From the NCBI RefSeq assembly GCF_003697815.1, contig NZ_RDQG01000007.1, forward strand, positions 1 to 64,000: 64,000 nt of DNA, given 5' to 3'. The notes beneath the pieces were generated by a model. The model ran no database searches and was not told where the DNA came from. It saw only the letters and a program-made list of their open reading frames with translations. The translations under genes were made by a program, and so were the position numbers. How positions within the stretch are numbered: position 1 is the stretch's first letter; every line of letters starts with the position of its first letter. The DNA is from Halalkalicoccus subterraneus. GTDB lineage: Archaea > Halobacteriota > Halobacteria > Halobacteriales > Halalkalicoccaceae. Below are positions 1 through 64,000 of the stretch, piece by piece.

Positions 1-426
1 GATCGCAATCCTGGGACCATCCGCAACCAGATGCAGAGCCTGAAAGCCCTGCAACTGGTCGAGGGTGTTCCCGGGCCGAAGGGTGGCTACAAGCCCACCG
101 CCACCGCCTACGAGGCCCTCGACGTCCAGCAGATGGACGAGCCCGCCGCGGTCCCGCTCGAACACGAAGGCGAGCCCGTCGAGGGCGTCAACGTCGACGA
201 GATCGACCTCTCGAGCGTTCATCACCCCGAACTCTGCCGGGCGGAGATCCATATCCAGGGCTCGGTTCGCGACTTCCACGAGGGCGATTCGGTGATCGTC
301 GGTCCGACGCCGCTCTCGCGGCTGCTCATCGAGGGATCCGTCGACGGAAAGGACGACACCAACAACATCCTGATCCTTCGTATCGACGATATGAGGGCTC
401 CAGCTGACGACGACGCCGACCACTAG
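1..426 (+). CDS. Winged-helix (Rrf2/MarR-like) regulator, 5' end missing
   Basis: The reading frame is open from base 1, so the gene begins upstream of the window. The visible N-terminal part reads as a recognition helix followed by a wing (NPGTIRNQMQSLKAL, then GPKGGYKPT), typical of Rrf2/MarR-like winged-helix DNA-binding domains. About 90 acidic C-terminal residues form a second domain of unknown role, rich in beta-type sequence (AEIHIQGSV, DSVIVGPTP). No Fe-S cysteine cluster of the IscR kind is visible in that domain. A haloarchaeal transcription factor is the likely role; the target and the ligand cannot be told. Confidence 0.7.
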   Translation, partial: DRNPGTIRNQMQSLKALQLVEGVPGPKGGYKPTATAYEALDVQQMDEPAAVPLEHEGEPVEGVNVDEIDLSSVHHPELCRAEIHIQGSVRDFHEGDSVIVGPTPLSRLLIEGSVDGKDDTNNILILRIDDMRAPADDDADH

Positions 427-495
427 ACTGTCAACTACTCACACCCCGATTCGGGTTTCAACAGCTTTGTATCGGTGGCTCGCAGAGGGGCAGAC

Positions 496-1647
496 ATGAC
501 AGAGCAGGTCGTCGTGCTCGGAGCGGGCTACGCCGGTGCCGGAGCCATCTCCGAACTCGAAAACGAGTTGAGCGACGCACAGATCACGTGGATCTCCGAT
601 ACCGACTACCACCTCGTCCTCCACGAGTCCCACCGTGTGATCCGCGATCCCTCGGTTCGCGATCACATCACCATCCCCGTCGAGGAGATCAAATCGCCCG
701 CTACGCGCTTCATCGAGGGCGAAGTCACCGATTTGGACACCGACGAGCGCATCGTCTCGCTCGACGACGGCACCGAGGTCGACTACGACTACGTGCTGGT
801 CGCGCTGGGCTCCGATACTGCGTACTACGGCATCCCCGGTCTCGACGAGCACTCGCTCACTCTCAAAAGTCTCGACGACGCGCTGGCGATCCACGACGCC
901 GTAAAAACCGCCGCGCGCGACGCGACCCGCGAGGAGCCCGCACAGGTCGCCATCGGCGGCGCGGGCCTCTCGGGGATCCAGGCCGCCGGCGAGGTCGCGG
1001 AGTTCCGCGATAAGCACAACGCACCCATCGAGATCTCGCTGATCGAGGCGCTGCCCGAGATCATGCCCGGCCAGAACCCCGAGCTGCAGGGCGCGGTCAA
1101 GAAACGCCTGCTCGACGCCGACATCGGGATCATGACCGACGACCCGATCACCGAGGCCGACGAGGAGACCATCCAGTTCGACGAGGGCGAGCCACTGGAG
1201 TACGACGTCTTCGTCTGGACCGGCGGGATTACGGGACGGGAATGTCTCGAAAACGCCAACGTCGAGAAGGAGCACAACCGCGTCGTCGCGGAATCGACCT
1301 TCCAGACCGACGACGAGCGCGTCTTCGCCATCGGCGACTCGGCGATCGTCGACCAGGGCGAGACCCCCGCACCGCCGACCGCACAGGCCGCCTGGCAGGC
1401 CGCCGAGCTCGTCGGCGAGAACATCGCCCGCGCGAGCGAGGGTCGCCCGCTGAAGACCTGGACCTTCGAGGACAAGGGGACGCTCATCTCCGTGGGCAAT
1501 CGCGCGGTCGCCCACAACGTCCAGGCGATGCCGATCAACACGTTCGGCTGGATCGGCGCCGAAACCCTCAAAAAGGCCGTCGCGGCCCGCTGGATCAAGG
1601 ACGTCTCCTCGGCGAAGCGCGCGAAGCGCGCCTGGAAGTACCTCTAG
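496..1647 (+). CDS. NAD(P)/FAD-dependent oxidoreductase, NDH-2-like
   Basis: A 383-residue flavoprotein of the pyridine nucleotide-disulfide oxidoreductase fold. Two dinucleotide-binding GxGxxG motifs are visible: GAGYAG at residues 9-14 (FAD) and GGAGLSG near 154-160 (NAD). A C-terminal FAD contact, FAIGDSA, lies near 278-284. No redox-active Cys pair is seen, so a type II NADH:quinone dehydrogenase-like role at the membrane face is more likely than a disulfide reductase or sulfide:quinone reductase. The start at 496 puts the first beta strand (QVVVLGAG) at the N-terminus; the in-frame ATG 21 bases upstream would add a basic stub. It appears monocistronic and ends before a T-run terminator. 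Confidence 0.8.
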   Translation: MTEQVVVLGAGYAGAGAISELENELSDAQITWISDTDYHLVLHESHRVIRDPSVRDHITIPVEEIKSPATRFIEGEVTDLDTDERIVSLDDGTEVDYDYVLVALGSDTAYYGIPGLDEHSLTLKSLDDALAIHDAVKTAARDATREEPAQVAIGGAGLSGIQAAGEVAEFRDKHNAPIEISLIEALPEIMPGQNPELQGAVKKRLLDADIGIMTDDPITEADEETIQFDEGEPLEYDVFVWTGGITGRECLENANVEKEHNRVVAESTFQTDDERVFAIGDSAIVDQGETPAPPTAQAAWQAAELVGENIARASEGRPLKTWTFEDKGTLISVGNRAVAHNVQAMPINTFGWIGAETLKKAVAARWIKDVSSAKRAKRAWKYL

Positions 1648-1774
1648 CAACGGACCTTTTTACTCGTCGGGTTCGTGCTTCGCGCGAACCGCTCCGAGCA
1701 AATAACCTGCACCAAAAAGCGCGGCTCGCTCCCTTCGTTCGCTCGCCGCGTCCGCAGAAATCAATTCGGACAGT
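1648..1774. repeat. Intergenic repeat element, copy A (with T-run terminator)
   Basis: This gap between the convergent NDH-2-like gene and udp begins with a T-run (1657-1661) that probably ends the + strand transcript. It then contains GGTTCG...CGAACC as a small hairpin (about 1670-1690), the phrase AACCTGCACCAAAAAGCG and GCGGCTCGCTCCC. The same order of short phrases is found at 53424-53632, where a four-hairpin block is inserted. I read it as a diverged haloarchaeal intergenic repeat; no protein is encoded. Confidence 0.5.
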
Positions 1775-2599
1775 TCACTCCAGACTCAGCCCGGCGTGCC
1801 ACCGCTCCGCACCGGCCTCCGCCTTCACCTCATCCATCCGCGCGAGCAGTTTCACCGCGAGTGACGCCGTCTCGCTCGCGCGTCCCTCGCCTTCCGTCCT
1901 GAATTCGCCGGTGATCCGGTTCGCGTAGACCGAACAGACCGCGCCCGCGCGTAGCCCGTAGACGTTCGCGATCGTGAGGATGGTGCTGGCCTCCATCTCG
2001 ATGTTCTTCACGTTGGCTTCCCTGAGATCGTCGACTAACTCCGTGCTCCCGGCGGCCTCGAACCCCTCGAATCCCGGCCGACCCTGTCCTGCGTAGAAGG
2101 AGTCGGCACTCATCGTGATTCCGGTGTGGTAGTCGTAACCGAGGCGTTCGGCCGCGGCGATCAGCGCACAAACCACCTCGTGGTCGGCGCTCGCTGGGTA
2201 GTCCTCGCGGACGTACTCGTCGCTGGTCCCCTCCTGTCGGACCCCGCCCGTCGTAATCACCAGATCGCCGACGTCCATTCCTTCCTGGATCGCGCCACAG
2301 GAGCCGACCCGGATGAACGTGTCCGCGCCGATCCGCGCGAGTTCCTCGACGGCGATCGCCGCTGAAGGCCCGCCGATCCCCGTCGAGGTCACGCTGATGG
2401 GCGCAGCGTCGTAGCTCCCGGTCAGGGTTCGGTACTCGCGGTGGTGGCCCTTTTCCTCCGACTCGTCCCAGAACTCCGCGATCGTCCCGACGCGTTCGGG
2501 GTTACCCGGGAGGAGGACCGAGGTCGCGACGTCATCGGGTCCGACCTCGATGTGGTACTGTACCTCCGCGTTGGGGTCCTCGCTGTCGTCGGCTGGCAT
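1775..2599 (-). CDS. udp: Uridine phosphorylase / nucleoside phosphorylase
   Basis: A 274-residue NP-I family phosphorylase that splits uridine (or a related nucleoside) with phosphate to free base and ribose 1-phosphate. Visible family features are the phosphate-binding segment LLPGNPERV near residues 29-37, the central GSCGAIQEGMDVGDLVI block, and the ribose-contacting Met-Glu pair in NIEMEASTIL. The start at 2599 (MPADDSEDPNAEV) is preferred over the ATG 27 bases upstream, which adds a basic extension. It is the last gene of a leftward operon with mutase, cdd, a small protein and a BKACE gene, which points to pyrimidine nucleosides. Exact base specificity is inferred. Confidence 0.85.
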   Translation of the reverse strand: MPADDSEDPNAEVQYHIEVGPDDVATSVLLPGNPERVGTIAEFWDESEEKGHHREYRTLTGSYDAAPISVTSTGIGGPSAAIAVEELARIGADTFIRVGSCGAIQEGMDVGDLVITTGGVRQEGTSDEYVREDYPASADHEVVCALIAAAERLGYDYHTGITMSADSFYAGQGRPGFEGFEAAGSTELVDDLREANVKNIEMEASTILTIANVYGLRAGAVCSVYANRITGEFRTEGEGRASETASLAVKLLARMDEVKAEAGAERWHAGLSLE

Positions 2600-2635
2600 G
2601 TGGCGGGCTTTGCGCCCGCGGCGCAAATAACCGCG

Positions 2636-3481
2636 TCATTGGACGCCAAGGATCGCCCGCGCCTGCTCGGGCGTGGCGACCGGCCGGCCCAACAGCTCGG
2701 CGATGTTTTGAGCCCGTTCGACCAGTTGTGCGTTGCTCTCCGCCTGCTCGCCCGCGCGGATATAGACGTTGTCCTCGAAGCCAACCCTCACATGGCCGCC
2801 CAGCAGGACACTCGTGGTCGTCAGCGGGAGCTGATGACGCCCCATCGCCAGTGTGTTGAACGCTGCGCCCGCGGGCAGGTTGTCGACGACGTTCTGGACG
2901 TTCCGCGGATGGGCCGGCGTGAGCGTCCCGCCGCCGTAGAGCACGCCCAGATACGGTGGGTCTTCGATTTCCGTACGGTCGAGGAACGCCTCGACCTCGT
3001 TCAGATGGCCGGGGTTGAAGACCTCCAGCTCGGGTTTGATCCCTCGCTCATGCATCTTCTCGTGGAGCGTATCGACGGTTCCTCTCGGGTTCTCGCTCGT
3101 CAGGTGATGATACCGGTTCACCGGCCCCATGTCGAGGCTCGCCATCTCCGGGGCCGGGTCCGTCCGAAGCGGCTCCAGTCGGTCTTCGAGGGGGACCCCG
3201 GTCCCGCCCGTCGAGTGCTGGATCACCATCTCCTCCGTGGCTTCGCGAACCGCCGTCGTCAGTTCCCGAAAGCGCTCGCGCGAGAAGGAGCGCTCGCCGT
3301 TCTTCCGGCGGGCATGCAGGTGGATCACCGACGCGCCGGCCGCCTCGCAGGCCGCTGCCGTCTCGGCGATCTCCGCGGGGGTCTCGGGCAGGTCAGGGTG
3401 GGTCTCCTTGCCGTGGACGCCGCCGGTCGGTGCGACGGTGATGATCAGCGGCTCGCCCGCCAAGTAGTCGCTATAGCCCAT
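2636..3481 (-). CDS. BKACE family beta-keto acid cleavage enzyme (DUF849)
   Basis: A 281-residue TIM-barrel protein of the 3-keto-5-aminohexanoate cleavage enzyme family, which condenses a beta-keto acid with acetyl-CoA to give acetoacetate and a new CoA ester. Seen are the N-terminal strand LIITVAPTGG, THPDLPETPAEIAE, the zinc-binding IHLHAR (HxH) segment, and ELEVFNPGHL, which carries a conserved Glu. The start at 3481 (MGYSDYLAG) is chosen because upstream codons are low-complexity. Its first bases overlap the end of the small gene upstream by 11 nt, showing co-transcription. Family members use many substrates; the substrate here is unknown, and the nucleoside-salvage context does not explain it. 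Confidence 0.85.
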   Translation of the reverse strand: MGYSDYLAGEPLIITVAPTGGVHGKETHPDLPETPAEIAETAAACEAAGASVIHLHARRKNGERSFSRERFRELTTAVREATEEMVIQHSTGGTGVPLEDRLEPLRTDPAPEMASLDMGPVNRYHHLTSENPRGTVDTLHEKMHERGIKPELEVFNPGHLNEVEAFLDRTEIEDPPYLGVLYGGGTLTPAHPRNVQNVVDNLPAGAAFNTLAMGRHQLPLTTTSVLLGGHVRVGFEDNVYIRAGEQAESNAQLVERAQNIAELLGRPVATPEQARAILGVQ

Positions 3482-3656
3482 TTTCGTGTGCGCGGTAGAT
3501 CTCACAGTCGGTCGTGTGATCGAGATCGTAGCGGTCGTTACAGACGTCGGCGCGCATCGGTTGGACGAACCCGTCGGCGGCACCGCAGTATGCGCGTGCA
3601 GTCTCGAACGAGCGGCCGTCCCCTTCGTCTCTGTACTCCAGATACGGACAGGTCAT
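3471..3656 (-). CDS. Small four-cysteine haloarchaeal protein
   Basis: A 61-residue soluble protein with Cys at positions 3, 24, 39 and 50, framed by MTCPYLEYRDEGDGR, AYCG and ADVCNDRYDLDH. The spacing is too wide for a classic zinc ribbon, but four Cys in so short a chain suggest metal binding. I recognise the pattern as a conserved haloarchaeal hypothetical protein; no function is known to me. It lies 30 nt behind cdd and overlaps the BKACE start by 11 nt, so it belongs to the same operon. Many gene finders would truncate or miss it because of the overlap. Confidence 0.75.
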   Translation of the reverse strand: MTCPYLEYRDEGDGRSFETARAYCGAADGFVQPMRADVCNDRYDLDHTTDCEIYRAHENGL

Positions 3657-3686
3657 GGGACGTATGGGACCGGGGGAGTCTAAAAC

Positions 3687-4079
3687 CTACTCCAGGTGCG
3701 CTTGGGTGATCGTGTTCGGGAGCAGTTCCCCGAGGGTGTACTCGTCGTACTCGCCGTCGCGATCGCAGAGAATGGGAAAGTCCTCGTCGCAGAACTCCGC
3801 GAGGGTCTGTCTGCACATCCCACAGGGTGTGACGCCGTCGCGGCGGTCGGAACTCACGGCGAGTCTCGAAAAATCGCGGTGGCCCGTCGCGATGGCCTGG
3901 GAGATTGCGACCTCCTCGGCGTGGAGGCTGTTGGAGTAGTTCGCGTTCTCGATGTTACACCCGGTAAAAACGGTGCCATCGACGGTTTCGAGGGCCGCCC
4001 CGACTCGGTACTCCGAGTAGGGGACGTGCGCCTCGGCGTGCGCCTCGCGGGCTGCTTGAATGAGATCCGCTACGTTCAT
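3687..4079 (-). CDS. cdd: Cytidine deaminase
   Basis: A 130-residue homotetramer-type cytidine deaminase that converts cytidine or deoxycytidine to the uridine form with release of ammonia. The substrate-binding FTGCNIENANYSN lies at 38-50, the proton-shuttle Glu is E55 in HAEEVAIS, and the zinc ligands are H53, C86 and C89 (PCGMCRQ). Most tetrameric enzymes have Cys where H53 stands; His is the usual choice of the dimeric type, so the ligand set here is mixed. Length matches the short family. It is followed within the operon by the small Cys protein, BKACE and udp, giving cytidine to uridine to uracil plus ribose 1-phosphate. Confidence 0.93.
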   Translation of the reverse strand: MNVADLIQAAREAHAEAHVPYSEYRVGAALETVDGTVFTGCNIENANYSNSLHAEEVAISQAIATGHRDFSRLAVSSDRRDGVTPCGMCRQTLAEFCDEDFPILCDRDGEYDEYTLGELLPNTITQAHLE

Positions 4080-4112
4080 GCTTCGAGTACGAACGGCGGT
4101 ATCATAAAAGGC

Positions 4113-5456
4113 CTATCCGTCGACGGCCGACTCGATGACCGCGGTAGCCTCGGCGATCAGGGCATCGATCTCCTCGCTTTCGGCGTACAGTCGGATGTAG
4201 GGTTCGGTGCCGCTTGGCCGCACGAGGAGCCACGATCCGTCGGGTCGTTCGAGACGAACGCCGTAGTCCGTCTCGACTGCGGCCTCGGAAAACGCCGCCG
4301 GAAGCGTCGTTTCGAGGCGCGCCATCGTCGCCTCCTTTCTCTCGTCGGGACAGTCGACGGCCACCTTCCGATACGGCCGTTCCGTGATCGGTTCCCGCAG
4401 GGGTGCGATCCCCCCGGCGTCGGTGACCAGTCGGGTGAGGATCGCGGCGCTCGCGACCCCGTCGATCCAGCCGCCGAAGGCGGGGTGGATGTGTTTCCAG
4501 GGTTCGGCGGCGAATGCGACCGTCCCGCCCGACTCGCGAACCCGGGCGATTCCCTCGTGGAGCGCGCCCAGTCGGACGCGTTCGACGCGCCCGCCCGCGG
4601 CCTCGACGCGCTCGTCGATCCGCGCGGAGGCGTTCGGCGTCGTCACGACGACCGGGTCGGCCGCGTCGTTCTTTCGCGTGTAGCGTTCGGCGAGGATCGC
4701 CAGTATCGTGTCCTCGTGGACCACCTCGCCCGATTCGTCGACGATCACGATCCGGTCTGCGTCGCCGTCGTGGCCGATCCCGACGTCGTACGGTCCATCC
4801 GCGACGAACGCCCGGAGGTCCGAAAGTGTCTCGGGGGTCGGCTTGCTTCCGCGGCCGGGGAAGTGTCCGTCGACGTTGGCGTTCAGCGTCGTGACTGCGG
4901 CCCCGAGATTCGAAAGCACCTGAGGGGTCGCGACGCTCGCCATCCCGTTTCCGCAGTCGACGGCGACGCGCAGCCCCACGGGGTCGCCCTCGAACCGGCG
5001 CGCGTACTCGACGACCGCCTCCCGGTAGCGATCGAGAACGCTCTCGGTGGTCGATTCGCCCCACGCGTCCCACTCCGCCGGGTTCGTCCCGTCCTGGAGG
5101 GCGGTTTCGATCCTCGTTTCCGCTCCACGGTCGTACTCGACGCCGTCCTCGAACAGTTTGATCCCGTTGTCCGGCGGCGGGTTGTGTGAGGCCGTGAGCA
5201 TCACGCCGTACCGATCCTGCGAGGCGAAGGCGACCGTCGGGGTCGGGACGACGCCCAGCCGGATCACGTCCGCGCCGGCGCTTTCGAGGCCGGCGGCCAT
5301 CGCGTCGGCCAGCGCCCCGCCGGTTTCGCGCCCGTCACGTCCGAGCACGACGGTCATTCCCGCCTCGCCGGCAGCCTGTCCGACGGCGAGACAGGTCGCG
5401 GGCGTTACGCTGTCGCGGACCGGGCCGCGGATACCCGCGGTTCCGAAACGAATCAT
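4113..5456 (-). CDS. Phosphohexomutase-superfamily enzyme, possible phosphopentomutase
   Basis: A 447-residue alpha-D-phosphohexomutase with the phosphoserine loop TASHNPP (S90), the magnesium loop GHDGDADR near 230, a substrate loop EPWKHIHPAFGGW near 320 and the phosphate loop RPSGTEPYIRLY near 415. Family members interconvert sugar 1- and 6-phosphates (or 1- and 5-phosphates). The substrate loop differs from the usual GEESGH, so a plain phosphomannomutase or GlmM label is doubtful. It heads an operon whose later genes release ribose 1-phosphate, and archaeal phosphopentomutase of Thermococcus belongs to this superfamily; conversion of ribose 1-phosphate to 5-phosphate is therefore a good hypothesis. 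Confidence 0.85.
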   Translation of the reverse strand: MIRFGTAGIRGPVRDSVTPATCLAVGQAAGEAGMTVVLGRDGRETGGALADAMAAGLESAGADVIRLGVVPTPTVAFASQDRYGVMLTASHNPPPDNGIKLFEDGVEYDRGAETRIETALQDGTNPAEWDAWGESTTESVLDRYREAVVEYARRFEGDPVGLRVAVDCGNGMASVATPQVLSNLGAAVTTLNANVDGHFPGRGSKPTPETLSDLRAFVADGPYDVGIGHDGDADRIVIVDESGEVVHEDTILAILAERYTRKNDAADPVVVTTPNASARIDERVEAAGGRVERVRLGALHEGIARVRESGGTVAFAAEPWKHIHPAFGGWIDGVASAAILTRLVTDAGGIAPLREPITERPYRKVAVDCPDERKEATMARLETTLPAAFSEAAVETDYGVRLERPDGSWLLVRPSGTEPYIRLYAESEEIDALIAEATAVIESAVDG

Positions 5457-5496
5457 ACGATCCGGCGTTGGGGGGGACGCCTATAGGTTCCGTCGA

Positions 5497-5967
5497 TCAC
5501 AGCTCGACGCCGCTGGGGATCAGGCTGTGCTGGCGAAGCAGGCTCCCCTCGCGGTCGTAGACCAGAAACGTCGATTTGTCGTAGGTGACCAGCTCCTCGC
5601 CGTTCACGAGGATGTCCACCCGGTAGCGCTCGTCGGAGTCGGCTTCCTTTCCGTACGCCCGGGCGGCGCGAATGAACCGCAACACGTCGCTTGCGGTTTC
5701 GTTGAGCTCCAGAACGAAATCGCCGGTGACGCGGTTGGTCACGCTGACGACACCGACGGTCCCCTCCTCGTCGACGTCGCCCTGGAGGCGCAGGGCGACG
5801 TCGGTCTGTCCCGCCGAGAGGAGTTCGCCGTCGAACCCGGTCAGGCGTTCTTCGAGCTCGTCGGCCGGCCCCTCGAAGTCGATTACGACCGTCGGCGTTG
5901 ACGGCGAACCCCCCTCCTCGACCCAGTCGACCCCGCGAACATCGAGCGTGAAATAATCGCGCCTCAT
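5497..5967 (-). CDS. DUF5793-like haloarchaeal protein
   Basis: A 156-residue soluble acidic protein starting MRRDYFTLDVRGVDW, which I recognise as the haloarchaeal DUF5793 family. No catalytic motif or membrane segment is visible. The ATG at 5967 is chosen because the 35 codons before it (RVLVYHICMIIVSYR...) are composition-atypical and look non-coding. It lies 40 nt upstream of the mutase gene on the same strand, so it may share its transcript, but the gap includes TATA-like CCTATAGG on the minus strand and the mutase could have its own promoter. Function unknown. Confidence 0.75.
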   Translation of the reverse strand: MRRDYFTLDVRGVDWVEEGGSPSTPTVVIDFEGPADELEERLTGFDGELLSAGQTDVALRLQGDVDEEGTVGVVSVTNRVTGDFVLELNETASDVLRFIRAARAYGKEADSDERYRVDILVNGEELVTYDKSTFLVYDREGSLLRQHSLIPSGVEL

Positions 5968-6051
5968 CAGTCGTCCGGTCGTACGAACCGCGTAGCCAAG
6001 AACGTAACGCCCGTCGTCGTTCGGTCGGTAGCTTACGATAATCATACAGAT

Positions 6052-6147
6052 ATGATATACCAGTACCCGCACCTCGAACAGGTGGGGCTCCAGACCACCG
6101 GCGTGAACTTCGACGGCATCGACACGACGCTGATCGGAGGCGTTTAG
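6052..6147 (+). pseudogene. Short orphan reading frame, probable 3' remnant of a lost gene
   Basis: A 31-codon ATG frame whose codons are strongly G/C-ending (about 26 of 30 third positions), as in real genes here, and which ends in TAG. The peptide includes VGLQTTGVNFDGIDTTLI, plausible folded-protein sequence. Upstream the frame stays open for a while but the composition becomes AT-rich and antisense to the unlikely 5' extension of the DUF5793 gene. I cannot assign a family. It is either the surviving tail of a degraded gene or a real microprotein. Confidence 0.3.
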
Positions 6148-6170
6148 CCCCCGACGCTCCGATCCACCCT

Positions 6171-6806
6171 ATGGACGACCCGCGAACCGTCCGCGAGACC
6201 TACGACGCCATCGCGAGCCATTTCGCGAAGACCCGCGAGTACGCCTGGCCCGAGGTCGAGGCGTTCCTCGACGGCTCGGAGGGGGCCATGGGTCTCGATC
6301 TCGGTTGTGCGAACGGCCGACACGCGGAATTGCTCGCCGCGTGTACCGAGCGCGTCGTCGGCGTGGACGTAAGTCGGGGGTTGCTGGCCGAAGCCCGCAC
6401 GCGCGCCGAAACCCGAGAGTTCGACGTGGATCTCGTACAGGGCGATGCGGCTACACTCCCGCTACGGGCCGAAAGCGTCGGCCTGGCGGTCTACGTCGCG
6501 ACGATCCATCACCTCCCGACTCGCGAGCAGCGGGTCGCGAGCCTCGACGAGCTCGCGCGGGTGCTCGCGCCCGACGGCCGGGCGCTGGTGAGCGCGTGGA
6601 GCACGGCCCACGGGACGTTCGATTCGGAGGTGGGGTTCGATACGACCGTCGATTGGACGCTGCCGGGCGGCGAGACGGTCCCCCGGTTCTATCACATCTA
6701 CGCGCCCGACGAGTTCGAGGCCGATGTCGCGGCCAGCGCGCTCGCGCTCGACTCGGTCGAGGTTTCGAGCGGAAACTGCTATGCGGTGGTGCGAGAGAAA
6801 CAGTAA
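6171..6806 (+). CDS. SAM-dependent methyltransferase, Trm9-like (wobble-uridine type)
   Basis: A 211-residue class I methyltransferase. The SAM-binding motif I is LDLGCANGRH near 42-51, followed by VVGVDVSRGLL and a motif IV-like VYVATIHHL. The N-terminal pattern ETYDAIASHFAKTREYAWP and the C-terminal ALVSAW and PRFYHIYAPDE match the Trm9/ABH8 family, which methyl-esterifies 5-carboxymethyluridine at tRNA position 34. In yeast the enzyme needs the partner Trm112, which is not encoded here. The gene is 137 bases upstream of tRNA-Gly(TCC), which has a U34. Assignment to tRNA rather than another carboxylate substrate is an inference from family resemblance. Confidence 0.75.
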   Translation: MDDPRTVRETYDAIASHFAKTREYAWPEVEAFLDGSEGAMGLDLGCANGRHAELLAACTERVVGVDVSRGLLAEARTRAETREFDVDLVQGDAATLPLRAESVGLAVYVATIHHLPTREQRVASLDELARVLAPDGRALVSAWSTAHGTFDSEVGFDTTVDWTLPGGETVPRFYHIYAPDEFEADVAASALALDSVEVSSGNCYAVVREKQ

Positions 6807-6918
6807 GGTCCTTAACCGGGGCGGCGATACTGTGGTGTACGCTGCGTTCGCCCCTCGCACCAACAGCAGTTCGGTGTGAAGCGCCGGTGATGAACGAATC
6901 CTTCGGATTTGTGATTCT

Positions 6919-6949
6919 CGGCGCAAGCGAACGGAGTGAGCTTGCGCCG
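6919..6949 (+). other. Perfect hairpin overlapping the 5' end of tRNA-Gly
   Basis: CGGCGCAAGC (6919-6928) and GCTTGCGCCG (6940-6949) form a perfect 10-bp stem with an 11-nt loop. The right arm includes the first six bases of the tRNA, and the left arm repeats CGGCGC of the tRNA acceptor 3' strand (7007-7013). A second small hairpin, AATCC-TTC-GGATT, lies just before it near 6898-6910. It may act as a terminator for the methyltransferase transcript or be a scar of tRNA-end duplication. Confidence 0.6.
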
Positions 6950-7014
6950 GTGGTCTAGCGGTATGACTATGGCCTTCCAAGCCATCGACCCGGGTTCAAC
7001 TCCCGGCCGGCGCA
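6944..7014 (+). tRNA. tRNA-Gly (anticodon TCC)
   Basis: A full cloverleaf of 71 nt: acceptor GCGCCGG pairs with CCGGCGC (7007-7013), discriminator A at 7014, anticodon stem ATGGC/GCCAT with loop CTTCCAA (anticodon TCC), and a T arm of GGGTTCAACTCCC. CCA is not encoded. No intron is present. It reads GGA and, by wobble, GGG codons. Confidence 0.96.
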
Positions 7015-7142
7015 CTTCTCTGGATTCGCCTCCGCGAGCAACCGCGATAGCGTGTCGCGAACAACGCCGCGCGGGATGAAACCGCCGCAAAACAAGTGTG
7101 GAACGCCAGATTCGATACGCGGGCAGTGCGACGAGTAGCCGA

Positions 7143-9005
7143 TTACGGCGTCGGGGCGGCGGTCCGATTATCCCGGGCAAGGCGCCGCGTGACCGGCATC
7201 CGTAGGAAGGTCACGAGAGTGTACAGCGCCGCGAGGTTGTCCGCGCCCGCGAGGTGGTCCCGGTAACACTCGTTGACGCCCGCCCAGCTCAGAAACGGCA
7301 GCGACCGGATGAGTTCCTCGTGTTCGTCGATCGTCTCGCGGACGAAGTTTTGCGTCCGGATGAGCTCCCCGTGGTTCGTCCACGGGCCGGCCGTCCAGTG
7401 GGGCTCTTCGAGCGGTGCCGAGAGGTGACGGCGCTTGAACGCCGTCGCGACCCGACCCACCTCCTGCAGGGCCGAGGGGGCCGACAGTGCCACGTTCGTA
7501 CTCCCATGGGGGATCGCCGCGAGCTCCGGATCGAGGTGCTCGACGGCCCTGTTGATCAGATCACCGCGTAGCAGCGTCGAAACGGGCGTCGAGAGGAACA
7601 GATCCACGAGCCGGTTGTCGAGAAACGGCGTTCCGGTGGGCATCGTCTGAAGCGTCCCGTAGTAGAAGAACTGGGAGGTACCGTTAGTGAGGGGACACCG
7701 GCTGCAGATCGTCGCCTCGCGTACCGACCCGTACTCGGCCCCGTGGTCGACGAACCGATCGCCCTCGTCGGAGACGTTTGCGGCGTAGATCTCCCGCATG
7801 CTTCGTGAGAGCGCCCCGCTGATATACGAGGGCGGCTCGGAGATTCGTCCGTCGACGAACGCCCCGACGCTTCGAATGTCCCTTTCGACCGGCAGTGAAA
7901 ACGAGCCGAGCGCGCCCAGATCGACCGTCGGCGTCGGAACGTGGTTGCCCTTGAACAGCATATCGCCGTAGTGGCCCGTAAACAGGTACTCGACGTCCTC
8001 GCGGAGGGTTTCCTCGAATCCCGAGGCGTGGATCTGGTTGAAGTAACCGACGAAGTTTCCGACCTGCGGCGTCTTTTCGAGCGCGCCGGCTTGGTAGTCG
8101 TGGCCGCGCTTGAGCAGTGTTATCGGGGCGTCCGCGGCCTCAGCGACCCGTTTCGCGATCCTCGCTTCCGGGTTGACCCAGTCGGCGAGGTGATAACACC
8201 GGACGTCCCGGCCGGCCGCCCGTAGCGCCGCCAGCGTCAGCCGCGAGTCGCTCCCACCGCTGAGAAGCAGCCCGTACTCCGTTTCGGGGTCGGTCCGCTC
8301 CTCGACTGCGCGTACGAGCGTCTCGGCGAGCCGTCGCGAGAAGTACGCCGGCGATTCGTCGACCGGATCGCGGTGCGGGTGCCAGTAGCGGTCCGTTTCC
8401 ATCGACGCCGTCCTCAAGGAAACGGTCGTAACCGATCCCGGCTGGAGGCGTTCGACGCCCGAAAGCGGCGTTTTCACGCCGAACGTGCGCTGGAGGGTGA
8501 AATACTCCGCGAGATACTCGACGTCGAACCCGGTTTCGACGGCCGGGTGTGTCGGGAGGGACTGTACGTTCGTCGAGAACACGACGCCGTCGTCGCTGCG
8601 AGAGTAGTAGATCGGCCGGCTCCCCAACCGGTCGGTGAACAACGACACCGATCGGTCCTCGCGGTCGTAAACGACCCCGGCGAACGTTCCGTTGAGCCCC
8701 GAAACGAAACCGAGACCACGTTCCTCGTACAGCGACGCACAGTAGGCCGCCGCCGGTTGGTCCACCGTCGTGTAGCCGTCCGGCCCTTCGAACCCCCAGA
8801 TCGACCCCCACAGCCAGACGACCGTGTCGCCCCGATTTGCCATCGCCGCCGGGCCGCCCGCGTGCGTGGCGATGCCGACCTGTACGTCCTCGTCCGCGTG
8901 CTCTTCGAGGGCCTCTCGACCCGTCCACTGGAGATCGGCCGTGAGCCGCTCGCTACGGGTGGCCCGCAGTGGCTCGAAACCGATCTGGCCCCAGAACCCA
9001 ACCAT
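7143..9005 (-). CDS. Asparagine-synthase-like protein without catalytic N-terminal Cys
   Basis: A 620-residue protein with an N-terminal Ntn-hydrolase-like half (MVGFWGQIG, GTFAGVVYDRED, FTDRLGSRPIYY) and a C-terminal PP-loop ATPase half with SGGSDSR at 249-255, the AMP/PPi-binding signature. In true AsnB the residue after the start Met is Cys and releases ammonia from glutamine; here it is Val, so glutamine hydrolysis is not expected. Similar haloarchaeal proteins lie in surface-glycan clusters, but no glycan genes flank this one. The start at 9005 is set by alignment of MVGFWG to the AsnB N-terminus; the upstream 49 codons look non-coding. Amidation or adenylation of an unknown acid is the likely role. 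Confidence 0.8.
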   Translation of the reverse strand: MVGFWGQIGFEPLRATRSERLTADLQWTGREALEEHADEDVQVGIATHAGGPAAMANRGDTVVWLWGSIWGFEGPDGYTTVDQPAAAYCASLYEERGLGFVSGLNGTFAGVVYDREDRSVSLFTDRLGSRPIYYSRSDDGVVFSTNVQSLPTHPAVETGFDVEYLAEYFTLQRTFGVKTPLSGVERLQPGSVTTVSLRTASMETDRYWHPHRDPVDESPAYFSRRLAETLVRAVEERTDPETEYGLLLSGGSDSRLTLAALRAAGRDVRCYHLADWVNPEARIAKRVAEAADAPITLLKRGHDYQAGALEKTPQVGNFVGYFNQIHASGFEETLREDVEYLFTGHYGDMLFKGNHVPTPTVDLGALGSFSLPVERDIRSVGAFVDGRISEPPSYISGALSRSMREIYAANVSDEGDRFVDHGAEYGSVREATICSRCPLTNGTSQFFYYGTLQTMPTGTPFLDNRLVDLFLSTPVSTLLRGDLINRAVEHLDPELAAIPHGSTNVALSAPSALQEVGRVATAFKRRHLSAPLEEPHWTAGPWTNHGELIRTQNFVRETIDEHEELIRSLPFLSWAGVNECYRDHLAGADNLAALYTLVTFLRMPVTRRLARDNRTAAPTP

Positions 9006-9130
9006 GGGATTTCCACGAGAGCACCGGCTTTGTACCTTAGTATTTCTCCGGAGATATCCGTAATTCAATTGAGACCTATCGAGTCGGAATCCGGCAACGT
9101 CGTCGCCCGCACGAGCGGCCCCCAACACAC

Positions 9131-9137
9131 TATTTAA
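9131..9137 (+). promoter_or_regulatory. TATA box of aIF1A gene
   Basis: TATTTAA is centred about 28 bases before the ATG at 9162, the normal archaeal distance from TATA to the transcription start. This implies a leaderless mRNA. Confidence 0.6.
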
Positions 9138-9161
9138 CCGTCTGCCGCACATATTTCACCC

Positions 9162-9446
9162 ATGAGCGAAGAAGGCGGCCGAAAGAACCTCCGGATGCCC
9201 GACGACGACGAGATGTTCGCCGTCGTCACCAACATGCTCGGTGGCGGGCGCGTCAGACTCCAGTGCAACGACGGCAAAGAGCGCATGGGCCGGATCCCCG
9301 GTCGAATGCGCTTTCGCACCTGGATCAACGAGGGAGACGTCGTCCTGATCGAGCCCTGGGACTGGCAGGACGAGAAAGCCGACATCGAGTGGCGGTATAA
9401 GGGTCAGGACGCGGACCAGCTACGCCGCGAAGGCCACATCGACTGA
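9162..9446 (+). CDS. eif1a: Translation initiation factor aIF-1A
   Basis: A 94-residue OB-fold protein of the IF1/eIF1A family that binds the 30S A site during initiation. The family pattern is clear: [34 protein letters not shown] and [13 protein letters not shown], ending with a short acidic tail. Length matches archaeal members. It is transcribed alone from the TATA box just upstream. Confidence 0.96.
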
Positions 9447-9557
9447 ACCCCTTTCGAGAACGCGTCCTCTTCCGGCGAGCGCCGGCTCTCCCGATCGAAT
9501 CGGGGTGACGGGAAGAGCATGCCTCAGGGTTTTCCCGCTGGCGGGCGTTCGTCGGAT

Positions 9558-9851
9558 ATGGACGAGATGGACGTTCCTGACCCCGAACTCGGTACCGCGA
9601 CGATCGTCTTCGAAGCGCCCGACGGCGAGGTCGATCAGATCTCCGTCGAAAACGAATACATCGTCTTCTTCCAGGAACACTGGCAGGTCAAAGCCGGCGA
9701 GGACGACGTGGGCAACGACATCGTCCGCCGGATCCCCAAAGAAAAGGTTTACTACGTCGAGCGCTCCGTCGAGGAGTTTCAGGACCGGATCGACGCGCTG
9801 CTCGACCGGGCGAAGGACCGCTTCGACCTCGACTCGCTCAACCTCGGCTGA
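9558..9851 (+). CDS. Conserved haloarchaeal hypothetical protein
   Basis: A 97-residue acidic protein (110 if the ATG at 9519 is used) with no membrane segment. The core alternates strand-like stretches (TATIVFEAPDGEVDQISV, EYIVFFQEHWQVK) with a C-terminal helix rich in charged residues (RSVEEFQDRIDALLDRAKDRF). I do not recognise a family. The start at 9558 is preferred because the 13 codons before it are Gly/Arg/Ser-rich. It is separated from aIF1A by about 110 bases and followed after 6 bases by the lipoprotein gene, so those two may be co-transcribed. Confidence 0.65.
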   Translation: MDEMDVPDPELGTATIVFEAPDGEVDQISVENEYIVFFQEHWQVKAGEDDVGNDIVRRIPKEKVYYVERSVEEFQDRIDALLDRAKDRFDLDSLNLG

Positions 9852-9857
9852 GTCGGT

Positions 9858-10925
9858 ATGCGACGCCGTGCCGCGCTCCGCTCCGGAGTCGCTCTGTTCG
9901 GCGGAGCGACGTTCGCAGGCTGTCTCGACGGACTCGACACCCTCGGCTCGGAGTCGGCGTGGCGTGATCTGGTCGTCGACCGTCCCGACGAGATCTACGT
10001 CCCGCCGAAAGTCGACGGCATGCTCGACTGGGGGACGGTCGGGACCGACGGGTACGCACTCTCGGTCTCGGCGACCCGTCCGCATCGCTTCTGGACGATC
10101 GCCGGCCGCGAGACGAACCAGATCGCCATGCGGGAGGCCCACTCGGTCCACCTGATGGTGTCTGTCTTGGAGCCCGATACCCGTCGGTTCGTTCCGGCCG
10201 AGGTCCGAGTCTCGATCCGCCGCGGCGACGATCGGGTGCTCGATCGCGCCCTCTGGCCGATGCTCTCACAGCGCATGGCCATTCACTACGGCGACAACGT
10301 CGCGCTCCCCGACGCCGGACGCTATCGTGTCGTGATCCGGGTGCTTCCCCGCGGGACCGGGCGGTTCTCGGAGGCGTTCGAGCCGACGACGGTGACCGTC
10401 GAGTTCGAGTACGTGCCCGACGAGATCGAGGGGGTCGAGCAGACGATCATCGAGGAGTCCCGCCGCGGACGCCCCGGTGCCGTCGAACCGATGGGCCACA
10501 GTCGCGACGAGGCGGCCCACACCGGGCCGGGCGGTCACCCGCCGATTACGATGTCCCCGTCGCCGGCGTCGTTTCCGGCCGTGCTCGCCGACGAGATCCG
10601 TGGCGATTATCGGATGGTCGTCGCGCGAGCTGACCACACCTCGGGGCGATACCTGTTCGTCTCGCCGCGAACCCGATATAACGGGTTCCCGCTGCCGTTC
10701 GCGTCGTTTACGGCACGAATCGAACGCCCGTCAGGGACCACATCGCTCGCATTGACCGAGGCGACTCACCCGGCGTTCGGGCACCATTACGGGGCGGTCG
10801 TCGACCCGCTTTCGGCGGGAACGACGATCGCGGTCGATCTCGACGTGCCGCCACAGGTCGCGCGCCACGAGGGCTACGAGACGGCGTTGTTCGACCTCAG
10901 AGCGCTCAGTCTGCGGGTTCCGTAG
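9858..10925 (+). CDS. Secreted lipoprotein, function unknown
   Basis: A 355-residue protein with an N-terminal Arg-rich region, hydrophobic core and lipobox FAGC near residue 22 (MRRRAALRSGVALFGGATFAGC), consistent with Tat export and lipid anchoring to the outer face of the membrane. The mature part has long beta-rich stretches (HSVHLMVSVLEPD, RYRVVIRVLPRG, TVEFEYVPDE) and a His-containing segment with GHSRDEAAHTGPGGH. No known domain is recognised; haloarchaeal DUF-type lipoproteins with a similar plan occur. Its 3' end overlaps by 20 bases the convergent DUF2243 gene. Confidence 0.75.
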   Translation: MRRRAALRSGVALFGGATFAGCLDGLDTLGSESAWRDLVVDRPDEIYVPPKVDGMLDWGTVGTDGYALSVSATRPHRFWTIAGRETNQIAMREAHSVHLMVSVLEPDTRRFVPAEVRVSIRRGDDRVLDRALWPMLSQRMAIHYGDNVALPDAGRYRVVIRVLPRGTGRFSEAFEPTTVTVEFEYVPDEIEGVEQTIIEESRRGRPGAVEPMGHSRDEAAHTGPGGHPPITMSPSPASFPAVLADEIRGDYRMVVARADHTSGRYLFVSPRTRYNGFPLPFASFTARIERPSGTTSLALTEATHPAFGHHYGAVVDPLSAGTTIAVDLDVPPQVARHEGYETALFDLRALSLRVP

Positions 10926-11406
10926 CCGGCTCGCGCGGTTCGACGGGCGGCGCGGCACGTCGCAGCACGGCCAGCCCGGCTCCGAGCAGGAGCAGGCTGA
11001 CGACGACCCATGGGGGGTTCCAGACCTCGGTACCGTGAAGCACGTCGTGCAGCCCGAGCAGGTAGTGGTCCACGACCCCGTCGAAGAGGTTGAACACGCC
11101 CGCGCCGACCAGCGACGCACCGACGAGGGCGAGCGAGGAGAGGGGACGGTTCGCCCGGTTGACGGTTCGCCAGAGCACCGCCGCGCCGACGCCGGCGATC
11201 GCGAGCATCGACAGCGAGAACAGCCCGTCGAACATGACGTTCGTCCGGAGCCCGTCGTAGGTCAGCGGGTCGTAGAACCCCGACAGGAGGTGGTGTGTCT
11301 GAAGGATCTGGTGGAAGAGTATCACGTCGAGCAGTGCGCCGAGTCCGAATCCGAAAACGCCGCCCCACAGCAGGATCGAGCGTCGCTCGCTCGTGGTACC
11401 GGTCAT
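10906..11406 (-). CDS. DUF2243 family membrane protein
   Basis: A 166-residue integral membrane protein with four predicted hydrophobic segments. The pattern GFGLGALLDVILFHQILQ followed by HHLLSG and a second GVFNLFDGVVDHYLLGLH is the hallmark of DUF2243, a family of unknown function. Conserved His and Asp within membrane segments hint at metal or proton chemistry, but this is not shown. It is transcribed away from the UspA gene cluster's end and converges on the lipoprotein gene. Confidence 0.85.
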   Translation of the reverse strand: MTGTTSERRSILLWGGVFGFGLGALLDVILFHQILQTHHLLSGFYDPLTYDGLRTNVMFDGLFSLSMLAIAGVGAAVLWRTVNRANRPLSSLALVGASLVGAGVFNLFDGVVDHYLLGLHDVLHGTEVWNPPWVVVSLLLLGAGLAVLRRAAPPVEPREPATEPAD

Positions 11407-11457
11407 GGACGTGATCCGTCACTCAGCCCCAAAAGGATGTACCCGGAGCGTGCCGTC

Positions 11458-11853
11458 TCACGGGATGAGCGTCACGGGCAGGTCGCTCTCCTCGATGACC
11501 GCCTCGCTCGCGCTGCCGACGACGAACCGTTCGAGCCGCCCGCTGGTCGCCCGCCCCATGACCACGTGGTCGTAGCCCCGCTGCTCGGCGAGGTCGACGA
11601 TCCGCTCGCCCACCTTCCGGGCGGCCCCCGACTCGGTGACGACCTCGGTCTCGATCAGTTCGGGCTCGACGTCGAGACCGCCCTCCGCGAGCGCTGCCCG
11701 GACGCGTTCGAACAGCTCGTCGGTCTCCTCGGTCCGTTCGGCGGCGAAGTGTACGACCGCCAGGTCGGTGTCGAACCCGCGGGCGAACTCGATGCCGAAG
11801 CGGAGCGCGTCGAAGCTACTGTCCGAGCCGTCGACCGGGACGAGGATCTGCAT
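11458..11853 (-). CDS. Universal stress protein (UspA family)
   Basis: A 131-residue single-domain UspA protein. It opens MQILVPVDGSDSS and closes with the ATP-binding type signature VMGRATSGRLERFVVGSASE (G-2x-G-9x-G-S/T), so it probably binds ATP. The start at 11853 is preferred to the ATG 105 bases upstream, whose codons read as low-complexity. It lies 132 bases behind the phosphate permease gene on the same strand; pairing of permeases with Usp proteins is common in haloarchaea and suggests control of transport. Confidence 0.88.
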   Translation of the reverse strand: MQILVPVDGSDSSFDALRFGIEFARGFDTDLAVVHFAAERTEETDELFERVRAALAEGGLDVEPELIETEVVTESGAARKVGERIVDLAEQRGYDHVVMGRATSGRLERFVVGSASEAVIEESDLPVTLIP

Positions 11854-11985
11854 ACGTCCGCCAACCACCCGCCGGATGAAAAGTGGATACGATTTCGTCC
11901 GGGCCCGCGCTTTCGAAATGGGCCGTGGGCTCTGCGGGCGGAGGGTGACGACGAGCAACCGAGAGCGGGTCGGGCGGTTGCGTGA

Positions 11986-13161
11986 CTACAGGCCGAACAG
12001 CGGTACGAACCGGAACGTGAGATAGGCGCCGGCGGTCGCGAGTGCGGGGACGAAGTTCTGCAGGAGGATGACGCGGGCGGTCGTCTGGGGGTCGAACAGG
12101 TCAGCGGTTTTGGGGATCTCCTCGGGCCGTTCGTCCCCGATCTTCGGGAGCGTCTCGCCCTCGCGATCGGCCGCCAGCGCACCGACAGAGACGTTGGTCG
12201 GCTCGCGCCCGCGCACGCCAGCCGAGATCGTCGTCGTACGGGTCGCGCGCCCCCAGCCCAGACCGATGATGCTCATCGTGGCAACGACGACGAAGCTCGC
12301 GGGGATGCCGGCAGCCGACAGCAACGAGATGATGGTCGCGCTGACGACCGCGACGATGATCGCGGCGGTCAGCGGGAGGTCGGTGATGTCGTTGCCGAGC
12401 GTTTCGAGGGTGCGTCTGGCGATCGTAAACGCTCCCAGCCCGGTCGCCGCGGCCGCGAGTATAATCGCGGGGTTCATCGCCAGATCGCCGCTTCCGACGA
12501 GGGGGGCGACCGCGTTGGCGACGTTACTGGCCCCCGAACTGAACGCCATGTAACAGCCGATCGCGATCAGTACGAACGTGCCGACGACCTCCCGGCGGTT
12601 CGCACTCTCGCCGGTCGTGACCCGCGGGATCGACCCGGAGCGGTCGATGACGAACGTCGGTTCGTCCGAGCGCGGGATCGCGACCATCTGGTTGAGATAG
12701 CCGTAGCAGTACCGCCCGATGACCCCGCTGACCCAGAAGGCGATCACCGGCGCGACGAGCCACCACGTGACGATCACGCCCATCGTCGCCCAGTTGATCT
12801 CGCCGGTCGCGATCCCCAGGCCCGCGATCGAGCCGACGGCGCTCATCGAGGTCGAGGCGGGTACGCCGAAGACGTTGCCCACGAACAGCGCCCCTCCGAC
12901 GAAAAAGAGCACCGTAATGGAGACCTCGAGGCTGAACAGCGAACTCGGGACGATGTCTCCGCCCAGCGTGGCGACGACCTCCCGGCCGAGGGTCCACCCG
13001 CCGACGAAGAAGAACACCGTCATTAACGCCGCTGCTCCGACCTTCGAGATCGCGTTCGAGCCGACCGCGGGGCCGAAGGCGGGGCCGGTCGTCGCGCCAC
13101 CGATGTTATAGCCGACGAACGCCGCAACGAGAATACCGACGACGAGAAGAACCTCTACCAT
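11986..13161 (-). CDS. pitA: Inorganic phosphate permease (PiT/PHO4 family)
   Basis: A 391-residue polytopic membrane protein with about ten hydrophobic segments and the inverted PHO4 repeat. The N-terminal half carries GPAFGPAVGSNAISKVGAA and the C-terminal half the signature GASNVANAVAPLVGSG near residue 210. Such carriers move phosphate, often as a metal-phosphate complex, with protons or sodium. A charged cytoplasmic loop of about 40 residues (near 330-365, DREGETLPKIGDERPEE) is inserted before the last segment. It is followed by a UspA gene. Confidence 0.88.
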   Translation of the reverse strand: MVEVLLVVGILVAAFVGYNIGGATTGPAFGPAVGSNAISKVGAAALMTVFFFVGGWTLGREVVATLGGDIVPSSLFSLEVSITVLFFVGGALFVGNVFGVPASTSMSAVGSIAGLGIATGEINWATMGVIVTWWLVAPVIAFWVSGVIGRYCYGYLNQMVAIPRSDEPTFVIDRSGSIPRVTTGESANRREVVGTFVLIAIGCYMAFSSGASNVANAVAPLVGSGDLAMNPAIILAAAATGLGAFTIARRTLETLGNDITDLPLTAAIIVAVVSATIISLLSAAGIPASFVVVATMSIIGLGWGRATRTTTISAGVRGREPTNVSVGALAADREGETLPKIGDERPEEIPKTADLFDPQTTARVILLQNFVPALATAGAYLTFRFVPLFGL

Positions 13162-13210
13162 AGTTGATCGACGGCTCGACCTCAGTTAAGCGGTGTCATT
13201 GACGCGCGCC

Positions 13211-14011
13211 TCAGAGTTCGAGGCGCTCGACGAGTTCGTTCTCGCTTCTGGTGTTGAGTGCGACGATCCGGACGAACTCCTCCAATCCGGAGTCGTCGAG
13301 TTTCGCCTTCAGCAGGCTGTCGACCTGATACACCCCGGCGGCATCGGTCATCTCGATCTCGACGTGAACCGGGACGTCCTCGCCCTCGTGAAGCACGACG
13401 CGCTGGATCGCCTGACTCGAGACGGTGTTGATTCCCCGCCCGCCGCGCTCGTAGGGATTGCGCGAGCGCCCGCGTTCCATGTCCAACCCGTCGCAGATCC
13501 GGATGACGCCCGCCTCGCGGGTCAGCGGGACCTCCTCGGTATGGTGACAGAGGATCGCGTGCAGCACCTCGCCCTTGATCCGGACCTGTTCCCCGATCCC
13601 GTAGAACTCCGGGAGGATCCGGTCGAGGACGTCCGCGGCCAGTGGGATCGAGTAGTAGGTGTGGTCCGAGCGGTGGACGACGTGGCCGATGTCGTGGAGT
13701 TTCGCGGCGAGCGCGAGGATCACCGCCTCGTCGGCCTCCTCGAGGCCCTGATCGCGTGCGCCATTGAACTCGACGCCGCCGCGCTTGAGCAGGTCGTAGA
13801 GACAGAGCGCGCGGTTGAGCACGATCTCGATGTGTTTCTCGCCGTGGTCGTTGTAGCGCATCCGGGTGACCGGGTTGACGTTCTGGGCTTCGAGGTACGC
13901 CTGGATCTCCTCGTCGTTCTCGACGAACGAGAGGACATCGTTGACCCGCTCGTCGGGGAAGGCGTGGTCGGCGTCGGGATCGTAGCGTCTGTTGGCGCTC
14001 GTCTCCGTCAT
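13211..14011 (-). CDS. HD-domain phosphohydrolase
   Basis: A 266-residue metal-dependent HD-superfamily hydrolase. The ligand set is visible: H in NDHGEKHIE (around residue 55), LHDIGH (the His-Asp pair near 106-107), VLHAILCHHTEE and CDGLDMERGRSR. The second half carries a beta-rich segment (VPVHVEIEMTDAAGVYQVDS) found in haloarchaeal members. Substrate unknown; nucleotides or cyclic nucleotides are typical for this superfamily. It stands alone, between the permease and the peroxiredoxin. Confidence 0.85.
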   Translation of the reverse strand: MTETSANRRYDPDADHAFPDERVNDVLSFVENDEEIQAYLEAQNVNPVTRMRYNDHGEKHIEIVLNRALCLYDLLKRGGVEFNGARDQGLEEADEAVILALAAKLHDIGHVVHRSDHTYYSIPLAADVLDRILPEFYGIGEQVRIKGEVLHAILCHHTEEVPLTREAGVIRICDGLDMERGRSRNPYERGGRGINTVSSQAIQRVVLHEGEDVPVHVEIEMTDAAGVYQVDSLLKAKLDDSGLEEFVRIVALNTRSENELVERLEL

Positions 14012-14048
14012 ATCCGGCGATCCGTCCGCGAGGTAGAAAAACCCCCCT

Positions 14049-14525
14049 TTACGCGGCGTCGCTTGCGGCCTCGGCGACCTCGTCGTAGTCGGGTTCGGCG
14101 CCAGGGTCGTCGCTTACCCAGGCGTAGGTCACCTCGCCATCCGAATCGAGGACGAACACCGCACGTTTGGCGACGCCGTGATACCCCATGTCCGCGAAGT
14201 CCATCTCGACGTCGTAGTCCTCGATGATCCCCTTGTTCGTGTCGCTGATCAGATCGAACTCCAAGTCCTCCTGTTCGCGGAACTCGTTGAGCGCGAAGGG
14301 GGTGTCGACGCTCACTCCAGACAGGGTCGCGCCGCTCTCCTGGAGTCGGTCGAGGTCGTCCTGGAGCGTGTTCATCTCCGAGGTACAGACGCTCGTAAAC
14401 GCTCCGGGGAAGAACGCCAGCACGACGGGGCCGTCCCCGAGGTTCTCCGAGAGCGTGAACGGCTCGACGTCGCCGTTCGCGAGCGGTGCGGTGAAGTCGG
14501 GTGCGGCGTCGTCTACGTCTACCAT
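14049..14525 (-). CDS. Peroxiredoxin (AhpC/TSA, BCP-like)
   Basis: A 158-residue thiol peroxidase. The peroxidatic Cys lies in AFFPGAFTSVCTSEM, and DFTAPLANG near the start plus GVAKRAVFVLDSDG are family landmarks. No second conserved Cys is obvious in the rest, so it is probably of the 1-Cys type or uses an external thiol; in haloarchaea the main small thiol is gamma-glutamylcysteine. The start at 14525 (MVDVDDAAPDF) is chosen because the seven residues before it are not conserved-looking. It neighbours another thiol-linked enzyme at 14587-15579. Confidence 0.9.
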   Translation of the reverse strand: MVDVDDAAPDFTAPLANGDVEPFTLSENLGDGPVVLAFFPGAFTSVCTSEMNTLQDDLDRLQESGATLSGVSVDTPFALNEFREQEDLEFDLISDTNKGIIEDYDVEMDFADMGYHGVAKRAVFVLDSDGEVTYAWVSDDPGAEPDYDEVAEAASDAA

Positions 14526-14586
14526 GCTCGGAACGACGACGGCCACTCGGAAATCCGTTGTGTTCGCGGCGAACCGATCTTCGGCC

Positions 14587-15579
14587 TCAGTCCGCCCGAA
14601 CCAGCGCCGCCGGGGGCTCGCCGTCGAGTTCGTCGCGGTCGTGGGGCGCCTCGAAATCGAGGTCGGGTCCGCGGGCGATGATCCGCGATGGGGTCACGTC
14701 CGGGTGGGTGGTGTAGTAGTGTTCCTTGATGTGGTCCATGTTCACCGTCTCGGCGACGCCCGGGGTCTGGTAGAGATCACGCAGGTAGGGCCAGAGGTGC
14801 TCGTAGTCCTGAATCTGCATCACGTTACACATGAAGTGGGTGTGGTACACCTGGTCGAACCGAATCAGCGTGGTGAACATGCAGACGTCGGCCTCGGTGA
14901 GTCGGTCGCCGGCGAGGTATCGCTGCTCCGCGAGGACCGAGTCCCAGCGATCCAGCGCCGAGAACAGGTCCTCGATGGCGTCATCGTAGGCCTCCTGGGA
15001 ACCCGAAAAACCCGCCCGGTAGACCCCGTTGTTGATCGGCTCGTAGATCGCGTCGATGACTTCGTCGATCTCCTCGCGATACCCCTCGGGATAGAGGTCG
15101 ACGTCGCGGGTCGCCTCCCGTTCGAACTCGGTATCGAGCATTCGCAGGACCTCCCGCGATTCGTTGTTGACGATGGTTTCTTCCTCCGTGTCCCACAACA
15201 CGGGTACCGTGACCCGACAGGTCACGTCGGAGTCGGCCCGGACGTAGAGTTCTCGAAGGTAGTCCGCGCCGTGGACGTGATCTTCGGTGCAACCGTCCTT
15301 ATCGGGGGTGAACTGCCAGCCCTCGGCGTCGCGAAACGGATCGACCACCGAGACGGAGATCGCGTCCTCCAGGCCCTTCAGCGATCGTGCGAGCAGCGTC
15401 CGGTGGGCCCACGGGCAGGCATACGAGACGTAGAGGTGATATCGGCCCGACTCGGCGGGGAACCGACCCTCATCGCCGATCCAGTCGCGAAAGGTAGTCT
15501 CCTGGCGTTCGAACGCCCCGTCGTCGTTCGTCGTCTCGTAGGCGCCGGTTCGCCACTCGCCGTCGACAAGCTGATTCAC
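14587..15579 (-). CDS. Glutathionyl-hydroquinone reductase-like (xi-class GST) enzyme
   Basis: A 330-residue xi-class glutathione transferase family protein. The catalytic motif is YVSYACPWAHRTL in the thioredoxin-like half, and the all-helical half follows (DVCMFTTLIRFDQVYHTHF). Bacterial and fungal homologues remove glutathione from glutathionyl-hydroquinones. Haloarchaea generally make gamma-glutamylcysteine instead of glutathione, so that is the likely thiol. The start is a GTG at 15579, giving an N-terminus of the family form (M)NQLVDGEW; the upstream frame is open but low-complexity. Downstream on the same strand, after about 60 bases, is the peroxiredoxin gene. Confidence 0.87.
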   Translation of the reverse strand: MNQLVDGEWRTGAYETTNDDGAFERQETTFRDWIGDEGRFPAESGRYHLYVSYACPWAHRTLLARSLKGLEDAISVSVVDPFRDAEGWQFTPDKDGCTEDHVHGADYLRELYVRADSDVTCRVTVPVLWDTEEETIVNNESREVLRMLDTEFEREATRDVDLYPEGYREEIDEVIDAIYEPINNGVYRAGFSGSQEAYDDAIEDLFSALDRWDSVLAEQRYLAGDRLTEADVCMFTTLIRFDQVYHTHFMCNVMQIQDYEHLWPYLRDLYQTPGVAETVNMDHIKEHYYTTHPDVTPSRIIARGPDLDFEAPHDRDELDGEPPAALVRAD

Positions 15580-15611
15580 GTCGATCCTACGGTGTGGAGC
15601 TATAAAACGCC

Positions 15612-15845
15612 TCAGCCCGCGTTCGGGACCGAGGTGATCACGTACCACTCGTCCCACTCCTCCTCGTTTTCGGGGCGCGACCGACGCTCGACCTCGACGC
15701 CCACCGCGTCCGTGGCGTGATCGGAACAAACCGGCCGTACCGTGTCTCCGACAGCCTCGACGTAGATCCCGCCCTCGGGGTCGAGTTCGGCGTCACAGTC
15801 GCGGCAGGTGAGCGAGGGCGGGAGGGTCCGACCGATCAGGTCCAT
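15612..15845 (-). CDS. Small zinc-ribbon-like protein
   Basis: A 77-residue protein with a CxxC pair (TCRDCDAEL) and a later lone Cys followed by His (VCSDHATD), which could complete a zinc site. The start at 15845 (MDLIGRTLPP) is preferred over the ATG 39 bases upstream. Short haloarchaeal proteins of this type are common and of unknown function. It lies 32 bases upstream of the GTG start of the GST-like gene on the same strand, so the two may be co-transcribed. Confidence 0.7.
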   Translation of the reverse strand: MDLIGRTLPPSLTCRDCDAELDPEGGIYVEAVGDTVRPVCSDHATDAVGVEVERRSRPENEEEWDEWYVITSVPNAG

Positions 15846-15938
15846 GGTGGTCGAACGCCCGCTACCGTGATAAGTGATGGCCACCCCCCGTTTCGAAACG
15901 AAAACGCCGCCACGGCAACCCCGCCTGGAGGCGTCTAC

Positions 15939-17642
15939 CTACTCAAGCGCGTCCAGTCGGAACTCGAAGGCCGCGACCGGGAGTTCGAGGTCGTGCTCGA
16001 CGAGTACCTCGGGGTGGATCTCGCCGACGACACCCACGGAGCGTCCGCCGATGACTACCGCCGCGGCCCGTCCGTCGACGAACGCCGGGTGGGTCGTGGG
16101 CGGCGTTTCGAGGTCGACGTCGAACGCGCGGACGATCGCCTGCAGGCGCCCCTTCGCGTCCTCGTAGGAGGCGTCGGTCCGTGCGAGCACGCCGGCGACG
16201 GTCCGGCGCTCGGCGACGCCCGTCTCACTCGCACCGTCGAGTTCGGCGGCAAAGCCGACCTCCGTGAGGTCCTGTGGGTACGATCGGTGGGTGTTGTTCT
16301 CCAGTAAGATCAACAAGGAGGGCAGCACCCACGTCCGAACCATGGTGTAGTCCTCGCTATAGGGTTCCTGAATGGTCGCCGCTTCACCCGCACCGAGGAC
16401 TTCGTCGCTGGAGCCTATCCGCATCCGTTCGTAGTTTTCGGCCCCGTTGATGAGGTGGAAGTTCAGGGTGTCCTCGAAGCCGAGCCCCACAAGCACGTTT
16501 CGCACCGCGTCCTCCAGTCGGGTGCGCTCGTGGCGCCCGCCGACGGTGCCCACGTCGGGATAGGTAGGGATCAGCCCGTCGAAGCCGTAGGCGCGACCCA
16601 CGTCGTCGATCAGGTCGACGGGATGCAGGACGTCGACGCGATACGGTGGTATCCCGACGTCGTAGGCGGTCTCCTCGCCGAGCACCTGCGTCGGGGAGAG
16701 CCCCGCGCGCTCGAAGCAGTCGATCACCGTCTCGGGTTCGAACTCCATGCCGAGCATCCGTTCGATACGGTCGTGGGAGACGCGTTTCTCGCGGATCTCG
16801 AACTCCGGACGAACGAGGGTCGAATCGGGATACTCGACCTCGACCTCCTCGATGGTCGCGCCACGGGCCGACAGCGCATAGCAGACGATCGCGCACATCT
16901 TGTCGATGGTCCACTGGTCGGTGCCGGTGAGTTCGACGAACAGTTCCCGTGAATCCGTCGAGACCTCGGTCCGGCGGCCGTTGATCACCGGCGGGAACGA
17001 AAAGAGCCCGAGTTCGTCGTAGATCGCCGGATATCTCTCATAGTCGCTCACGAGATCCGCGTACTCCCGGCCCGTGGGATGCTCTTCGAGGACTTCAGCG
17101 GGCGTGAGTTCCGCGTTCGAATCCAGCGGGACGAACCGCGGTCCGTCGGGGGAAACGCCCGTATAGCGGATCGACGAGCCCGTTTCCTCCGAGAGGGATT
17201 TCCCCTTCAACATCGTGAGGTCGTGGATCCCGATCGCGCCCTTCGCGCGCTTTCGACCCATCGTCGCGTGGAGCTTCTCCTGGAGCTGGATCAGCGAGTC
17301 CAGCCCCGCCTCGTCGAGGTCGACCCCCCGAATCACCGCGCCGGTGACGTAGGGCCGTTCCTCGGGGACGTCGTCGATCTCGATCGTCCAGTCGGGATCG
17401 TTCGTCGGCGGGACGTAGACGCCCCGCTCCTCGCCGTAGTGGTATCGCAGCGAGCGTGCGACTCCCTCGACCGAGAGGCGGTCCAGCCGGTCGGGCGCGA
17501 ACTCGAACTGGAGCTCGCCGTCCTCCGTCTCGCCCTCGTACTCCAGACCCAGTCCGAACAGGTCGTCCTTGAGCCGGTCGTCGTCCTTGTCGGTGCCGGT
17601 CAGCTGTCGCAGTTCGTCGGGGTCGATGTCGACGACGGGCAT
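15939..17642 (-). CDS. pheT: Phenylalanyl-tRNA synthetase beta subunit
   Basis: A 567-residue archaeal/eukaryal-type beta chain that forms the alpha2-beta2 synthetase charging tRNA-Phe. It starts MPVVDIDPDEL, as is usual for the archaeal subunit, and contains the B3/B4 editing region (VTGAVIRGV, VHDLTMLKG-like segment), the B5 domain and the catalytic-like module (DVGRAYGFDGL). It lacks the long N-terminal tRNA-binding domain of bacteria. Its ATG shares one base with the pheS stop (TGATG), implying coupled translation. Confidence 0.97.
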   Translation of the reverse strand: MPVVDIDPDELRQLTGTDKDDDRLKDDLFGLGLEYEGETEDGELQFEFAPDRLDRLSVEGVARSLRYHYGEERGVYVPPTNDPDWTIEIDDVPEERPYVTGAVIRGVDLDEAGLDSLIQLQEKLHATMGRKRAKGAIGIHDLTMLKGKSLSEETGSSIRYTGVSPDGPRFVPLDSNAELTPAEVLEEHPTGREYADLVSDYERYPAIYDELGLFSFPPVINGRRTEVSTDSRELFVELTGTDQWTIDKMCAIVCYALSARGATIEEVEVEYPDSTLVRPEFEIREKRVSHDRIERMLGMEFEPETVIDCFERAGLSPTQVLGEETAYDVGIPPYRVDVLHPVDLIDDVGRAYGFDGLIPTYPDVGTVGGRHERTRLEDAVRNVLVGLGFEDTLNFHLINGAENYERMRIGSSDEVLGAGEAATIQEPYSEDYTMVRTWVLPSLLILLENNTHRSYPQDLTEVGFAAELDGASETGVAERRTVAGVLARTDASYEDAKGRLQAIVRAFDVDLETPPTTHPAFVDGRAAAVVIGGRSVGVVGEIHPEVLVEHDLELPVAAFEFRLDALE

Positions 17643-19138
17643 CAGTAGATCACCTCCGCCTCGCGCAGGAACTCGATGTCCGCAAGCGTTCCGTGGAGGT
17701 CGCGGATGTCCTCCGCGCCCGTGATCAGCATGGCCAGCCGTTCGAGGGCCAGTCCCCAGGCCATCACGTCACAGTCCACGCCGAGCGGTTCGAGCACCTC
17801 GGGGCGGAACATCCCCGAGTTCCCGATCTCGATCAGCTCGCCCGTCTCCGGGTGGTGGCCGAACAGCTCGAAGCTCGGCTCGGTGTAGGGGTTGTAGTGG
17901 GGTTTGAACTGCAGGTCGGTGATGCCGAACCGTTCGTAGAACTCGGTGAAGGTCCCCTTCAGATCGCGCACCGAGAGGTCCTCCGCCATCACCCAGCCCT
18001 CGATCTGGAAGAACTCCAGCAGGTGGGTCGGATCCAGCGTGTCGTTCCTGTACACTTTCTCGACCGAGAAGTACCGCTGGGGCGGTTCGAGTTCCCCTAT
18101 CGCCTCGCCCGAGAGGTATCGCATCGACAGCGAGGTAGTGTGACCACGAAGGGCGATCTCGCGGGCCATCTCTTCGGACCACGGCGAGTGGTAGCCCTCA
18201 CCGTCCGTGCCGACTCCCTCGAGATGGGCCGAGCGCACGCGTTCGAGGAGGTCCTCCGGAAGGCCGTCCATCCGCTCCGGGCGTTCCAGGGTGAAGCGAT
18301 CCCAGTGGGTTCTGGCGGGGTGGTCCTGGGGCATGAACAGCGCGTCATTGATCCAGAAATCCGCGTCGGCGTGTGGGCCGTCCATCTCCTCGAAGCCCAT
18401 ACCAACCAAAACGTCCTTCACGCGGTCTGCGGTCTGGCGCAGGACGTGTTTCTTTCCTCCAGTCACCTCGGCGGCGTCGGCCTCGACGTTGTACTCGGCG
18501 AACTCCACCTCCTCCCATTCGCCTGTCGTGAGTAGTTCGGGGGTGATCTGGCCCACCGTCTCGCTCTCCTCGACGCCCTCCATCAGCGCGGTGACGCCCT
18601 CGTCCGTGAGCGTCACCGAGCGGACCGTCGACTCCCGCCGGGAGACGAGGTCGCGCCGGACCAGGTCGTCGAGGACTGCGTTGGGCACGGGCTCGCCGGC
18701 GTCGATCAGCGCGAGCGCGTCGGCCTCCTCGTCCTCCTCGTGATCGCTCGCCAAGAGCTCGCCCGAGTCGATCTCCCCGTACCCCTTCCGGGCGTAGTTC
18801 GACAGCGCGATGTCGACCTCCTCGCCTTCGAGTCCCGATCGATCGATGACCTCGCCCATCGGGGCGGGCTCCTCGTCGGCGTCGAGGTCGAGGGCGGCCT
18901 CGTAGAGCCGGCGTTCAGGGAGTCCCATTTCAACGTACTCTTCGCCCTCCTCGGTGAGCGAGACGTCCACCAGTTCCTCTTCCGAAACGTCGAGCAGGCC
19001 CTCCTCCTCGAGGCCGAAGACCACCCCGGTGACGGTCTCGGGTTTTTCGCCGAGTTCCTCGGCGAGCCGTTCTATCGTGCGGTCCTCGGTGGCGCTGGCC
19101 GCCTCGAGGACCGCCACCTGTGTCGATGGCAGTCGCAT
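17642..19138 (-). CDS. pheS: Phenylalanyl-tRNA synthetase alpha subunit
   Basis: A 498-residue class II catalytic subunit. The N-terminal third is a set of winged-helix modules typical of archaeal and eukaryal PheS (AVLEAASATEDRTIERLAEE). The catalytic core shows motif 2-like KVYRNDTLDPTHLLEFFQIE, the Phe-binding FELFGHHPETGE and motif 3 WGLALERLAMLI near the C-terminus. pheT follows with one base of overlap. Nothing unusual is seen. Confidence 0.97.
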   Translation of the reverse strand: MRLPSTQVAVLEAASATEDRTIERLAEELGEKPETVTGVVFGLEEEGLLDVSEEELVDVSLTEEGEEYVEMGLPERRLYEAALDLDADEEPAPMGEVIDRSGLEGEEVDIALSNYARKGYGEIDSGELLASDHEEDEEADALALIDAGEPVPNAVLDDLVRRDLVSRRESTVRSVTLTDEGVTALMEGVEESETVGQITPELLTTGEWEEVEFAEYNVEADAAEVTGGKKHVLRQTADRVKDVLVGMGFEEMDGPHADADFWINDALFMPQDHPARTHWDRFTLERPERMDGLPEDLLERVRSAHLEGVGTDGEGYHSPWSEEMAREIALRGHTTSLSMRYLSGEAIGELEPPQRYFSVEKVYRNDTLDPTHLLEFFQIEGWVMAEDLSVRDLKGTFTEFYERFGITDLQFKPHYNPYTEPSFELFGHHPETGELIEIGNSGMFRPEVLEPLGVDCDVMAWGLALERLAMLITGAEDIRDLHGTLADIEFLREAEVIY

Positions 19139-19237
19139 TCGTTGTGTGAGTGGTCGAAAGGCAGTCGTTTAGCGGTTCCGGACTGACGACCGTGTCTCAA
19201 GGCGCGGTCAAACAGTTGGGTCCGAAGCGAAAACCGG

Positions 19238-21232
19238 TCAGTTCGCGGGGGCTGCGGGTGTCGCGCCCCGACGAACCGTGACGTACTGGCGGAGGAACAC
19301 GGCAGCGATGACGGCCAGTCCGACCAGATCGGCCATGGTCCCCGGATAGATGAGCGCCACCGCGCCCGCGACCAGCGCGACCCGCTCGATCATGTGGGCC
19401 GGCGCGTAGAAGTACCCCTGCGTGCCCGCCGAGAGGGCGATCACGCCGATGATCGCGGTCACGACACTGGCAACGATGGCGGTCGTCTCGCCGATCAACA
19501 GGAGTTCGGGCCCGAGCACGAACAGGTACGGGACGAGAAAGCCCGCCGCCGCGAGGTTGACCGCCGTGAACCCGGTCTTCCAGGGATCCGATTCGGCGAT
19601 GCTGCTCGTGGTGAAGACCGCGAGCATGATCGGCGGGGTGATGGCGCTGATGATCCCGAAGTAGAAGATGAAGAGGTGCGCGGCGAGCAGTTCGACTCCC
19701 AGCGCGGTGAGCGCGGGCGCGCCGAGCGCCGCGAGCACGACGTAGGCGGCGGTCGTCGGCAGCCCCATCCCGAGGATGATGGAGGTGATCATCGTCAACA
19801 CCAGCGCGACGATGACGATCCCGCCCGAGGCGGTCGTGATCAACGAACTGAACTTCAGCCCGAGGCCGGTGAGCGTGACGACCCCGACGACCAGGCCCGC
19901 GGTCGCACACGCCGCCGCGACGACGATGGTCATTCGCATCCCGCGATCCAGCGCGTTGACCGTCATGACGCTCGCCGCACGTCCGAGTCGCGAGAGGGTC
20001 TCGATATCGCCTCGCGGTACGGCGCTTGCGAACTCGCGGGCCGCCGACAGCGGGATCGCGACGACGGTCGTCAACAGGATCGCGACGAACGCCGCGAGCA
20101 TCGCCGAGTAGCCCGCGACCAGCATCCAGACGAGCGCGATCAGCGGGATTGTGAAGTGCGCGCCGGTTCGCAACAGGTGCCAGGGGTCCGGCAGTTCGCT
20201 CCGATCGACGCCCTCGAGTCCCTCGTGTTTCGCGCGGAAGTGGACCGCCGCGCCGACGCCGAGGAAGTACAGCAGCGCCGGGATGGCCGCCGCCGAGATG
20301 ATGGTGACGTAGCTGATCCCCGTCCAGGCGGACATGATGAACGCGCCGGCGCCCATCACCGGGGGCATGATCTGCCCGCCGGAGGAGGCCGCCGATTCGA
20401 CGGCGGCGGCGTAGCGGCTCTCGAAGCCGCTGCGTTTCATCAGCGGGATGGTGAAGGCGCCGGTCGTCGCCGCGTTCGCGACCGCGCTGCCGTTGAGGCT
20501 GGCCATGAAGCCGCTCGCGAGTACCGAAGTCTTCGCGGGACCGCCGGTGGTCCAGCCGGTCGCCCCGTAGGCCAGATCGATGAACCAGTCGCCGACGCCA
20601 GTCACCTCCAGAAAGGCCCCGAGGATGATGAACACGACGACGAACGTCGCGCTGACACCCAACGGAATGCCGAAGATGCCCTCCGTGGTGAGATACGAGT
20701 GGGCGATGATGCGGTCGATGTCGTAGCCCCGGTGGATGAGCGGGCCGGGCATCAGGCGGCCGTAATAGGCGTACGCGAGGAAGGCGAAACCGATGATCGG
20801 CAGCGCACGTCCGGTCGCTCGCCGGGTAATCTCCAGAACGAGGAGGATCGCGATCGCGCCGAAGACGAGGTCCCGCGGCAGGGGCGACCCCGAGCGCTGG
20901 GCGAGCGTCCCGAAGCGAACCGCATACGCGATGTAGAGCGTGCTCGGCACGCCGACGGTCAGGAGAAGCCAGTCGTACCACGGGACGCGGTCGGCGTCGG
21001 CGGCCCGTGCGGGGAAATAGAGGAGGGCGAGGATCACCACCGCTGTCAGGTGGATCGAGCGGTTGATGAACGCCCCCGGCGTGCCGAAGCCCGCGATGGC
21101 GATGTGATACAGGCCGGCCAGCACCGCCACCGAAAGCGCGAGGATCCGCGTGTTTCCACGCAGGGTTCGACCCGGTTTCTCGTCCGCGTCGGTCAGTCCG
21201 TCGGTCGTCGATGTCTCGTTTGTCGTGCTCAT
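19238..21232 (-). CDS. TRAP transporter fused permease (4TM-12TM, TAXI type)
   Basis: A 664-residue membrane protein that fuses the small (DctQ-like, about 4 segments) and large (DctM-like, about 12 segments) permease parts. Landmarks are YYGRLMPGPLIHRGYD in the small part, ANAATTGAFTIPLMKRSGF and SGGQIMPPVMGAGAFIM in the large part, and MGLPTTAAYVVLAALGAPA. TRAP permeases use the sodium gradient to import organic acids with the aid of an extracytoplasmic binding protein. The start at 21232 overlaps the DUF1850 stop by 4 bases. With the TAXI binding protein upstream it forms a three-gene operon. Confidence 0.93.
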   Translation of the reverse strand: MSTTNETSTTDGLTDADEKPGRTLRGNTRILALSVAVLAGLYHIAIAGFGTPGAFINRSIHLTAVVILALLYFPARAADADRVPWYDWLLLTVGVPSTLYIAYAVRFGTLAQRSGSPLPRDLVFGAIAILLVLEITRRATGRALPIIGFAFLAYAYYGRLMPGPLIHRGYDIDRIIAHSYLTTEGIFGIPLGVSATFVVVFIILGAFLEVTGVGDWFIDLAYGATGWTTGGPAKTSVLASGFMASLNGSAVANAATTGAFTIPLMKRSGFESRYAAAVESAASSGGQIMPPVMGAGAFIMSAWTGISYVTIISAAAIPALLYFLGVGAAVHFRAKHEGLEGVDRSELPDPWHLLRTGAHFTIPLIALVWMLVAGYSAMLAAFVAILLTTVVAIPLSAAREFASAVPRGDIETLSRLGRAASVMTVNALDRGMRMTIVVAAACATAGLVVGVVTLTGLGLKFSSLITTASGGIVIVALVLTMITSIILGMGLPTTAAYVVLAALGAPALTALGVELLAAHLFIFYFGIISAITPPIMLAVFTTSSIAESDPWKTGFTAVNLAAAGFLVPYLFVLGPELLLIGETTAIVASVVTAIIGVIALSAGTQGYFYAPAHMIERVALVAGAVALIYPGTMADLVGLAVIAAVFLRQYVTVRRGATPAAPAN

Positions 21233-21720
21233 AGTGTCTGTAGCCTGTCTCCGAGGTATCGGAGGTAGCCCACCCGCTCGATCGAAAACCGGATCGATCC
21301 CCACTCCTCGGTGTAGTCCGACAGCGGACGTTCCTCCCCGTCGATCACGAGCGACTGCTCGGTGTATTTCGCCACCCGGACGGTGAACGTGCCGAGCCGG
21401 CGGTCCATCTGCAGTACCGTGAACCCGTCCTCGCGTGTCTGGTTTCCCTCGGTGTATTCGAGCCCGATGGCGTGATACTCGAACTCCTCGCGGACTTGGA
21501 CGATCCCCTCCTCTCGTATCTCGTAGACCTCGCGAATCGGGGTCTCGTCGAACGAGTGGACGTAGTGGATCGCGAACCGGTCGCCCTCCTCGACGCGCTC
21601 GACGCCGAGCGTCTCGCCGCTCCGCGGGTCCGCCAGCCGCAACACCGTCACGTTCGTTACGGCGAGCGGCGACAGGACGACACTGCCCGCCAGCGCGGAG
21701 AGCACTCGACGCCGATGCAT
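21229..21720 (-). CDS. DUF1850 domain protein, TRAP-associated
   Basis: A 163-residue protein with an N-terminal signal-like segment (MHRRRVLSALAGSVVLSPL) and the DUF1850 core (FAIHYVHSFDETPIREVYEI and EFEYHAIGLEY). DUF1850 genes are commonly found between TAXI-type binding proteins and fused TRAP permeases, exactly as here, so a role as an accessory extracytoplasmic or membrane-attached subunit is likely. It follows the binding-protein gene after one base and overlaps the permease start by four bases. Confidence 0.87.
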   Translation of the reverse strand: MHRRRVLSALAGSVVLSPLAVTNVTVLRLADPRSGETLGVERVEEGDRFAIHYVHSFDETPIREVYEIREEGIVQVREEFEYHAIGLEYTEGNQTREDGFTVLQMDRRLGTFTVRVAKYTEQSLVIDGEERPLSDYTEEWGSIRFSIERVGYLRYLGDRLQTL

Positions 21721-21721
21721 C

Positions 21722-22717
21722 TCACAGCCCGGCGTCGTCGAAGTACTGCGCCGCACCCGGGTGCAGGTCGATCGGGGCCTCGCGGGCGTTGTCCTCGAAC
21801 TGTTCTGCGGCGGGGTGGACCTCCGCGAGCTGGTCGAGGTTGGTGTAGATCGCCTCGACGATGTCGTAGACCGAATCCTCGCCCATGTCCTCGCGGACGA
21901 TCATGGTGTTGGTCACGCCGGGGACTTGCACGTCCTCGTCGACGCCCTCGTAGGTCCCTCCGGGGACCGTTGCCGCGTTGTAGTAGTCGAACTCGCCAGA
22001 GATCCCGTCCATCTCCTCGTCGGGGAAGTCGAGCAGGCGGATGTCGCGCTGGCTCGCGAGGTCCTGAATCGAGGAGGCGGGGAAGGCGACGCTCCAGAAG
22101 CCGGCGTCGATCTGGCCGTCCTGCAGCGCGCTCGCGGTCTCGGAGAACGAGAGGCGCTGTACGTCGATGTCGTCGTAGGTGAGGTCGTAGAACCCGAGCA
22201 GCTCCTCGGCGATGACCTCGGTGCCGCTTCCGGGCGCGCCGACGCTGACGGTCAGGCCCTCCATGTCCGCGAGCGTCTCGACGGGCGAGTCGGCCGGGAC
22301 GACGACCTGGGTCACGTTCTGGTAGGCCCCGAACGCCGCCGACAGCGGCAGGGCCTCCTCGAAGTCCCCCTCGCCGTTGACGGCGAGCAGGACGGAGTTG
22401 CCGAGCGCGAGCGCCATCGTCATCTCCTCGTTGGCGACGAGCCGGCAGTTCTCGACGCTGGCACCCGTTGACTCCGCCGAGGCCTCGACGTCGAGGTTCT
22501 GGTTGAGGATGTCGGCCATCCCGCCGCCGAGCGGGTAGTAGACCCCGCCGGTGCCGCCGGTGCCGATGGTCACGAACTCCGAACCGCCGCCGTCTCCCCC
22601 ACCGCCGCCGCCCCCGCCGCTACCGCCGCCACAACCCGCGAGTCCGACGAACGCGGCCACACCGGCCGTGCTCAGTACTGTCCGCCGATCCACACGAGTG
22701 GTCCGATCTCGAGCCAT
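21722..22717 (-). CDS. TAXI-family TRAP solute-binding lipoprotein
   Basis: A 331-residue extracytoplasmic binding protein. The N-terminus has a twin-Arg and hydrophobic region ending in lipobox LAGC near 28, then a Gly-rich spacer (about 30-45) that probably lets the lipid-anchored protein swing. The mature protein opens VTIGTGGTGGVYYPLGGGMA, the classic TAXI motif, followed by CRLVANEEMTMALALGNS. Ligands of TAXI proteins are mostly unknown; glutamate and other dicarboxylates have been reported. A minus-strand TATA box at 22741-22750 suggests a leaderless operon transcript starting here. Confidence 0.95.
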   Translation of the reverse strand: MARDRTTRVDRRTVLSTAGVAAFVGLAGCGGGSGGGGGGGGDGGGSEFVTIGTGGTGGVYYPLGGGMADILNQNLDVEASAESTGASVENCRLVANEEMTMALALGNSVLLAVNGEGDFEEALPLSAAFGAYQNVTQVVVPADSPVETLADMEGLTVSVGAPGSGTEVIAEELLGFYDLTYDDIDVQRLSFSETASALQDGQIDAGFWSVAFPASSIQDLASQRDIRLLDFPDEEMDGISGEFDYYNAATVPGGTYEGVDEDVQVPGVTNTMIVREDMGEDSVYDIVEAIYTNLDQLAEVHPAAEQFEDNAREAPIDLHPGAAQYFDDAGL

Positions 22718-22740
22718 GTCCCTATGGGCTCAACAGCCGC

Positions 22741-22750
22741 TAATAACTAT
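22741..22750 (-). promoter_or_regulatory. TATA box of the TAXI TRAP operon
   Basis: On the minus strand the sequence reads ATAGTTATTA, centred about 28 bases before the binding-protein ATG at 22717. It is the only AT-rich patch in the gap to thrS. A leaderless start is implied. Confidence 0.55.
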
Positions 22751-22829
22751 GATGGTTCCTGGCGAGGACCGGACCGGAAGCGATCGGGGGCGTCCGGTTC
22801 GGGAGCTGGCGGAGCGTGCCGTCGGGGGA

Positions 22830-24779
22830 CTACTCGAGGAAGTCCGGTTCAGTACGCTTCTGGCCGACCTCGCTGCCGAGGTGGTCGCGGAACTCGACCG
22901 GCGAAACGTCGTCGCGCTCGCGCTCGAAGCGGTCCCGGACCGAGACCGTGCCGGCCTCCTCCTCGTTGCCCCCGACGATCAGCATGTAGGGAACGCGGTC
23001 GTCGTGGGCGGTCTGGATCTTCTTGCCGATGGTCCACGAACGGTCCTCGATCCCGACGCGGAAGTCCGAGAGCTCTTGCTCGATCTCCTCGGCGTACGCG
23101 ACGTTGTCGTCGCTGATCGGCAGGATCCGCACCTGTTCGGGTGCGAGCCACGTTGGGAAGTTCCCGTCGAAGTGTTCGATCATCACGCCCATGAACCGCT
23201 CGAAGCTTCCCAGCAGAGCCCGGTGGACCATCACGGGGCGGTGCTCCTCGTTGTCCCGACCCGTATACGAGAGTTCGAGGCGCTCGGGGATGTTGAAATC
23301 GAGCTGGACCGTGCCGATCGTCCACTCCCGTCCGAGCGCGTCGCGGGCGTCGAGCCCGATCTTCGGGCCGTAAAAGGCCGCCTCGCCCTCCTCGACGTCG
23401 TACTCCAACCCCCCGTTCTCGAGGGATTCCCGGAGCGCCTCGGTTGCCTCCTCCCAGACCTCATCGCTCCCGACGGCGGTCTCGCCTTTGGTCTCCAGTT
23501 TGTAGATGACCTCGAAGTCGAACTGCTCGTAGATCTCCTCGATCACCCGCAGGGTGTCGGTGATCTCACGCTCGATCTGGTCGGGCCGGATGAACGCGTG
23601 GCCGTCGTCCTGAGTCATCCCGCGCACGCGGAGCAGACCGGAGAGCTCGCCCGACTGCTCGTTGCGATAGACGTTGCCGAACTCCGAGAACCGGACGGGC
23701 AGATCCCGATACGAGCGGATCTGCTGGTCGAAGATGTAGGCGTGGTTCGCGCAGTTCATCGGCTTCAGGCCGTACTCGGTGCCCTCATCTTCCGATCCGG
23801 TGCCGGCGCTCCCCTGCTCCCAAGCGAACATCTCGTCCTGCTCGGTGAACGTCTCGTAGTGGCCCGTCGGCTTCCAGAGCTCGGCCTTGTTGAGCTCGGG
23901 GGTGCGGACCTCCTCGTAACCGAGCTCGTCGTTCTGCTCGCGGATGTACTCCTCGAGCTCCCGGCGGATCGTCATCCCGTTGGGGTGGTAGTGGGGACAG
24001 CCCGGCGAGTGATCCGGTACCGAGAAGAGGTCCATCTCGCGGCCGATCTTCCGGTGGTCGCGCTCCTTCGCCTGCTCGCGGCGTTCGAGGAACTCCTCGA
24101 GTTCGCTCTCGGTGGGGAACGCAGTCCCGTACACCCGCGTTAGCATCTCGTTGTCCTCGCTGCCGCGCCAGTAGGCACCCGAGATCTCCAGGAGGGCGAA
24201 CCCGCCGATCTCGCCGGTCGATTCGACGTGGGGGCCCCGACAGAGGTCGCGGAACTCGCCCTGTTCGTAGAAGGAAACGGGGTCCTCGCCCGCGGCCTCC
24301 TCCTCCAGGATCTCGCGTTTGAACGGGTTGTCCTCGTAGTACTCGAAGGCCTCCTCACGGGACATCTCGACGCGCTCGATGGGGACGTCGGCCTCGATGA
24401 TCCCCTCGGCTTCGGCGCTGATCTCCTCCAAGTCGGCCTCGTCGAGGTCGACGCCGGTGACGTCGTAGTAGAACCCGTCGTCGGTCGGCGGGCCGATGGT
24501 GAGTGTCGCTTCGGGGTGGAGGCGCTGTAGTGCTTGGGCGAAGACGTGGGCCGCCGAATGCCTCAGCGCGTCGACGTACTCGTCGCTGCCGTCAGTAACG
24601 ATCTCGATCTCGACGTCCTCCTCGATGGGATGTTCCTTGGCGACGAACTCGCCGTCGACGACCCCCGCGACGGTGTCGCGCCCGAGACCGGGACCGATCT
24701 CGTAGGCGACGTCCTCGACCGTCGAACCGGCCTCGACGGACAGTTCAGAGCCGTCGGGAAGGGTTACGGTGACGCTCAT
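22830..24779 (-). CDS. thrS: Threonyl-tRNA synthetase
   Basis: A 649-residue class II synthetase. Domains in order: TGS domain (1-60, [17 protein letters not shown]), the N2 editing domain with [12 protein letters not shown] (near 74-85) and CRGPHV (about 180), the catalytic core with [10 protein letters not shown] and the zinc-site residues, and the anticodon-binding domain ([13 protein letters not shown], near 550 on). The editing domain is of the bacterial/eukaryal type, not the archaeal D-aminoacyl-deacylase-like type. Length is normal. It appears monocistronic. Confidence 0.97.
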
Positions 24780-24948
24780 ACCTACCCTGAACCAGCGTGG
24801 CGTAAATAAGCATTCATCCCGAGTGAATCACACGAATACGCCCGTTCATACCGGTTCACGCTGCCGGTTACTCGATTCCCGATCTCCGATCCGCGACCGT
24901 TCGTCCGGCCATGGTTGGGGACTTATTATTCATATACAAAACAACTAA

Positions 24949-24957
24949 TTTTATAAT
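24949..24957 (+). promoter_or_regulatory. TATA box of acidic lipoprotein gene
   Basis: TTTTATAAT is centred about 28 bases before the ATG at 24981, in an AT-rich stretch (24920-24970) between two GC-rich regions. A leaderless transcript is implied. Confidence 0.55.
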
Positions 24958-24980
24958 CCATTAAGATAGTTCTCTCAGAA

Positions 24981-25877
24981 ATGAGACGACATACCCTACT
25001 GACGGTACTGGTCTGTCTAACGGTCCTCTTGGCTGGTTGTTCCGGTTGGGGAACGGACGGACCGACGGACGACGAAGACGACTCCAATGACGCCGATGAC
25101 CTCGAGGAAGCGAGCGCCGACGCAGAGAACGAGACGGACGGCGATACGAATGACACTGCCGATCCCGCCGAAAACGACACTAACGAGAACGGCACACAGA
25201 CCGGCTCGGATACCGGCGATGGGAGCGGTGACGAGCCGAACGAAAGCGAGGACGACGGGGACACGGAGGAGGATACCGACGCCACCGGAAGCGAAACCGA
25301 CGAATCGAACGAGACCGACGAAAACGAGAGTAACGATGGGGGCGGAACCACGCTCACGGTTCAGACCGCCGACGTGGTGACCGGCGACCCCGTCAACGCT
25401 GACGTCATCGTCCTCAAATACGGCGGCGAAACGATCGCGGAGACGAGCGGCGAATCCGCCACGTTCGACGGACTCGACGACGGCGAGTACGAACTAGAGG
25501 TCCATCAGGCGCAGGACGACTGGTGGTACTCGGCTACCCTGACGATCGACGGTGAGGACACCACGCACGTCGCCGAGATCGATCAGGACCACATCTACTG
25601 GCCCGGCGTCGAAGCGACCGTCGTCGACGGGGACGGCGATCCCGTCGAAGGCGAGACGGTGACGTTCAACGGCAACGCGAAACAGACCGACGCCGAGGGT
25701 ACCGCCAGCCACGAGATCGAATCGAGCTACACCGACGAGCGGGAGATCGTCGTCGAATACGACGGTCGGTCCGAGACGTTCGTTTTCGACTGGAACTCCT
25801 GGGACGGCGAACAGGAATCGGTGACGTTCGAGACGGATGGTGCCGGGGATGAGGAGGCTGCGCTGGCTCTCGCGTAG
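24981..25877 (+). CDS. Acidic lipoprotein with Ig-like C-terminal modules
   Basis: A 298-residue secreted protein. The lipobox LLAGC places the lipidated Cys at residue 20. Residues about 28-115 are a disordered Asp/Glu/Thr/Asn linker, probably a wall-spanning stalk. The C-terminal part holds two beta-sandwich-like modules: one near 118-200 (LTVQTADVVTGDPVNADVIV, GLDDGEYELEV) of carboxypeptidase-regulatory type and one near 210-290 (GVEATVVDGDGDPVEGETVT, AEGTASHEI) of Big/bacterial Ig-like type. No enzyme motif is visible; a cell-surface adhesive or structural role is a guess. Confidence 0.72.
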   Translation: MRRHTLLTVLVCLTVLLAGCSGWGTDGPTDDEDDSNDADDLEEASADAENETDGDTNDTADPAENDTNENGTQTGSDTGDGSGDEPNESEDDGDTEEDTDATGSETDESNETDENESNDGGGTTLTVQTADVVTGDPVNADVIVLKYGGETIAETSGESATFDGLDDGEYELEVHQAQDDWWYSATLTIDGEDTTHVAEIDQDHIYWPGVEATVVDGDGDPVEGETVTFNGNAKQTDAEGTASHEIESSYTDEREIVVEYDGRSETFVFDWNSWDGEQESVTFETDGAGDEEAALALA

Positions 25878-26001
25878 GCATCCTTGTTTTCGATAATGAG
25901 GTGAAGAATAGAATCAGGAGTGAAATCGCCCTCAAATGGCGGAACGAGCGTAAACGAACCCGTATACGGGCGATTCGGGTGAACCCGAGAAAGGCAAAAA
26001 G

Positions 26002-26008
26002 CCTATAA
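26002..26008 (+). promoter_or_regulatory. TATA box of tatA
   Basis: CCTATAA, centred about 30 bases before the ATG at 26035, fits an archaeal promoter for a leaderless tatA mRNA. Confidence 0.5.
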
Positions 26009-26034
26009 CTCAGACGCGGCTACTGACTATCAGG

Positions 26035-26409
26035 ATGACAGTACAATTTGCCCCGTTGTTCGGGCCGATCCCCGGCGGGATCGAACTGGCAGTGATCGTG
26101 CTCATCGCGATCCTGCTTTTCGGCGCGAACAAGATCCCGAAGCTCGCCCGTTCGACCGGGCAGGCGATGGGTGAGTTCCAGAAGGGCCGCGAGGAAATCG
26201 ACCAGGAGCTACAGGAGATGCGCGACGGTGCGACGGGCAGCACCGACAACGAGCCCGAACCCGACATCGGAACCGACGACGATCTGAACACCGACGAATC
26301 CACCACCACGACCACTGCTACCGAGACGGACTCCGGGACCGAAACGGACTCTAGGACCGGAACGGACTCCGGGACCGAGGCGGAGCTCGAAACGGACGAG
26401 AACCGATAA
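26035..26409 (+). CDS. tatA: Sec-independent protein translocase TatA
   Basis: A 124-residue TatA/Hcf106 protein: a short outer N-terminus, one membrane helix (about 16-34, IELAVIVLIAILLFGANKIP), the FGANKIPKLARSTGQAMGEF amphipathic helix and an acidic tail. TatA oligomers form the pore through which folded proteins pass. The tail (about 75-124) is a Thr/Glu/Asp repeat of the form ETDSGT / ETDSRT / GTDSGT, which is longer than in most members. It acts in a cell where several proteins of this window carry Tat-type signals. A T-run follows the stop. Confidence 0.95.
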   Translation: MTVQFAPLFGPIPGGIELAVIVLIAILLFGANKIPKLARSTGQAMGEFQKGREEIDQELQEMRDGATGSTDNEPEPDIGTDDDLNTDESTTTTTATETDSGTETDSRTGTDSGTEAELETDENR

Positions 26410-26412
26410 CCG

Positions 26413-26420
26413 TTTTTTCT
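26413..26420 (+). terminator. T-run terminator after tatA
   Basis: A run of six T (TTTTTTCT) directly after the tatA stop and before tRNA-Arg fits an archaeal poly-T terminator. Confidence 0.5.
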
Positions 26421-26440
26421 TCCGCGCGCCACGTCGAACG

Positions 26441-26513
26441 GGGCGTGTGGCCTAGCGGATAGGGCGGAAGGTTCCTAACCTTCAGACCACGGGTTCGAAT
26501 CCCGTCACGCCCG
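26441..26513 (+). tRNA. tRNA-Arg (anticodon CCT)
   Basis: A 73-nt cloverleaf: acceptor GGGCGTG pairs with CACGCCC (26506-26512), discriminator G, anticodon stem GAAGG/CCTTC with loop TTCCTAA (anticodon CCT, codon AGG), and T arm CGGGTTCGAATCCCG. No intron and no encoded CCA. Its last 14 bases plus 4 more recur 74 bases downstream. Confidence 0.96.
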
Positions 26514-26591
26514 CTCGATCCTTCCAGTCACTCGCGGGTGTTCCCGACTGTCGTTCGTGTTCACTCGCGGCAGTCCCGTCACGCCCGCTCG
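26500..26591 (+). repeat. 18-bp direct repeat of the tRNA-Arg 3' end (possible att remnant)
   Basis: TCCCGTCACGCCCGCTCG occurs at 26500-26517, covering the T arm and acceptor 3' strand of tRNA-Arg, and again without mismatch at 26574-26591. Duplication of a tRNA 3' end is what integrase-mediated insertion leaves. Only about 56 bases lie between the copies and no integrase is present, so this would be a remnant. Confidence 0.7.
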
Positions 26592-26963
26592 TTTTCAGTT
26601 TCGGGCGTTCCAGGGTCCTTCCTCGCTGCGTCATTAGCGGCTTCACCGCCGGTTTCGAGCGACTCTCGTCACGTTCGTTCGGTCGTACCCGGTAGATCTC
26701 GTGGTATTGAGGCCAGTTTCTCCGTTGACCTAGGTCAGTGGTGTACTCGAATTCACACCTGTGTTCGAATTGAAAACGAAATTTCCCGGTGCCCGATTCC
26801 TCGATAAGTGTGCTGGATTCCATGTCTATTATTAATATACGTGATATATATCGAATAAGCTTGTATTTGCAAGCCCAACCCCTTTTCACCTTCTCTTTCA
26901 AAACTTATTTGAATATGATATCTACTAGAGGGGTTCGACGTCGGAACTGGGTGGTGGTTCAGC
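26592..26963. other. AT-rich gap upstream of dctP
   Basis: About 370 bases with no convincing gene. The first half is of mixed composition; from about 26760 to 26930 the sequence is clearly AT-rich with TATA-like stretches (ACTTATTTGAATA near 26904-26916) that could drive dctP with a leader of roughly 30 bases. No operator palindrome was recognised. Confidence 0.5.
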
Positions 26964-28166
26964 ATGACGAATAACAAGAGCTGGACACGGCGGGCGCTGT
27001 TGGGTGCTGGCGGGGCGACACTTACTGCAAGCACGGCCGGGTGTCTAGGTTCAGTTCGTAACACCGGAAATCAGAACGGCCAGTTCACGGTCGGTGAGAT
27101 CGGGAACTCCGACGACAACTGTCTGGATTGTATCTCGCCGTCGCCGTCGTTCGCGATCGCCGAAAGGCTTCGGACGGAATCGGACGGCGAGTTGACGATG
27201 ACGGTTCAGCCGAGCAACCAGATCTGCAGTTCGGCGAGCTGTGGAACGAAGGTCCAAAGCAACGTCATCGAAGCCGGGTACGGTTCGATCGGTAACTCGA
27301 CGGCGTTCTTCCCGGAAAACCAGATCTGGCTCGTTCCGTATACGTTTCCGTCGCCGGAATCGATAACGCACACGCTCGTTCACGAAGAGGCTTGGGAGAA
27401 CTTCTGGGTCCCGTTCGCTCGGAAGTACAACGTCCTTCCGTTCTATTACTGGACGCCTGCGCTCAGGGACGTGTTCATCTCGGAGGGGGGAACGCAACTG
27501 ATCGGTGGTGACGATCTCAGGCGACCGGAGCAACTCGAGGGCCTGATCATCCGCCGAACCGCCTCGCGGGCCGCCGCGGAGTCACTCTCGACCTGGAGTG
27601 CGAGTCCGACTGAAGTCTCCTGGGGCGATACGGTTCAGGGAATGGAGACCGGCGTCATCGACGGACTCGAGACGTGGTCCTCGGTCGCGATCGGCTCCGG
27701 AATGGGGTCGGTCATCGACCAGGTCGTCGAGACGAGTTTCATGTGCGGGCAAGGGACCATCTGGGTGAATACGGACTGGCTGAAGAGCCTCCCGGATGGT
27801 CATCGGGAACTGCTCGCTGACACCACACGGGAGTTGACCGAGCAAGCGGTCGCGATCGCCGACGAACTGGTAGACGAACGCGTCGGTCAACGGGAATCGC
27901 CACCGGATGGTTCGGCATGGGACGAACTCGGTGTGACTGTGAATATCCTTGACGACGACGAACGACAGGCGTGGGTCGACCCGCTCGATCCGCGCGAGAA
28001 CCCGGAGAAGTGGGCGCCCGAACGGGAACTGCTCGAGAACTTCGAGGAGACGCCCGACGACTTCTATGACCGGATCTACGAGATCGCAAACGGGAACGGT
28101 ACGCCGGACTCGCCGTCCGAGTTCACCATCGACGCGTGGTGGGACGACTACCTCGACGAAATATAG
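26964..28166 (+). CDS. dctP: TRAP transporter solute-binding lipoprotein DctP
   Basis: A 400-residue DctP-family binding protein. The N-terminus has a twin-Arg Tat-like signal (SWTRRALLGAGGATL) and lipobox STAGC near 29, so it is exported folded and anchored outside. Family landmarks are IEAGYGSIGNSTAFFPENQ, the LRRPEQLEGLIIRRT ligand-Arg region and TVQGMETGVIDGLETW. Four Cys near the N-terminal part (DNCLDC, ICSSASCG) are unusual and could form disulfides or hold metal. The gene opens a dctPQM operon downstream of tRNA-Arg and has less extreme codon bias than its neighbours, suggesting transfer. Confidence 0.92.
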   Translation: MTNNKSWTRRALLGAGGATLTASTAGCLGSVRNTGNQNGQFTVGEIGNSDDNCLDCISPSPSFAIAERLRTESDGELTMTVQPSNQICSSASCGTKVQSNVIEAGYGSIGNSTAFFPENQIWLVPYTFPSPESITHTLVHEEAWENFWVPFARKYNVLPFYYWTPALRDVFISEGGTQLIGGDDLRRPEQLEGLIIRRTASRAAAESLSTWSASPTEVSWGDTVQGMETGVIDGLETWSSVAIGSGMGSVIDQVVETSFMCGQGTIWVNTDWLKSLPDGHRELLADTTRELTEQAVAIADELVDERVGQRESPPDGSAWDELGVTVNILDDDERQAWVDPLDPRENPEKWAPERELLENFEETPDDFYDRIYEIANGNGTPDSPSEFTIDAWWDDYLDEI

Positions 28167-28171
28167 AGATC

Positions 28172-28732
28172 ATGTCAACGATAACGAAAACGAGTGACAC
28201 TCGCGTTCCGAACTGGGCACAGTATCTCGAGAAATACTTCGAAGGGATGGTTGCTCTGGCGCTGTTGATGACCGTACTCGCCATTACGGTCACCGACATC
28301 TTCGGTCGCACCTTCTTCGCGTGGACGATCGATTGGGGCTTCGGGGTCGCACAGGGACTGTTCGTCTGGATCGCGTGGCTCGCAGCGTCGTTCGGCCTCC
28401 GGCACCGATCGTATTTCCGGTTCACGCTGTTTCGGACGAAGCTCTCACATCGTGCTCAGTTCCTCATGTACGTCATCGAGTGGGTACTCTGGTGTATCGT
28501 CATCGGGGCGATATTCTGGCACTCGATCCCGGAGTTCTTTCAGGTCCTCGCTTCCGGCCGGATCGTCGTCGGCACTGAGAACGTGCTTCAAGCGTACTTC
28601 TATCTCGCAGTGCCGGTCGGAACGGGGTTGATCCTGGTTCGGGTGCTACAGCAGGCGATCACCATGACGCTCGCCTATCGGGACGGCGATGACATCAGCC
28701 CGGATCCACGAATCGGGGTACGGGACGAATGA
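28172..28732 (+). CDS. dctQ: TRAP transporter small permease DctQ
   Basis: A 186-residue four-helix membrane protein. The DctQ pattern is visible in VTDIFGRTFFAWTIDWGFGVA and LFVWIAWLAASFGLRHRSYF. It pairs with DctM to form the sodium-driven transport unit. The ATG at 28172, 5 bases after the dctP stop, is chosen; the frame's earlier ATG at 28136 lies inside dctP. Its last four bases overlap dctM. Confidence 0.9.
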   Translation: MSTITKTSDTRVPNWAQYLEKYFEGMVALALLMTVLAITVTDIFGRTFFAWTIDWGFGVAQGLFVWIAWLAASFGLRHRSYFRFTLFRTKLSHRAQFLMYVIEWVLWCIVIGAIFWHSIPEFFQVLASGRIVVGTENVLQAYFYLAVPVGTGLILVRVLQQAITMTLAYRDGDDISPDPRIGVRDE

Positions 28733-30024
28733 TCGTCCCGAGTCTTCCCCTCGATGTGGTACTACTGGCGGTCGCGGCCATCAGCGTCGTGCTGTTCGCA
28801 CTCGGCGTGCCGCTCGTACTCTCCTTTGGCCTGTGGGTCATCGCGTTTTATTTTGCCGTTCCCGGGTTCTCGATGGCGAACGTTTCGATCACGGCCTTCA
28901 GCGAGTTGGAGTCGTTCACCTACATCGCGATCCCACTGTTCATCCTCGTCGGTGATCTGTTCAGAGAGGCGGACATCTCCAAGGACGTCGTCGCCTTCTC
29001 ACGTGCTTGTCTCGGCTGGCTCCCCGGCAGTACCGGGAACACGGTCATCGGAACGTCCGCGATCTTCTCAGCCATTACCGGTTCGAACGCTGCGACGACC
29101 GCATCGGTCGGACAGGCGCTCTATCCGTCGATGAAGGAGGAAGGATACGAACCAGGGTACGCATCGGCCACGATCGCCGCTGGAGGAACGATCGGCAGCG
29201 TGCTTCCCCCGAGCATCATGCTCATCATCTATGGCGTCACATTCGGTGTCTCGATCCCGGATCTGTTCATCGCCGGCATCATTCCGGGCCTGGCGATGGT
29301 CGTCATCCTGGTGGGAATCAACATGTATATCACGGAGAAGGAGGGTTACGGCGTTGATACCGACGCCTACTCCTTTGAGGCCCGAAACGTCGCAGAAACG
29401 GCCTGGCGGGCGAAAATCGGGCTCGGTGCCATCGTCATCTTGCTTGGCGGTATCTTTGCAGGAATCTTCTCACCCGCAGAATCGGCCTCCGTCGCCGTAC
29501 TGTACATCCTAATCACGGCATTCGTTACCGGTCGGATGCGTACCGGGCATGACGTCGTCGAAGCCGGTTATACGTCCCTCGTGCTGGTCGGCGTGTTGAT
29601 GCCGATCATCGTCATTGCCGTCCTCGTCCAGCAGAACCTGGCGTATCTCGACCTTCAAGACGTGGTTTCAAACGCGATCCTCTCGCTCGGTTCGGACTGG
29701 CTCGTCATCGTCGCCCTCATCGGGGTCGTGTTGATCGCGGGCCTCGCACTGGCGTCGATTCCGAACGTCGTACTGACGGCGCCACTCTTGACCCCCGCCG
29801 CACTCGAGATCGGGCTCGATCCCGTCGCATGGGGTGTCATCTTCATTCTGGGTGACGCGATCGGGTTCATCACCCCGCCGTACGGGCTGAACCTCTACAT
29901 CATCAGTGGTCTTACGGAGATCGACTATATGATCGTCGCGTATCGTGTTCTCCCGTTCCTCGGCGGGCTACTGGCGCTGTTAGTGGTTCTTCTGGCCGTT
30001 CCCGAGGTCAACTTCCTCGTCTGA
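28729..30024 (+). CDS. dctM: TRAP transporter large permease DctM
   Basis: A 431-residue membrane protein with about 12 segments. Family signatures are FTYIAIPLFILVGDLF, SAITGSNAATTASVGQALYP, GGTIGSVLPPSIMLIIYG and GDAIGFITPPYGLNLY. It is the transport channel for the DctP-bound solute, probably an organic acid. The ATG overlaps the dctQ stop by four bases. This is a three-subunit TRAP system, distinct from the fused TAXI system at 19.2-22.7 kb. Confidence 0.95.
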   Translation: MIVPSLPLDVVLLAVAAISVVLFALGVPLVLSFGLWVIAFYFAVPGFSMANVSITAFSELESFTYIAIPLFILVGDLFREADISKDVVAFSRACLGWLPGSTGNTVIGTSAIFSAITGSNAATTASVGQALYPSMKEEGYEPGYASATIAAGGTIGSVLPPSIMLIIYGVTFGVSIPDLFIAGIIPGLAMVVILVGINMYITEKEGYGVDTDAYSFEARNVAETAWRAKIGLGAIVILLGGIFAGIFSPAESASVAVLYILITAFVTGRMRTGHDVVEAGYTSLVLVGVLMPIIVIAVLVQQNLAYLDLQDVVSNAILSLGSDWLVIVALIGVVLIAGLALASIPNVVLTAPLLTPAALEIGLDPVAWGVIFILGDAIGFITPPYGLNLYIISGLTEIDYMIVAYRVLPFLGGLLALLVVLLAVPEVNFLV

Positions 30025-30463
30025 GAACGTCGCTTTCCACTGTTCTAGCCGATACTCATCGAACCGGTCTCGTGAACGATCGCACGCTTCTCTTACACAT
30101 CCGGTATCCCGAAGTAGTCGTCTGGGAGAACGGAATGCCGAGAAAACAGTTGGAAACGGCGAAATTCGATCGGCAGTCGCAACCCCTATTTACCAGCGAG
30201 TTGGCTCAGAAGCGTCCGAAACCGGAGCGGCCGATTCGTCGTCGTCCGTCCGCCGTAACCGTCCATCGCCGCGCCCGCGTTCTCCATATGTCGTGTTCTA
30301 CTCATTTTACTCATCCCGTAGTAAGAGCGTAGGCCATTTAACGATTTTCGAGGGAAACGATCATCAACGACAGCGAATCGCATGCTCTCGGCTTCCGCCG
30401 TCCGTTCGAATGATATCAGTTCTACCGAAACTCTTTTTTAAATATGTATTTTCTATATATTTA
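30025..30463. other. Gene-free gap between dctM and the pilus ATPase
   Basis: About 440 bases without a credible gene. An 86-codon open frame at 30072-30332 has basic, non-haloarchaeal composition and is rejected. The last 50 bases are very AT-rich and carry the ATPase promoter. The stretch may mark the right edge of the acquired TRAP segment. Confidence 0.5.
30435..30445 (+). promoter_or_regulatory. TATA box of the pilus ATPase operon
   Basis: TTTTTAAATAT is centred about 24 bases before the ATG at 30464; a second AT-rich stretch, TCTATATATTTA, reaches up to the start codon. A leaderless mRNA is likely. Confidence 0.5.
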
Positions 30464-32638
30464 ATGTCAAAAGGAGATGCCGGCAGTATCGGTACGGGAT
30501 CCAATCCACGTTCGTCGACTGACGGCACAGCCGTCGAGGAAGGATCGGCGACGGTCGGAGGGGAATCCGTCGCCGACGGCTCGCGCCCGGTCGATTCGAC
30601 CGGCGAGTCGATCCCGTTCGATTCCGGCACTATCGAGGGCGTCCTCTCCCGGGCCGGGAGTCGCGCGAGCGCGCTATCGGGGGTTATCGACGACCGGACC
30701 GTCGACGTGGCCGTCGGGCTTGACGAGGATTCGTTTTTCACTTCGAACGGGGAACCAACGCTGACGACCCGATACGACCTCGAGAAGGCCGTTCCGCCGC
30801 CGAAAAAGCGCCACTTCGAGGAAATCGAGCGCTACTGGGTCAACGAGCCCTACGCGTTCGTGATCCTCTTTCGCTCCCGGAAGGAAAACGAAACCAAGTA
30901 CTACGTCGTCGAGCCGTATCGAAACCTGATCGAACGTGAACTGACGGGGTTTCTCACCGGCAAACTCCGTACCGCGATCAAGTACACCGACGACGAGGTG
31001 CGCGTCGAGGGAAGCGTCGCCGAGCGTGAGGCGGTCATCGAGCGTGAGACCCGCCGGCTGCTTGAGCGATACGGCTTGCTCGAGCGGTCACGAGCGGGAT
31101 TATTCGATCGTCTGAAGGCGTTCGTGGGCCGCGACGGGAAGGCCGAACTACCGGGGATAGAAGGTATCAGACCGGAGCCGGCGATCCTCGCCGACGACCC
31201 CGAGACGGCGAGTCGAACGCAGGTCGAACGGCTGCTGTACTATCTCAAGCGCGATTTCGTCGGCTACGAGCGAATCGACCCGATCAAACACGACATCAAC
31301 GTCGAGGACGTCTCCTGTGACGGCTACGATTCGCCCGTGTTCGTCTACCACACCGACTACGAGCAGCTCATCACGAACGTGGCTCACGGGCGCCAGCACC
31401 TCGACGATTTCGTCGTGAAACTCGCCCAGCGATCGGGCAAGGGGATCAGCAAACGCACCCCGCAGGTCGATGCCACCCTGCCCGACGGCTCACGCGCCCA
31501 ACTCACCCTCGGGCGGGAGGTCTCGGACCACGGCACCAACTACACCATCCGGCAGTTCAAGGACGTCCCGTTCACACCGATCGACCTGATCAACTGGCAC
31601 ACCTTCTCGCTCGAACAGATGGCGTACCTCTGGCTCTGTATCGAGAACCACAAGTCGCTGCTCTTCGCCGGCGGAACCGCAAGCGGGAAGACCACCTCGC
31701 TCAACGCCGTCTCGCTGTTCATTCCTTCCAATGCGAAGATCGTCTCGATCGAGGACACCCGCGAGGTCGAACTCCCGCAACGAAACTGGATCGCCTCGGT
31801 GACTCGCCCCTCGTTTTCCGACGACGAGGGCGGCGACGTCGACGAGTTCGACCTGCTGGAAGCCGCGCTCCGCCAGCGGCCCGACTACATCGTGATGGGC
31901 GAGATCCGCGGCGAGGAAGGGCGCACGCTCTTTCAGGTCATGTCGACGGGCCACACCACCTACACCACCTTTCACGCCGATTCGGTGGGCGAGGTCTTGA
32001 AGCGCTTCACCACCGACCCGATCAACGTCTCGAAGACGATGTTCACGGCGCTGGATCTCGTCTCGGTCCAGACGTCCACCCGCGTGCGGGGCCGGAAGGT
32101 CCGACGGAACAAGTCGCTGACCGAGATCAACCATTACGACGCCGAACACGACGAGATCAACGTCCGCGACGTCTACGAGTGGCAGGCCGACTCCGACGCC
32201 TTTCTCGCGGTGGGCGAGTCGAACACGCTCGATGAGATCCGCTTCGACCGCGGCTGGAGCGACGAGGAGCTCGACGAACAGCTGCTCATCCGGCAGGCGG
32301 TGCTCGCCTATCTCATCGACGAGGGGCTCAACGAGTATCGCCAGGTCGCCGCCACGCTTCAGGCCTTTATCAACGACCCCGAGACGATCCTCGACCTGAT
32401 CGCGAACGACGAGCTCGCCGAGAGCCTGACCGACCTGCGCTCGATGGAGAGCGTCCTGATCGACGTCGATCCCGAGACCGAGGCGCTCGTTCCCCGTCCC
32501 GATCCCGACGAGGGAACCGCACGCCGGGCCCGCGAGGTCCTCGACCGGGCCGACGAGCGACTCTTCGCCGCCCGGCGGGGTTCGTCGGGGTCGCTCTCGA
32601 CTGCGTTCTCGGCGGACGGACGCGGGGACGGGCCGTGA
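30464..32638 (+). CDS. Type II/IV secretion ATPase (PilB/TadA-like)
   Basis: A 724-residue archaeal pilus/secretion ATPase. The first 80 residues are a Ser/Gly/Asp-rich extension. The RecA-like core carries Walker A GGTASGKTTS at 403-411, the Asp box IEDTREVELPQRNW, a Walker B-like DYIVMGEIRGEE near 477-488 and the His box TGHTTYTTFHAD. It powers assembly of pilin-like subunits through the PilC-like protein encoded next, whose GTG start overlaps its stop. The start at 30464 follows the TATA boxes; upstream in-frame codons are AT-rich and non-coding. Confidence 0.94.
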   Translation: MSKGDAGSIGTGSNPRSSTDGTAVEEGSATVGGESVADGSRPVDSTGESIPFDSGTIEGVLSRAGSRASALSGVIDDRTVDVAVGLDEDSFFTSNGEPTLTTRYDLEKAVPPPKKRHFEEIERYWVNEPYAFVILFRSRKENETKYYVVEPYRNLIERELTGFLTGKLRTAIKYTDDEVRVEGSVAEREAVIERETRRLLERYGLLERSRAGLFDRLKAFVGRDGKAELPGIEGIRPEPAILADDPETASRTQVERLLYYLKRDFVGYERIDPIKHDINVEDVSCDGYDSPVFVYHTDYEQLITNVAHGRQHLDDFVVKLAQRSGKGISKRTPQVDATLPDGSRAQLTLGREVSDHGTNYTIRQFKDVPFTPIDLINWHTFSLEQMAYLWLCIENHKSLLFAGGTASGKTTSLNAVSLFIPSNAKIVSIEDTREVELPQRNWIASVTRPSFSDDEGGDVDEFDLLEAALRQRPDYIVMGEIRGEEGRTLFQVMSTGHTTYTTFHADSVGEVLKRFTTDPINVSKTMFTALDLVSVQTSTRVRGRKVRRNKSLTEINHYDAEHDEINVRDVYEWQADSDAFLAVGESNTLDEIRFDRGWSDEELDEQLLIRQAVLAYLIDEGLNEYRQVAATLQAFINDPETILDLIANDELAESLTDLRSMESVLIDVDPETEALVPRPDPDEGTARRAREVLDRADERLFAARRGSSGSLSTAFSADGRGDGP

Positions 32639-34638
32639 GCCTCGCGCCGAGCAGAGCCGACCGGATCGGCGACGCCTTCTATCCGCTCTATCGGCTGGTC
32701 TTCGGCGAGGACAACCAGTTCGCCGCGGAGTTCCAAACGACCCTCACGCGCGCCCGGATGGGCGACACCGTCGAGCACTACCTCTCGCGAGCGCTCGCCT
32801 ACGGCGTCGCCTCCGGCGGGTCGTTGTGGATCCTCGGTACCCTCCTCGGCTACGGGCTGTTCGCGACCGGGCTCGTCTCCCCGCCGCTCGTCAGCGTCCC
32901 GGTCACCGACGAGCGCCTGATCGCGTTTCTGGCCGCCACGCGAATCCCCTCGCTGATCGCCATTACCGGCCTGTTGTTGGGCTCGTTGGGGTTCGCGCTC
33001 GCGTTCGGGGCGTGCGTCGCGATTCCTCACTCGCGGGTCTCCGCGAGAAAGCGCGAGATCAACGTACTGCTCGCCGATTCGGTCGCGTTCATGTACGCGC
33101 TGTCGGTCGGCGGGCTCGACCAGCTCGAGATCATCGAAGCGATGGCGAACGCCGACGACACCTACGGCGAGGTCTCCCGGGAGTTCCAGTCGATCGTCCA
33201 CGAGACGGAGTACTTCGATACGGACTACCGCACGGCGATCAGAGATCAGGCGCACGAGACTCCCTCCGAGGAGCTGAGCCAGTTTCTCACGGACATGCTC
33301 TCGATCGTCGACTCGGGCGGGGACATGACGCGATTCCTCGAGGACAAGAAGGACAAACACATGCGCACGGCCAAACAGCAGGACGAACTCACCCTCGAAA
33401 CCCTCAAGCTGTTCGGCGAGATGTACATGACCCTCTCGCTGTTCCCCCTGCTTCTGATCATCCTCCTCGTGATCATGAGCATGCTCGGGGAGGGCTCCGA
33501 GTTCATGCTGTATGCGACGGTCTACGCGTTGATCCCGCTGATCGGGGTGGCCTTTCTCGTGCTCGTCTCGACGGTGAAACGCGACGACCCCGGCGACGGC
33601 TACCTCCGGGAGGACGAGGAAACGACCGACTCGGCGGGGCGCAACCCGCTGTTCGACCGCGGGTTGATCGAGCGCTACACCGGTACGTTCGGCGTGTTCG
33701 ACCGGATCGAACGCCGCGAGGGGAACCACGAGACGGGTGCGCTCCTGTTGCGTCCGCATCGCTTCTTCCGGGACTACCCGGTCTACACGCTCGCGCTGAC
33801 GGTGCCCGCCGCGCTCGCGCTCGTCGCCGTGGCCGTCTCGTCGGGGGCTGCGCCGCTGTCCTGGGGCAGGTTCATCGCCGTGCCCGTCTGGTCGACGGTC
33901 GTCTGGGTATACGTACCCGTCTACGTGATCTGCGTTCCGCTTGCGGCCTTCAGGGAGTGGAACGTCCGCTCGCGGACGGCGATCACGGGTACGCTCTCCG
34001 ACACCCTCCGCAAGCTCTCGAGCGCCAACGACACCGGGATGACGCTGCTCGAATCGGTTCGAGTCGTCGCCGAGACCTCCTCGGGGAAGCTCGCTCGCGA
34101 GTTCGAGGTGATCCACACGAAGGTCGTCTACGGGACGAGCCTCCAGGGGGCGCTGACGGAGTTCAACAACAAGTACCACGTCCCGCGATTGGCCCGCACG
34201 GTCAAGCTGATCGGGAAGGCCCAGGAGACCTCCGGCCGGATCACCGCGGTCCTCACGACCGCGGCCCAAGCCAGCGAGAACCGCGACGACATCGAACGCG
34301 AGCGCAGATCCAGAACCCGCATGCATGTCGTGATCATCGTCATGACCTACCTCACGCTGCTCGCGGTGATGGCGGTCCTCAAGACGCAGTTCCTCGACGT
34401 GATGGCCGGGCTGGACACCGACGGTGCGGGACCAGCGGCGGGCGCCGGCGGCCCCGAGTTCGGCGGCGGACTCGATACGGGCGTGCTCTCGGTGCTGTTC
34501 TTCCATGCGGTGACGATGCAGGCGATCCTCTCGGGGCTGATCAGCGGCTACATGCGCGACGCGGAGATCTTGAGCGGCGTGAAGTACGTCCTCGTTCTCA
34601 TGACGGTCGCACTCTGTGTCTGGGTGGTGGTCGGGTAG
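32635..34638 (+). CDS. Type II secretion F-domain platform protein (PilC/TadC-like)
   Basis: A 667-residue polytopic protein with two T2SSF domains, each with a cytoplasmic helical bundle (SREFQSIVHETEYFDTDYRT near 180-200; AREFEVIHTKVVYGTSLQG near 490) followed by hydrophobic segments. It forms the membrane platform that the ATPase drives. The start is GTG at 32635, overlapping the ATPase stop by four bases (GTGA). The stop is directly abutted by the next ATG, so the three genes form one operon. Confidence 0.93.
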   Translation: MSLAPSRADRIGDAFYPLYRLVFGEDNQFAAEFQTTLTRARMGDTVEHYLSRALAYGVASGGSLWILGTLLGYGLFATGLVSPPLVSVPVTDERLIAFLAATRIPSLIAITGLLLGSLGFALAFGACVAIPHSRVSARKREINVLLADSVAFMYALSVGGLDQLEIIEAMANADDTYGEVSREFQSIVHETEYFDTDYRTAIRDQAHETPSEELSQFLTDMLSIVDSGGDMTRFLEDKKDKHMRTAKQQDELTLETLKLFGEMYMTLSLFPLLLIILLVIMSMLGEGSEFMLYATVYALIPLIGVAFLVLVSTVKRDDPGDGYLREDEETTDSAGRNPLFDRGLIERYTGTFGVFDRIERREGNHETGALLLRPHRFFRDYPVYTLALTVPAALALVAVAVSSGAAPLSWGRFIAVPVWSTVVWVYVPVYVICVPLAAFREWNVRSRTAITGTLSDTLRKLSSANDTGMTLLESVRVVAETSSGKLAREFEVIHTKVVYGTSLQGALTEFNNKYHVPRLARTVKLIGKAQETSGRITAVLTTAAQASENRDDIERERRSRTRMHVVIIVMTYLTLLAVMAVLKTQFLDVMAGLDTDGAGPAAGAGGPEFGGGLDTGVLSVLFFHAVTMQAILSGLISGYMRDAEILSGVKYVLVLMTVALCVWVVVG

Positions 34639-35880
34639 ATGCCCTCACGGGGACAGGCCGAACTCGTGGGCGTCGTGTTGCTGATCGGGCTGACGATCAT
34701 CGGGACGACCGCGATCGTCGCGTTGGGGGCGGGGACGATCGCCGATTCGCGCGCGAGTGCCGAAGTCCAAAGCACCGAACACGCGATGACCCTGTTCGAC
34801 TCGACGGTCACGAACGTCGCGCTCGGTGATGCGCCCGTTCGAACCGTCCGGTTCGGTCGAACCGACGGCCGATTCGAACTCCGAGAGGACGTCGGAACGA
34901 TGCGGATCGAACACCACACCGAGGGGGGAGCGCCGCCGGTCGAGTGGAACGGGTGTGAGAGCGCCGCGGGCGTCTGCGAGATCGACCTCGGTGCGATGGT
35001 CTACACCCACGGTGGGACCGAACTCGCCTCTCAGGGCGGCGGCGTCTGGAAGCGTCAGGGCGGGGCGACGACGATGGGATCACCACCTGAATTCCACTAC
35101 CGCGACGGGACGCTGACGCTCCCGGCCGTCACGACGACGGGTACCGGAAGCGCGAGCGGCGCTCCGGCGGCGACGATCCGTCCGGCCGGTGGGAGCGAGG
35201 TCGCACACTCGGGCGCGATCGAGAACGGCACCGTCACGGTGACCGTCCGGAGCCCCTACTACGAGGGCTGGCGACAGCACTTCGAGGAGCGGACCACCGG
35301 GGTGGTCAGCGTCGACCACGACGACCACTCGGTCACCGTCGAGCTCGTCTCGACCGAGAGTCAGGGGCGGTTCGGGCTGGCGAGCAGCGACAACGCGATC
35401 TCGCTTCGGGGTCTGGCCGGCGAGGAACCGATCGAGCGATTCGAACTCACGCTCCATCCCTACGAGGACGATTCGAGCGGGTTCAACGGCCTCGACTGGC
35501 GGTTGCGCGACGAGGGGTCGGCGCTGGAACTGGCCTTCGAGAACCGGGATAACGCGGACGCGATCGACCTGACGGTCACGAGCCCGGACGGACGTGAATC
35601 GCACACCTTCGAGGACGCGTTCGCGGTCGACGGCCAGCGCGTCGAGGCGGACCTGACGGCCGACCGCGAAGCCGAGGGGGAGTCGCTTGACTCGCTGCTG
35701 AACCGCCATCTCGCCGCGGCGGGTCCCGACGTCACCTTCGCCGTCCACGACCGGGGGCGGGGAACGGACGACCGGATCAGCTACGAGCGCTCGTGGGGCT
35801 CCCTCGAATACGAGAGTTCGGGCCAGTCCATCGCGTATCTCCACGTCACCGAAAACGCGGTCGCGGTCCGGTTCAACTGA
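34639..35880 (+). CDS. Large pilin-like protein (DUF7289-type)
   Basis: A 413-residue protein with one N-terminal hydrophobic helix: SRGQAELVGVVLLIGLTIIG. The Arg-Gly followed by Gln and Glu at the junction resembles the class III (prepilin) signal cut by PibD. The long beta-rich rest (domains roughly 80-260 and 270-413, with ERFELTLHPYEDDSS) would lie outside. The ATG abuts the stop of the platform-protein gene, so it is co-transcribed with the ATPase. It may be the tip or main cargo of the machine. Its 3' end overlaps the convergent operon by 8 bases. Confidence 0.8.
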   Translation: MPSRGQAELVGVVLLIGLTIIGTTAIVALGAGTIADSRASAEVQSTEHAMTLFDSTVTNVALGDAPVRTVRFGRTDGRFELREDVGTMRIEHHTEGGAPPVEWNGCESAAGVCEIDLGAMVYTHGGTELASQGGGVWKRQGGATTMGSPPEFHYRDGTLTLPAVTTTGTGSASGAPAATIRPAGGSEVAHSGAIENGTVTVTVRSPYYEGWRQHFEERTTGVVSVDHDDHSVTVELVSTESQGRFGLASSDNAISLRGLAGEEPIERFELTLHPYEDDSSGFNGLDWRLRDEGSALELAFENRDNADAIDLTVTSPDGRESHTFEDAFAVDGQRVEADLTADREAEGESLDSLLNRHLAAAGPDVTFAVHDRGRGTDDRISYERSWGSLEYESSGQSIAYLHVTENAVAVRFN

Positions 35881-36580
35881 ACCGCACGCCGATATCGACC
35901 CGTACGACGTGGAGTTCGTCGGGTTCGAAGGCACATTCGACGGTCCGGTTCGACTCGCACGTACCGCCCCGCGACTCGAAATACTCCGTCCAGGCCCGCT
36001 CGTGTTCGGTCTCGACGGCGATCGTCACCGGCTGCTCAATGGAGGAGTACGAGTACTGCATGGTCCCGATTCGCTCGGCCCGGACCAGCACGGTCCGGTC
36101 GCCGCTCACCGCGGTCGCATCGACGTCGTACAGCTCGACCAGCCGGACGACCAGCCGCTCCTCGCCGATCACGAAGGAGGGCCGATGGGCCATCGAACCG
36201 CCCGCTCCCTCGCCTCTGAGCACGGCGCCGTTCCGGTAGAGGACGTCCGAACCGGTCCCCGAATCGTACACCAGCCGCCCCGACGCGGCGTCGACTACCT
36301 CGCCGCCGACCGAGACGCGTATCTCCTCGCCGCGCTCCACTCGCAGCCCCGCGTCCGCGAGGCTGACCGCCGTAGCCCTGCTCGGGGCGTTTCGCCGCGT
36401 GATCGCCTCGACGTCGTCCGCGAGCACGTCGAAGGCGCGCTCGGCGTTGTTCACCCGTTCGGCGTCGCGCGCGTCGGTCAGGCTCGCCGTGCCCGCCGTG
36501 TAGACGACGCCGAGCGTCGTCACCACGAGCGCGAAGATCAACACGAACCCGACCATCTCGCTCACCCCGCGATCAGCCAT
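35873..36580 (-). CDS. Pilin-like protein with class III-type N-terminus
   Basis: A 235-residue protein beginning MADRGVSEMVGFVLIFALVV, the closest in this set to the classic haloarchaeal pilin signal (RGVSPVIGVIL type). Cleavage after Gly 5 would leave a hydrophobic helix starting Val-Ser-Glu. The exterior part has beta-rich stretches (GEEIRVSVGGEVVDAAS, GEERLVVRLVELYDVDA) and two Cys near the C-terminus (TCESNRTVECAF) able to form a disulfide. The start at 36580 is preferred over the ATG 21 bases earlier. It is the last gene of a five-gene overlapping minus-strand operon. Confidence 0.8.
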   Translation of the reverse strand: MADRGVSEMVGFVLIFALVVTTLGVVYTAGTASLTDARDAERVNNAERAFDVLADDVEAITRRNAPSRATAVSLADAGLRVERGEEIRVSVGGEVVDAASGRLVYDSGTGSDVLYRNGAVLRGEGAGGSMAHRPSFVIGEERLVVRLVELYDVDATAVSGDRTVLVRAERIGTMQYSYSSIEQPVTIAVETEHERAWTEYFESRGGTCESNRTVECAFEPDELHVVRVDIGVRFS

Positions 36581-37007
36581 TCCGCACCTCGATCGTTCCA
36601 TCCTCGAACGCGATCACGACGGGCCCGCCGCCGAGCGACCCCGAGCCCGCGATCTCCACGTCGCGTTCCGCGACGAACGACACCGTAACCGGGTCGTCCG
36701 CACGCTCGCCCCGCAGGACGAGCCGCTCGCCGTCGATCTCGATGCGATAGGTGGCCCCGGCGACGGCGGCCGGAAGCTCCCGCTCGAGTTCGACGGTCGA
36801 TCCGGTTCGCGCGAGGCGGTCGACGGTCGCGAGGTCGGCCGCGAGGCGCTCGCCGTGGACGGTCAGCTCCCCCGTCGTCGCCTGCTGGCGCTGGTCGTCG
36901 ACGACGGAGCCGGCGGTGATGAACAGCCCGGAGACGAGGATCGTCGTGATCGACAGCGTCAGCACGTAGCCGAGCGCCACCGACGTCGCCCGCTCGGAGC
37001 GGCTCAT
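36573..37007 (-). CDS. Small pilin-like protein (DUF7266-type)
   Basis: A 144-residue protein beginning MSRSERATSVALGYVLTLSI, then one hydrophobic helix to about residue 32 and a beta-rich outer part (ATYRIEIDGERLVLRGE, VTVSFVAERDVEIAG). The Arg-Ala-Thr junction before the helix resembles a prepilin-type site. It overlaps its upstream neighbour by four bases and its downstream neighbour by eight. I recognise it as a haloarchaeal DUF7266-like protein; the number is from memory. Confidence 0.75.
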   Translation of the reverse strand: MSRSERATSVALGYVLTLSITTILVSGLFITAGSVVDDQRQQATTGELTVHGERLAADLATVDRLARTGSTVELERELPAAVAGATYRIEIDGERLVLRGERADDPVTVSFVAERDVEIAGSGSLGGGPVVIAFEDGTIEVRNG

Positions 37008-37408
37008 CGTCTCCCCTCCGACGTGACGGCGATCGTCCCGGAGCGGTAGGTCAGCGCCGCGGTCTCGTAGGTGACCTCGATCACCGCCTCGTCCGTCGCG
37101 ATCTCGACGATCTCGACGTCGACGGTGGCCCCCGAGCGGACCTCGTGGGCGAGGACCTGCTCGGCCCACGATTCGATCGCGGCTTCGAACGATCCCTCGT
37201 CGCTCGTGGGAAGCGTCGCGGCGACGTGTGCGACGGCGAGGTCCTCGGCCGCGAGCGCGTCTCGCTCGCCGACGTCGGTCGTTCGCGTCCCGACGCCCTC
37301 GGCGTAGATGACGCCGTTGAGCACGAGCGCGAGCACGACGAACGTGGCCGCGATCGCGAACCCGGCGACCAGAACGAGCTGCCCGCGTTCGTCGGCTACA
37401 GCCGCCAC
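37004..37408 (-). CDS. Small pilin-like protein (DUF7261-type)
   Basis: A 134-residue protein beginning MAAVADERGQLVLVAGFAIA. The Arg-Gly-Gln junction is followed by a 20-residue hydrophobic helix, then an acidic linker and a beta-rich C-terminus (ATVDVEIVEIATDEAVIEV). It overlaps the downstream gene by four bases (ATGA) and the upstream one by 13. No enzyme motif is visible. A minor-pilin role is inferred from the shared layout and operon. Confidence 0.75.
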   Translation of the reverse strand: MAAVADERGQLVLVAGFAIAATFVVLALVLNGVIYAEGVGTRTTDVGERDALAAEDLAVAHVAATLPTSDEGSFEAAIESWAEQVLAHEVRSGATVDVEIVEIATDEAVIEVTYETAALTYRSGTIAVTSEGRR

Positions 37409-37980
37409 ACGACCACCTCCACCTCGACGACGGCGTAGAACGACGACTCGCCGGCGGGCTCGACGTAGAACGACTCCGAATCGATCAGGGAAACGCCCGT
37501 CGCGGACCCGTCCGGACCGCGCAGTTCGTCGTCCCCGTACAGGGTCAACAGGCGGGTGGCGCTCGCGGCGTGATCGCTCGGCTCGCCGGAGTGTACGACG
37601 CGCCGACTCTCCCTCGCCCCTCCGTCGGTCGGGTAGTGGACGTAGAGGTTGTAGGCGATCCCGCGGTCTGCGAACGTGGCGTCGAGACGCTCGCCGAGGG
37701 CGGTGTCGAGCTCGCCCGGCGCGTACTGCTCACCCGGTTCGAGCCCGTGGAACGCCCTCGTCTCGTTGTCCCAGTGGAGGACCGTTGGCCCGAGTTCGTC
37801 CTCCCCGTCCGCGATCCGGAGGGCGTCCTCGGTGGCGGTCCGCTGTTGGTTCTCGATCCCCTGGCTCGACGTGCTGGCTGAAAGCGGCGTCACCGCCGTG
37901 ACCTGCATCGCGAAGAGCAGGCTCGTGACCAGGAGCGCCGCGGCGGCGAACGCCTCGAGGGTGTGGGCCTGTCCGCGCAT
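37396..37980 (-). CDS. Small pilin-like protein (DUF7288-type)
   Basis: A 194-residue protein beginning MRGQAHTLEAFAAAALLVTS. Arg-Gly-Gln lies directly after the start Met and the hydrophobic helix runs to about residue 32. The outer part includes RIADGEDELGPTVLHWDNET and IAYNLYVHYPTDGG. Its start shares one base with the stop of the gene before it. The upstream ATG (27 bases earlier) is rejected because the Met at 37980 places the Arg-Gly-Gln signature at the usual site. Confidence 0.77.
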   Translation of the reverse strand: MRGQAHTLEAFAAAALLVTSLLFAMQVTAVTPLSASTSSQGIENQQRTATEDALRIADGEDELGPTVLHWDNETRAFHGLEPGEQYAPGELDTALGERLDATFADRGIAYNLYVHYPTDGGARESRRVVHSGEPSDHAASATRLLTLYGDDELRGPDGSATGVSLIDSESFYVEPAGESSFYAVVEVEVVVWRL

Positions 37981-38447
37981 CACCACACCTCGACGACGAG
38001 TTCGCACGTCTCGTCGTCGTACAGCACCGTGCGGCGCGTCACCGTCGTCTCGCCGAACTCTCGCGGCGGATCCGGGCCCCGTTCGAGGCGTTCGGCCGGT
38101 CCGTCGAGCGTGACGGTGACCCGGATCGGCTCGGAAACTCCGAGTTCGTCCCGCAGATCTGCCGCGTCGTCGGCGCCATCGAAGAACGCTTCGACGGCGT
38201 CGTCGTCGAGCACCCCTGGTTCCGCCGCGAGGCGGTCCTCGGCGAGGTGGCTCGCGGTTCGGTCCGCGACGACGGGGTGGGCCGGCTGGCCGTTCGTAAA
38301 GGGCACGAGCATCTCGGGGACGAACGAGAAGACGAACCCGATCACGAGGAGGAACGTCACGGTCCCCACCAGATAATCGACGGTCAGTTGCGCTCGCTCG
38401 TCCGACCGTCCCGCCCCGTTCCGTCGTTCCCTGTCCATGGTGACCAT
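37980..38447 (-). CDS. Small pilin-like protein (DUF7287-type), first gene of operon
   Basis: A 155-residue protein. After a charged N-terminus comes RAQLTVDYLVGTVTFLLVIG, an Arg-Ala-Gln junction followed by a membrane helix. The outer part is acidic (LRDELGVSEPIRVTVTLDG, RTVLYDDETCELVVEVW) with one Cys. Two ATGs compete: 38447 and 38438; the TATA box at 38466-38474 lies about 22 and 31 bases before them. It heads the five-gene minus-strand operon that faces the ATPase operon. Confidence 0.75.
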   Translation of the reverse strand: MVTMDRERRNGAGRSDERAQLTVDYLVGTVTFLLVIGFVFSFVPEMLVPFTNGQPAHPVVADRTASHLAEDRLAAEPGVLDDDAVEAFFDGADDAADLRDELGVSEPIRVTVTLDGPAERLERGPDPPREFGETTVTRRTVLYDDETCELVVEVW

Positions 38448-38460
38448 CGTCGCCGTTCGC

Positions 38461-38494
38461 TACGTATATATAATTTTAACAGTATAAAAATACT
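38461..38494. promoter_or_regulatory. Divergent promoter region between the pilin-like operon and a zinc-ribbon gene
   Basis: This 34-base AT-rich patch holds TTATATATA on the minus strand (about 38466-38474), well placed for a leaderless start of the pilin-like operon, and AGTATAAAAATACT (38481-38494), a palindromic TATA-like block that can serve the + strand gene with a short leader. Confidence 0.55.
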
Positions 38495-38560
38495 ATGAAT
38501 AAATTGTCGAACGGGTGGAACACCACCGCGCTTATCGCGGCGGGCGAAGTAGGGGAGCCG

Positions 38561-38755
38561 ATGGCGAAATGGAAGTGTGATGCGTGCGGGACGGTTCACC
38601 GCCGGAACCCGAGCAAGTGCCGTTCGTGTGGGAACACGGTATTGAGCCCGTATCACGGCGACGGGGGCGGACGCCTCGACGACCGGCGGGTGCGGTACGG
38701 GCTGATCGCGCTCGCGGTCGTCGTCGCGGCGCTCGTGGTGATCGTCGCCCTGTAG
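38561..38755 (+). CDS. Small zinc-ribbon membrane protein
   Basis: A 64-residue protein: a zinc ribbon with two CxxC knuckles (KCDACG at 4-9, KCRSCG at 18-23), a short linker and a C-terminal membrane helix (GLIALAVVVAALVVIVAL). I recognise it as a haloarchaeal DUF7577-like family. The ATG at 38561 is chosen because the frame before it (MNKLSNGWNTT...) is not of coding composition. It is divergent from the pilin-like operon and convergent with the MATE gene. Function unknown. Confidence 0.75.
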   Translation: MAKWKCDACGTVHRRNPSKCRSCGNTVLSPYHGDGGGRLDDRRVRYGLIALAVVVAALVVIVAL

Positions 38756-38758
38756 CCG

Positions 38759-40234
38759 TCAGTCCCCGGGCGTCCCCTGCGGCCCGTACGACCGGCTGAT
38801 GACCTTCCACTTGCCGGTCGCGAAGCGATGGTAGTTGATGACGGCCGGAACCGCAGTCTCGGCGACGAACGCGAGGTACAGCCCCCAGAGGCCGAGCGAC
38901 GTGATCGCACCGAGGTAGGCAAGCGGGATGGAGAACGCGAACATCCCGATCGCCTGGCTGTAGAACGGCCAGCGCGTGTCGCCGCTGGCGTCGAGCGGGC
39001 CCGCAGCCCCTTTCGAGACGCCCTGGAGGACGGTCGCGACGCAGGCGGCATAGACCAGCGAGACGGCGATCGGCACCGTCGAGGTCGTGGGATCGTCGAC
39101 GAAGGCGAGTACGATCGGCTCGGCGAACAGGAAGATCAGTACCGCCGAGACGGCGTAGACCGCCACCGCGAAGCGGACAATCTCCCGGCCGTAAGCCTCC
39201 GCGGTGCGCTCGTCGCCGTCGCCCAGTTCCTGGCCGACGAGGCTCGAAGAGGCGAGGCCAAAGCCCCAGCCGGGCGTGTTCATGATCCCCCAGATCCGCC
39301 GGGCGATCACGTACGCCGCGGCGGTGTTCTGGCCGAAGACGTCGACGATCGCGAGCAGCGGGAAGTCCGCGAGCCGCCAGGCGAGGTTCCGGCCCATCAC
39401 TGGCAGGCCGATCGAGACGAGCTGGCGAACCATTCCGCCGTCGAGATAACGGCCGGTCGGGGAGACGGTGACCGGGAACGCCCCGACGACGGGCGCTCGG
39501 CCGAACACCAGCCCCGTCGCGAACGTCGCGGCGACGACGACGTTCGAGAGGACCGTCCCGATCGCCGCGCCGACGACGCCCATGTCGAGCCCGAATATCA
39601 ACACGGCGTTGATCCCGACGTTCACGGCCGCCCCGCCCGCCCGCGCGAGCATCGCGGTGTAGGCGTCGTCCGCGCCGACGAGCGTCCGGCTGCCGATCAG
39701 GTTCAGCGCCGCAAACGGAACCCCCACCGAGACGACCCGCAGGTATCGACTCCCGAGTTCGATCGCCTCGGGGTCGTTGCTGATCAGGTCGAGTAGTCCC
39801 GTCGAAAAGGCCCACAGGCCCGCGGTGACCGGGAGGGTGAGAACGACGACCAGCAGGGCGCTCGATCGCACCGCCCGCCCCAATTCCCCATCGGCGTCCG
39901 CGCCGAACGACTGGGAGACCAGCGCGATCGTCCCGCCGGCGACCCCGCCGCCGACCGCGAAGGCCAGCCCCCAGTACGATCCCGCAAAACCCACGCCCGC
40001 GATCGCCCCCGAGCCGGCCGCGATCCCGACCATCGCCACGTCGACCGCGTTCTTCGACATCCGGGCGATACCCGTCACTACTCGTGGCCACGCCAGATCC
40101 GTGATCCGGCGCGCGCGGTGACGGTCGATCAGGCCGGCGCGCGTGAGCGCCAGCCCGACCCACAGAATGAGCACTTTGACGGGGTTCGAAACACGGCTCA
40201 CAGAACTCGCCCAAACTAGCCGATTCGGCATCAA
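38759..40234 (-). CDS. MATE family efflux transporter
   Basis: An approximately 490-residue, 12-segment MATE exporter of the haloarchaeal type. Conserved spans are MSKNAVDVAMVGIAAGSGAI, GGTIALVSQSFGADADGELG and VGQELGDGDERTAEAYGREI in the second half. MATE proteins expel drugs or metabolites using sodium or protons. The exact start is uncertain: the ATG at 40234 is used, but an internal GTG (VKVLILWVGLALTRAG) about 18 codons later fits homologues as I remember them. It converges on the zinc-ribbon gene with a 3-base gap. Confidence 0.88.
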   Translation of the reverse strand: MMPNRLVWASSVSRVSNPVKVLILWVGLALTRAGLIDRHRARRITDLAWPRVVTGIARMSKNAVDVAMVGIAAGSGAIAGVGFAGSYWGLAFAVGGGVAGGTIALVSQSFGADADGELGRAVRSSALLVVVLTLPVTAGLWAFSTGLLDLISNDPEAIELGSRYLRVVSVGVPFAALNLIGSRTLVGADDAYTAMLARAGGAAVNVGINAVLIFGLDMGVVGAAIGTVLSNVVVAATFATGLVFGRAPVVGAFPVTVSPTGRYLDGGMVRQLVSIGLPVMGRNLAWRLADFPLLAIVDVFGQNTAAAYVIARRIWGIMNTPGWGFGLASSSLVGQELGDGDERTAEAYGREIVRFAVAVYAVSAVLIFLFAEPIVLAFVDDPTTSTVPIAVSLVYAACVATVLQGVSKGAAGPLDASGDTRWPFYSQAIGMFAFSIPLAYLGAITSLGLWGLYLAFVAETAVPAVINYHRFATGKWKVISRSYGPQGTPGD

Positions 40235-40333
40235 AGCCCTTGGTTACGCGGCAGTCGAGGCCGGTTTCAGGATGGCTCGCATTCCCACACGATGGATGGA
40301 TACCCTAATGCTACCGCGTGCAGTACCGTCCCG

Positions 40334-40519
40334 ATGATGACGGAACCCGAACAGGAGAAGAAGAAGGCGGTCGCGGTCTGTGACGGCTGTGGCGAACTGG
40401 TACCCGTACGTGTCTGGCCCGATGAGACGGTCCACCCCATCGGGTCCGAGGGAGGCTGTTGTGGGGAGACCGACTACCGGATCCTCGAGGACGGGAAGTC
40501 GGCCGCGGCGTTCGAGTGA
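40334..40519 (+). CDS. Small cysteine protein, haloarchaeal
   Basis: A 61-residue protein with a CxxC pair (VCDGCGELVPV) and a later Cys-Cys (EGGCCGETDY), suggesting a four-Cys zinc site. Two adjacent ATGs (40334 and 40337) are possible. The rest is acidic with no hydrophobic segment. It converges with the CinA-like gene, ending one base before that gene's stop. No function is known to me. Confidence 0.7.
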   Translation: MMTEPEQEKKKAVAVCDGCGELVPVRVWPDETVHPIGSEGGCCGETDYRILEDGKSAAAFE

Positions 40520-40520
40520 G

Positions 40521-41252
40521 TCACTCCTCGTCGACCTCGACGTGCCCGCGGAGCCAGTCGGTCGCCTCGACCAGCGCCTCGGGATCCGTCCCCGACAGTT
40601 TGATGCGGTTTTTCCCTTCGGTCGCGGGGTAGCTCCCGACCGCCACGTCGAAGCGCTCGCGCACGCCCGCCAGCGCGTCGAGCATCGACCCCTCGGGTTG
40701 GGGTGTGTAGAGCGTTCGTGAGTCGGTTTCGCCGCCGAACTCGGCGGCTACCGACGAGAACAGCGCCTTCATTTCGTCGGGCACGCCCGGGAACGCATAG
40801 ACGTTCTCGAGGACGCAGCCCGGACAGAGTCCCTCGGGGTTCAACAGGACGCGACTGCCCTCGGGCAGCGCGGCCCACGCGTCGACATCGATGTCGACGT
40901 CGTGGGCCGCCACCGTCTCCGGATTCGCGTCGCGGTAGGCCGCCACCGACTCGATGACGTCCTCGCGGGCGGTCTCGTCGACGACGAGGGCGCGGTCGAA
41001 GGCGGCCGCCAGCGCGTCGGCGGTGACGTCGTCATGGGTTCCGCCCAGCCCGCCAGTGACGATCACGGCGTCGAAGCGGTCGCTCCAGCGCTGTAGGACC
41101 TCGACGATGAGATCGTGATCGTCGGGGACGGTGAGGATGCGCGCGACGGTCGCACCCCGATCGGTCAGCTCGCCCGCAAGCCACGTCGCGTTCGTGTTCT
41201 GGGTGTCCCCCGCGAGCACCTCGTCTCCGACGGTGAGAATGGCGACTTCCAT
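40521..41252 (-). CDS. CinA/MoaB-like molybdopterin-binding domain protein
   Basis: A 243-residue protein with the MoCF-biosynthesis (MPT-binding) fold: MEVAILTVGDEVLAGDTQNT at the N-terminus, DAVIVTGGLGGTHDDVTADA around 60-80 and NVYAFPGVPDEMKALFSSVA around 150-170. These are the hallmarks of the N-terminal domain of CinA. The C-terminal PncC-like nucleotide amidohydrolase domain is absent, as in many archaea. Pyrophosphatase activity on ADP-ribose-like compounds is known for CinA relatives; the role here is not shown. Confidence 0.88.
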   Translation of the reverse strand: MEVAILTVGDEVLAGDTQNTNATWLAGELTDRGATVARILTVPDDHDLIVEVLQRWSDRFDAVIVTGGLGGTHDDVTADALAAAFDRALVVDETAREDVIESVAAYRDANPETVAAHDVDIDVDAWAALPEGSRVLLNPEGLCPGCVLENVYAFPGVPDEMKALFSSVAAEFGGETDSRTLYTPQPEGSMLDALAGVRERFDVAVGSYPATEGKNRIKLSGTDPEALVEATDWLRGHVEVDEE

Positions 41253-41312
41253 CGGGAGTACTGCGGTGACTCGCGACCAAAAGCCTGCGGTCGGCGGCAG
41301 GACCGTCGTCGA

Positions 41313-41750
41313 CTACAGCGAGATATGCGAGGTCGAACTCGGGCCGCCGTCGCCGTCGTCGTCGCTCAGGCTCGGTCCCTCGTAGAGAAAGCGTGCGTCC
41401 TCGTCGGTGAGGTAGACCTGTCCGTCCTCGACCTCCGTCTCGACGGAGACGAGCGTGGTTTCGGCGGCTTCGCCGTTGTCGCAGTAGCCCGAACAGGTGT
41501 CGAAGCTCGACCCGTGTTTCGGACAGATCACCTCGCCTCCTCGGAGGACCGCGCCGACGCCCTCACGGTAGAGTTTCTGAGCCTCGTGAGTACAGCGGTT
41601 GACCCAGGCCTCGACGGCCTCTCGATCGGGATCGCCGCAGGGAACGAGCAGCACTTCGGTGTCCTCATCGTAGTTGTCCCGCACTGTAAAGAGCCATGTA
41701 CCCTCCGCTTCGACCGTCTCGACGCTCGTCAGCCGGTGGCGATCGCTCAT
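41313..41750 (-). CDS. Rieske [2Fe-2S] domain protein
   Basis: A 145-residue soluble Rieske-type ferredoxin-like protein. The cluster ligands are C and H in WVNRCTHEAQKL (CxH) and CPKHGSSFD (CxxH), the two-box Rieske pattern. A further Cys pair follows (DTCSGYCDNGEA). No membrane anchor is visible, so it is a small electron carrier or a partner of an unlinked oxygenase, not a bc1-complex subunit. It stands alone between the CinA-like gene and an AT-rich gap. Confidence 0.9.
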   Translation of the reverse strand: MSDRHRLTSVETVEAEGTWLFTVRDNYDEDTEVLLVPCGDPDREAVEAWVNRCTHEAQKLYREGVGAVLRGGEVICPKHGSSFDTCSGYCDNGEAAETTLVSVETEVEDGQVYLTDEDARFLYEGPSLSDDDGDGGPSSTSHISL

Positions 41751-42000
41751 AACGGTGCGTGGGACGGGAGGGGTTTAGATATCTCGTTCCGACAGCGTCC
41801 CCTCCGTGGAGCGTTTCTGGCCCGGTTCCGTTCGCTACAAAACTCCGTTTCAATTGTAAATACCTTTAAAAAAATAGATACAACTTCTCAATTATATATT
41901 TGATAGTATAGTTATCCGAAAGGTTATTGTCAGTTAGCAATATATTTCGTGACATGGTCGAACCGGACACGATACGTCGGCTAGCAGAGGGATGGCGGTG
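41751..42000. other. AT-rich promoter gap
   Basis: About 250 bases with no gene beyond a 16-codon ATG frame at 41954. From 41850 to 41945 it is strongly AT-rich, with ATTATATATTTGATA near 41890-41905 and AATATATTT near 41939-41947 as TATA candidates for the lipoprotein gene. The AT-rich run continues the drop in GC that marks 41.8-43.8 kb. Confidence 0.45.
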
Positions 42001-42786
42001 ATGGTTTCACGCGGAACGGTCGCTGCGATCGTTTTCGCAGTCGTCCTCGTGATGAGTGGGGGATGTACCGGATTGGGGGACGACGGCGACGAGACCGAGA
42101 GTGGACCGGAGTCGGACGGGAACGGTGCGGCCCAAGACGGGGTCGATCCCGCTGATGACGGTGGCAGTGGTTCTGACGAATCGTCATCCACCACAGAGGG
42201 ATCTACCGAGTCCAACGAAACGGGCGATGAAGGGACGGTCGATAGTGATGAGTTGAACGAGGAGGAGGCTGCCGAAGAGAAGGACGAGGCTACGAACGAA
42301 AGTGAGGACACTGCGGTGTCCAGCGAAGGCGAAGGGGAAACGAACGGCCAGGATGATGACGGAGTGGACGAGGACGACGCTGCTGAAGGGGAGACGATGA
42401 ACGAACCGGATGACCAGGAAACCTCCGACGAGACGGCACAGACCGCCGACGTGACTGCTTTCGAGGAGTCGCTCCGGGACGAGGGGATCGACGTCTCCAG
42501 TGTCGAGCAGGAGGGAGACACCCTCTCTCTCGGTTATGAGACGAGTCGTACCGACGAGGAGGTAGTGGAAGCGGAGGGTGCCATAGTCGCGGGATCGTAT
42601 GCCGATCTCACGGGCGAGGGCTACGGGAGTGAGCGACTGGAGGCGACCATATATCATGCGACCACCGGCGAACGTATCGCCGACTACCACATCGAATCCG
42701 AGTGGGCAGAGCAGTACAACGACGGGGAGATCTCGTCGGCCGAGTACGAAGAGCGAGTCACAGCCACGATCGACACCCACGTCTGA
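42001..42786 (+). CDS. Acidic lipoprotein with conserved C-terminal domain
   Basis: A 261-residue secreted protein. A hydrophobic leader ends in lipobox SGGC (Cys about residue 22). Residues 25-140 are a disordered Asp/Glu/Ser/Thr linker (TEGSTESNETGDEGTVDSD). The C-terminal 110 residues form a folded domain: FEESLRDEGIDVSSVEQEG, LSLGYETSRTDEEVV and EATIYHATTGERIADYHIE. The plan matches many haloarchaeal surface lipoproteins; the domain's role is unknown. The start at 42001 is the second of two close ATGs, better placed for a signal peptide. Codon use is less GC-rich than in neighbours. Confidence 0.7.
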   Translation: MVSRGTVAAIVFAVVLVMSGGCTGLGDDGDETESGPESDGNGAAQDGVDPADDGGSGSDESSSTTEGSTESNETGDEGTVDSDELNEEEAAEEKDEATNESEDTAVSSEGEGETNGQDDDGVDEDDAAEGETMNEPDDQETSDETAQTADVTAFEESLRDEGIDVSSVEQEGDTLSLGYETSRTDEEVVEAEGAIVAGSYADLTGEGYGSERLEATIYHATTGERIADYHIESEWAEQYNDGEISSAEYEERVTATIDTHV

Positions 42787-42839
42787 TTCGGCCATCCGAT
42801 TCAAGCCGAACACAGGGACGATCCGCGAGTAGGATCCCC

Positions 42840-42853
42840 TTCGAATCCCGTCA
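42840..42853 (+). repeat. 14-nt tRNA T-arm fragment
   Basis: TTCGAATCCCGTCA is identical to the T loop and 3' T stem of tRNA-Arg(CCT) at 26494-26507. Here it lies alone in a non-coding gap (42787-43021), with no cloverleaf around it. It may be a scar of an integration event. Confidence 0.5.
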
Positions 42854-43021
42854 GGGTTTAATAGATCCGTTGGAAACCGTCCCGTCCTCTCCCGTCGGAT
42901 CTCCGTCTTTCTCTACCGTGGCATCCACCCTCGATTCGTATACTAACTACTACTGGTTGAATTGTGAATTGTTGCATTATATTTAATCCGGGATGATCTG
43001 TTGATCGATGTGGTGTCTTTG

Positions 43022-43753
43022 ATGCCACAACAGAAAACGAATACAGCGGACGAGAGTGGGATCGGTCGGCGGACGGTACTCAAAACCGGAATCGCCGTAT
43101 CAGCGGCAGTTATGGGTATTTCCGCGACGAGTCCGGGAATAGCGCAGTCGGAACTGAGCTTATCGCTTGACGTGGATGCAGAGGCGGAGACAGTTACCAT
43201 CGTCAATAACGGTGATTCGGCGGTTGACCTCACGGGCTATCAGATGAACTTCGAGGCGGGCGGGGATAGCGAAGTCGACCAAACCCGTACGCTCGCGGGC
43301 GAGGTCATCATCGAGGCTGGTGACTCCGTGACAGTTGCGACGGGTGCGGGCGACGAGGGTGATGTGTCGCTTGAAGACCCGTATGAGGGCGAGGTCCTGA
43401 ACAATGAGAATCCGGATGTGGTTGCGTTGTTGTCACCGGAAGGCAATGTAGTTGCTTCCACGGATGAGACCGGAAGCCCGGATGAGTCGGGTGACGAAGA
43501 GGACAGCTCAGGGGATGATGAAGGTCCGACGGAAGAGAATGGGGACGAGAACGAGTCGGAATCCGATGATTTAGAGGGTGAGTCGGACTCGGAGATCGAG
43601 GATGAAGACCAGGACAACGACGGAGATGACGGGACAGGTGATTCGGATGCGTCCTCAAATGAGGACTGCCCGGAAGAAGAACCAGAACCGGAGGACGACT
43701 GTCCTGAGGAAAAGCCGGAGCCGGAACCTGAGGACGATTGTCCGGACGAATAG
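43022..43753 (+). CDS. Secreted lamin-tail-domain protein with Cys/Pro/Glu repeat tail
   Basis: A 243-residue exported protein. A Tat-type signal (GRRTVLKTGIAVSAAVMGIS) ends near residue 45. Residues about 46-140 form a lamin-tail-like beta sandwich (AETVTIVNNGDSAVDLTGYQ, GEVIIEAGDSVTVATGAG, NPDVVALLSPEGNVVAS). The remaining 100 residues are an acidic Asp/Glu/Ser linker that ends in three imperfect copies of E-D-C-P-E-E-x-P-E-P, one Cys each. The ATG at 43022 is chosen; the TTG 21 bases upstream is less likely. A TATA-like ATTATATTTAAT lies at 42976-42987. Surface structural or adhesive role is a guess. Confidence 0.75.
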   Translation: MPQQKTNTADESGIGRRTVLKTGIAVSAAVMGISATSPGIAQSELSLSLDVDAEAETVTIVNNGDSAVDLTGYQMNFEAGGDSEVDQTRTLAGEVIIEAGDSVTVATGAGDEGDVSLEDPYEGEVLNNENPDVVALLSPEGNVVASTDETGSPDESGDEEDSSGDDEGPTEENGDENESESDDLEGESDSEIEDEDQDNDGDDGTGDSDASSNEDCPEEEPEPEDDCPEEKPEPEPEDDCPDE

Positions 43754-43895
43754 AGAGTAAGTAACGAATCGTCACCAGATTCTTCTCTTTGTTTGGTCCT
43801 TATGACTGTCTTTCGACACGTCCGCTGAACTTCGAGTTATACGAATGGAAGAGTAAAAACCGACCCGAGCAGGCGCAAATCGAGTCGGATCGGAG

Positions 43896-43967
43896 TGGAC
43901 TCGCCGGGATTTGAACCCGGGGCCTCTCCCATGCCAAGGGAGTGATCTACCACTGATCTACGAGCCC
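43896..43967 (-). tRNA. tRNA-Ala (anticodon GGC)
   Basis: On the minus strand the 72-nt cloverleaf begins GGGCTCG (43967-43961) and ends CGAGTCC plus discriminator A (43896). The third acceptor pair is G3-U70, the identity element of alanine tRNAs. The anticodon stem CTCCC/GGGAG encloses TTGGCAT (anticodon GGC). No intron. Its 3' end faces the low-GC patch at 41.8-43.8 kb. Confidence 0.96.
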
Positions 43968-44190
43968 TCGCACTCCCCGCTATCCGGGGTAGAATCATAA
44001 ACGCTTCGAACCCCGTTCGCATCCCTTCATCCGGCGGGAGTCGCAACCCTTTAGCCGCCGGGTGGACGATCTACGATGGGAACAGCACGGCCGCAAATCC
44101 GACTCGCCACGGGTTCTCATCTCGTGGCTTGGGATTGCGGTAGTGCACGTAACGTGCCGTCTGCGGTCTGTGCGGTTCCTATCCTCGACT

Positions 44191-44655
44191 ATGGCACGAA
44201 TGCATACACGCCGTCGCGGCTCGTCCGGTTCGGACAGGCCGGCGGCAGACGAACCACCGGAGTGGAGCGACGTCGACGAAAGCGAGATCGAATCGCGCGT
44301 CGTCGAACTCGCAGAACAGGGACACGACCCCAGCCAGATCGGTATGAAGCTGCGCGACGAGGGCGTCAAGGGAACCCCGATCCCGAACGTCAAGCTCGCC
44401 ACGGACAAGAAGCTCGGCGAGATCCTCGAAGAGAACGACGCCTCGCCCGACGTTCCGGAGGACCTCCGGAACCTGATGGAGCGGGCGATCCGCCTGCGCG
44501 AACACATGCAGGACAACCAACAGGACGCCCAGAACAAGCGCGCACTCCAGAACACGGAGGCAAAAGTCCGACGGCTCGTCAACTACTACCGCGGCGACGA
44601 GTTGCCCGCGGACTTCCGCTACACCTACCAGAACGCCCAGGAAATCCTCGAATAA
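44191..44655 (+). CDS. rps15: 30S ribosomal protein S15
   Basis: A 154-residue archaeal/eukaryal-type S15 (eukaryal uS15). It begins MARMHTRRRGSSGSDRP and carries the S15 core (LRNLMERAIRLREHMQDNQQ, LQNTEAKVRRLVNYYRG). It binds 16S rRNA in the platform of the small subunit. The start at 44191 fits the universal N-terminus. Its stop overlaps the next ATG (TAATG), beginning a four-gene operon of overlapping genes. Confidence 0.97.
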   Translation: MARMHTRRRGSSGSDRPAADEPPEWSDVDESEIESRVVELAEQGHDPSQIGMKLRDEGVKGTPIPNVKLATDKKLGEILEENDASPDVPEDLRNLMERAIRLREHMQDNQQDAQNKRALQNTEAKVRRLVNYYRGDELPADFRYTYQNAQEILE

Positions 44656-45689
44656 TGGCCGTCACGGGTCGATCGGAACGCGATCTCGCCGCCCGCCTCG
44701 CGGACTCGGAGTTCGTCCGGGTAGCTCCGCGTGCAGAGGGCGAGTCGATCGCGGCTGCCGGAGTGCTCTTAGGAGCGCTCGCGGCCCGATCGATCCCGTT
44801 TCAGGCCCGCGTCGTCCCGCTTACCGAGGACCTGCCCGAAGAAGCGACCGTTCCGATCGGCTTTGCCGACGGGTTCGCGGCGGATCGCCCGGCCGGCGCG
44901 GTCGCGGCCGACCTCGCACGTGAACTCGACCACGACCCGGAGCCCGGTCTCGCGCTCGCGAGTCGGTTGCTCGGGGGCGACGACCCCGAGACCGATCTCG
45001 AACGACGGACCGGCGTGGGGATTCCCACGGCGGATCTGGCCGATGGACTTGCCCACTCGACGCTGTTTCACGCGAGTTTCTCGGGCGAGGAGACCGCGGC
45101 CGGCGCGGAACTCGCGGAACTCGCCGACGACGACCGGATGGTAGCCTCATTGGCCGCGCTCGACGCCGTCGGTTCGGAATCGGCGAGCGAGCGCGCCGCG
45201 ACGGCGATCGAGCGGGCGCTTCGCCCGCACGCCACCCCCGAGGGTCCCTTCGAAACCGCGGAGGGGCTCGCGGACGTACTCGACTGTCTCGCTCGCGACG
45301 CGCCGGGGATCGCCCTCGCGCTCGCAATGGGTCACGACGTGCGGACGAGCGCGCTCGACGCCTGGCGCGCCCACTCGAAAGCGGCCCACAGTGCGATCCG
45401 CGAGGCCGACACGGGCCGGTATGACGGCCTGTTCGTCGCCCGTATCGCCGAGGGGCCGGTCGAGACGGTCGCCCGGCTCGTTCGGAACTTTCGCTCGCCC
45501 GAGCCCGTTACCCTCGTCGTCTCCGAGACGGAGGCGGGGGCGGCGGGCGACGAAGGGATCGGCGAGGCGATGGCCGGGGCCGCGGCGTCGATCGACGGAA
45601 CCGGCGGGGGCACCCTTTCGCGGGGTGTTGCCCAGTTCGACTGCCCGCCCGAGGCGTTCCTCGAAGCGTTCAGGGAGGCAATGACATGA
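44655..45689 (+). CDS. Inactivated DHH/RecJ-like protein
   Basis: A 344-residue protein that aligns with the DHH/RecJ superfamily but lacks the metal ligands. Where the active relative at 50500-52398 has RHHADGDGMCAA, this one has APRAEGESIAAA, so His-His-Asp-Asp are replaced by Pro-Arg-Glu-Glu; no Asp-His-His triad is found later. The C-terminal DHHA1-like part is preserved (YDGLFVARIAEGPVETVARL, GGTLSRGVAQFDCPPE). Inactive RecJ relatives act as replication (Cdc45-like) or RNA-processing partners in archaea. The gene lies between S15 and Pcc1 with overlaps on both sides, so it is translated with them. Confidence 0.8.
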   Translation: MAVTGRSERDLAARLADSEFVRVAPRAEGESIAAAGVLLGALAARSIPFQARVVPLTEDLPEEATVPIGFADGFAADRPAGAVAADLARELDHDPEPGLALASRLLGGDDPETDLERRTGVGIPTADLADGLAHSTLFHASFSGEETAAGAELAELADDDRMVASLAALDAVGSESASERAATAIERALRPHATPEGPFETAEGLADVLDCLARDAPGIALALAMGHDVRTSALDAWRAHSKAAHSAIREADTGRYDGLFVARIAEGPVETVARLVRNFRSPEPVTLVVSETEAGAAGDEGIGEAMAGAAASIDGTGGGTLSRGVAQFDCPPEAFLEAFREAMT

Positions 45690-45925
45690 GACGAATCGAG
45701 ATCCGAACGACACACGACGATCCCGCGCTCGTCGCGCGCTCGATCGCGCCGGACAACACACCGGAGATGGAGACGCGAACGGTCGACGAGCGGGTGGTAA
45801 CGACGATCACGCGCGATTCGACGGGCGGCCTGCGGACGACGGCCGACGACTACGTCGTAAACCTCGCGGTCGCCGACGAGGTGGCACAGCTCTCAGACCG
45901 ACAGACGACACCCAATCATGAGTGA
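45686..45925 (+). CDS. pcc1: KEOPS complex subunit Pcc1
   Basis: A 79-residue protein of the Pcc1 family, the small dimerising subunit of the KEOPS complex that makes t6A at position 37 of ANN-decoding tRNAs. Visible features are the N-terminal strand RRIEIRTTH, ARSIAPDN and LRTTADDYVVNLAVADEV with its helix-strand core. It overlaps the DHH-like gene by four bases (ATGA) and the S3Ae start by eight. Length is normal. Confidence 0.9.
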   Translation: MRRIEIRTTHDDPALVARSIAPDNTPEMETRTVDERVVTTITRDSTGGLRTTADDYVVNLAVADEVAQLSDRQTTPNHE

Positions 45926-46553
45926 ACGATCAGTTTCCCGACAGCAGCAACAGAAGCGGTGGTACACCGTGCACGCCCCCGAGCAGTTCGACCGGGCGGA
46001 GCTCGGCCAATCACCTGCAAACGAACCGAACCAGCTCCTCGAGCGTAACCTCGAGACGACGCTCGGCGAGCTGACGAACAACGCAAGCGAGAACAACATC
46101 AAGCTCACGTTCAAGATCAACGACGTGGGCAGCGACGCCGCGTACACCGAGTTCATCAAACACGAACTCACGCGCGACTACCTGCGCAGCCTCGTGCGAC
46201 GGGGCGCCTCGAAGATCGACGCCTACGTCACGGTGCTGACGACCGACGACTACCGCGTTCAGGTCCAGCCCGTCGCCTTCACGACCAAGAAGGCCGACCA
46301 CAGCCAGGAACACGCCATCCGCAAGCGGATGATCGAGATGGTCGAGGAGGCCGGCGAGGAGCGCACCTTCGAAGGGCTCGTTGACAGCATCATCGAGGGA
46401 CGCCTCTCGAGTGCGATCTACGGGGAGGCCAAGACGATCTACCCGCTTCGCCGGGTGGAGGTTCAGAAGCTCACCCTCGAAGCCCGACCCGAAGAGGTCG
46501 CAGAAGAGGAGGAAACGGCCGTCGACGTCGACGAAACGGACGTCGAGGCGTAA
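45918..46553 (+). CDS. rps3ae: 30S ribosomal protein S3Ae
   Basis: A 211-residue archaeal/eukaryal ribosomal protein (eS1). It shows KRWYTVHAPEQFDRAELGQS near the N-terminus, YLRSLVRRGASKIDAYVTV and KTIYPLRRVEVQKLTLEA, followed by a highly acidic tail (EEEETAVDVDETD). It closes the S15, DHH-like, Pcc1, S3Ae operon. Its ATG lies inside the end of pcc1. Confidence 0.96.
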   Translation: MSERSVSRQQQQKRWYTVHAPEQFDRAELGQSPANEPNQLLERNLETTLGELTNNASENNIKLTFKINDVGSDAAYTEFIKHELTRDYLRSLVRRGASKIDAYVTVLTTDDYRVQVQPVAFTTKKADHSQEHAIRKRMIEMVEEAGEERTFEGLVDSIIEGRLSSAIYGEAKTIYPLRRVEVQKLTLEARPEEVAEEEETAVDVDETDVEA

Positions 46554-46567
46554 CTCGGTCGCGTTCG

Positions 46568-46984
46568 CTACTTTTCGACGACGATCCGACCGATCATCCC
46601 GCCGCGTTCGTGGGGGATGCAGTAGTACTCGTGCTCGCCCGGCGTCTCGAAGGTGTGTTCGAACCGATCGCCGGTGTAGATCGATCCCTCGCGGTCGTCG
46701 TACCACGCCTTTCGAGCCGCGTTTTCGCCCTCGAATTCGCCGGTCGAAAAGAAGACCGCCCCCTCGGGCTGACCGCCGTCGTAGGCGGTGACGGTGTGGG
46801 CCCGCGAACCGGTGTTCTCCCAGGTCACGGTGTCGCCGACTTCGACGGTGTAGGCGTCGGGCAGGAACTCGTGGGCGCTCATCCCGATGTCGTGGCTCTC
46901 GGTCAGACTTGCGATGGCGGTACAGCCCCCTAAAGCGACAAGCGAGCCGCCGCCGACGGCAGCGAGGAACGCGCGCCGTTGCAT
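46568..46984 (-). CDS. Halocyanin-like blue copper lipoprotein
   Basis: A 138-residue cupredoxin. The N-terminus has a twin Arg and lipobox LGGC (Cys about residue 21), so it is probably Tat-exported and membrane-anchored. The type 1 copper ligands are visible: His in SRAHTVTAYD, then Cys, His and Met in YYCIPHERGGM. It would carry electrons at the outer face, e.g. to or from terminal oxidases. It converges with S3Ae with a 14-base gap. Confidence 0.92.
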   Translation of the reverse strand: MQRRAFLAAVGGGSLVALGGCTAIASLTESHDIGMSAHEFLPDAYTVEVGDTVTWENTGSRAHTVTAYDGGQPEGAVFFSTGEFEGENAARKAWYDDREGSIYTGDRFEHTFETPGEHEYYCIPHERGGMIGRIVVEK

Positions 46985-47099
46985 ACGATCGACTCGGATC
47001 CGGCGAGCCTATAGGCTGTCGGTCGCCGGTGTCGGGACGCGGCGACCCTGCATGCGCCCGATTCACAACGGATAAAAGTGCGGTGTGCGAGCGGGTGGT

Positions 47100-47807
47100 A
47101 TGGACTTCGCGCCCCGTTTCGTCGGCCGGTTGGGGGTTGCCGACGCGGTCACGACGGGCAACGCCGCGCTCGGCTTTCTGTCGGCCGCGGTCGCGACGGT
47201 CGACGTGGCGCTCGCGGCGCAGTTCGTTCTGCTCGCGGCGGTTCTCGACGGTGTCGATGGCGTACTCGCCCGGCGCTACGGTGGCACGCGGGTCGGGCCA
47301 TACCTCGATTCGCTCGCGGACGTCGCTTCCTTCGGCGTTGCCCCCGCCATGCTCGTGGTCGCGATCGTCGGCGACGACCTCGGCTCCGCGATCGAACGGG
47401 CCGTTGCCTTCGGGATTCCCGCGCTGTTCGTCGCGATGGCGGTCGTCCGACTGGGGCTGTATACGGCCTACGACGCGACCCGCACGACGACCGGCGGCGT
47501 GCCGAGCACCCTCGCGGCGACCACGCTCGGAGCGGCGGTACTCGCGGGGGTCGAGACCCCGGCAGCGGTGCTCGCGATCACCGCCGCGTTCTGTTATCTG
47601 ATGGTCTCGCCCATCGAGTATCCCGACCTGCTCGCCCGGGACGCGCTGTTGATGGGCGTCGTTCACGTGCTCGCCGTCGTGATTCCCGGGTTTCAGGGCG
47701 GGATGTTCCCCGTTGCGCTGTTGACGTTGTCGCTCGCGTACCTCCTGTTGGGGCCGTGGCTCTACTGGGGCGAGGCGGAACGCGATGGGGAAGGGAAACG
47801 CTCATAG
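47100..47807 (+). CDS. pssA: CDP-alcohol phosphatidyltransferase (archaetidylserine synthase-like)
   Basis: A 235-residue membrane enzyme with about six to seven hydrophobic segments. The family motif D-G-x2-A-R-x8-G-x3-D-x3-D is present in LDGVDGVLARRYGGTRVGPY followed by LDSLAD. The product is probably an ether phospholipid such as archaetidylserine, made from CDP-archaeol; an inositol- or glycerol-phosphate product cannot be ruled out. The start at 47100 (MDFAPRF) is preferred over the in-frame ATG 15 bases upstream. It is followed by the HEAT-repeat gene after 23 bases. Confidence 0.87.
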   Translation: MDFAPRFVGRLGVADAVTTGNAALGFLSAAVATVDVALAAQFVLLAAVLDGVDGVLARRYGGTRVGPYLDSLADVASFGVAPAMLVVAIVGDDLGSAIERAVAFGIPALFVAMAVVRLGLYTAYDATRTTTGGVPSTLAATTLGAAVLAGVETPAAVLAITAAFCYLMVSPIEYPDLLARDALLMGVVHVLAVVIPGFQGGMFPVALLTLSLAYLLLGPWLYWGEAERDGEGKRS

Positions 47808-47830
47808 GCCGTTCGGCCGCACCTCACGGT

Positions 47831-49348
47831 ATGAGCGAGGACGCCCCCGACGAAAGCGAGGAGGTTCCCTCCGACGAGGCCGAGGAGGCGGCGTCGGGCG
47901 AGGAACCCGAAGAACAGCCCGACGACGAGCCAGCCGAGGCCGACGACGCCGAGGAGACCGGTGGCACCGACGGTGAGGAGAGCGATGCGGCCGAGGAAAC
48001 CGAGGCGATCGACGAGAGCGCCACGGACGAACAGGAGGAGGACGACGACACCGAGGACGACGAGGCGGATGCGGAGGACGGCGACTCCGATGCGGCCGAG
48101 GACGACACGGAAGGGGAGGAGTCGACCGAGCTGATCGAGCCCCTCACCGAGGAGACGCTTTCCGAGCGCCTCGACGGCGCGGAGGCCGCCCTGGAGGAGG
48201 CCGAAACCGAATCGGACCTCGACGACGTTTCGGCGACGCTCGTCTCGATCGGCAACGACATCGAGGAGGCCGACCTGCCCGAACCCGACGAGGGCGACGG
48301 AGACGACGAGGACGCAGACGACCCCCAGGAGGCGCTCGAATCGCGCCTCTCGAACCTGCAGGACGAACTCGAATCCCAGCGCGGACCCTACAGCGAGGAC
48401 GTCATCGAGGGGATCGAGGAGGCCGGAACGACCATCGAGGAGACCCGCTGGACCGAGGCGGGCGAGGACGAACTCGTCGCGCCCGTCCGGGAGTTCGTCG
48501 AGCGCGAAAACGAGATCCTCGGAACCGACCTCGGCCTCGACGGGGAGGAGCCCGCGAGCCTCGTTTCGACCCTCGAGACCGCCGCGGCGGCCGTCGGCGA
48601 CGCCTCGCTCGATCCCGACGAGGACGAAGAGGAGATCGCCCAACTCGTCGAGGCGGTCGAGGAACTGCAGTCGGGACTCGACGCCGCCGAGGGGTGGGAC
48701 GACCTGAGTACGCGTGAGAAGCTCACGGCCCACGGCTTTTACGACGTGCTCGACCACCGCAAGGACTACCCCCCCGAGTGGCACGCGATCAAGGTCTACG
48801 AGAAGCGCGGCGAGCCCGAGCCGATCCTGCTCGCGCTCGACCAGCTCAACTCGGAGTTCATGGAGCGCCACTGCGTCGAGTCGCTCACCCGGATGGGATC
48901 GGTCGAAGCCCTCGACGTCATGACCCAGCGCGCCCAGAAGCGCAATAAACCCGCGATCAAGGCGCTCGGCAAGATCGGGAGCGACGAACCCATCGAGATG
49001 CTCACGGAATACGCGGGCTCCGACGGCGACCCCAAACTCCAGCTCGTCACGCTGAAGGCGCTCGGGGAGGTCGGGAGCGAGGAGGCCACCCAGGCCGTCG
49101 CCGACCGGCTCACCTCCGAGAACCCCGAGGTCCGGAGTGCCGCCGCCCGCTCGCTCGGGCTGATCGGCGACACCCGTGCGATCTCGCCGCTGTCGGACGT
49201 GCTCGAAAACGACGAATCCGATACGGTGCGCGCCAGCGCCGCATGGGCACTCAACCAGATCGGAACGCAGGACGCCCTCGATGCGGTCGAGCCGTACGCC
49301 GACGATCGCGCCTTCCTCGTGCAGGCTGAAGCCGAGAAAGTCGCCTAA
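47831..49348 (+). CDS. HEAT-repeat protein with acidic N-terminal half
   Basis: A 505-residue soluble protein. Residues 1-100 are almost only Glu, Asp, Ala, Ser and Thr and must be disordered. The middle part is helical (ERLDGAEAALEEAETESDLD). The C-terminal 200 residues hold HEAT/PBS-lyase-like repeats of about 30 residues: GSVEALDVMTQRAQKRNKPA, DPKLQLVTLKALGEVGSEEA and NPEVRSAAARSLGLIGDTRA. Such arrays are protein-binding scaffolds. The partner is unknown. Confidence 0.85.
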   Translation: MSEDAPDESEEVPSDEAEEAASGEEPEEQPDDEPAEADDAEETGGTDGEESDAAEETEAIDESATDEQEEDDDTEDDEADAEDGDSDAAEDDTEGEESTELIEPLTEETLSERLDGAEAALEEAETESDLDDVSATLVSIGNDIEEADLPEPDEGDGDDEDADDPQEALESRLSNLQDELESQRGPYSEDVIEGIEEAGTTIEETRWTEAGEDELVAPVREFVERENEILGTDLGLDGEEPASLVSTLETAAAAVGDASLDPDEDEEEIAQLVEAVEELQSGLDAAEGWDDLSTREKLTAHGFYDVLDHRKDYPPEWHAIKVYEKRGEPEPILLALDQLNSEFMERHCVESLTRMGSVEALDVMTQRAQKRNKPAIKALGKIGSDEPIEMLTEYAGSDGDPKLQLVTLKALGEVGSEEATQAVADRLTSENPEVRSAAARSLGLIGDTRAISPLSDVLENDESDTVRASAAWALNQIGTQDALDAVEPYADDRAFLVQAEAEKVA

Positions 49349-49360
49349 GACCGAGAAACG

Positions 49361-49369
49361 TTTTTATAC
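49361..49369 (+). promoter_or_regulatory. TATA box of the PLD-like gene
   Basis: TTTTTATAC is centred about 26 bases before the GTG start at 49391, which supports that start and a leaderless mRNA. The T-run may also end the HEAT-repeat gene transcript. Confidence 0.55.
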
Positions 49370-49390
49370 AGAGAGGGAACCAGACGGCGC

Positions 49391-50503
49391 GTGTCACGGG
49401 CACGTCCCCTCCTCGTCTGTCTGCTCGTCATCGCCTGTCTCGGTGTCGCGAGCGTCGCCGCCGCGCCGGCCGAGCCGACTCTCGTCGAAGTCTACCCCAA
49501 CACCAACCACGACGGCAACGCCGGCGAGTACGTCGTCATCGACTTTCCCGACGGAAGCGATCCCTCGGCGTTCTCGCTGACCGACGGGGAGACGACCACG
49601 CCGCTCGGCAACGGAACCGTCTCCGGGCCCGTCGCGTTCTCGCGCTCCCCGGAGATCACCCGCGAGAAGGTCGACGTCCCGGTCTTCGAACTCCCCGAAC
49701 ACTTCGCGATGGCCCAGTCGGGCGAGACGATCCGTCTCCATCGTGGCTCCGAACTCGTCGACGAGACGACCTACGAGCGCGCGTCCCCGAGCGAGCGGTG
49801 GGTGCTCACGGACGCCGGCTGGGAGTGGCGGGCGCGCGGTGCGACCGCGTTCGAGGCGCGCGATCACTCTGCGGAGCGGGCGACGGCCTTTGCCCTGCCC
49901 GACTCGCCCGAGGTCCCGATCGAGACTCTCGCGAGCGCCGACGAGCGCCTCTATCTGGCGGGCTACTCGTTTCACTCCGAACCCGCGAGCGAGGCGCTCA
50001 TCGCGGCCCACGACCGGGGCGTCGAGGTACGCGTGCTCGTCGACGGGACGCCCGTCGGCGGCCAGACCGAGGCGGAGGCCGATGCCCTCGATCAGCTCGT
50101 TGAGGCGGGGATCGACGTCAGGGTCTTCGACGGCCCCGCGACCCGCTATCGGTTCCATCACCCCAAATACGCCGTCGTGGACGACCGGGCGCTCGTCCTC
50201 ACGGAGAACTGGAAGCCGACCGGAACGGGCGGGGGATCGAGTCGCGGTTGGGGCGTCGTGGTCGACGACCGCCGGACGATGGTCGGGAGCATCAACTGGA
50301 ACGCGAACTCGGTCGAGAACAACCGCGAAGTGGCCGTGATCGTCGATAGCGAGGGGGTAGCGAGCCACTTCGCGGCGGTTTTCGATGCCGACTGGGGTGG
50401 CGAGAGCGAGGGATCGATCCCCGTCGGGATCGGCCTCGGGGTCGCCGCCGCGGTCGGCGTCGCGGTGGTAGTCGGCTCGCGCGTGCTCCGGTTCGAGGGT
50501 TAG
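49391..50503 (+). CDS. Secreted lamin-tail plus phospholipase-D-like protein
   Basis: A 370-residue protein with a Sec-type signal (1-25), a lamin-tail-like beta domain (about 28-150, LVEVYPNTNHDGNAGEYVVI) and a PLD-like domain (about 170-335), then a C-terminal membrane helix (GIGLGVAAAVGVAVVVGS). The first PLD motif has H-x-K-x4-D (HHPKYAVVDD) but LTENW in place of GSxNW. The second has GSINWNANS but no HxK. One catalytic His thus serves the domain, so activity would need dimerisation, or it is lost. It is held outside the cell by the C-terminal anchor. Start is GTG, placed by the TATA box. Confidence 0.82.
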   Translation: MSRARPLLVCLLVIACLGVASVAAAPAEPTLVEVYPNTNHDGNAGEYVVIDFPDGSDPSAFSLTDGETTTPLGNGTVSGPVAFSRSPEITREKVDVPVFELPEHFAMAQSGETIRLHRGSELVDETTYERASPSERWVLTDAGWEWRARGATAFEARDHSAERATAFALPDSPEVPIETLASADERLYLAGYSFHSEPASEALIAAHDRGVEVRVLVDGTPVGGQTEAEADALDQLVEAGIDVRVFDGPATRYRFHHPKYAVVDDRALVLTENWKPTGTGGGSSRGWGVVVDDRRTMVGSINWNANSVENNREVAVIVDSEGVASHFAAVFDADWGGESEGSIPVGIGLGVAAAVGVAVVVGSRVLRFEG

Positions 50504-52398
50504 CCGTCCGTGGCCGTCTCGGCGCTCGAGAGTGCCTCGTCGATCTCGGCCTCACCCATCTTCTCGACGAGCGCGTCGAGCACTTGCTCGCGCATTCCCG
50601 CGACGAACTTGATCGATCCCACGACGAGGTGACCGCCGCCGGAGACGCCACCGCCGTCGATCTCCTCGACCAGTTCGCTCACCATCTGGGGGATGTCGAG
50701 GCGAACTCCATCGGAACGGAGGACGGCGAAGTCGGGGCCGTAGCCGATCGTGATGACGGGGTCGCCCGTCTCCTCGACGACCCGGTCGTGGATCTCGCCG
50801 GTCGTTGTACCGGGTGCGGGGAACGTAAAGCGGTGGGCGTGGTTCTCGACGTCGATCCGACAGAGGTGTGCGCCGTTGTCCAGCCGATCGCGCTCGAGAT
50901 GCGGCATGGCAGCCTCGAGCTGGTCGTCGATGTCGCGCCGGGCGCGCTCGGCGAGGAAGTCGACGAGCTCGGCGTGGCGGTCAGTGTCACTGCCGACGTC
51001 GAGGACGTCCGCGATGAGCGACCGGCCGGCGCTGTAGCGCAGCCAGTGGGCGGCGTAATCGAGCGCCTCGCTGACGTCCTCCAGGTCGGCCTCGTCGTAG
51101 CCCTCCTCGCGGGCGAGGTCGAGGTACTGCTCCATCGCGTCGGCCTTCGAGCGGTCCGCGATGCCCGCGACCGCGGGGACGTGCCGGAGCTCGTCGGTGA
51201 TCGTCGGGTCGATCATCCGCGCGAGTTCGACACAGAGCATTCCCGTGGTGATGCGGTAGTCCTCGCCGTGGAGATACGGGTTGACGTGGGCCGCAAGCAG
51301 GTCCTCGACGGCCTCGGGGTCGGGGTGGTGGTGATCGACGGCGGCGATCGGGATGTCGTAGTGGGCGAGCGTCTCGTAGGCGGGTACGTCCTCCTCCGTA
51401 CTTCCGTTGTCGAGCATCAACAGGAGGGGGAGCTTCTGGCCGTGGCGCGCGCGGTCGCCGAGCGAGTAGTTCAGATCGCGCGTGGCGTCCTCCATCTCGT
51501 AGAAGGGCGCCTTGCTCGGGAGGCGCTTCAGGAGGTGCTGGGCGGCGTCGTCGTCCTCGTGGACCTCCGCGATGAAGCGCTCGATGGCGAGCGCGACGGG
51601 CACCGCGGCGCACATCCCGTCGCCGTCGGCGTGGTGGCGCATCCGGATCGGGCGGCCTTCGAGGACCGTTCGCCGGATCAGCCGGGCGACCTCTTCCAGC
51701 CCCGAGAGCATCGGGTCGAGGGCGGGCCACTCGATGAGGGGCTCGATCTCGTGGGGCTCGGCACGCTCGGCGAGGGCTTCGCCGAGGCGCTCCTCGGCGG
51801 CCGTCCTCGTCTCGCCCTCGAGCGTCGAGAGGGTCTCGACCTCGACCTGCCGGGCACCTTCGCGCTCCTCGACGTCCCCGGAGACGTGGACGATGTCGCC
51901 GACTTCCACGTCGGGATGGGCACGCACGCCCGCGGACTCGAAGGCGGTACAGGGCACGATCCCGCTTTCGTCGCGCACCTGGAAGATCGTCGGGCCGCCG
52001 GTCTGTTTGATCTGGACGACCTCGCCCTCGATGTGGGTCGACTCGCCGGTCGCGAGGTCGCTCGTCTGGGTCGTCTCGTAGCTGTGCTCTACCTCCTCGA
52101 CCGTCGCCGATTCGGGGTCGATTCCGGTCGGAGAGAAGGCGACGTCGCCGTTCTCCCGGACCTGATCGAGCGTCACGACCAACCGATCGCCGACCTCGTA
52201 GTCGGCCTCGGAGTCGAGTGCCGATTCGTGAACGAGGCCGGAGACCTCATCGGAGAGATCGACGAAGACGCCGTATTCGACGACGCCGTTGATCGTTGCG
52301 AGATAGCGGGTATCGGGGTCGAGGTCCTCGACCGTACACGCTACACGTAGCTCGTGGACGACCGGATCGTCGCTTGCGAGCCCGGAGTTCGCTGTCAT
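50500..52398 (-). CDS. DHH-family phosphoesterase/nuclease with S1 and OB domains (RecJ-like)
   Basis: A 632-residue protein. Domains in order: S1 RNA-binding (about 20-100, INGVVEYGVFVDLSDEVSG), an OB-fold domain (about 120-190, IEGEVVQIKQTGGPTIFQVR), and a DHH catalytic core with HHADGDG at 255-261 and VDHHHPD near 352, then a DHHA1 domain ending GGGVSGGGHLVVGSIKF. The metal ligands are complete, so single-strand DNA or RNA exonuclease activity is likely. The start at 52398 (MTANSGLASD) is chosen; farther upstream the frame overlaps the divergent JAMM gene. Confidence 0.9.
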   Translation of the reverse strand: MTANSGLASDDPVVHELRVACTVEDLDPDTRYLATINGVVEYGVFVDLSDEVSGLVHESALDSEADYEVGDRLVVTLDQVRENGDVAFSPTGIDPESATVEEVEHSYETTQTSDLATGESTHIEGEVVQIKQTGGPTIFQVRDESGIVPCTAFESAGVRAHPDVEVGDIVHVSGDVEEREGARQVEVETLSTLEGETRTAAEERLGEALAERAEPHEIEPLIEWPALDPMLSGLEEVARLIRRTVLEGRPIRMRHHADGDGMCAAVPVALAIERFIAEVHEDDDAAQHLLKRLPSKAPFYEMEDATRDLNYSLGDRARHGQKLPLLLMLDNGSTEEDVPAYETLAHYDIPIAAVDHHHPDPEAVEDLLAAHVNPYLHGEDYRITTGMLCVELARMIDPTITDELRHVPAVAGIADRSKADAMEQYLDLAREEGYDEADLEDVSEALDYAAHWLRYSAGRSLIADVLDVGSDTDRHAELVDFLAERARRDIDDQLEAAMPHLERDRLDNGAHLCRIDVENHAHRFTFPAPGTTTGEIHDRVVEETGDPVITIGYGPDFAVLRSDGVRLDIPQMVSELVEEIDGGGVSGGGHLVVGSIKFVAGMREQVLDALVEKMGEAEIDEALSSAETATDG

Positions 52399-52488
52399 TG
52401 ACCCCCTTTTGTGGGCGCCCGGTTTAACCGTTATCAAGCGCGCTCGGGGTTTCGCAACCATTAGTACGTGCCGGCGGCCAGATGGGAT

Positions 52489-53001
52489 ATGGGACTGTTC
52501 CGGTCGCTGTTTCGCCCCAGCGAGATCATCGGCATCGCGGCCGACACCCTCGAGTTCGCCCTTTCGGCCTCCGAGGAGACCCATCCCGACGAGTACATGG
52601 GGTTCCTCCGGGGTGAGGACGCCCGCTCGCTCGGGCTGGACCGGGACGGGACGGTCATCACCGACGTGCTCGTGATTCCCGGGACCGAATCCGGGCCGAC
52701 GAGCGCCACCGTGCGAACGAACATGATTCCCAACGACCGCAGTGCCGTGGGCTCGATACACTCCCACCCGAACGGTGTGCTCGAACCCAGCGACGCCGAT
52801 CTGGCGACATTCGGCCGTGGAACGGTCCACGTCATCATCGGCGCACCCTACCGCCGGAACTGCTGGAAGGCGTTCGACTCTTCGGGAGAGTCCCGCGAGC
52901 TGGAGGTGGTCGACGTCTCGCTGCCCGAGGAGCGGTTTTTCGACTTCGACCAGCAGGACATCGACCGTGAACTCAAAGCGGAGGACCGCCCGCGATGGTG
53001 A
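52489..53001 (+). CDS. JAMM/MPN metalloprotease domain protein
   Basis: A 170-residue single-domain JAB1/MPN protein with a full zinc motif: E35 (DEYMGFL) and H91-x-H93-x7-S101-x2-D104 ([14 protein letters not shown]). Such archaeal enzymes can cleave ubiquitin-like SAMP conjugates; Haloferax has two, and I believe the less studied one (JAMM2) also lies beside a FAD synthase gene. The start at 52489 is chosen over one 21 bases upstream. The gene overlaps ribL by seven bases. Confidence 0.9.
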
Positions 53002-53423
53002 GGGCGCTCGCACAGGGTACGTTCGACCTGCTACACCCGGGCCACGTCCACTACCTCGAGGAGGCCGCCCGGATGGGCGAGGAGCTGTACGTCATCATCG
53101 CCCGCAGCTCGAACGTCACCCACAAGGATCCCCCGATCCTCGACGGCCGCCAACGCCGGGATTTGGTGGGGGCTCTCGACGTCGTCGACCGGGCGCTGTT
53201 GGGCCACGAGTCGGACATCTTCGTCCCCATCGAGGAGATCGACCCCGACGTGATCGTGCTCGGTCACGACCAGCACCACGACGATCGGGCGATCGAACGG
53301 GCGCTCGACGAGCGCGGCGTCGACTGTTCGGTGCGCCGGGCCTCGCCGCGCGAACCGGCCTACGACGAGGAACTCCTCTCGACGGGCCGGATCATCGACC
53401 GGGTCTGCGAGGAACGCTGCTAA
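52995..53423 (+). CDS. ribL: FAD synthase (RibL, cytidylyltransferase-like)
   Basis: A 142-residue archaeal FMN adenylyltransferase. The nucleotidyltransferase motif is HPGHVHYL near residues 14-21 and the GRIIDRV segment stands near the C-terminus in place of the usual ISSTxIR. It makes FAD from FMN and ATP. The family has two conserved C-terminal Cys; here one is seen in DCSVRR and two in VCEERC at the end. It starts inside the JAMM gene and is translationally coupled to it. Confidence 0.93.
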
Positions 53424-53691
53424 CGGACTTTTTTACGGCTCGGGTGCGCTTCGCGTCGTTCGAAAGAGCGCTTTGCGCTCTTTCGTGATGTGGCCGGAAA
53501 GCGGAACTTTCCGGCTGCCTGCCGGACGTAGTCCGGCAATGACGAGAGACGCAAAGCGTCTCTCGGACCACACCGCTCGCCGCAAAAACCTCCACTAAAA
53601 AAGCCGGCACGGCTCCGCCGCGCCGGCCCGCCACCGCGCATCCAGTAGCAGCTTGACCACTGCTCTCGCATCCGGTGATACGTTGAAGTAA
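53424..53691. repeat. Intergenic repeat element, copy B, with a four-hairpin block
   Basis: After a T-run (53429-53434) that probably terminates ribL, phrases shared with copy A at 1648-1774 appear: GGACTTTTTTAC...GCTTCGCG, then ACCGCTCGCCGC, AACCTCCACTAAAAAAGC and CGGCACGGCTCC. Between the two halves lie four hairpins in a row: 53461-53485 (11-bp stem), 53493-53515 (9 bp), 53520-53538 (8 bp) and 53543-53565 (10 bp), with loops of 3-5 bases. A fifth GC-rich hairpin (53603-53627) follows. No protein-coding frame of normal composition is present. Confidence 0.7.
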
Positions 53692-53889
53692 ATGTCGCGC
53701 GTATCGGGACCCGTGTTCCGAGCCATCCTCCCCGAAGGCGAGTTCGACTGTGCGAGCTACGAGCAGACCGACCAGGGCGTCGAGCTCTACACCGAGGACG
53801 AGGAGCTGATCGCGTTCGTCCCCTACGCGAACCTCGTCGCGATCCTCAACGAGGAGATCGAGTCGACCGAGGACCGCTCGGTTTTCTAG
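53692..53889 (+). CDS. Small conserved haloarchaeal protein
   Basis: A 65-residue acidic protein with a compact beta-like core: PVFRAILPEGEFDCASYEQT and ELIAFVPYANLVAILNEE. It has no signal, membrane helix or paired Cys. I recognise no family by name, though such short proteins are conserved in haloarchaea. It converges with purM, overlapping its stop by four bases. The start ATG is the only one in the frame. Confidence 0.65.
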   Translation: MSRVSGPVFRAILPEGEFDCASYEQTDQGVELYTEDEELIAFVPYANLVAILNEEIESTEDRSVF

Positions 53890-54866
53890 AGCGTCAGGCC
53901 GCGAATAGCGATTTCATCGCCCTCCTCGACGCGGCCGATCACCCGACCGTCAGTGTCACTAGCCAGCGCCTTGGCCGTCCCGTCGTCGGGAACCGCCGCG
54001 ACGAAGCCCGTCCCCATGTTGAAGGTGCGGTGCATCTCCTCGTCGGAGACGCCCGCCGACTGGACGAACTCGAAGACCGGCTGGGCCGGACAGGGATCGT
54101 CGATGACGTAGGTAAAATCGCCGAGACGGTCGAGGTTCGTCCACCCGCCGCCGGTGACGTGGGCTGCACCACGAACGCCGTGGGCACGCATCGGCACCAA
54201 GAGATCGGTATAGATCCGGGTAGGTTCTAAAAGCGCCTCGCCGACCGTCTCGTAGCCCCCGTACGGGAACTCCTCGTCGTAGCCCCCCTCACGGGTCGCG
54301 GCCTCGCGGGCCAGCGTCAATCCGTTCGAGTGGATCCCCGACGAGGGCCACCCGACCAGCGTGTCGCCCGGCTTTGCCTCCCCCTCGAAGATCGCCTCCT
54401 TGGGAGCCAGCCCCGCACAGGTCCCCGCGAGATCGAGCCCCCGGACGACCTCGGGCATCACGGCCGTCTCGCCGCCGACCAGCGCGATCCCCGCCGTCTC
54501 GGCCCCCGCTGAAAGCCCCTCGCCGACCTGCTCGGCGGTCGCCTCGTCGGGTTCGTCGACCGCGAGGTAGTCGACGAACGCGACCGGTTCGACGCCCGCC
54601 GCGATCAGGTCGTTTGCGTTCATCGCGATGCAGTCGATCCCGACGGTCGAGTAGTCCCCGAGGGCTTCGGCGACCAACAGTTTGGTGCCGACGCCGTCGG
54701 TCGCGAGCGCCAGATAGCGCTCGCCGATGTCGAGCAGGCCCGCGTAATCGCCATCGGACTGTCCGACCGCCGAGACCAGCGCCGCCGTCGCGGCCTCGCT
54801 GTCGGCGATGTCGACGCCCGCCCCCGAGTAGGTCAGCCCCTCCTCGTCGTTTTCGTCTTCGCTCAT
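53886..54866 (-). CDS. purM: Phosphoribosylformylglycinamidine cyclo-ligase (AIR synthase)
   Basis: A 326-residue PurM enzyme, which closes the imidazole ring of AIR in purine synthesis using ATP. Landmarks are LTYSGAGVDIADSEAATAAL, YLALATDGVGTKLLVAEALG, DCIAMNANDLIAAGVEPVAF, LVGGETAVMPEVV and HVTGGGWTNLDRLG. Length is normal. The start at 54866 (MSEDENDEEG) is preferred to an ATG nine codons upstream. It stands alone, divergent from the M48 peptidase gene. Confidence 0.96.
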   Translation of the reverse strand: MSEDENDEEGLTYSGAGVDIADSEAATAALVSAVGQSDGDYAGLLDIGERYLALATDGVGTKLLVAEALGDYSTVGIDCIAMNANDLIAAGVEPVAFVDYLAVDEPDEATAEQVGEGLSAGAETAGIALVGGETAVMPEVVRGLDLAGTCAGLAPKEAIFEGEAKPGDTLVGWPSSGIHSNGLTLAREAATREGGYDEEFPYGGYETVGEALLEPTRIYTDLLVPMRAHGVRGAAHVTGGGWTNLDRLGDFTYVIDDPCPAQPVFEFVQSAGVSDEEMHRTFNMGTGFVAAVPDDGTAKALASDTDGRVIGRVEEGDEIAIRGLTL

Positions 54867-54954
54867 GGCCGAGAGCGCGTACGGTGCGGGCAAAAGCCCA
54901 CCGTTTCGATCCCCGCCCCGACAGGCGTTTGCCCCTTAGGCCCCTTCGTCCCGT

Positions 54955-55863
54955 ATGGGACGACGCACGCTCGCGGTCCTCCTCGGAGTCGTCGTTCTGG
55001 GGGGATATCTCGGTGTTGCTTACCTCCTCTACCGTGGTCTGGTGTTCGTCGTCGGCGGGCTCGACCCGATCACGCTGCTTGTGGCGCTACTCGTTGGCAC
55101 CTTCGTTTCTGGCTACCTGAGCTACCGCTTCGGTACGCGGGGCCTGCTTCGAAGTCTCGACGCCCGCCCCCTGGGACGCGATCGTGCGCCCCGCCTCCAC
55201 GGGCGGATCGACGCCCTCTGTGAGTCGATGGAGCTCGACCGCCCCGCGGTGTTCGTGGCGTCGTTGGGCGCGCCCAACGCCCTCGCGATCGGGAGCTCGC
55301 GACGGGGCGCGCTCGTCCTTGACGTCGGGCTGTTCGAGCTACTCTCGGCCGACGAACTGACGGGGATCGTCGCCCACGAACTCGCCCACATCGAGCGCGA
55401 CGACGGGCTGGTCCGGACGCTGGTCTACGCGTCGGTCCAGACCGCGCTCGGCGTGGCGCTCATCGTCGCGGCGCCCGTCATACTGGCGCTCACGGGACTC
55501 GGCTACGGACTCACGCTGATCACCGGTCGCCGAGACAACCTCGCGTTGCGTCTACGAGCGGCCCTCGGTGCGGCCGTCGGCCTCGTCGTGTTCGTGCTCA
55601 CGGCGCTTGCACGCGCACGCTCGCGTCGCCGGGAGTTCGCCGCCGACGACCGGGCCGCGACGATCACGGGCGATCCGCTCGCGCTCGCGCGGGCGCTCCG
55701 GCGGATCGAACGCGCCTCCCAGCCCCGCATCGGCCCGTTTCGCATCCCGGTCGAGCGTGAGGAGAGCGCGGTAGAGCGGGTGCTTTCAACTCATCCCGCC
55801 ACCGACGAGCGCGTCGAGCGGCTGGCTGAGCGGGCGAACGGACACAGGATCCCGGTCGAATGA
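54955..55863 (+). CDS. M48 family metalloprotease (HtpX-like)
   Basis: A 302-residue membrane peptidase: two N-terminal hydrophobic segments (1-60), a catalytic domain with HELAH in IVAHELAHIERDD, and two further hydrophobic segments before RRREFAADDRAA, which carries the third zinc ligand region. The domain ends LSTHPATDERVERL, typical of HtpX. It probably degrades damaged membrane proteins. It converges on the M50 gene. Confidence 0.92.
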   Translation: MGRRTLAVLLGVVVLGGYLGVAYLLYRGLVFVVGGLDPITLLVALLVGTFVSGYLSYRFGTRGLLRSLDARPLGRDRAPRLHGRIDALCESMELDRPAVFVASLGAPNALAIGSSRRGALVLDVGLFELLSADELTGIVAHELAHIERDDGLVRTLVYASVQTALGVALIVAAPVILALTGLGYGLTLITGRRDNLALRLRAALGAAVGLVVFVLTALARARSRRREFAADDRAATITGDPLALARALRRIERASQPRIGPFRIPVEREESAVERVLSTHPATDERVERLAERANGHRIPVE

Positions 55864-55873
55864 GTTCGCTCGA

Positions 55874-56485
55874 TCAGAAGAAGAGGACCGTGGCCGCCCC
55901 GAGCGCGAGCGCGAGACTCACTACGAACGTGAGCGCGAAGACGGGCAGGCTCCACGAGAGGACCGTCTTGCCGTCGAGCGGGCCGAAGGGGATCATGTTG
56001 AACGCCGCCAGTAGGAGGTTGATTCCGACGCCGTACAGACCCAACCGGAAGACGAACTCGACGGGGACCAGAAGCAGCGGCGCGAACAGCAGTGCAAGCA
56101 CGAGGTTCGTCACGGGACCGGCCACCGCGATCAGCCCGTTCTGGCGCTTCGTGATCCGACCGCGGTGATACACCGCGCCGGGGGCCGCGAAGATGAACCC
56201 GGCCATTGCGCTTACGACCGCGAGTCCGAGCATGCTGTAGTCGGCCCGGAACGCCGCCCGTTGGCCGAAGCGCACCGCGACGACCTTGTGGGCGAGTTCG
56301 TGAAGCAGGAACCCGACGCCGGCGGTGAGCATGCTGATGAGCAGGAGCGGAAGGAACCCGCCGCGCTGGACGCCGGCCGCCCCGCCGGCGAAAAACAGCG
56401 CGAACGCGACTCCGAGAGCGACCCACGCGATCAGGAGGTCCTTGATCTCCCGATCACCGAAGCGGATCCCGCGGATCGCGCTCAT
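55874..56485 (-). CDS. M50 family (site-2-protease-like) membrane metalloprotease
   Basis: A 203-residue integral membrane zinc peptidase with about six segments. The zinc motif is LHELAHKVVAVRFG near 60-75 and the third ligand lies in AAFNMIPFGPLDGKTVLSW (NPxPxxxLDG-like). It would cleave substrates within the membrane, for instance anti-sigma-like or regulatory proteins; no substrate is indicated. Its ATG overlaps the stop of the TraB gene by four bases, so the two are co-translated. Confidence 0.92.
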   Translation of the reverse strand: MSAIRGIRFGDREIKDLLIAWVALGVAFALFFAGGAAGVQRGGFLPLLLISMLTAGVGFLLHELAHKVVAVRFGQRAAFRADYSMLGLAVVSAMAGFIFAAPGAVYHRGRITKRQNGLIAVAGPVTNLVLALLFAPLLLVPVEFVFRLGLYGVGINLLLAAFNMIPFGPLDGKTVLSWSLPVFALTFVVSLALALGAATVLFF

Positions 56486-57780
56486 GTGAACGCCCCCCAG
56501 ATGAGTTCAGCACTGTTTCTCGCGCCCTCGATCATCAAGTCGCCGATCGCGCCCACGCCACCGATATCCGTGGCGAGCCACGGCAACACGACCAGCGGGA
56601 ACAGCAGCGTCGCGATGATGCTCCCGACGTTCGTCGCGGCGACGACCGCGATCAGCCGGAACAGCGGCACGTCGAGCATCCGTTTGAGTAGGTCCGGAAT
56701 CGGGCTCTCCTCGTCGGCGAGGATTTCGTTCAGTTGCCCGATATCGGCGACGTTCACCTGCTGGTAGCGCAGTTCGACGTAGCCCGCGAACCAGCCCGGT
56801 GCGAGCAGGGGGTTGACGCTGGTCATCCAGGCGATCGCGCCGCCGACGGTCGCGCTCGGCCAGTGTGCGCCCGCGAGCTTCGCGAGCGCGAACGCGAAGG
56901 CGCCGTTGAAGAGGAACCACGCCGCAAAGACCCGCAGCAGGAAGTCGTTCTGTGTGCCGGCCATCACGAGCAGGAAGAAGAAGGCCAGAAACGCGAGCGC
57001 GATCAGGAAGCCGACGGCCTTGTAGATCGAAAATCGGCGTCCCTTCTGTTGCCCGACGAGCGATTCCATCGGCGGCAGGCTCTCGGGGTTCGCCAGATAG
57101 CGCTCGATCCCCTCCCGATGGCCCGCGCCGACGACGGCGAGCACGTCGTGGCCCCCGTCGCGGAGCGCGAGCAGCTTGTGGGCGATGTAGGCGTCGCGCT
57201 CGTCGATCAGCGCCTCGGCCCCGCCCGGGCTGAATCGACGGAACTCCGCCATCATCGCCGTCACCACGTCGGCATCGGTCAGCTCCGACATGTCGAGTTC
57301 CTCCTCCTCGCCGGAGCCGAAGCCGAACAGGCCCAAAAACAGGCTGCCGACGAGCTTGAGCTTCTCGAGCAGCGTCATCCGCGCCCAGAAGCGCTGGATG
57401 GTCGTCTGGATCTCCCGGTCCACGAGTGCGACGCCCAGCCCGAGCCCCTCGGCCGTCTCGACGGCCGCACGCATGTCCGCACCCGGTTCGATGTCGAAAC
57501 GTTCGCCCAGCCGGGTCTGGACGTACGAGAGCATCCAGTAGGCGAGGAACTGGAAGACGGTGTTGCCCCGAAGCAGGTCGCCGGCGTCGAGATCGTCCGG
57601 GAGATCGCCCTTCAGCTGGCGATAGCGTCCCTCGTCGAGTTCGACGGCGACGACGTCGGGGCGCTCGCGCTCGATGGTCTCTTCGACCTCGGCGACGCTG
57701 TCGGCGGAGATGTGGGCGGTGCCGACGAGGCGGATCGAACCCTCGGCCGCCTCGCGTGGCACCTGCCGATCGGTCATCAT
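56482..57780 (-). CDS. TraB/PrgY family membrane protein
   Basis: A 432-residue protein with an N-terminal TraB domain (EGSIRLVGTAHISADSVAEV with the GTAH motif, VVAVELDEGRY, and DVLAVVGAGHREGIERYLA) and four or five C-terminal membrane segments. The TraB domain is related to ChaN/EreA-like and Tiki metalloproteases, with conserved His and Glu. In enterococci PrgY limits pheromone activity; the archaeal role is unknown. Two adjacent ATGs (57780, 57777) are possible. It forms an operon with the M50 peptidase. Confidence 0.9.
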   Translation of the reverse strand: MMTDRQVPREAAEGSIRLVGTAHISADSVAEVEETIERERPDVVAVELDEGRYRQLKGDLPDDLDAGDLLRGNTVFQFLAYWMLSYVQTRLGERFDIEPGADMRAAVETAEGLGLGVALVDREIQTTIQRFWARMTLLEKLKLVGSLFLGLFGFGSGEEEELDMSELTDADVVTAMMAEFRRFSPGGAEALIDERDAYIAHKLLALRDGGHDVLAVVGAGHREGIERYLANPESLPPMESLVGQQKGRRFSIYKAVGFLIALAFLAFFFLLVMAGTQNDFLLRVFAAWFLFNGAFAFALAKLAGAHWPSATVGGAIAWMTSVNPLLAPGWFAGYVELRYQQVNVADIGQLNEILADEESPIPDLLKRMLDVPLFRLIAVVAATNVGSIIATLLFPLVVLPWLATDIGGVGAIGDLMIEGARNSAELIWGAFT

Positions 57781-57909
57781 CCCTCATTGTCGGTCCCGGT
57801 TTTTATACTGTCGGTTGTTCCGCGATCAGCACCGATCACCGCTGACCGCAGCCACCGATTTTTTGACGAACTCCTGTCGACCCAGTGGTGTTTCAGGGCT
57901 ATCGGACAG

Positions 57910-58941
57910 ATGGATGGGTTCATACGTATCCGTGCGAACGTATCCGACGAGACCATGGTTTCGCCAGGCGAGCTACGAGTGTTGCTCGAGCTTTCGGACG
58001 GAGAGGGGGAGTTCACGCCGGAGACGGGATCCGGCGGCGCAGTCAACTATCCGGCGGCACAGCGCCTGCTCGACGAGCGCGACGGGTCGGTTCTCGCCGT
58101 GCTCGAGCGCTTCGAGCGGCGCGGGATTCTCGCGGGCGAGTTCGTCTCGAAGGTCTACAGCTGCCCCGAGTGCGAGACCCAGGGCATGCAGTACACCACG
58201 GCCTGTCCGGCCTGTGAATCGGCTCACGCCGTCAAGGCGTCCCTCGCCGAACACCGGATCTGCGGGTTGACCGCCCCCGAATCGGAGTTCGAGGACTCGG
58301 AGGGGCTGTACTGTCCGGAATGCGAGATGGCCATCGATAGCGGGGAGCTCGAACGGAGCGAGCAGTACCTCTGTCGGGAGTGTTCGGAGACCTTCGACGA
58401 CCCCGACCACCGGCTGTGGTGTCGGGACTGTCTGTACATGTTTCCGCCCGAGGAGACTATCGAGCGCGCGCTCTACCGGTATCGGATCACCGAGGACGGC
58501 CGCGAATGGGCCGAGCGCCACCACGATGCCCGCGAGGCCGCCGCCGACATGCTCGAGGAGCGCCGCTTCGAGGTGAACGTCGACGTCACCGCCGAAAGCG
58601 AGGGGACGACCTACCCGGTTCACGTGTTCGCGAAGGATCCCCTGCTCGGCGAGCGCCGCGTCGTCGCGCTCGCAGAGCGACCGACCGAGGAGACCGTCGA
58701 CGCCTTCTGCGATCTCGCGCGCGAGGTCGGTGCCCTGCCCATCGTCGTCACGACGACCGGTGCGGTCTCGGAGGCGGTCGCGCAGCGCGCGAACACCTCG
58801 GAGCTAACGCTGCTTTCGGCCCATCCGGACGGCACCCTTGACAGCGACTACGAGGTCGGTGAACGTGGGCCACGCGGCCAGTCGCTGTTCAGGCGACTCA
58901 CCTCCGCGATGGACGTTCCCGCCTGGAAGGGTCAGAACTAA
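57910..58941 (+). CDS. TackOD1-domain zinc-binding protein
   Basis: A 343-residue protein (328 if the ATG at 57955 is used). The middle third holds four CxxC knuckles: YSCPECETQ, ACPACESAH, YCPECEMA, LCRECS and a WCRDC close, with HRICGLTAPESEF between. This order matches the Thaumarchaeal output domain 1 (TackOD1) pattern, an output module of archaeal signal proteins. The C-terminal domain (TYPVHVFAKDPLLGERRVVA, VGALPIVVTTTGAVSEAVA) is alpha/beta, restriction-endonuclease-like or receiver-like. No PAS or kinase domain is fused. A regulatory role is inferred. Confidence 0.75.
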   Translation: MDGFIRIRANVSDETMVSPGELRVLLELSDGEGEFTPETGSGGAVNYPAAQRLLDERDGSVLAVLERFERRGILAGEFVSKVYSCPECETQGMQYTTACPACESAHAVKASLAEHRICGLTAPESEFEDSEGLYCPECEMAIDSGELERSEQYLCRECSETFDDPDHRLWCRDCLYMFPPEETIERALYRYRITEDGREWAERHHDAREAAADMLEERRFEVNVDVTAESEGTTYPVHVFAKDPLLGERRVVALAERPTEETVDAFCDLAREVGALPIVVTTTGAVSEAVAQRANTSELTLLSAHPDGTLDSDYEVGERGPRGQSLFRRLTSAMDVPAWKGQN

Positions 58942-58944
58942 CCG

Positions 58945-59388
58945 TTAGCGCCTGCCGTTCTCGCCGGCCAGTGCCTCCTCGCGCAGTCGCTCGCCGCGAT
59001 CGCTTCCGACCGTCAGTTCGGGGACGCCGACCGGTGTGCGCTCCTCGTCGATCGCGACGTAGACGAAATACGACTCGGTGGTCTTCTCGGCGTCCCCGGT
59101 TCGGAGGTCCTCGCGGAAGGTCTGGAGGCGGACCCTGACGCTCGACGTGCCGGCCGCGTAGACGTACGCTTTGATCAGCGCGACGTCCCCGACCTGGATC
59201 GGGCGCTCGAAGTCCACCCCATTGATGTGGGCGGTCACGCAGGACTCGCCGGCGAATCGCATCGCACTCATCGCACCGATCTCGTCCATCCACTTCAGGA
59301 CGTTCCCGCCGTGGGCGGTTTGGAGGCTGTTGGCGTGGTTGGGCTGGACCATCTCACGGTTCTCGATGAAGGTTCCGAGCAGATCCAT
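58945..59388 (-). CDS. Acyl-CoA thioesterase (hotdog fold)
   Basis: A 147-residue hotdog-fold protein of the YciA/BACH type. Visible are ANSLQTAHGGNVLKWMDEIG with the catalytic Asp, INGVDFERPIQVGDVALIKA and ESYFVYVAIDEERTPVGVPE. It hydrolyses acyl-CoA to free acid and CoA, probably as a hexamer. The start at 59388 (MDLLGTFIEN) is preferred; the 29 codons before it are not of coding composition. It is divergent from the gene at 59474 and converges on the TackOD1 gene with a 3-base gap. Confidence 0.9.
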   Translation of the reverse strand: MDLLGTFIENREMVQPNHANSLQTAHGGNVLKWMDEIGAMSAMRFAGESCVTAHINGVDFERPIQVGDVALIKAYVYAAGTSSVRVRLQTFREDLRTGDAEKTTESYFVYVAIDEERTPVGVPELTVGSDRGERLREEALAGENGRR

Positions 59389-59473
59389 ACGCCGGCTTGT
59401 GGGGGCGGAAAGATGAGCCTGCTGTATCGAACGAGGGACCACGCTTATCGGCGTCCCCGACCTTCGGTCGGCC

Positions 59474-59929
59474 ATGAGCCTTGCCGTCGAAACCCCGGAT
59501 CCCCCCGAGCTCGGCGCACAGAACCCCGCGGAGTACGACGACGTCGACGGGGTCGGCGTCGAGGACTACCGCCGCGAGGAGCTGGAGGGGTTCCTCGCGG
59601 ACGGGGCGTGGGCCGACGCCTTCGAGGAGTGGGCCGCCCACACCGACCTCGACGAGGCGGAGTACGCGGTCGCCGAGGAGTTGGAGCTCATTCGGGAGTT
59701 CGACTTCTTCTGGGACGACTTCGCCGATCGCGTGGGCTATCACGCCCCCGGTCTGCCCGAGGACTGGCGCGAACGAGAGCTCCACCCCGAGCTCGATTCC
59801 TGGAGCACCGTCTCCTCGATCAACGCCTCGCTCACCGAACTCGGCCAGATCGTGAGTGACGTGCTCAAGGAGGAGTACGTCGACTGGGAGGCGAGCTACG
59901 AGGCACCGGACGATCTCCCCGATTTCTGA
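59474..59929 (+). CDS. Conserved haloarchaeal hypothetical protein
   Basis: A 151-residue very acidic soluble protein, mostly helical in appearance (YRREELEGFLADGAWADAFE, AVAEELELIREFDFFWDDFA). It is unusually rich in Trp (seven) and lacks Cys. No known domain is recognised. It stands divergent from the thioesterase gene with an 85-base gap. The ATG at 59474 is well placed and the composition is fully haloarchaeal, so the gene is real. Confidence 0.7.
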   Translation: MSLAVETPDPPELGAQNPAEYDDVDGVGVEDYRREELEGFLADGAWADAFEEWAAHTDLDEAEYAVAEELELIREFDFFWDDFADRVGYHAPGLPEDWRERELHPELDSWSTVSSINASLTELGQIVSDVLKEEYVDWEASYEAPDDLPDF

Positions 59930-60016
59930 GGCTACTCGCTCCCCAGATGGTCCGCGGGACGCCGCGGGTTCGAAAGCGAACCCGAGCGGAAGGCTCTGAC
60001 GGACCGATCGACGGAT

Positions 60017-60361
60017 TCAGACGCCGAATTCGTGGAGCACCACTCGGGCGATCGGACCGGGCCACACGCTCGCAGGGGAGATCCCGAGCACGCGCGAGAG
60101 TGCGTTCGGCTCGGTATGGGGACCGATTCGGGCGACCGTGATCCCGTCGACGTCGATGGCAGCCGATAGATCCGCCCCAACGAACCGGGTTCCGAGGAGT
60201 TCGATCAGCTCCGAAACCGTCCCGAAACTCCGGAGGACGGTGATCGAGCCCCGAATCGAGTCGACGCCGATCGTGAGGTGCTTGCCCGACCCGCTGACCG
60301 AGATCGAGTGACCCTCGACAGTGATCTCGAGATCCGCCTCGACTGCGAGCGCCCGCACCAT
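60017..60361 (-). CDS. Haloarchaeal hypothetical protein, second of a pair
   Basis: A 114-residue protein with a beta-rich N-terminal half (ADLEITVEGHSISVSGSG, KHLTIGVDSIRGSITVL) and a shorter helical C-terminal half (TEPNALSRVLGISPASVWPG). No Cys, signal or membrane helix. It begins at 60361, where its ATG shares one base with the stop of the 72-residue gene upstream, so the two are translated together. Family not recognised. Confidence 0.65.
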   Translation of the reverse strand: MVRALAVEADLEITVEGHSISVSGSGKHLTIGVDSIRGSITVLRSFGTVSELIELLGTRFVGADLSAAIDVDGITVARIGPHTEPNALSRVLGISPASVWPGPIARVVLHEFGV

Positions 60362-60579
60362 CAGTCCCGTTCTCGGGTCGCGATCCGGAGGGTGCCGTCG
60401 ACCCGCCAGTGGGCGTAATCGGCGTCCTCGCCGGTCTTGTTCGGAACGTCGATCTCCATGTCCTCGAACTCGTAGGTGATCTCGGCGCCCCGTCCCGTCA
60501 GGCGGTCGTAGAGACCGATCGCGAGCTCGGGCCACGTTTGGGTCTCGTCGACTCGGTCGCGTCGGTCGTCGCTACTCAT
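60361..60579 (-). CDS. Haloarchaeal hypothetical protein, first of a pair
   Basis: A 72-residue protein: helical N-terminal half (TWPELAIGLYDRLTGRG) and beta-rich C-terminal half (AEITYEFEDMEIDVPNK, AHWRVDGTLRIAT). Its layout parallels the beta-rich part of the gene that follows it, so the pair may form one complex. No family is recognised. Acidic composition and coupled translation support a real gene. Confidence 0.65.
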   Translation of the reverse strand: MSSDDRRDRVDETQTWPELAIGLYDRLTGRGAEITYEFEDMEIDVPNKTGEDADYAHWRVDGTLRIATRERD

Positions 60580-60705
60580 GGCGCTCGCTACGGGCGGAAC
60601 TCACCTTATAGTTCGGATCTACTCGATACGACGGGACGAGCGGCGGGTTCGCCCATCTGAATGGATCTACGGTGTGGACACGTACCCCACTATCGCCGGA
60701 ATCGT

Positions 60706-61029
60706 CTACGAGATGTGATCGAACTGGACGGTCTCCTCGACGACCAGCGACGGCGAGGCTTCGAGATCGACGAACTCCGTCGCATCGGCCTGCACGCGTT
60801 CGCCTTCGGGCGATTCGAACGCCGCCGCGAGCTCCTCGGTGGAGTCGAAGTACAGCTCCACGATCCCGTCGTAGCTCGCCTTCTCGGGATCGCGCGGCGT
60901 CGACGTCACGTATTTCCGTAGGTTCGGGAGCTGCCCCGCGATTTCGGCGTGCTCGCCCGTCCAACGCGCTTTGAACTCCTCGTGGCTGAGACCCTCCTCG
61001 CGCAGGAGCAGTTGGACCATCTTGATCAT
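60706..61029 (-). CDS. EthD-domain (dimeric alpha/beta barrel) protein
   Basis: A 107-residue protein with the EthD pattern: KMVQLLLREEGLSHEEFKAR, WTGEHAEIAGQLPNLRKYV and YDGIVELYFDSTEELAAAFE. EthD proteins form dimeric ferredoxin-like barrels and assist degradation pathways (ether fuel oxygenates, some polyketides) or act as small enzymes. Two ATGs (61029 and 61020) are possible. No pathway genes adjoin, so the substrate is unknown. Confidence 0.82.
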   Translation of the reverse strand: MIKMVQLLLREEGLSHEEFKARWTGEHAEIAGQLPNLRKYVTSTPRDPEKASYDGIVELYFDSTEELAAAFESPEGERVQADATEFVDLEASPSLVVEETVQFDHIS

Positions 61030-61107
61030 ATGGAATTCTCACGTCCCGCCGATTTCGACCTGTCGGTTTTCGCTACGGTTATGCGTGTGCGCTCCGTTGT
61101 CACGTCT

Positions 61108-61293
61108 ATGTTGACACGCACCGAACTCAGAACGCCACAACGGCGCGAGTGCGAGCGTTGCGATCGGGAGGAGGTATGGGACGCGGCCGACGGCTGCTGG
61201 CGGATCACCACCGACGACGGCGAACGACGGACCGGAAACAGCCACTGCATCCACGAGTGGGACATCGACGGCACCTTTCGTTCCTACGAGTAG
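61108..61293 (+). CDS. HEWD family small zinc-finger-like protein
   Basis: A 61-residue protein that ends with the tell-tale GNSHCIHEWDIDGTF, the signature of the haloarchaeal HEWD family. A CxxC pair (RECERCDREEVWD) and the Cys/His of HCIH could bind zinc. Function unknown. The ATG at 61108 is preferred; an in-frame ATG at 61081 adds nine residues. It is divergent from the EthD gene with about 80 bases between. Confidence 0.82.
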   Translation: MLTRTELRTPQRRECERCDREEVWDAADGCWRITTDDGERRTGNSHCIHEWDIDGTFRSYE

Positions 61294-61319
61294 CGTTCGA
61301 CGACCGGCCTCGTGATTAC

Positions 61320-61991
61320 TCAGCGCAGTTCCGATAGCACCGACAGCGCGCCCGCCGAATAGCTCCCCTCGATGACCTCGTCCGCGGCTGCCTGCGCCGC
61401 CTCGTCGGCGTTGGCCACCGCGAACGACCGGCCGGCGACCGCGAACGTCGAGACGTCGTTCTCCGAGTCCCCGATCGCGACGAACTCTTCGACCGGGCGA
61501 TCGAGCGCCGCACAGATCTCCCGTAGCCCCTCGCCCTTCGAGATCGCGGGGTCCTTGACGTGATACGCGTAGCCCGTGTCGACGACCTCCAGCTCGTACT
61601 CGGCGGCGATCTCTTCGAGGGGCGCGAGCGGCGAGGCGCGGTTGACGGCGACTTCAGTCTCGCGCCAGCGGTTCACCAGATCGCTCTCGCCCCAGCCGAG
61701 ATCGTAACCCGCCTCGCGGTACTCCCGGGCGACTTCGTGGGGCGCGCTCGCGTCGCCCGTCACCCGCACGTCGTCGTCCGCGAGGACGACCCCGCCGTTC
61801 TCCGCGATCACTAGTGGTGGAATTCCGATGAACTGACAGAGCGCGACGGGGTAGGGAAACGCCTTGCCCGTCGCAATCACGACCGGTGCGGGCCACTCGC
61901 GGAGCGTCTCGAAAACGTGGGGATCGACCGAACTCGATCCGTCCCCGCGCGTGATGGTACCGTCGATATCGACGACGATGGGTGGGGTCAT
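61320..61991 (-). CDS. HAD-family phosphatase (phosphoglycolate phosphatase-like)
   Basis: A 223-residue HAD hydrolase of the archaeal TA0175/Cof type. Motif I is VVDIDGTITRG (nucleophile Asp 8, acid Asp 10), motif II VVIATGKAFPYPV, and motif IV EEFVAIGDSENDVSTF. A cap domain (about 85-150) of C2 type sets the substrate. Archaeal members are named phosphoglycolate phosphatases. The N-terminal Met is the only good start. It stands alone. Confidence 0.9.
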   Translation of the reverse strand: MTPPIVVDIDGTITRGDGSSSVDPHVFETLREWPAPVVIATGKAFPYPVALCQFIGIPPLVIAENGGVVLADDDVRVTGDASAPHEVAREYREAGYDLGWGESDLVNRWRETEVAVNRASPLAPLEEIAAEYELEVVDTGYAYHVKDPAISKGEGLREICAALDRPVEEFVAIGDSENDVSTFAVAGRSFAVANADEAAQAAADEVIEGSYSAGALSVLSELR

Positions 61992-62091
61992 AGTTCCCTC
62001 TCGTATGCCGAGGGATAAACTGACGACGATCCATCGCCGAATTGTCTATCAACATCAACGGTTATATTCTTCGACTATGTGGTGGGAGTAG

Positions 62092-62592
62092 ATGACACGC
62101 AACACGATCATGACGGCGATCGGGGGCCTCTCGGTCGCGCTGTTGGTTGCGGCGGCGGCAGGAACGTTCAGGCTGTTTTCGTATCTCGGCGCGTTTTTCA
62201 TCCTCGCGTCGTTCGCGGCGGCGGCGATCGAGCGCGATGCGAGAGAGTTCGATCTCGCGCCGTACACCGGGCTGATCGGCGGTCTCGGGGCGTTGTTTCT
62301 GGTCGGGCTGACCGGGATCTGGCTGACGTGGTCGCCGGGGACGACCGAGTTTACTTACCTGTTGGGCCTCCCGATCCCGACGTTCTTCTACGTCCTCTTC
62401 CTCTGGGCGCTCCCCCTCGCCGGGGCGATCTACTACTCGGTGATCTTCGACCGGATCGGCGGCGACGCGGTCGTCGAGGCGATCATGACCGACGCCCGCG
62501 AGGCACAATCGGAGGGGTCGTTCCCGCTGGTTCCCCGGCGGGTTGATTCCGAACCCGAACGAAGCGAGCGGGGTGAGCCGACCGATGACTGA
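62092..62592 (+). CDS. Small membrane protein paired with a sodium:solute symporter (DUF3311-like)
   Basis: A 166-residue membrane protein with four hydrophobic segments (MTAIGGLSVALLVAAAAG, YLGAFFILASFAAAA, GLGALFLVGLTGIWL, LPIPTFFYVLFLWALPLAG) and a charged C-terminus. Short DUF3311-type proteins are commonly encoded just before SSS-family symporters, and its last eight bases overlap such a gene here. It may help fold or work as a subunit of the symporter. The DUF assignment is by layout and is uncertain. Confidence 0.65.
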   Translation: MTRNTIMTAIGGLSVALLVAAAAGTFRLFSYLGAFFILASFAAAAIERDAREFDLAPYTGLIGGLGALFLVGLTGIWLTWSPGTTEFTYLLGLPIPTFFYVLFLWALPLAGAIYYSVIFDRIGGDAVVEAIMTDAREAQSEGSFPLVPRRVDSEPERSERGEPTDD

Positions 62593-64000
62593 CCTCTCGA
62601 CCCTCCTCCCGCTCCAAGAGGGGATCCCCGTCGCCGACGACCCCGTGATCCTCGCGTTCGGCGCGGTCTACCTGCTGGTGGTCGTCCTGATCGGCATCTG
62701 GGGCTACCTGCGGACGACGACCACGGGCGACTTCCTCATCACCGGCAAGTCCATCGGCACGTGGGTGCTCGCGATGACTGCCTTTTCGGTGATTCAGTCG
62801 GGCTTCGGTTTCGTCGGCGGCCCGGAACTCGTCTACGAGTTCGGTATGACCGGTATGTGGATCTTCTTCAGCGCGCCGCTCGGCTTCCTGATTACGTGGG
62901 TCCTGCTCGCGAAACGGATGCGTCTCTTGGCCGATATCCGGAACGTCCTCACGCTCGCGGACGGGATGTACGTCCGCTACGAGAGCGACGCGGTCCGCGG
63001 GCTGACCGGACTCGCGGTGGCCGTCGGCGTGATCGCGTATCTCGCGACCAACCTCGCCGCGCTGCAGTACGTCATGCGCGCGATCTTCGGCGTTCCCGTC
63101 ATCTGGGGGCTGCTCGGTGGCGCCGCCATTTTGCTCGCCTACAGCATGCTCGGCGGGATGATCGCGGGCGTCTGGACGGACTTCCTCCAAGCCATTACGA
63201 TGATCATCGGCGCGGGGTTCGTCCTTGCGTACGCGCTCTCGTTCGGCGGCGGGATGGAGGGGATCTCGCGGAATCTCGCAAGCGCGAATCCCGACCTGAT
63301 CTCGCCCTTCGGCACGCTGGGCGGGGAGACGGCGGCGGTTTTCGCGGCGATCGCCTGGTGGGTGTTGTTCTCGGTCGGCGCGGCCGGTCAACCTCACCTC
63401 GTGACGAAGTTCTACATGAGCAAGAGCCTGAAGATCCTCAAATGGGGTGCGCCAATCGCCGCGATCTCCTATGCGATCTCCAGCATGATCGCCTTCTCGG
63501 CGGGTCTCTCGATGCGTGCGCAGGTCGAGGGCGGCGCGATCCAGGAGACCTTCAGTGCCTCGGAGGTCGCGCCCGTCTTCGTCCTCGAATACACCCCGAG
63601 CGTCGTCGCCGGCCTGATCCTCGCGGCGCTGCTCGCGGCGATCATGTCCACGAGCGACTCCTTTTTGAATATCGGCGCGGCAGCGATCTCGCGGGACATT
63701 CCCCGGGCACTCGGCAAACCGATCACGGACGATAAGACCGAACTCAGAGTTACACAGGGCGCGCTCGCGGGGCTGACCGTCCTCTCGACGGGCGTGGTTT
63801 ACTTCTCCGATGCGCTCGTGGGCATCCTCGGAACGATCGGCTGGGGCTTCTTCGCCGCCGCGTTCGTTCCGATGGTCGTCTTAGGGATGAACTGGAAGGG
63901 CGCGACCGCGGAGGGCGCGATCGTCGCGACGATCGCGGGACTCGCCATCAACGTCGTCTACAGCGCCGTCCCGATGGCCGCCGGCGTCGCCGGCCTCACG
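62585..64000 (+). CDS. Sodium:solute symporter family protein, 3' end missing
   Basis: The frame opens with ATG at 62585, overlapping the small membrane gene by eight bases, and stays open to the window end (472 codons). The N-terminus MTDLSTLLPLQEGIPVADDP is followed by about ten hydrophobic segments. SSS landmarks are FLITGKSIGTWVLAMTAFSV, YSMLGGMIAGVWTDFLQAIT, GAAGQPHLVTKFYMSKSLK and AAIMSTSDSFLNIGAAAISR, the last holding Ser/Thr of the sodium site. It probably imports an organic acid, proline or pantothenate-like solute with sodium. Confidence 0.92.
   Translation, partial: MTDLSTLLPLQEGIPVADDPVILAFGAVYLLVVVLIGIWGYLRTTTTGDFLITGKSIGTWVLAMTAFSVIQSGFGFVGGPELVYEFGMTGMWIFFSAPLGFLITWVLLAKRMRLLADIRNVLTLADGMYVRYESDAVRGLTGLAVAVGVIAYLATNLAALQYVMRAIFGVPVIWGLLGGAAILLAYSMLGGMIAGVWTDFLQAITMIIGAGFVLAYALSFGGGMEGISRNLASANPDLISPFGTLGGETAAVFAAIAWWVLFSVGAAGQPHLVTKFYMSKSLKILKWGAPIAAISYAISSMIAFSAGLSMRAQVEGGAIQETFSASEVAPVFVLEYTPSVVAGLILAALLAAIMSTSDSFLNIGAAAISRDIPRALGKPITDDKTELRVTQGALAGLTVLSTGVVYFSDALVGILGTIGWGFFAAAFVPMVVLGMNWKGATAEGAIVATIAGLAINVVYSAVPMAAGVAGLT

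Follow-up and report, generated by a model that had tools for sequence, protein, structure and literature searches.

What kind of machine is encoded by one ATPase, one membrane platform and six small pilin-like proteins, and which pilin makes its fibre? The question is raised by positions 30464–38447 of the 64,000-nt stretch of Halalkalicoccus subterraneus DNA analysed here (the window), which the original prediction described as a complete but uncharacterised type IV pilus/Tad-like machine. An ORF check of the window recovered all eight ORFs, and their arrangement agrees with the one first described, an operon of ATPase, platform and 413-residue protein facing an operon of five small genes (Table 1); domain families of the eight proteins were assigned with Pfam. 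The platform gene starts with a 4-base overlap of the ATPase stop, and the long pilin gene starts at the base directly after the platform stop, so that the junction reads TAGATG. Overlaps between neighbouring genes of the facing operon, originally put at 1 to 13 bases, amount to 4, 13, 4–10 and 8–29 bases depending on the choice of start codons, which is close to the predicted range but exceeds it at the top. The claimed lack of neighbouring adhesin, archaellin and chemotaxis genes holds, and the archaellum locus lies on a different contig (C34). A TRAP-type transporter of three genes (by sequence, a binding protein plus one small and one large membrane protein) occupies 26964–30024, upstream of the pilus operon, and an 86-aa zinc-ribbon protein with one membrane helix and a MatE-family transporter lie beside the pilin cassette at 38495–40234; neither of the latter two is conserved at other loci. 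The machine parts are complete, with the qualification that the genes for a PibD-family peptidase and two PilA-type pilins lie outside this locus, at other places in the genome.

Table 1. Features of the pilus locus, in window coordinates.
Feature	Position	Strand	Evidence
A+T-rich TATA-like stretch 5′ of the ATPase gene, putative promoter	30432..30463	+	read directly
Assembly ATPase (motor), PilB4-type, 724 aa	30464..32638	+	T2SSE 106 bits; PilB3_C 34.9 bits (cut-off 27)
Membrane platform, PilC/TadC-like, 667 aa	32635..34638	+	T2SSF 89.6 bits
Long pilin-like protein ML (DUF7289 + DUF7308), 413 aa	34639..35880	+	DUF7289 89.7 bits; DUF7308 36.6 bits
Pilin-like protein Ms (DUF7289), 242 aa (235 aa with the alternative start Met at 36580)	35873..36601	-	DUF7289 191.7 bits
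Pilin-like DUF7266 protein, 146 aa (144 aa with the alternative start at 37007)	36573..37013	-	DUF7266 94 bits
Pilin-like DUF7261 protein, short form, 134 aa	37004..37408	-	DUF7261 32.3 bits
Pilin-like DUF7288 protein, 195 aa	37396..37983	-	DUF7288 204 bits
Pilin-like DUF7287 protein, 155 aa, cassette gene 1	37980..38447	-	DUF7287 116.5 bits
A+T-rich TATA-like stretch 5′ of the cassette, putative promoter	38448..38485	-	read directly: TTAAAATTATATATACGTA

Judged by the motor tree, domain make-up and partners of the ATPase, the locus most probably encodes an archaeal type IV pilus machine of the PilB4 type known from Haloferax, HVO_1160 being compared by description. The window ATPase passes the PilB3_C cut-off and scores 22.6 bits on PilB3_N, close to the 25.2 bits of the Haloferax orthologue and like it below the cut-off, whereas four of five PilB3-group proteins reach 54–67 bits and the fifth reaches 33. 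Its nearest solved chain is 2oap, followed by FlaI. A tree of the ATPase core with 35 rows, including Haloferax orthologues with HVO_1160 not among them, groups the window with haloarchaeal orthologues, those of Haloferax included, and apart from PilB3 and ArlI (support 75/91 for the PilB4 group, 96/82 for PilB3 and 100/100 for ArlI). HVO_1160 is described as a PilB4 ATPase with extra terminal parts (PMC4858521); the 1095-aa Haloferax orthologue likewise carries long extra N- and C-terminal parts, which are reduced in the window ATPase. Two hallmarks of the type are present, namely a single plus-strand operon that joins a GspE/VirB11-family ATPase to a TadC/GspF-type platform, and an own pilin set in which one pilin is duplicated and varies in length, here the DUF7289 pair (242 and 413 aa). 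From this size range and duplication we infer that DUF7289 corresponds to arCOG02911.

Models of neighbouring ATPase families fall short of their cut-offs on the window protein. The TadA-family model gives 129.5 bits (cut-off 373.15), so ‘Tad-like’ does not stand as a statement of membership, and the ArlI/FlaI equivalog gives 393 (cut-off 550), the GspE equivalog of type II secretion 35.8 (cut-off 630.25) and the ComGA model of competence pili 54.5 (cut-off 300). That the machine belongs to the type IV pilus family and has six prepilin-like proteins is supported, and ‘uncharacterised’ applies to its function but not to its type, which was predicted in 2016 (PMC4858521) and whose families have Pfam names: the locus is a member of that predicted system type and not a new kind of machine. 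In Haloferax, PilB1 and PilB4 were detected only in cells grown in GMM medium (PMC7305310), and pilB4-C4 decrease upon HFTV1 infection of H. gibbonsii (PMC12542753). Our literature search found no PilB4 deletion study and no mention of these DUF numbers.

The six small proteins have the junctions RGQ, RGV, RAT, RGQ, RGQ and RAQ, each abutting one hydrophobic helix, so that the Arg-(Gly/Ala)-(Gln/Val/Thr) junctions first reported are present in all six, and they are kept among relatives. Specifically, [KR][GAS] directly precedes the helix in 272/310 homologues (46/49, 41/51, 48/54, 51/55 and 86/101 in the individual families), compared with 66/238 unrelated ORFs with a strong N-terminal helix, and in several of the exceptions shown the basic residue alone is substituted. 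In the DUF7287 protein, position +5 behind the predicted cleavage site is occupied by Asp. None of the six reached the Pilin_N cut-off of 25.2 bits in the Pfam scan (best 14.9), and none is PilA by Pfam; the remark that none looks like a normal major pilin is supported.

Profile comparison divides the six pilins into two superfamilies, three of them PilA-like and three not. The DUF7266 protein and both DUF7289 proteins relate to PilA with probabilities of 83–93% (92.5% for DUF7266), whereas DUF7287, DUF7288 and DUF7261 relate to each other at 44–92% and to PilA at 1–7%. The head regions showed no between-family relation in the same comparison, except between the two DUF7289 forms. Arginine is abundant in the cassette proteins, with family medians of 4.0–7.1% against 1.9% for PilA; codon bias was uninformative as a marker of fibre subunits. 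The window DUF7261 protein, about 300 aa long in most relatives, is shortened by an internal loss of roughly 150 aligned positions that are present in most of them. A few other collected DUF7261 relatives are likewise short.

In the AF2 model of the DUF7288 protein (pLDDT 93.2), a 58-residue helix is followed by a mixed alpha/beta head, and a Foldseek search of the PDB with this model returned no fold match at E ≤ 0.001. The model of the 413-aa protein (pLDDT 88.3) has one 56-residue helix and then a mainly or all-beta head, again with no significant Foldseek match in the PDB. Laminin-G/lectin-like matches of this head were discounted as evidence, as their E values were 3.6e-3 or worse and their TM scores low.

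The original prediction hinged on the two gene groups being conserved together across haloarchaea, and they are. We counted as motor orthologues proteins scoring over 500 bits and joined this search with one for DUF7288; among the 79 genomes that are at least 90% complete, 66 have both motor and cassette, none the cassette only, 8 the motor only and 5 neither. DUF7288 occurs in 75/98 related genomes and 34/42 genera, and DUF7287 in 257/394 genomes of the phylum, reaching well beyond haloarchaea. The order 7287-7288-7261-7266-7289 recurs in nearly all fetched regions, non-haloarchaeal ones included (40 fetched, 39 with pilus genes), and at the majority of the 80 named haloarchaeal loci. With a 28-bit cut, 65/80 of these loci contain the motor, the platform and all five cassette families, several of the others being truncated by contig ends; the platform adjoins the ATPase at nearly all loci examined. 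A second DUF7289 gene beside the cassette was not found at about 19/80 loci, some of them again cut by contig ends. The motor and cassette can also lie apart (L063 with L140, L135 with L136, L137 with L138), and two further cassettes have no adjoining motor (L046 and L050). At four non-haloarchaeal loci (L065, L066, L067 and L077), the whole six-gene cassette is present in two tandem copies with no adjoining motor. A cassette that travels as a unit away from the motor and is sometimes duplicated is what would be expected of a fixed hetero-complex.

The facing arrangement itself is not a fixed property of the system. In the window and in one genus mate (G001, L054), the six-gene block at 34639–38447 is reversed relative to the other genus members and to other haloarchaea; among the same-genus loci examined the reversal is limited to these two, which are sisters in the ATPase tree (93/81). 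A single recent inversion in the window lineage thus accounts for the facing operons, and it also set the start of the long pilin gene right behind the platform stop. A different change marks one genus (g7, L125–L132), to which all 8 motor-only genomes belong: here a PilB4-type motor and platform are followed by one pilin of 530–650 aa, and there is no cassette. In the two of these pilins that were scanned, the start weakly resembles DUF7289 and a bacterial Ig-like domain is matched as well, each with a score below the curated cut-off. As the genus nests with a cassette-bearing genome in the tree (93/82), cassette loss is the likelier direction. In one of its members (G058, L127), the motor and platform genes appear fragmented.

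Which motors and pilins accompany the locus bears directly on what the machine builds. The window genome has three T2SSE matches, namely the PilB4-type motor, ArlI in the archaellum locus, and an ORF of 613 aa that, from its PIN-like N-terminal sequence, we take to be a putative PIN-domain ATPase and not a pilus motor. It therefore has one pilus motor, of the PilB4 type, plus the archaellum motor, and no PilB3. In four relatives (G001, G003, G005 and G007), the motor matches are the PilB4 and PIN types alone, and G067 likewise has no pilus or archaellum motor besides the PilB4-type one, with one additional weak match below threshold. These five genomes and that of the window each carry 2–5 Pilin_N genes, and those read out (G000, G001, G003 and G007) include the standard PilA helix SPVIG..LMVAITV. 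If PilA is assembled in such cells, the PilB4-type machine is the likely motor, the archaellum motor being the sole other candidate in the window genome; since it is the sole pilus motor here and in several relatives, it probably builds adhesion pili. Two other genomes have Pilin_N/PilA genes and no such motor, G004 (94% complete, no PilB4-type motor) and G064 (99% complete, zero match to the motor query), so a PilA gene is no proof of assembly by a PilB4-type motor.

Putting these observations together, we give about an even chance to the reading that the cassette is a minor-pilin complex for priming and tipping, that PilA from elsewhere in the genome is the fibre, and that the PilB4-type machine assembles both for adhesion. 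The co-occurrence of motor and cassette, the recurring gene order, the sole-motor genomes with PilA and the arginine-richness of the cassette proteins all count for it, as does g7, where the same motor stands with a single large, weakly Ig-matching pilin. In such a scheme the PibD-family peptidase would trim all pilins, and the ATPase hexamer would drive the platform so that pilins leave the membrane and are added to a helix. The cassette pilins, including the long one, would assemble into a small, ordered six-member complex that initiates the fibre and comes to lie at its tip, like bacterial HIJK, the long DUF7289 protein being its most exposed, contact-making member, while the shaft would consist of PilA pilins, and the likely job would be adhesion to surfaces or between cells. 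The tip placement and a lectin-like character of the long DUF7289 protein are suggested by analogy with tip-located minor pilins that carry lectin or Ig modules, one of them a bulky lectin module (PMC9934059). By the same kind of analogy, the fixed low-copy cassette and the variable multi-copy PilA genes may correspond to the minor and major pilins of bacteria.

A rather unlikely rival is a self-contained pilus whose fibre is built from a cassette pilin, most probably the DUF7266 protein, with no role for PilA. It is close to the published model, as Makarova et al. considered PilA use unlikely for the PilB4-type system and predicted that one of the system's own pilins is the major one (PMC4858521). 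In H. volcanii, PilB4-C4 is expressed, and a structure assembled by it out of two large, co-regulated pilins has been suggested (PMC4371748), in agreement with the pair of DUF7289 proteins. The DUF7266 protein is about the size of PilA and has a PilA-related helix. It sits less well with a cassette that is as a rule present in one copy per genome, with its high arginine content and with the retention of PilA in genomes whose only motor is of the PilB4 type, and we saw no clear case of DUF7266 being duplicated alone.

The original prediction had also suggested a secretion or DNA-handling role, and neither has found positive support. A short pseudopilus acting as a piston for protein secretion would agree with the superfamily that ATPase and platform share with type II secretion and with the lack of an adjoining adhesin gene. 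Such archaea are not known to possess an outer membrane or a secretin through which a substrate would have to pass, and this, together with the low GspE score, makes the piston highly improbable; clustering of flanking genes moreover yielded no conserved non-pilus neighbour (the commonest family is at 23/142 loci), and hence none fit as substrate or channel. Least probable of all is a competence-type DNA-uptake device, which would use the same types of parts but is opposed by the low ComGA score and by the lack of a ComEC-family match in four genomes (G000, G005, G007 and G067); the control search gave matches in bacteria only, so an archaeal channel could differ.

Returning to a cassette that primes and tips PilA fibres, we consider it possible, with confidence somewhat short of even, that the six-gene cassette from two pilin superfamilies seeds PilA fibres encoded elsewhere and that PilB4 would then be a general motor working with or without it. 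For the majority of archaeal pilin-like genes no role has been assigned, and in a sole-motor lineage that retains PilA one can ask directly if PilA fibres are the product of PilB4, and also whether a fixed minor-pilin set starts and tips archaeal pili as in bacteria. New here are the sole-motor status, the two pilin superfamilies, the unmatched DUF7288 head, the probable loss of the cassette in g7 and the recent inversion.

Among known systems, the closest is PilB4-PilC4 of Haloferax (clade 2, HVO_1160; PMC4858521, PMC4371748), which shares the platform and the same cassette genes; the motor core is 82–83% identical to the orthologues of Haloferax profundi, marinum and marisrubri, HVO_1160 not being among those compared. 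The window differs from it in a shorter ATPase (724 vs about 1100 aa), an inverted cassette block and an internally shortened DUF7261 protein. The Haloferax PilB3-PilC3/PilA adhesion pilus belongs to the same motor clade, and PilA-type pilins occur in the window genome too, but no pilins are encoded alongside PilB3, whose core shares about 50–53% identity with the window motor. The archaellum motor has a related ATPase and platform, whereas the window ATPase is 38–40% identical to same-genus ArlI and scores below the FlaI equivalog cut-off. The bacterial HIJK tip complex and PilABC of S. sanguinis (PMC9934059) likewise comprise a small, fixed set of pilins that differ in size, one of them bulky, and are encoded beside a motor; with no sequence or significant fold match to the window proteins, their likeness beyond the pilin helix is by analogy.
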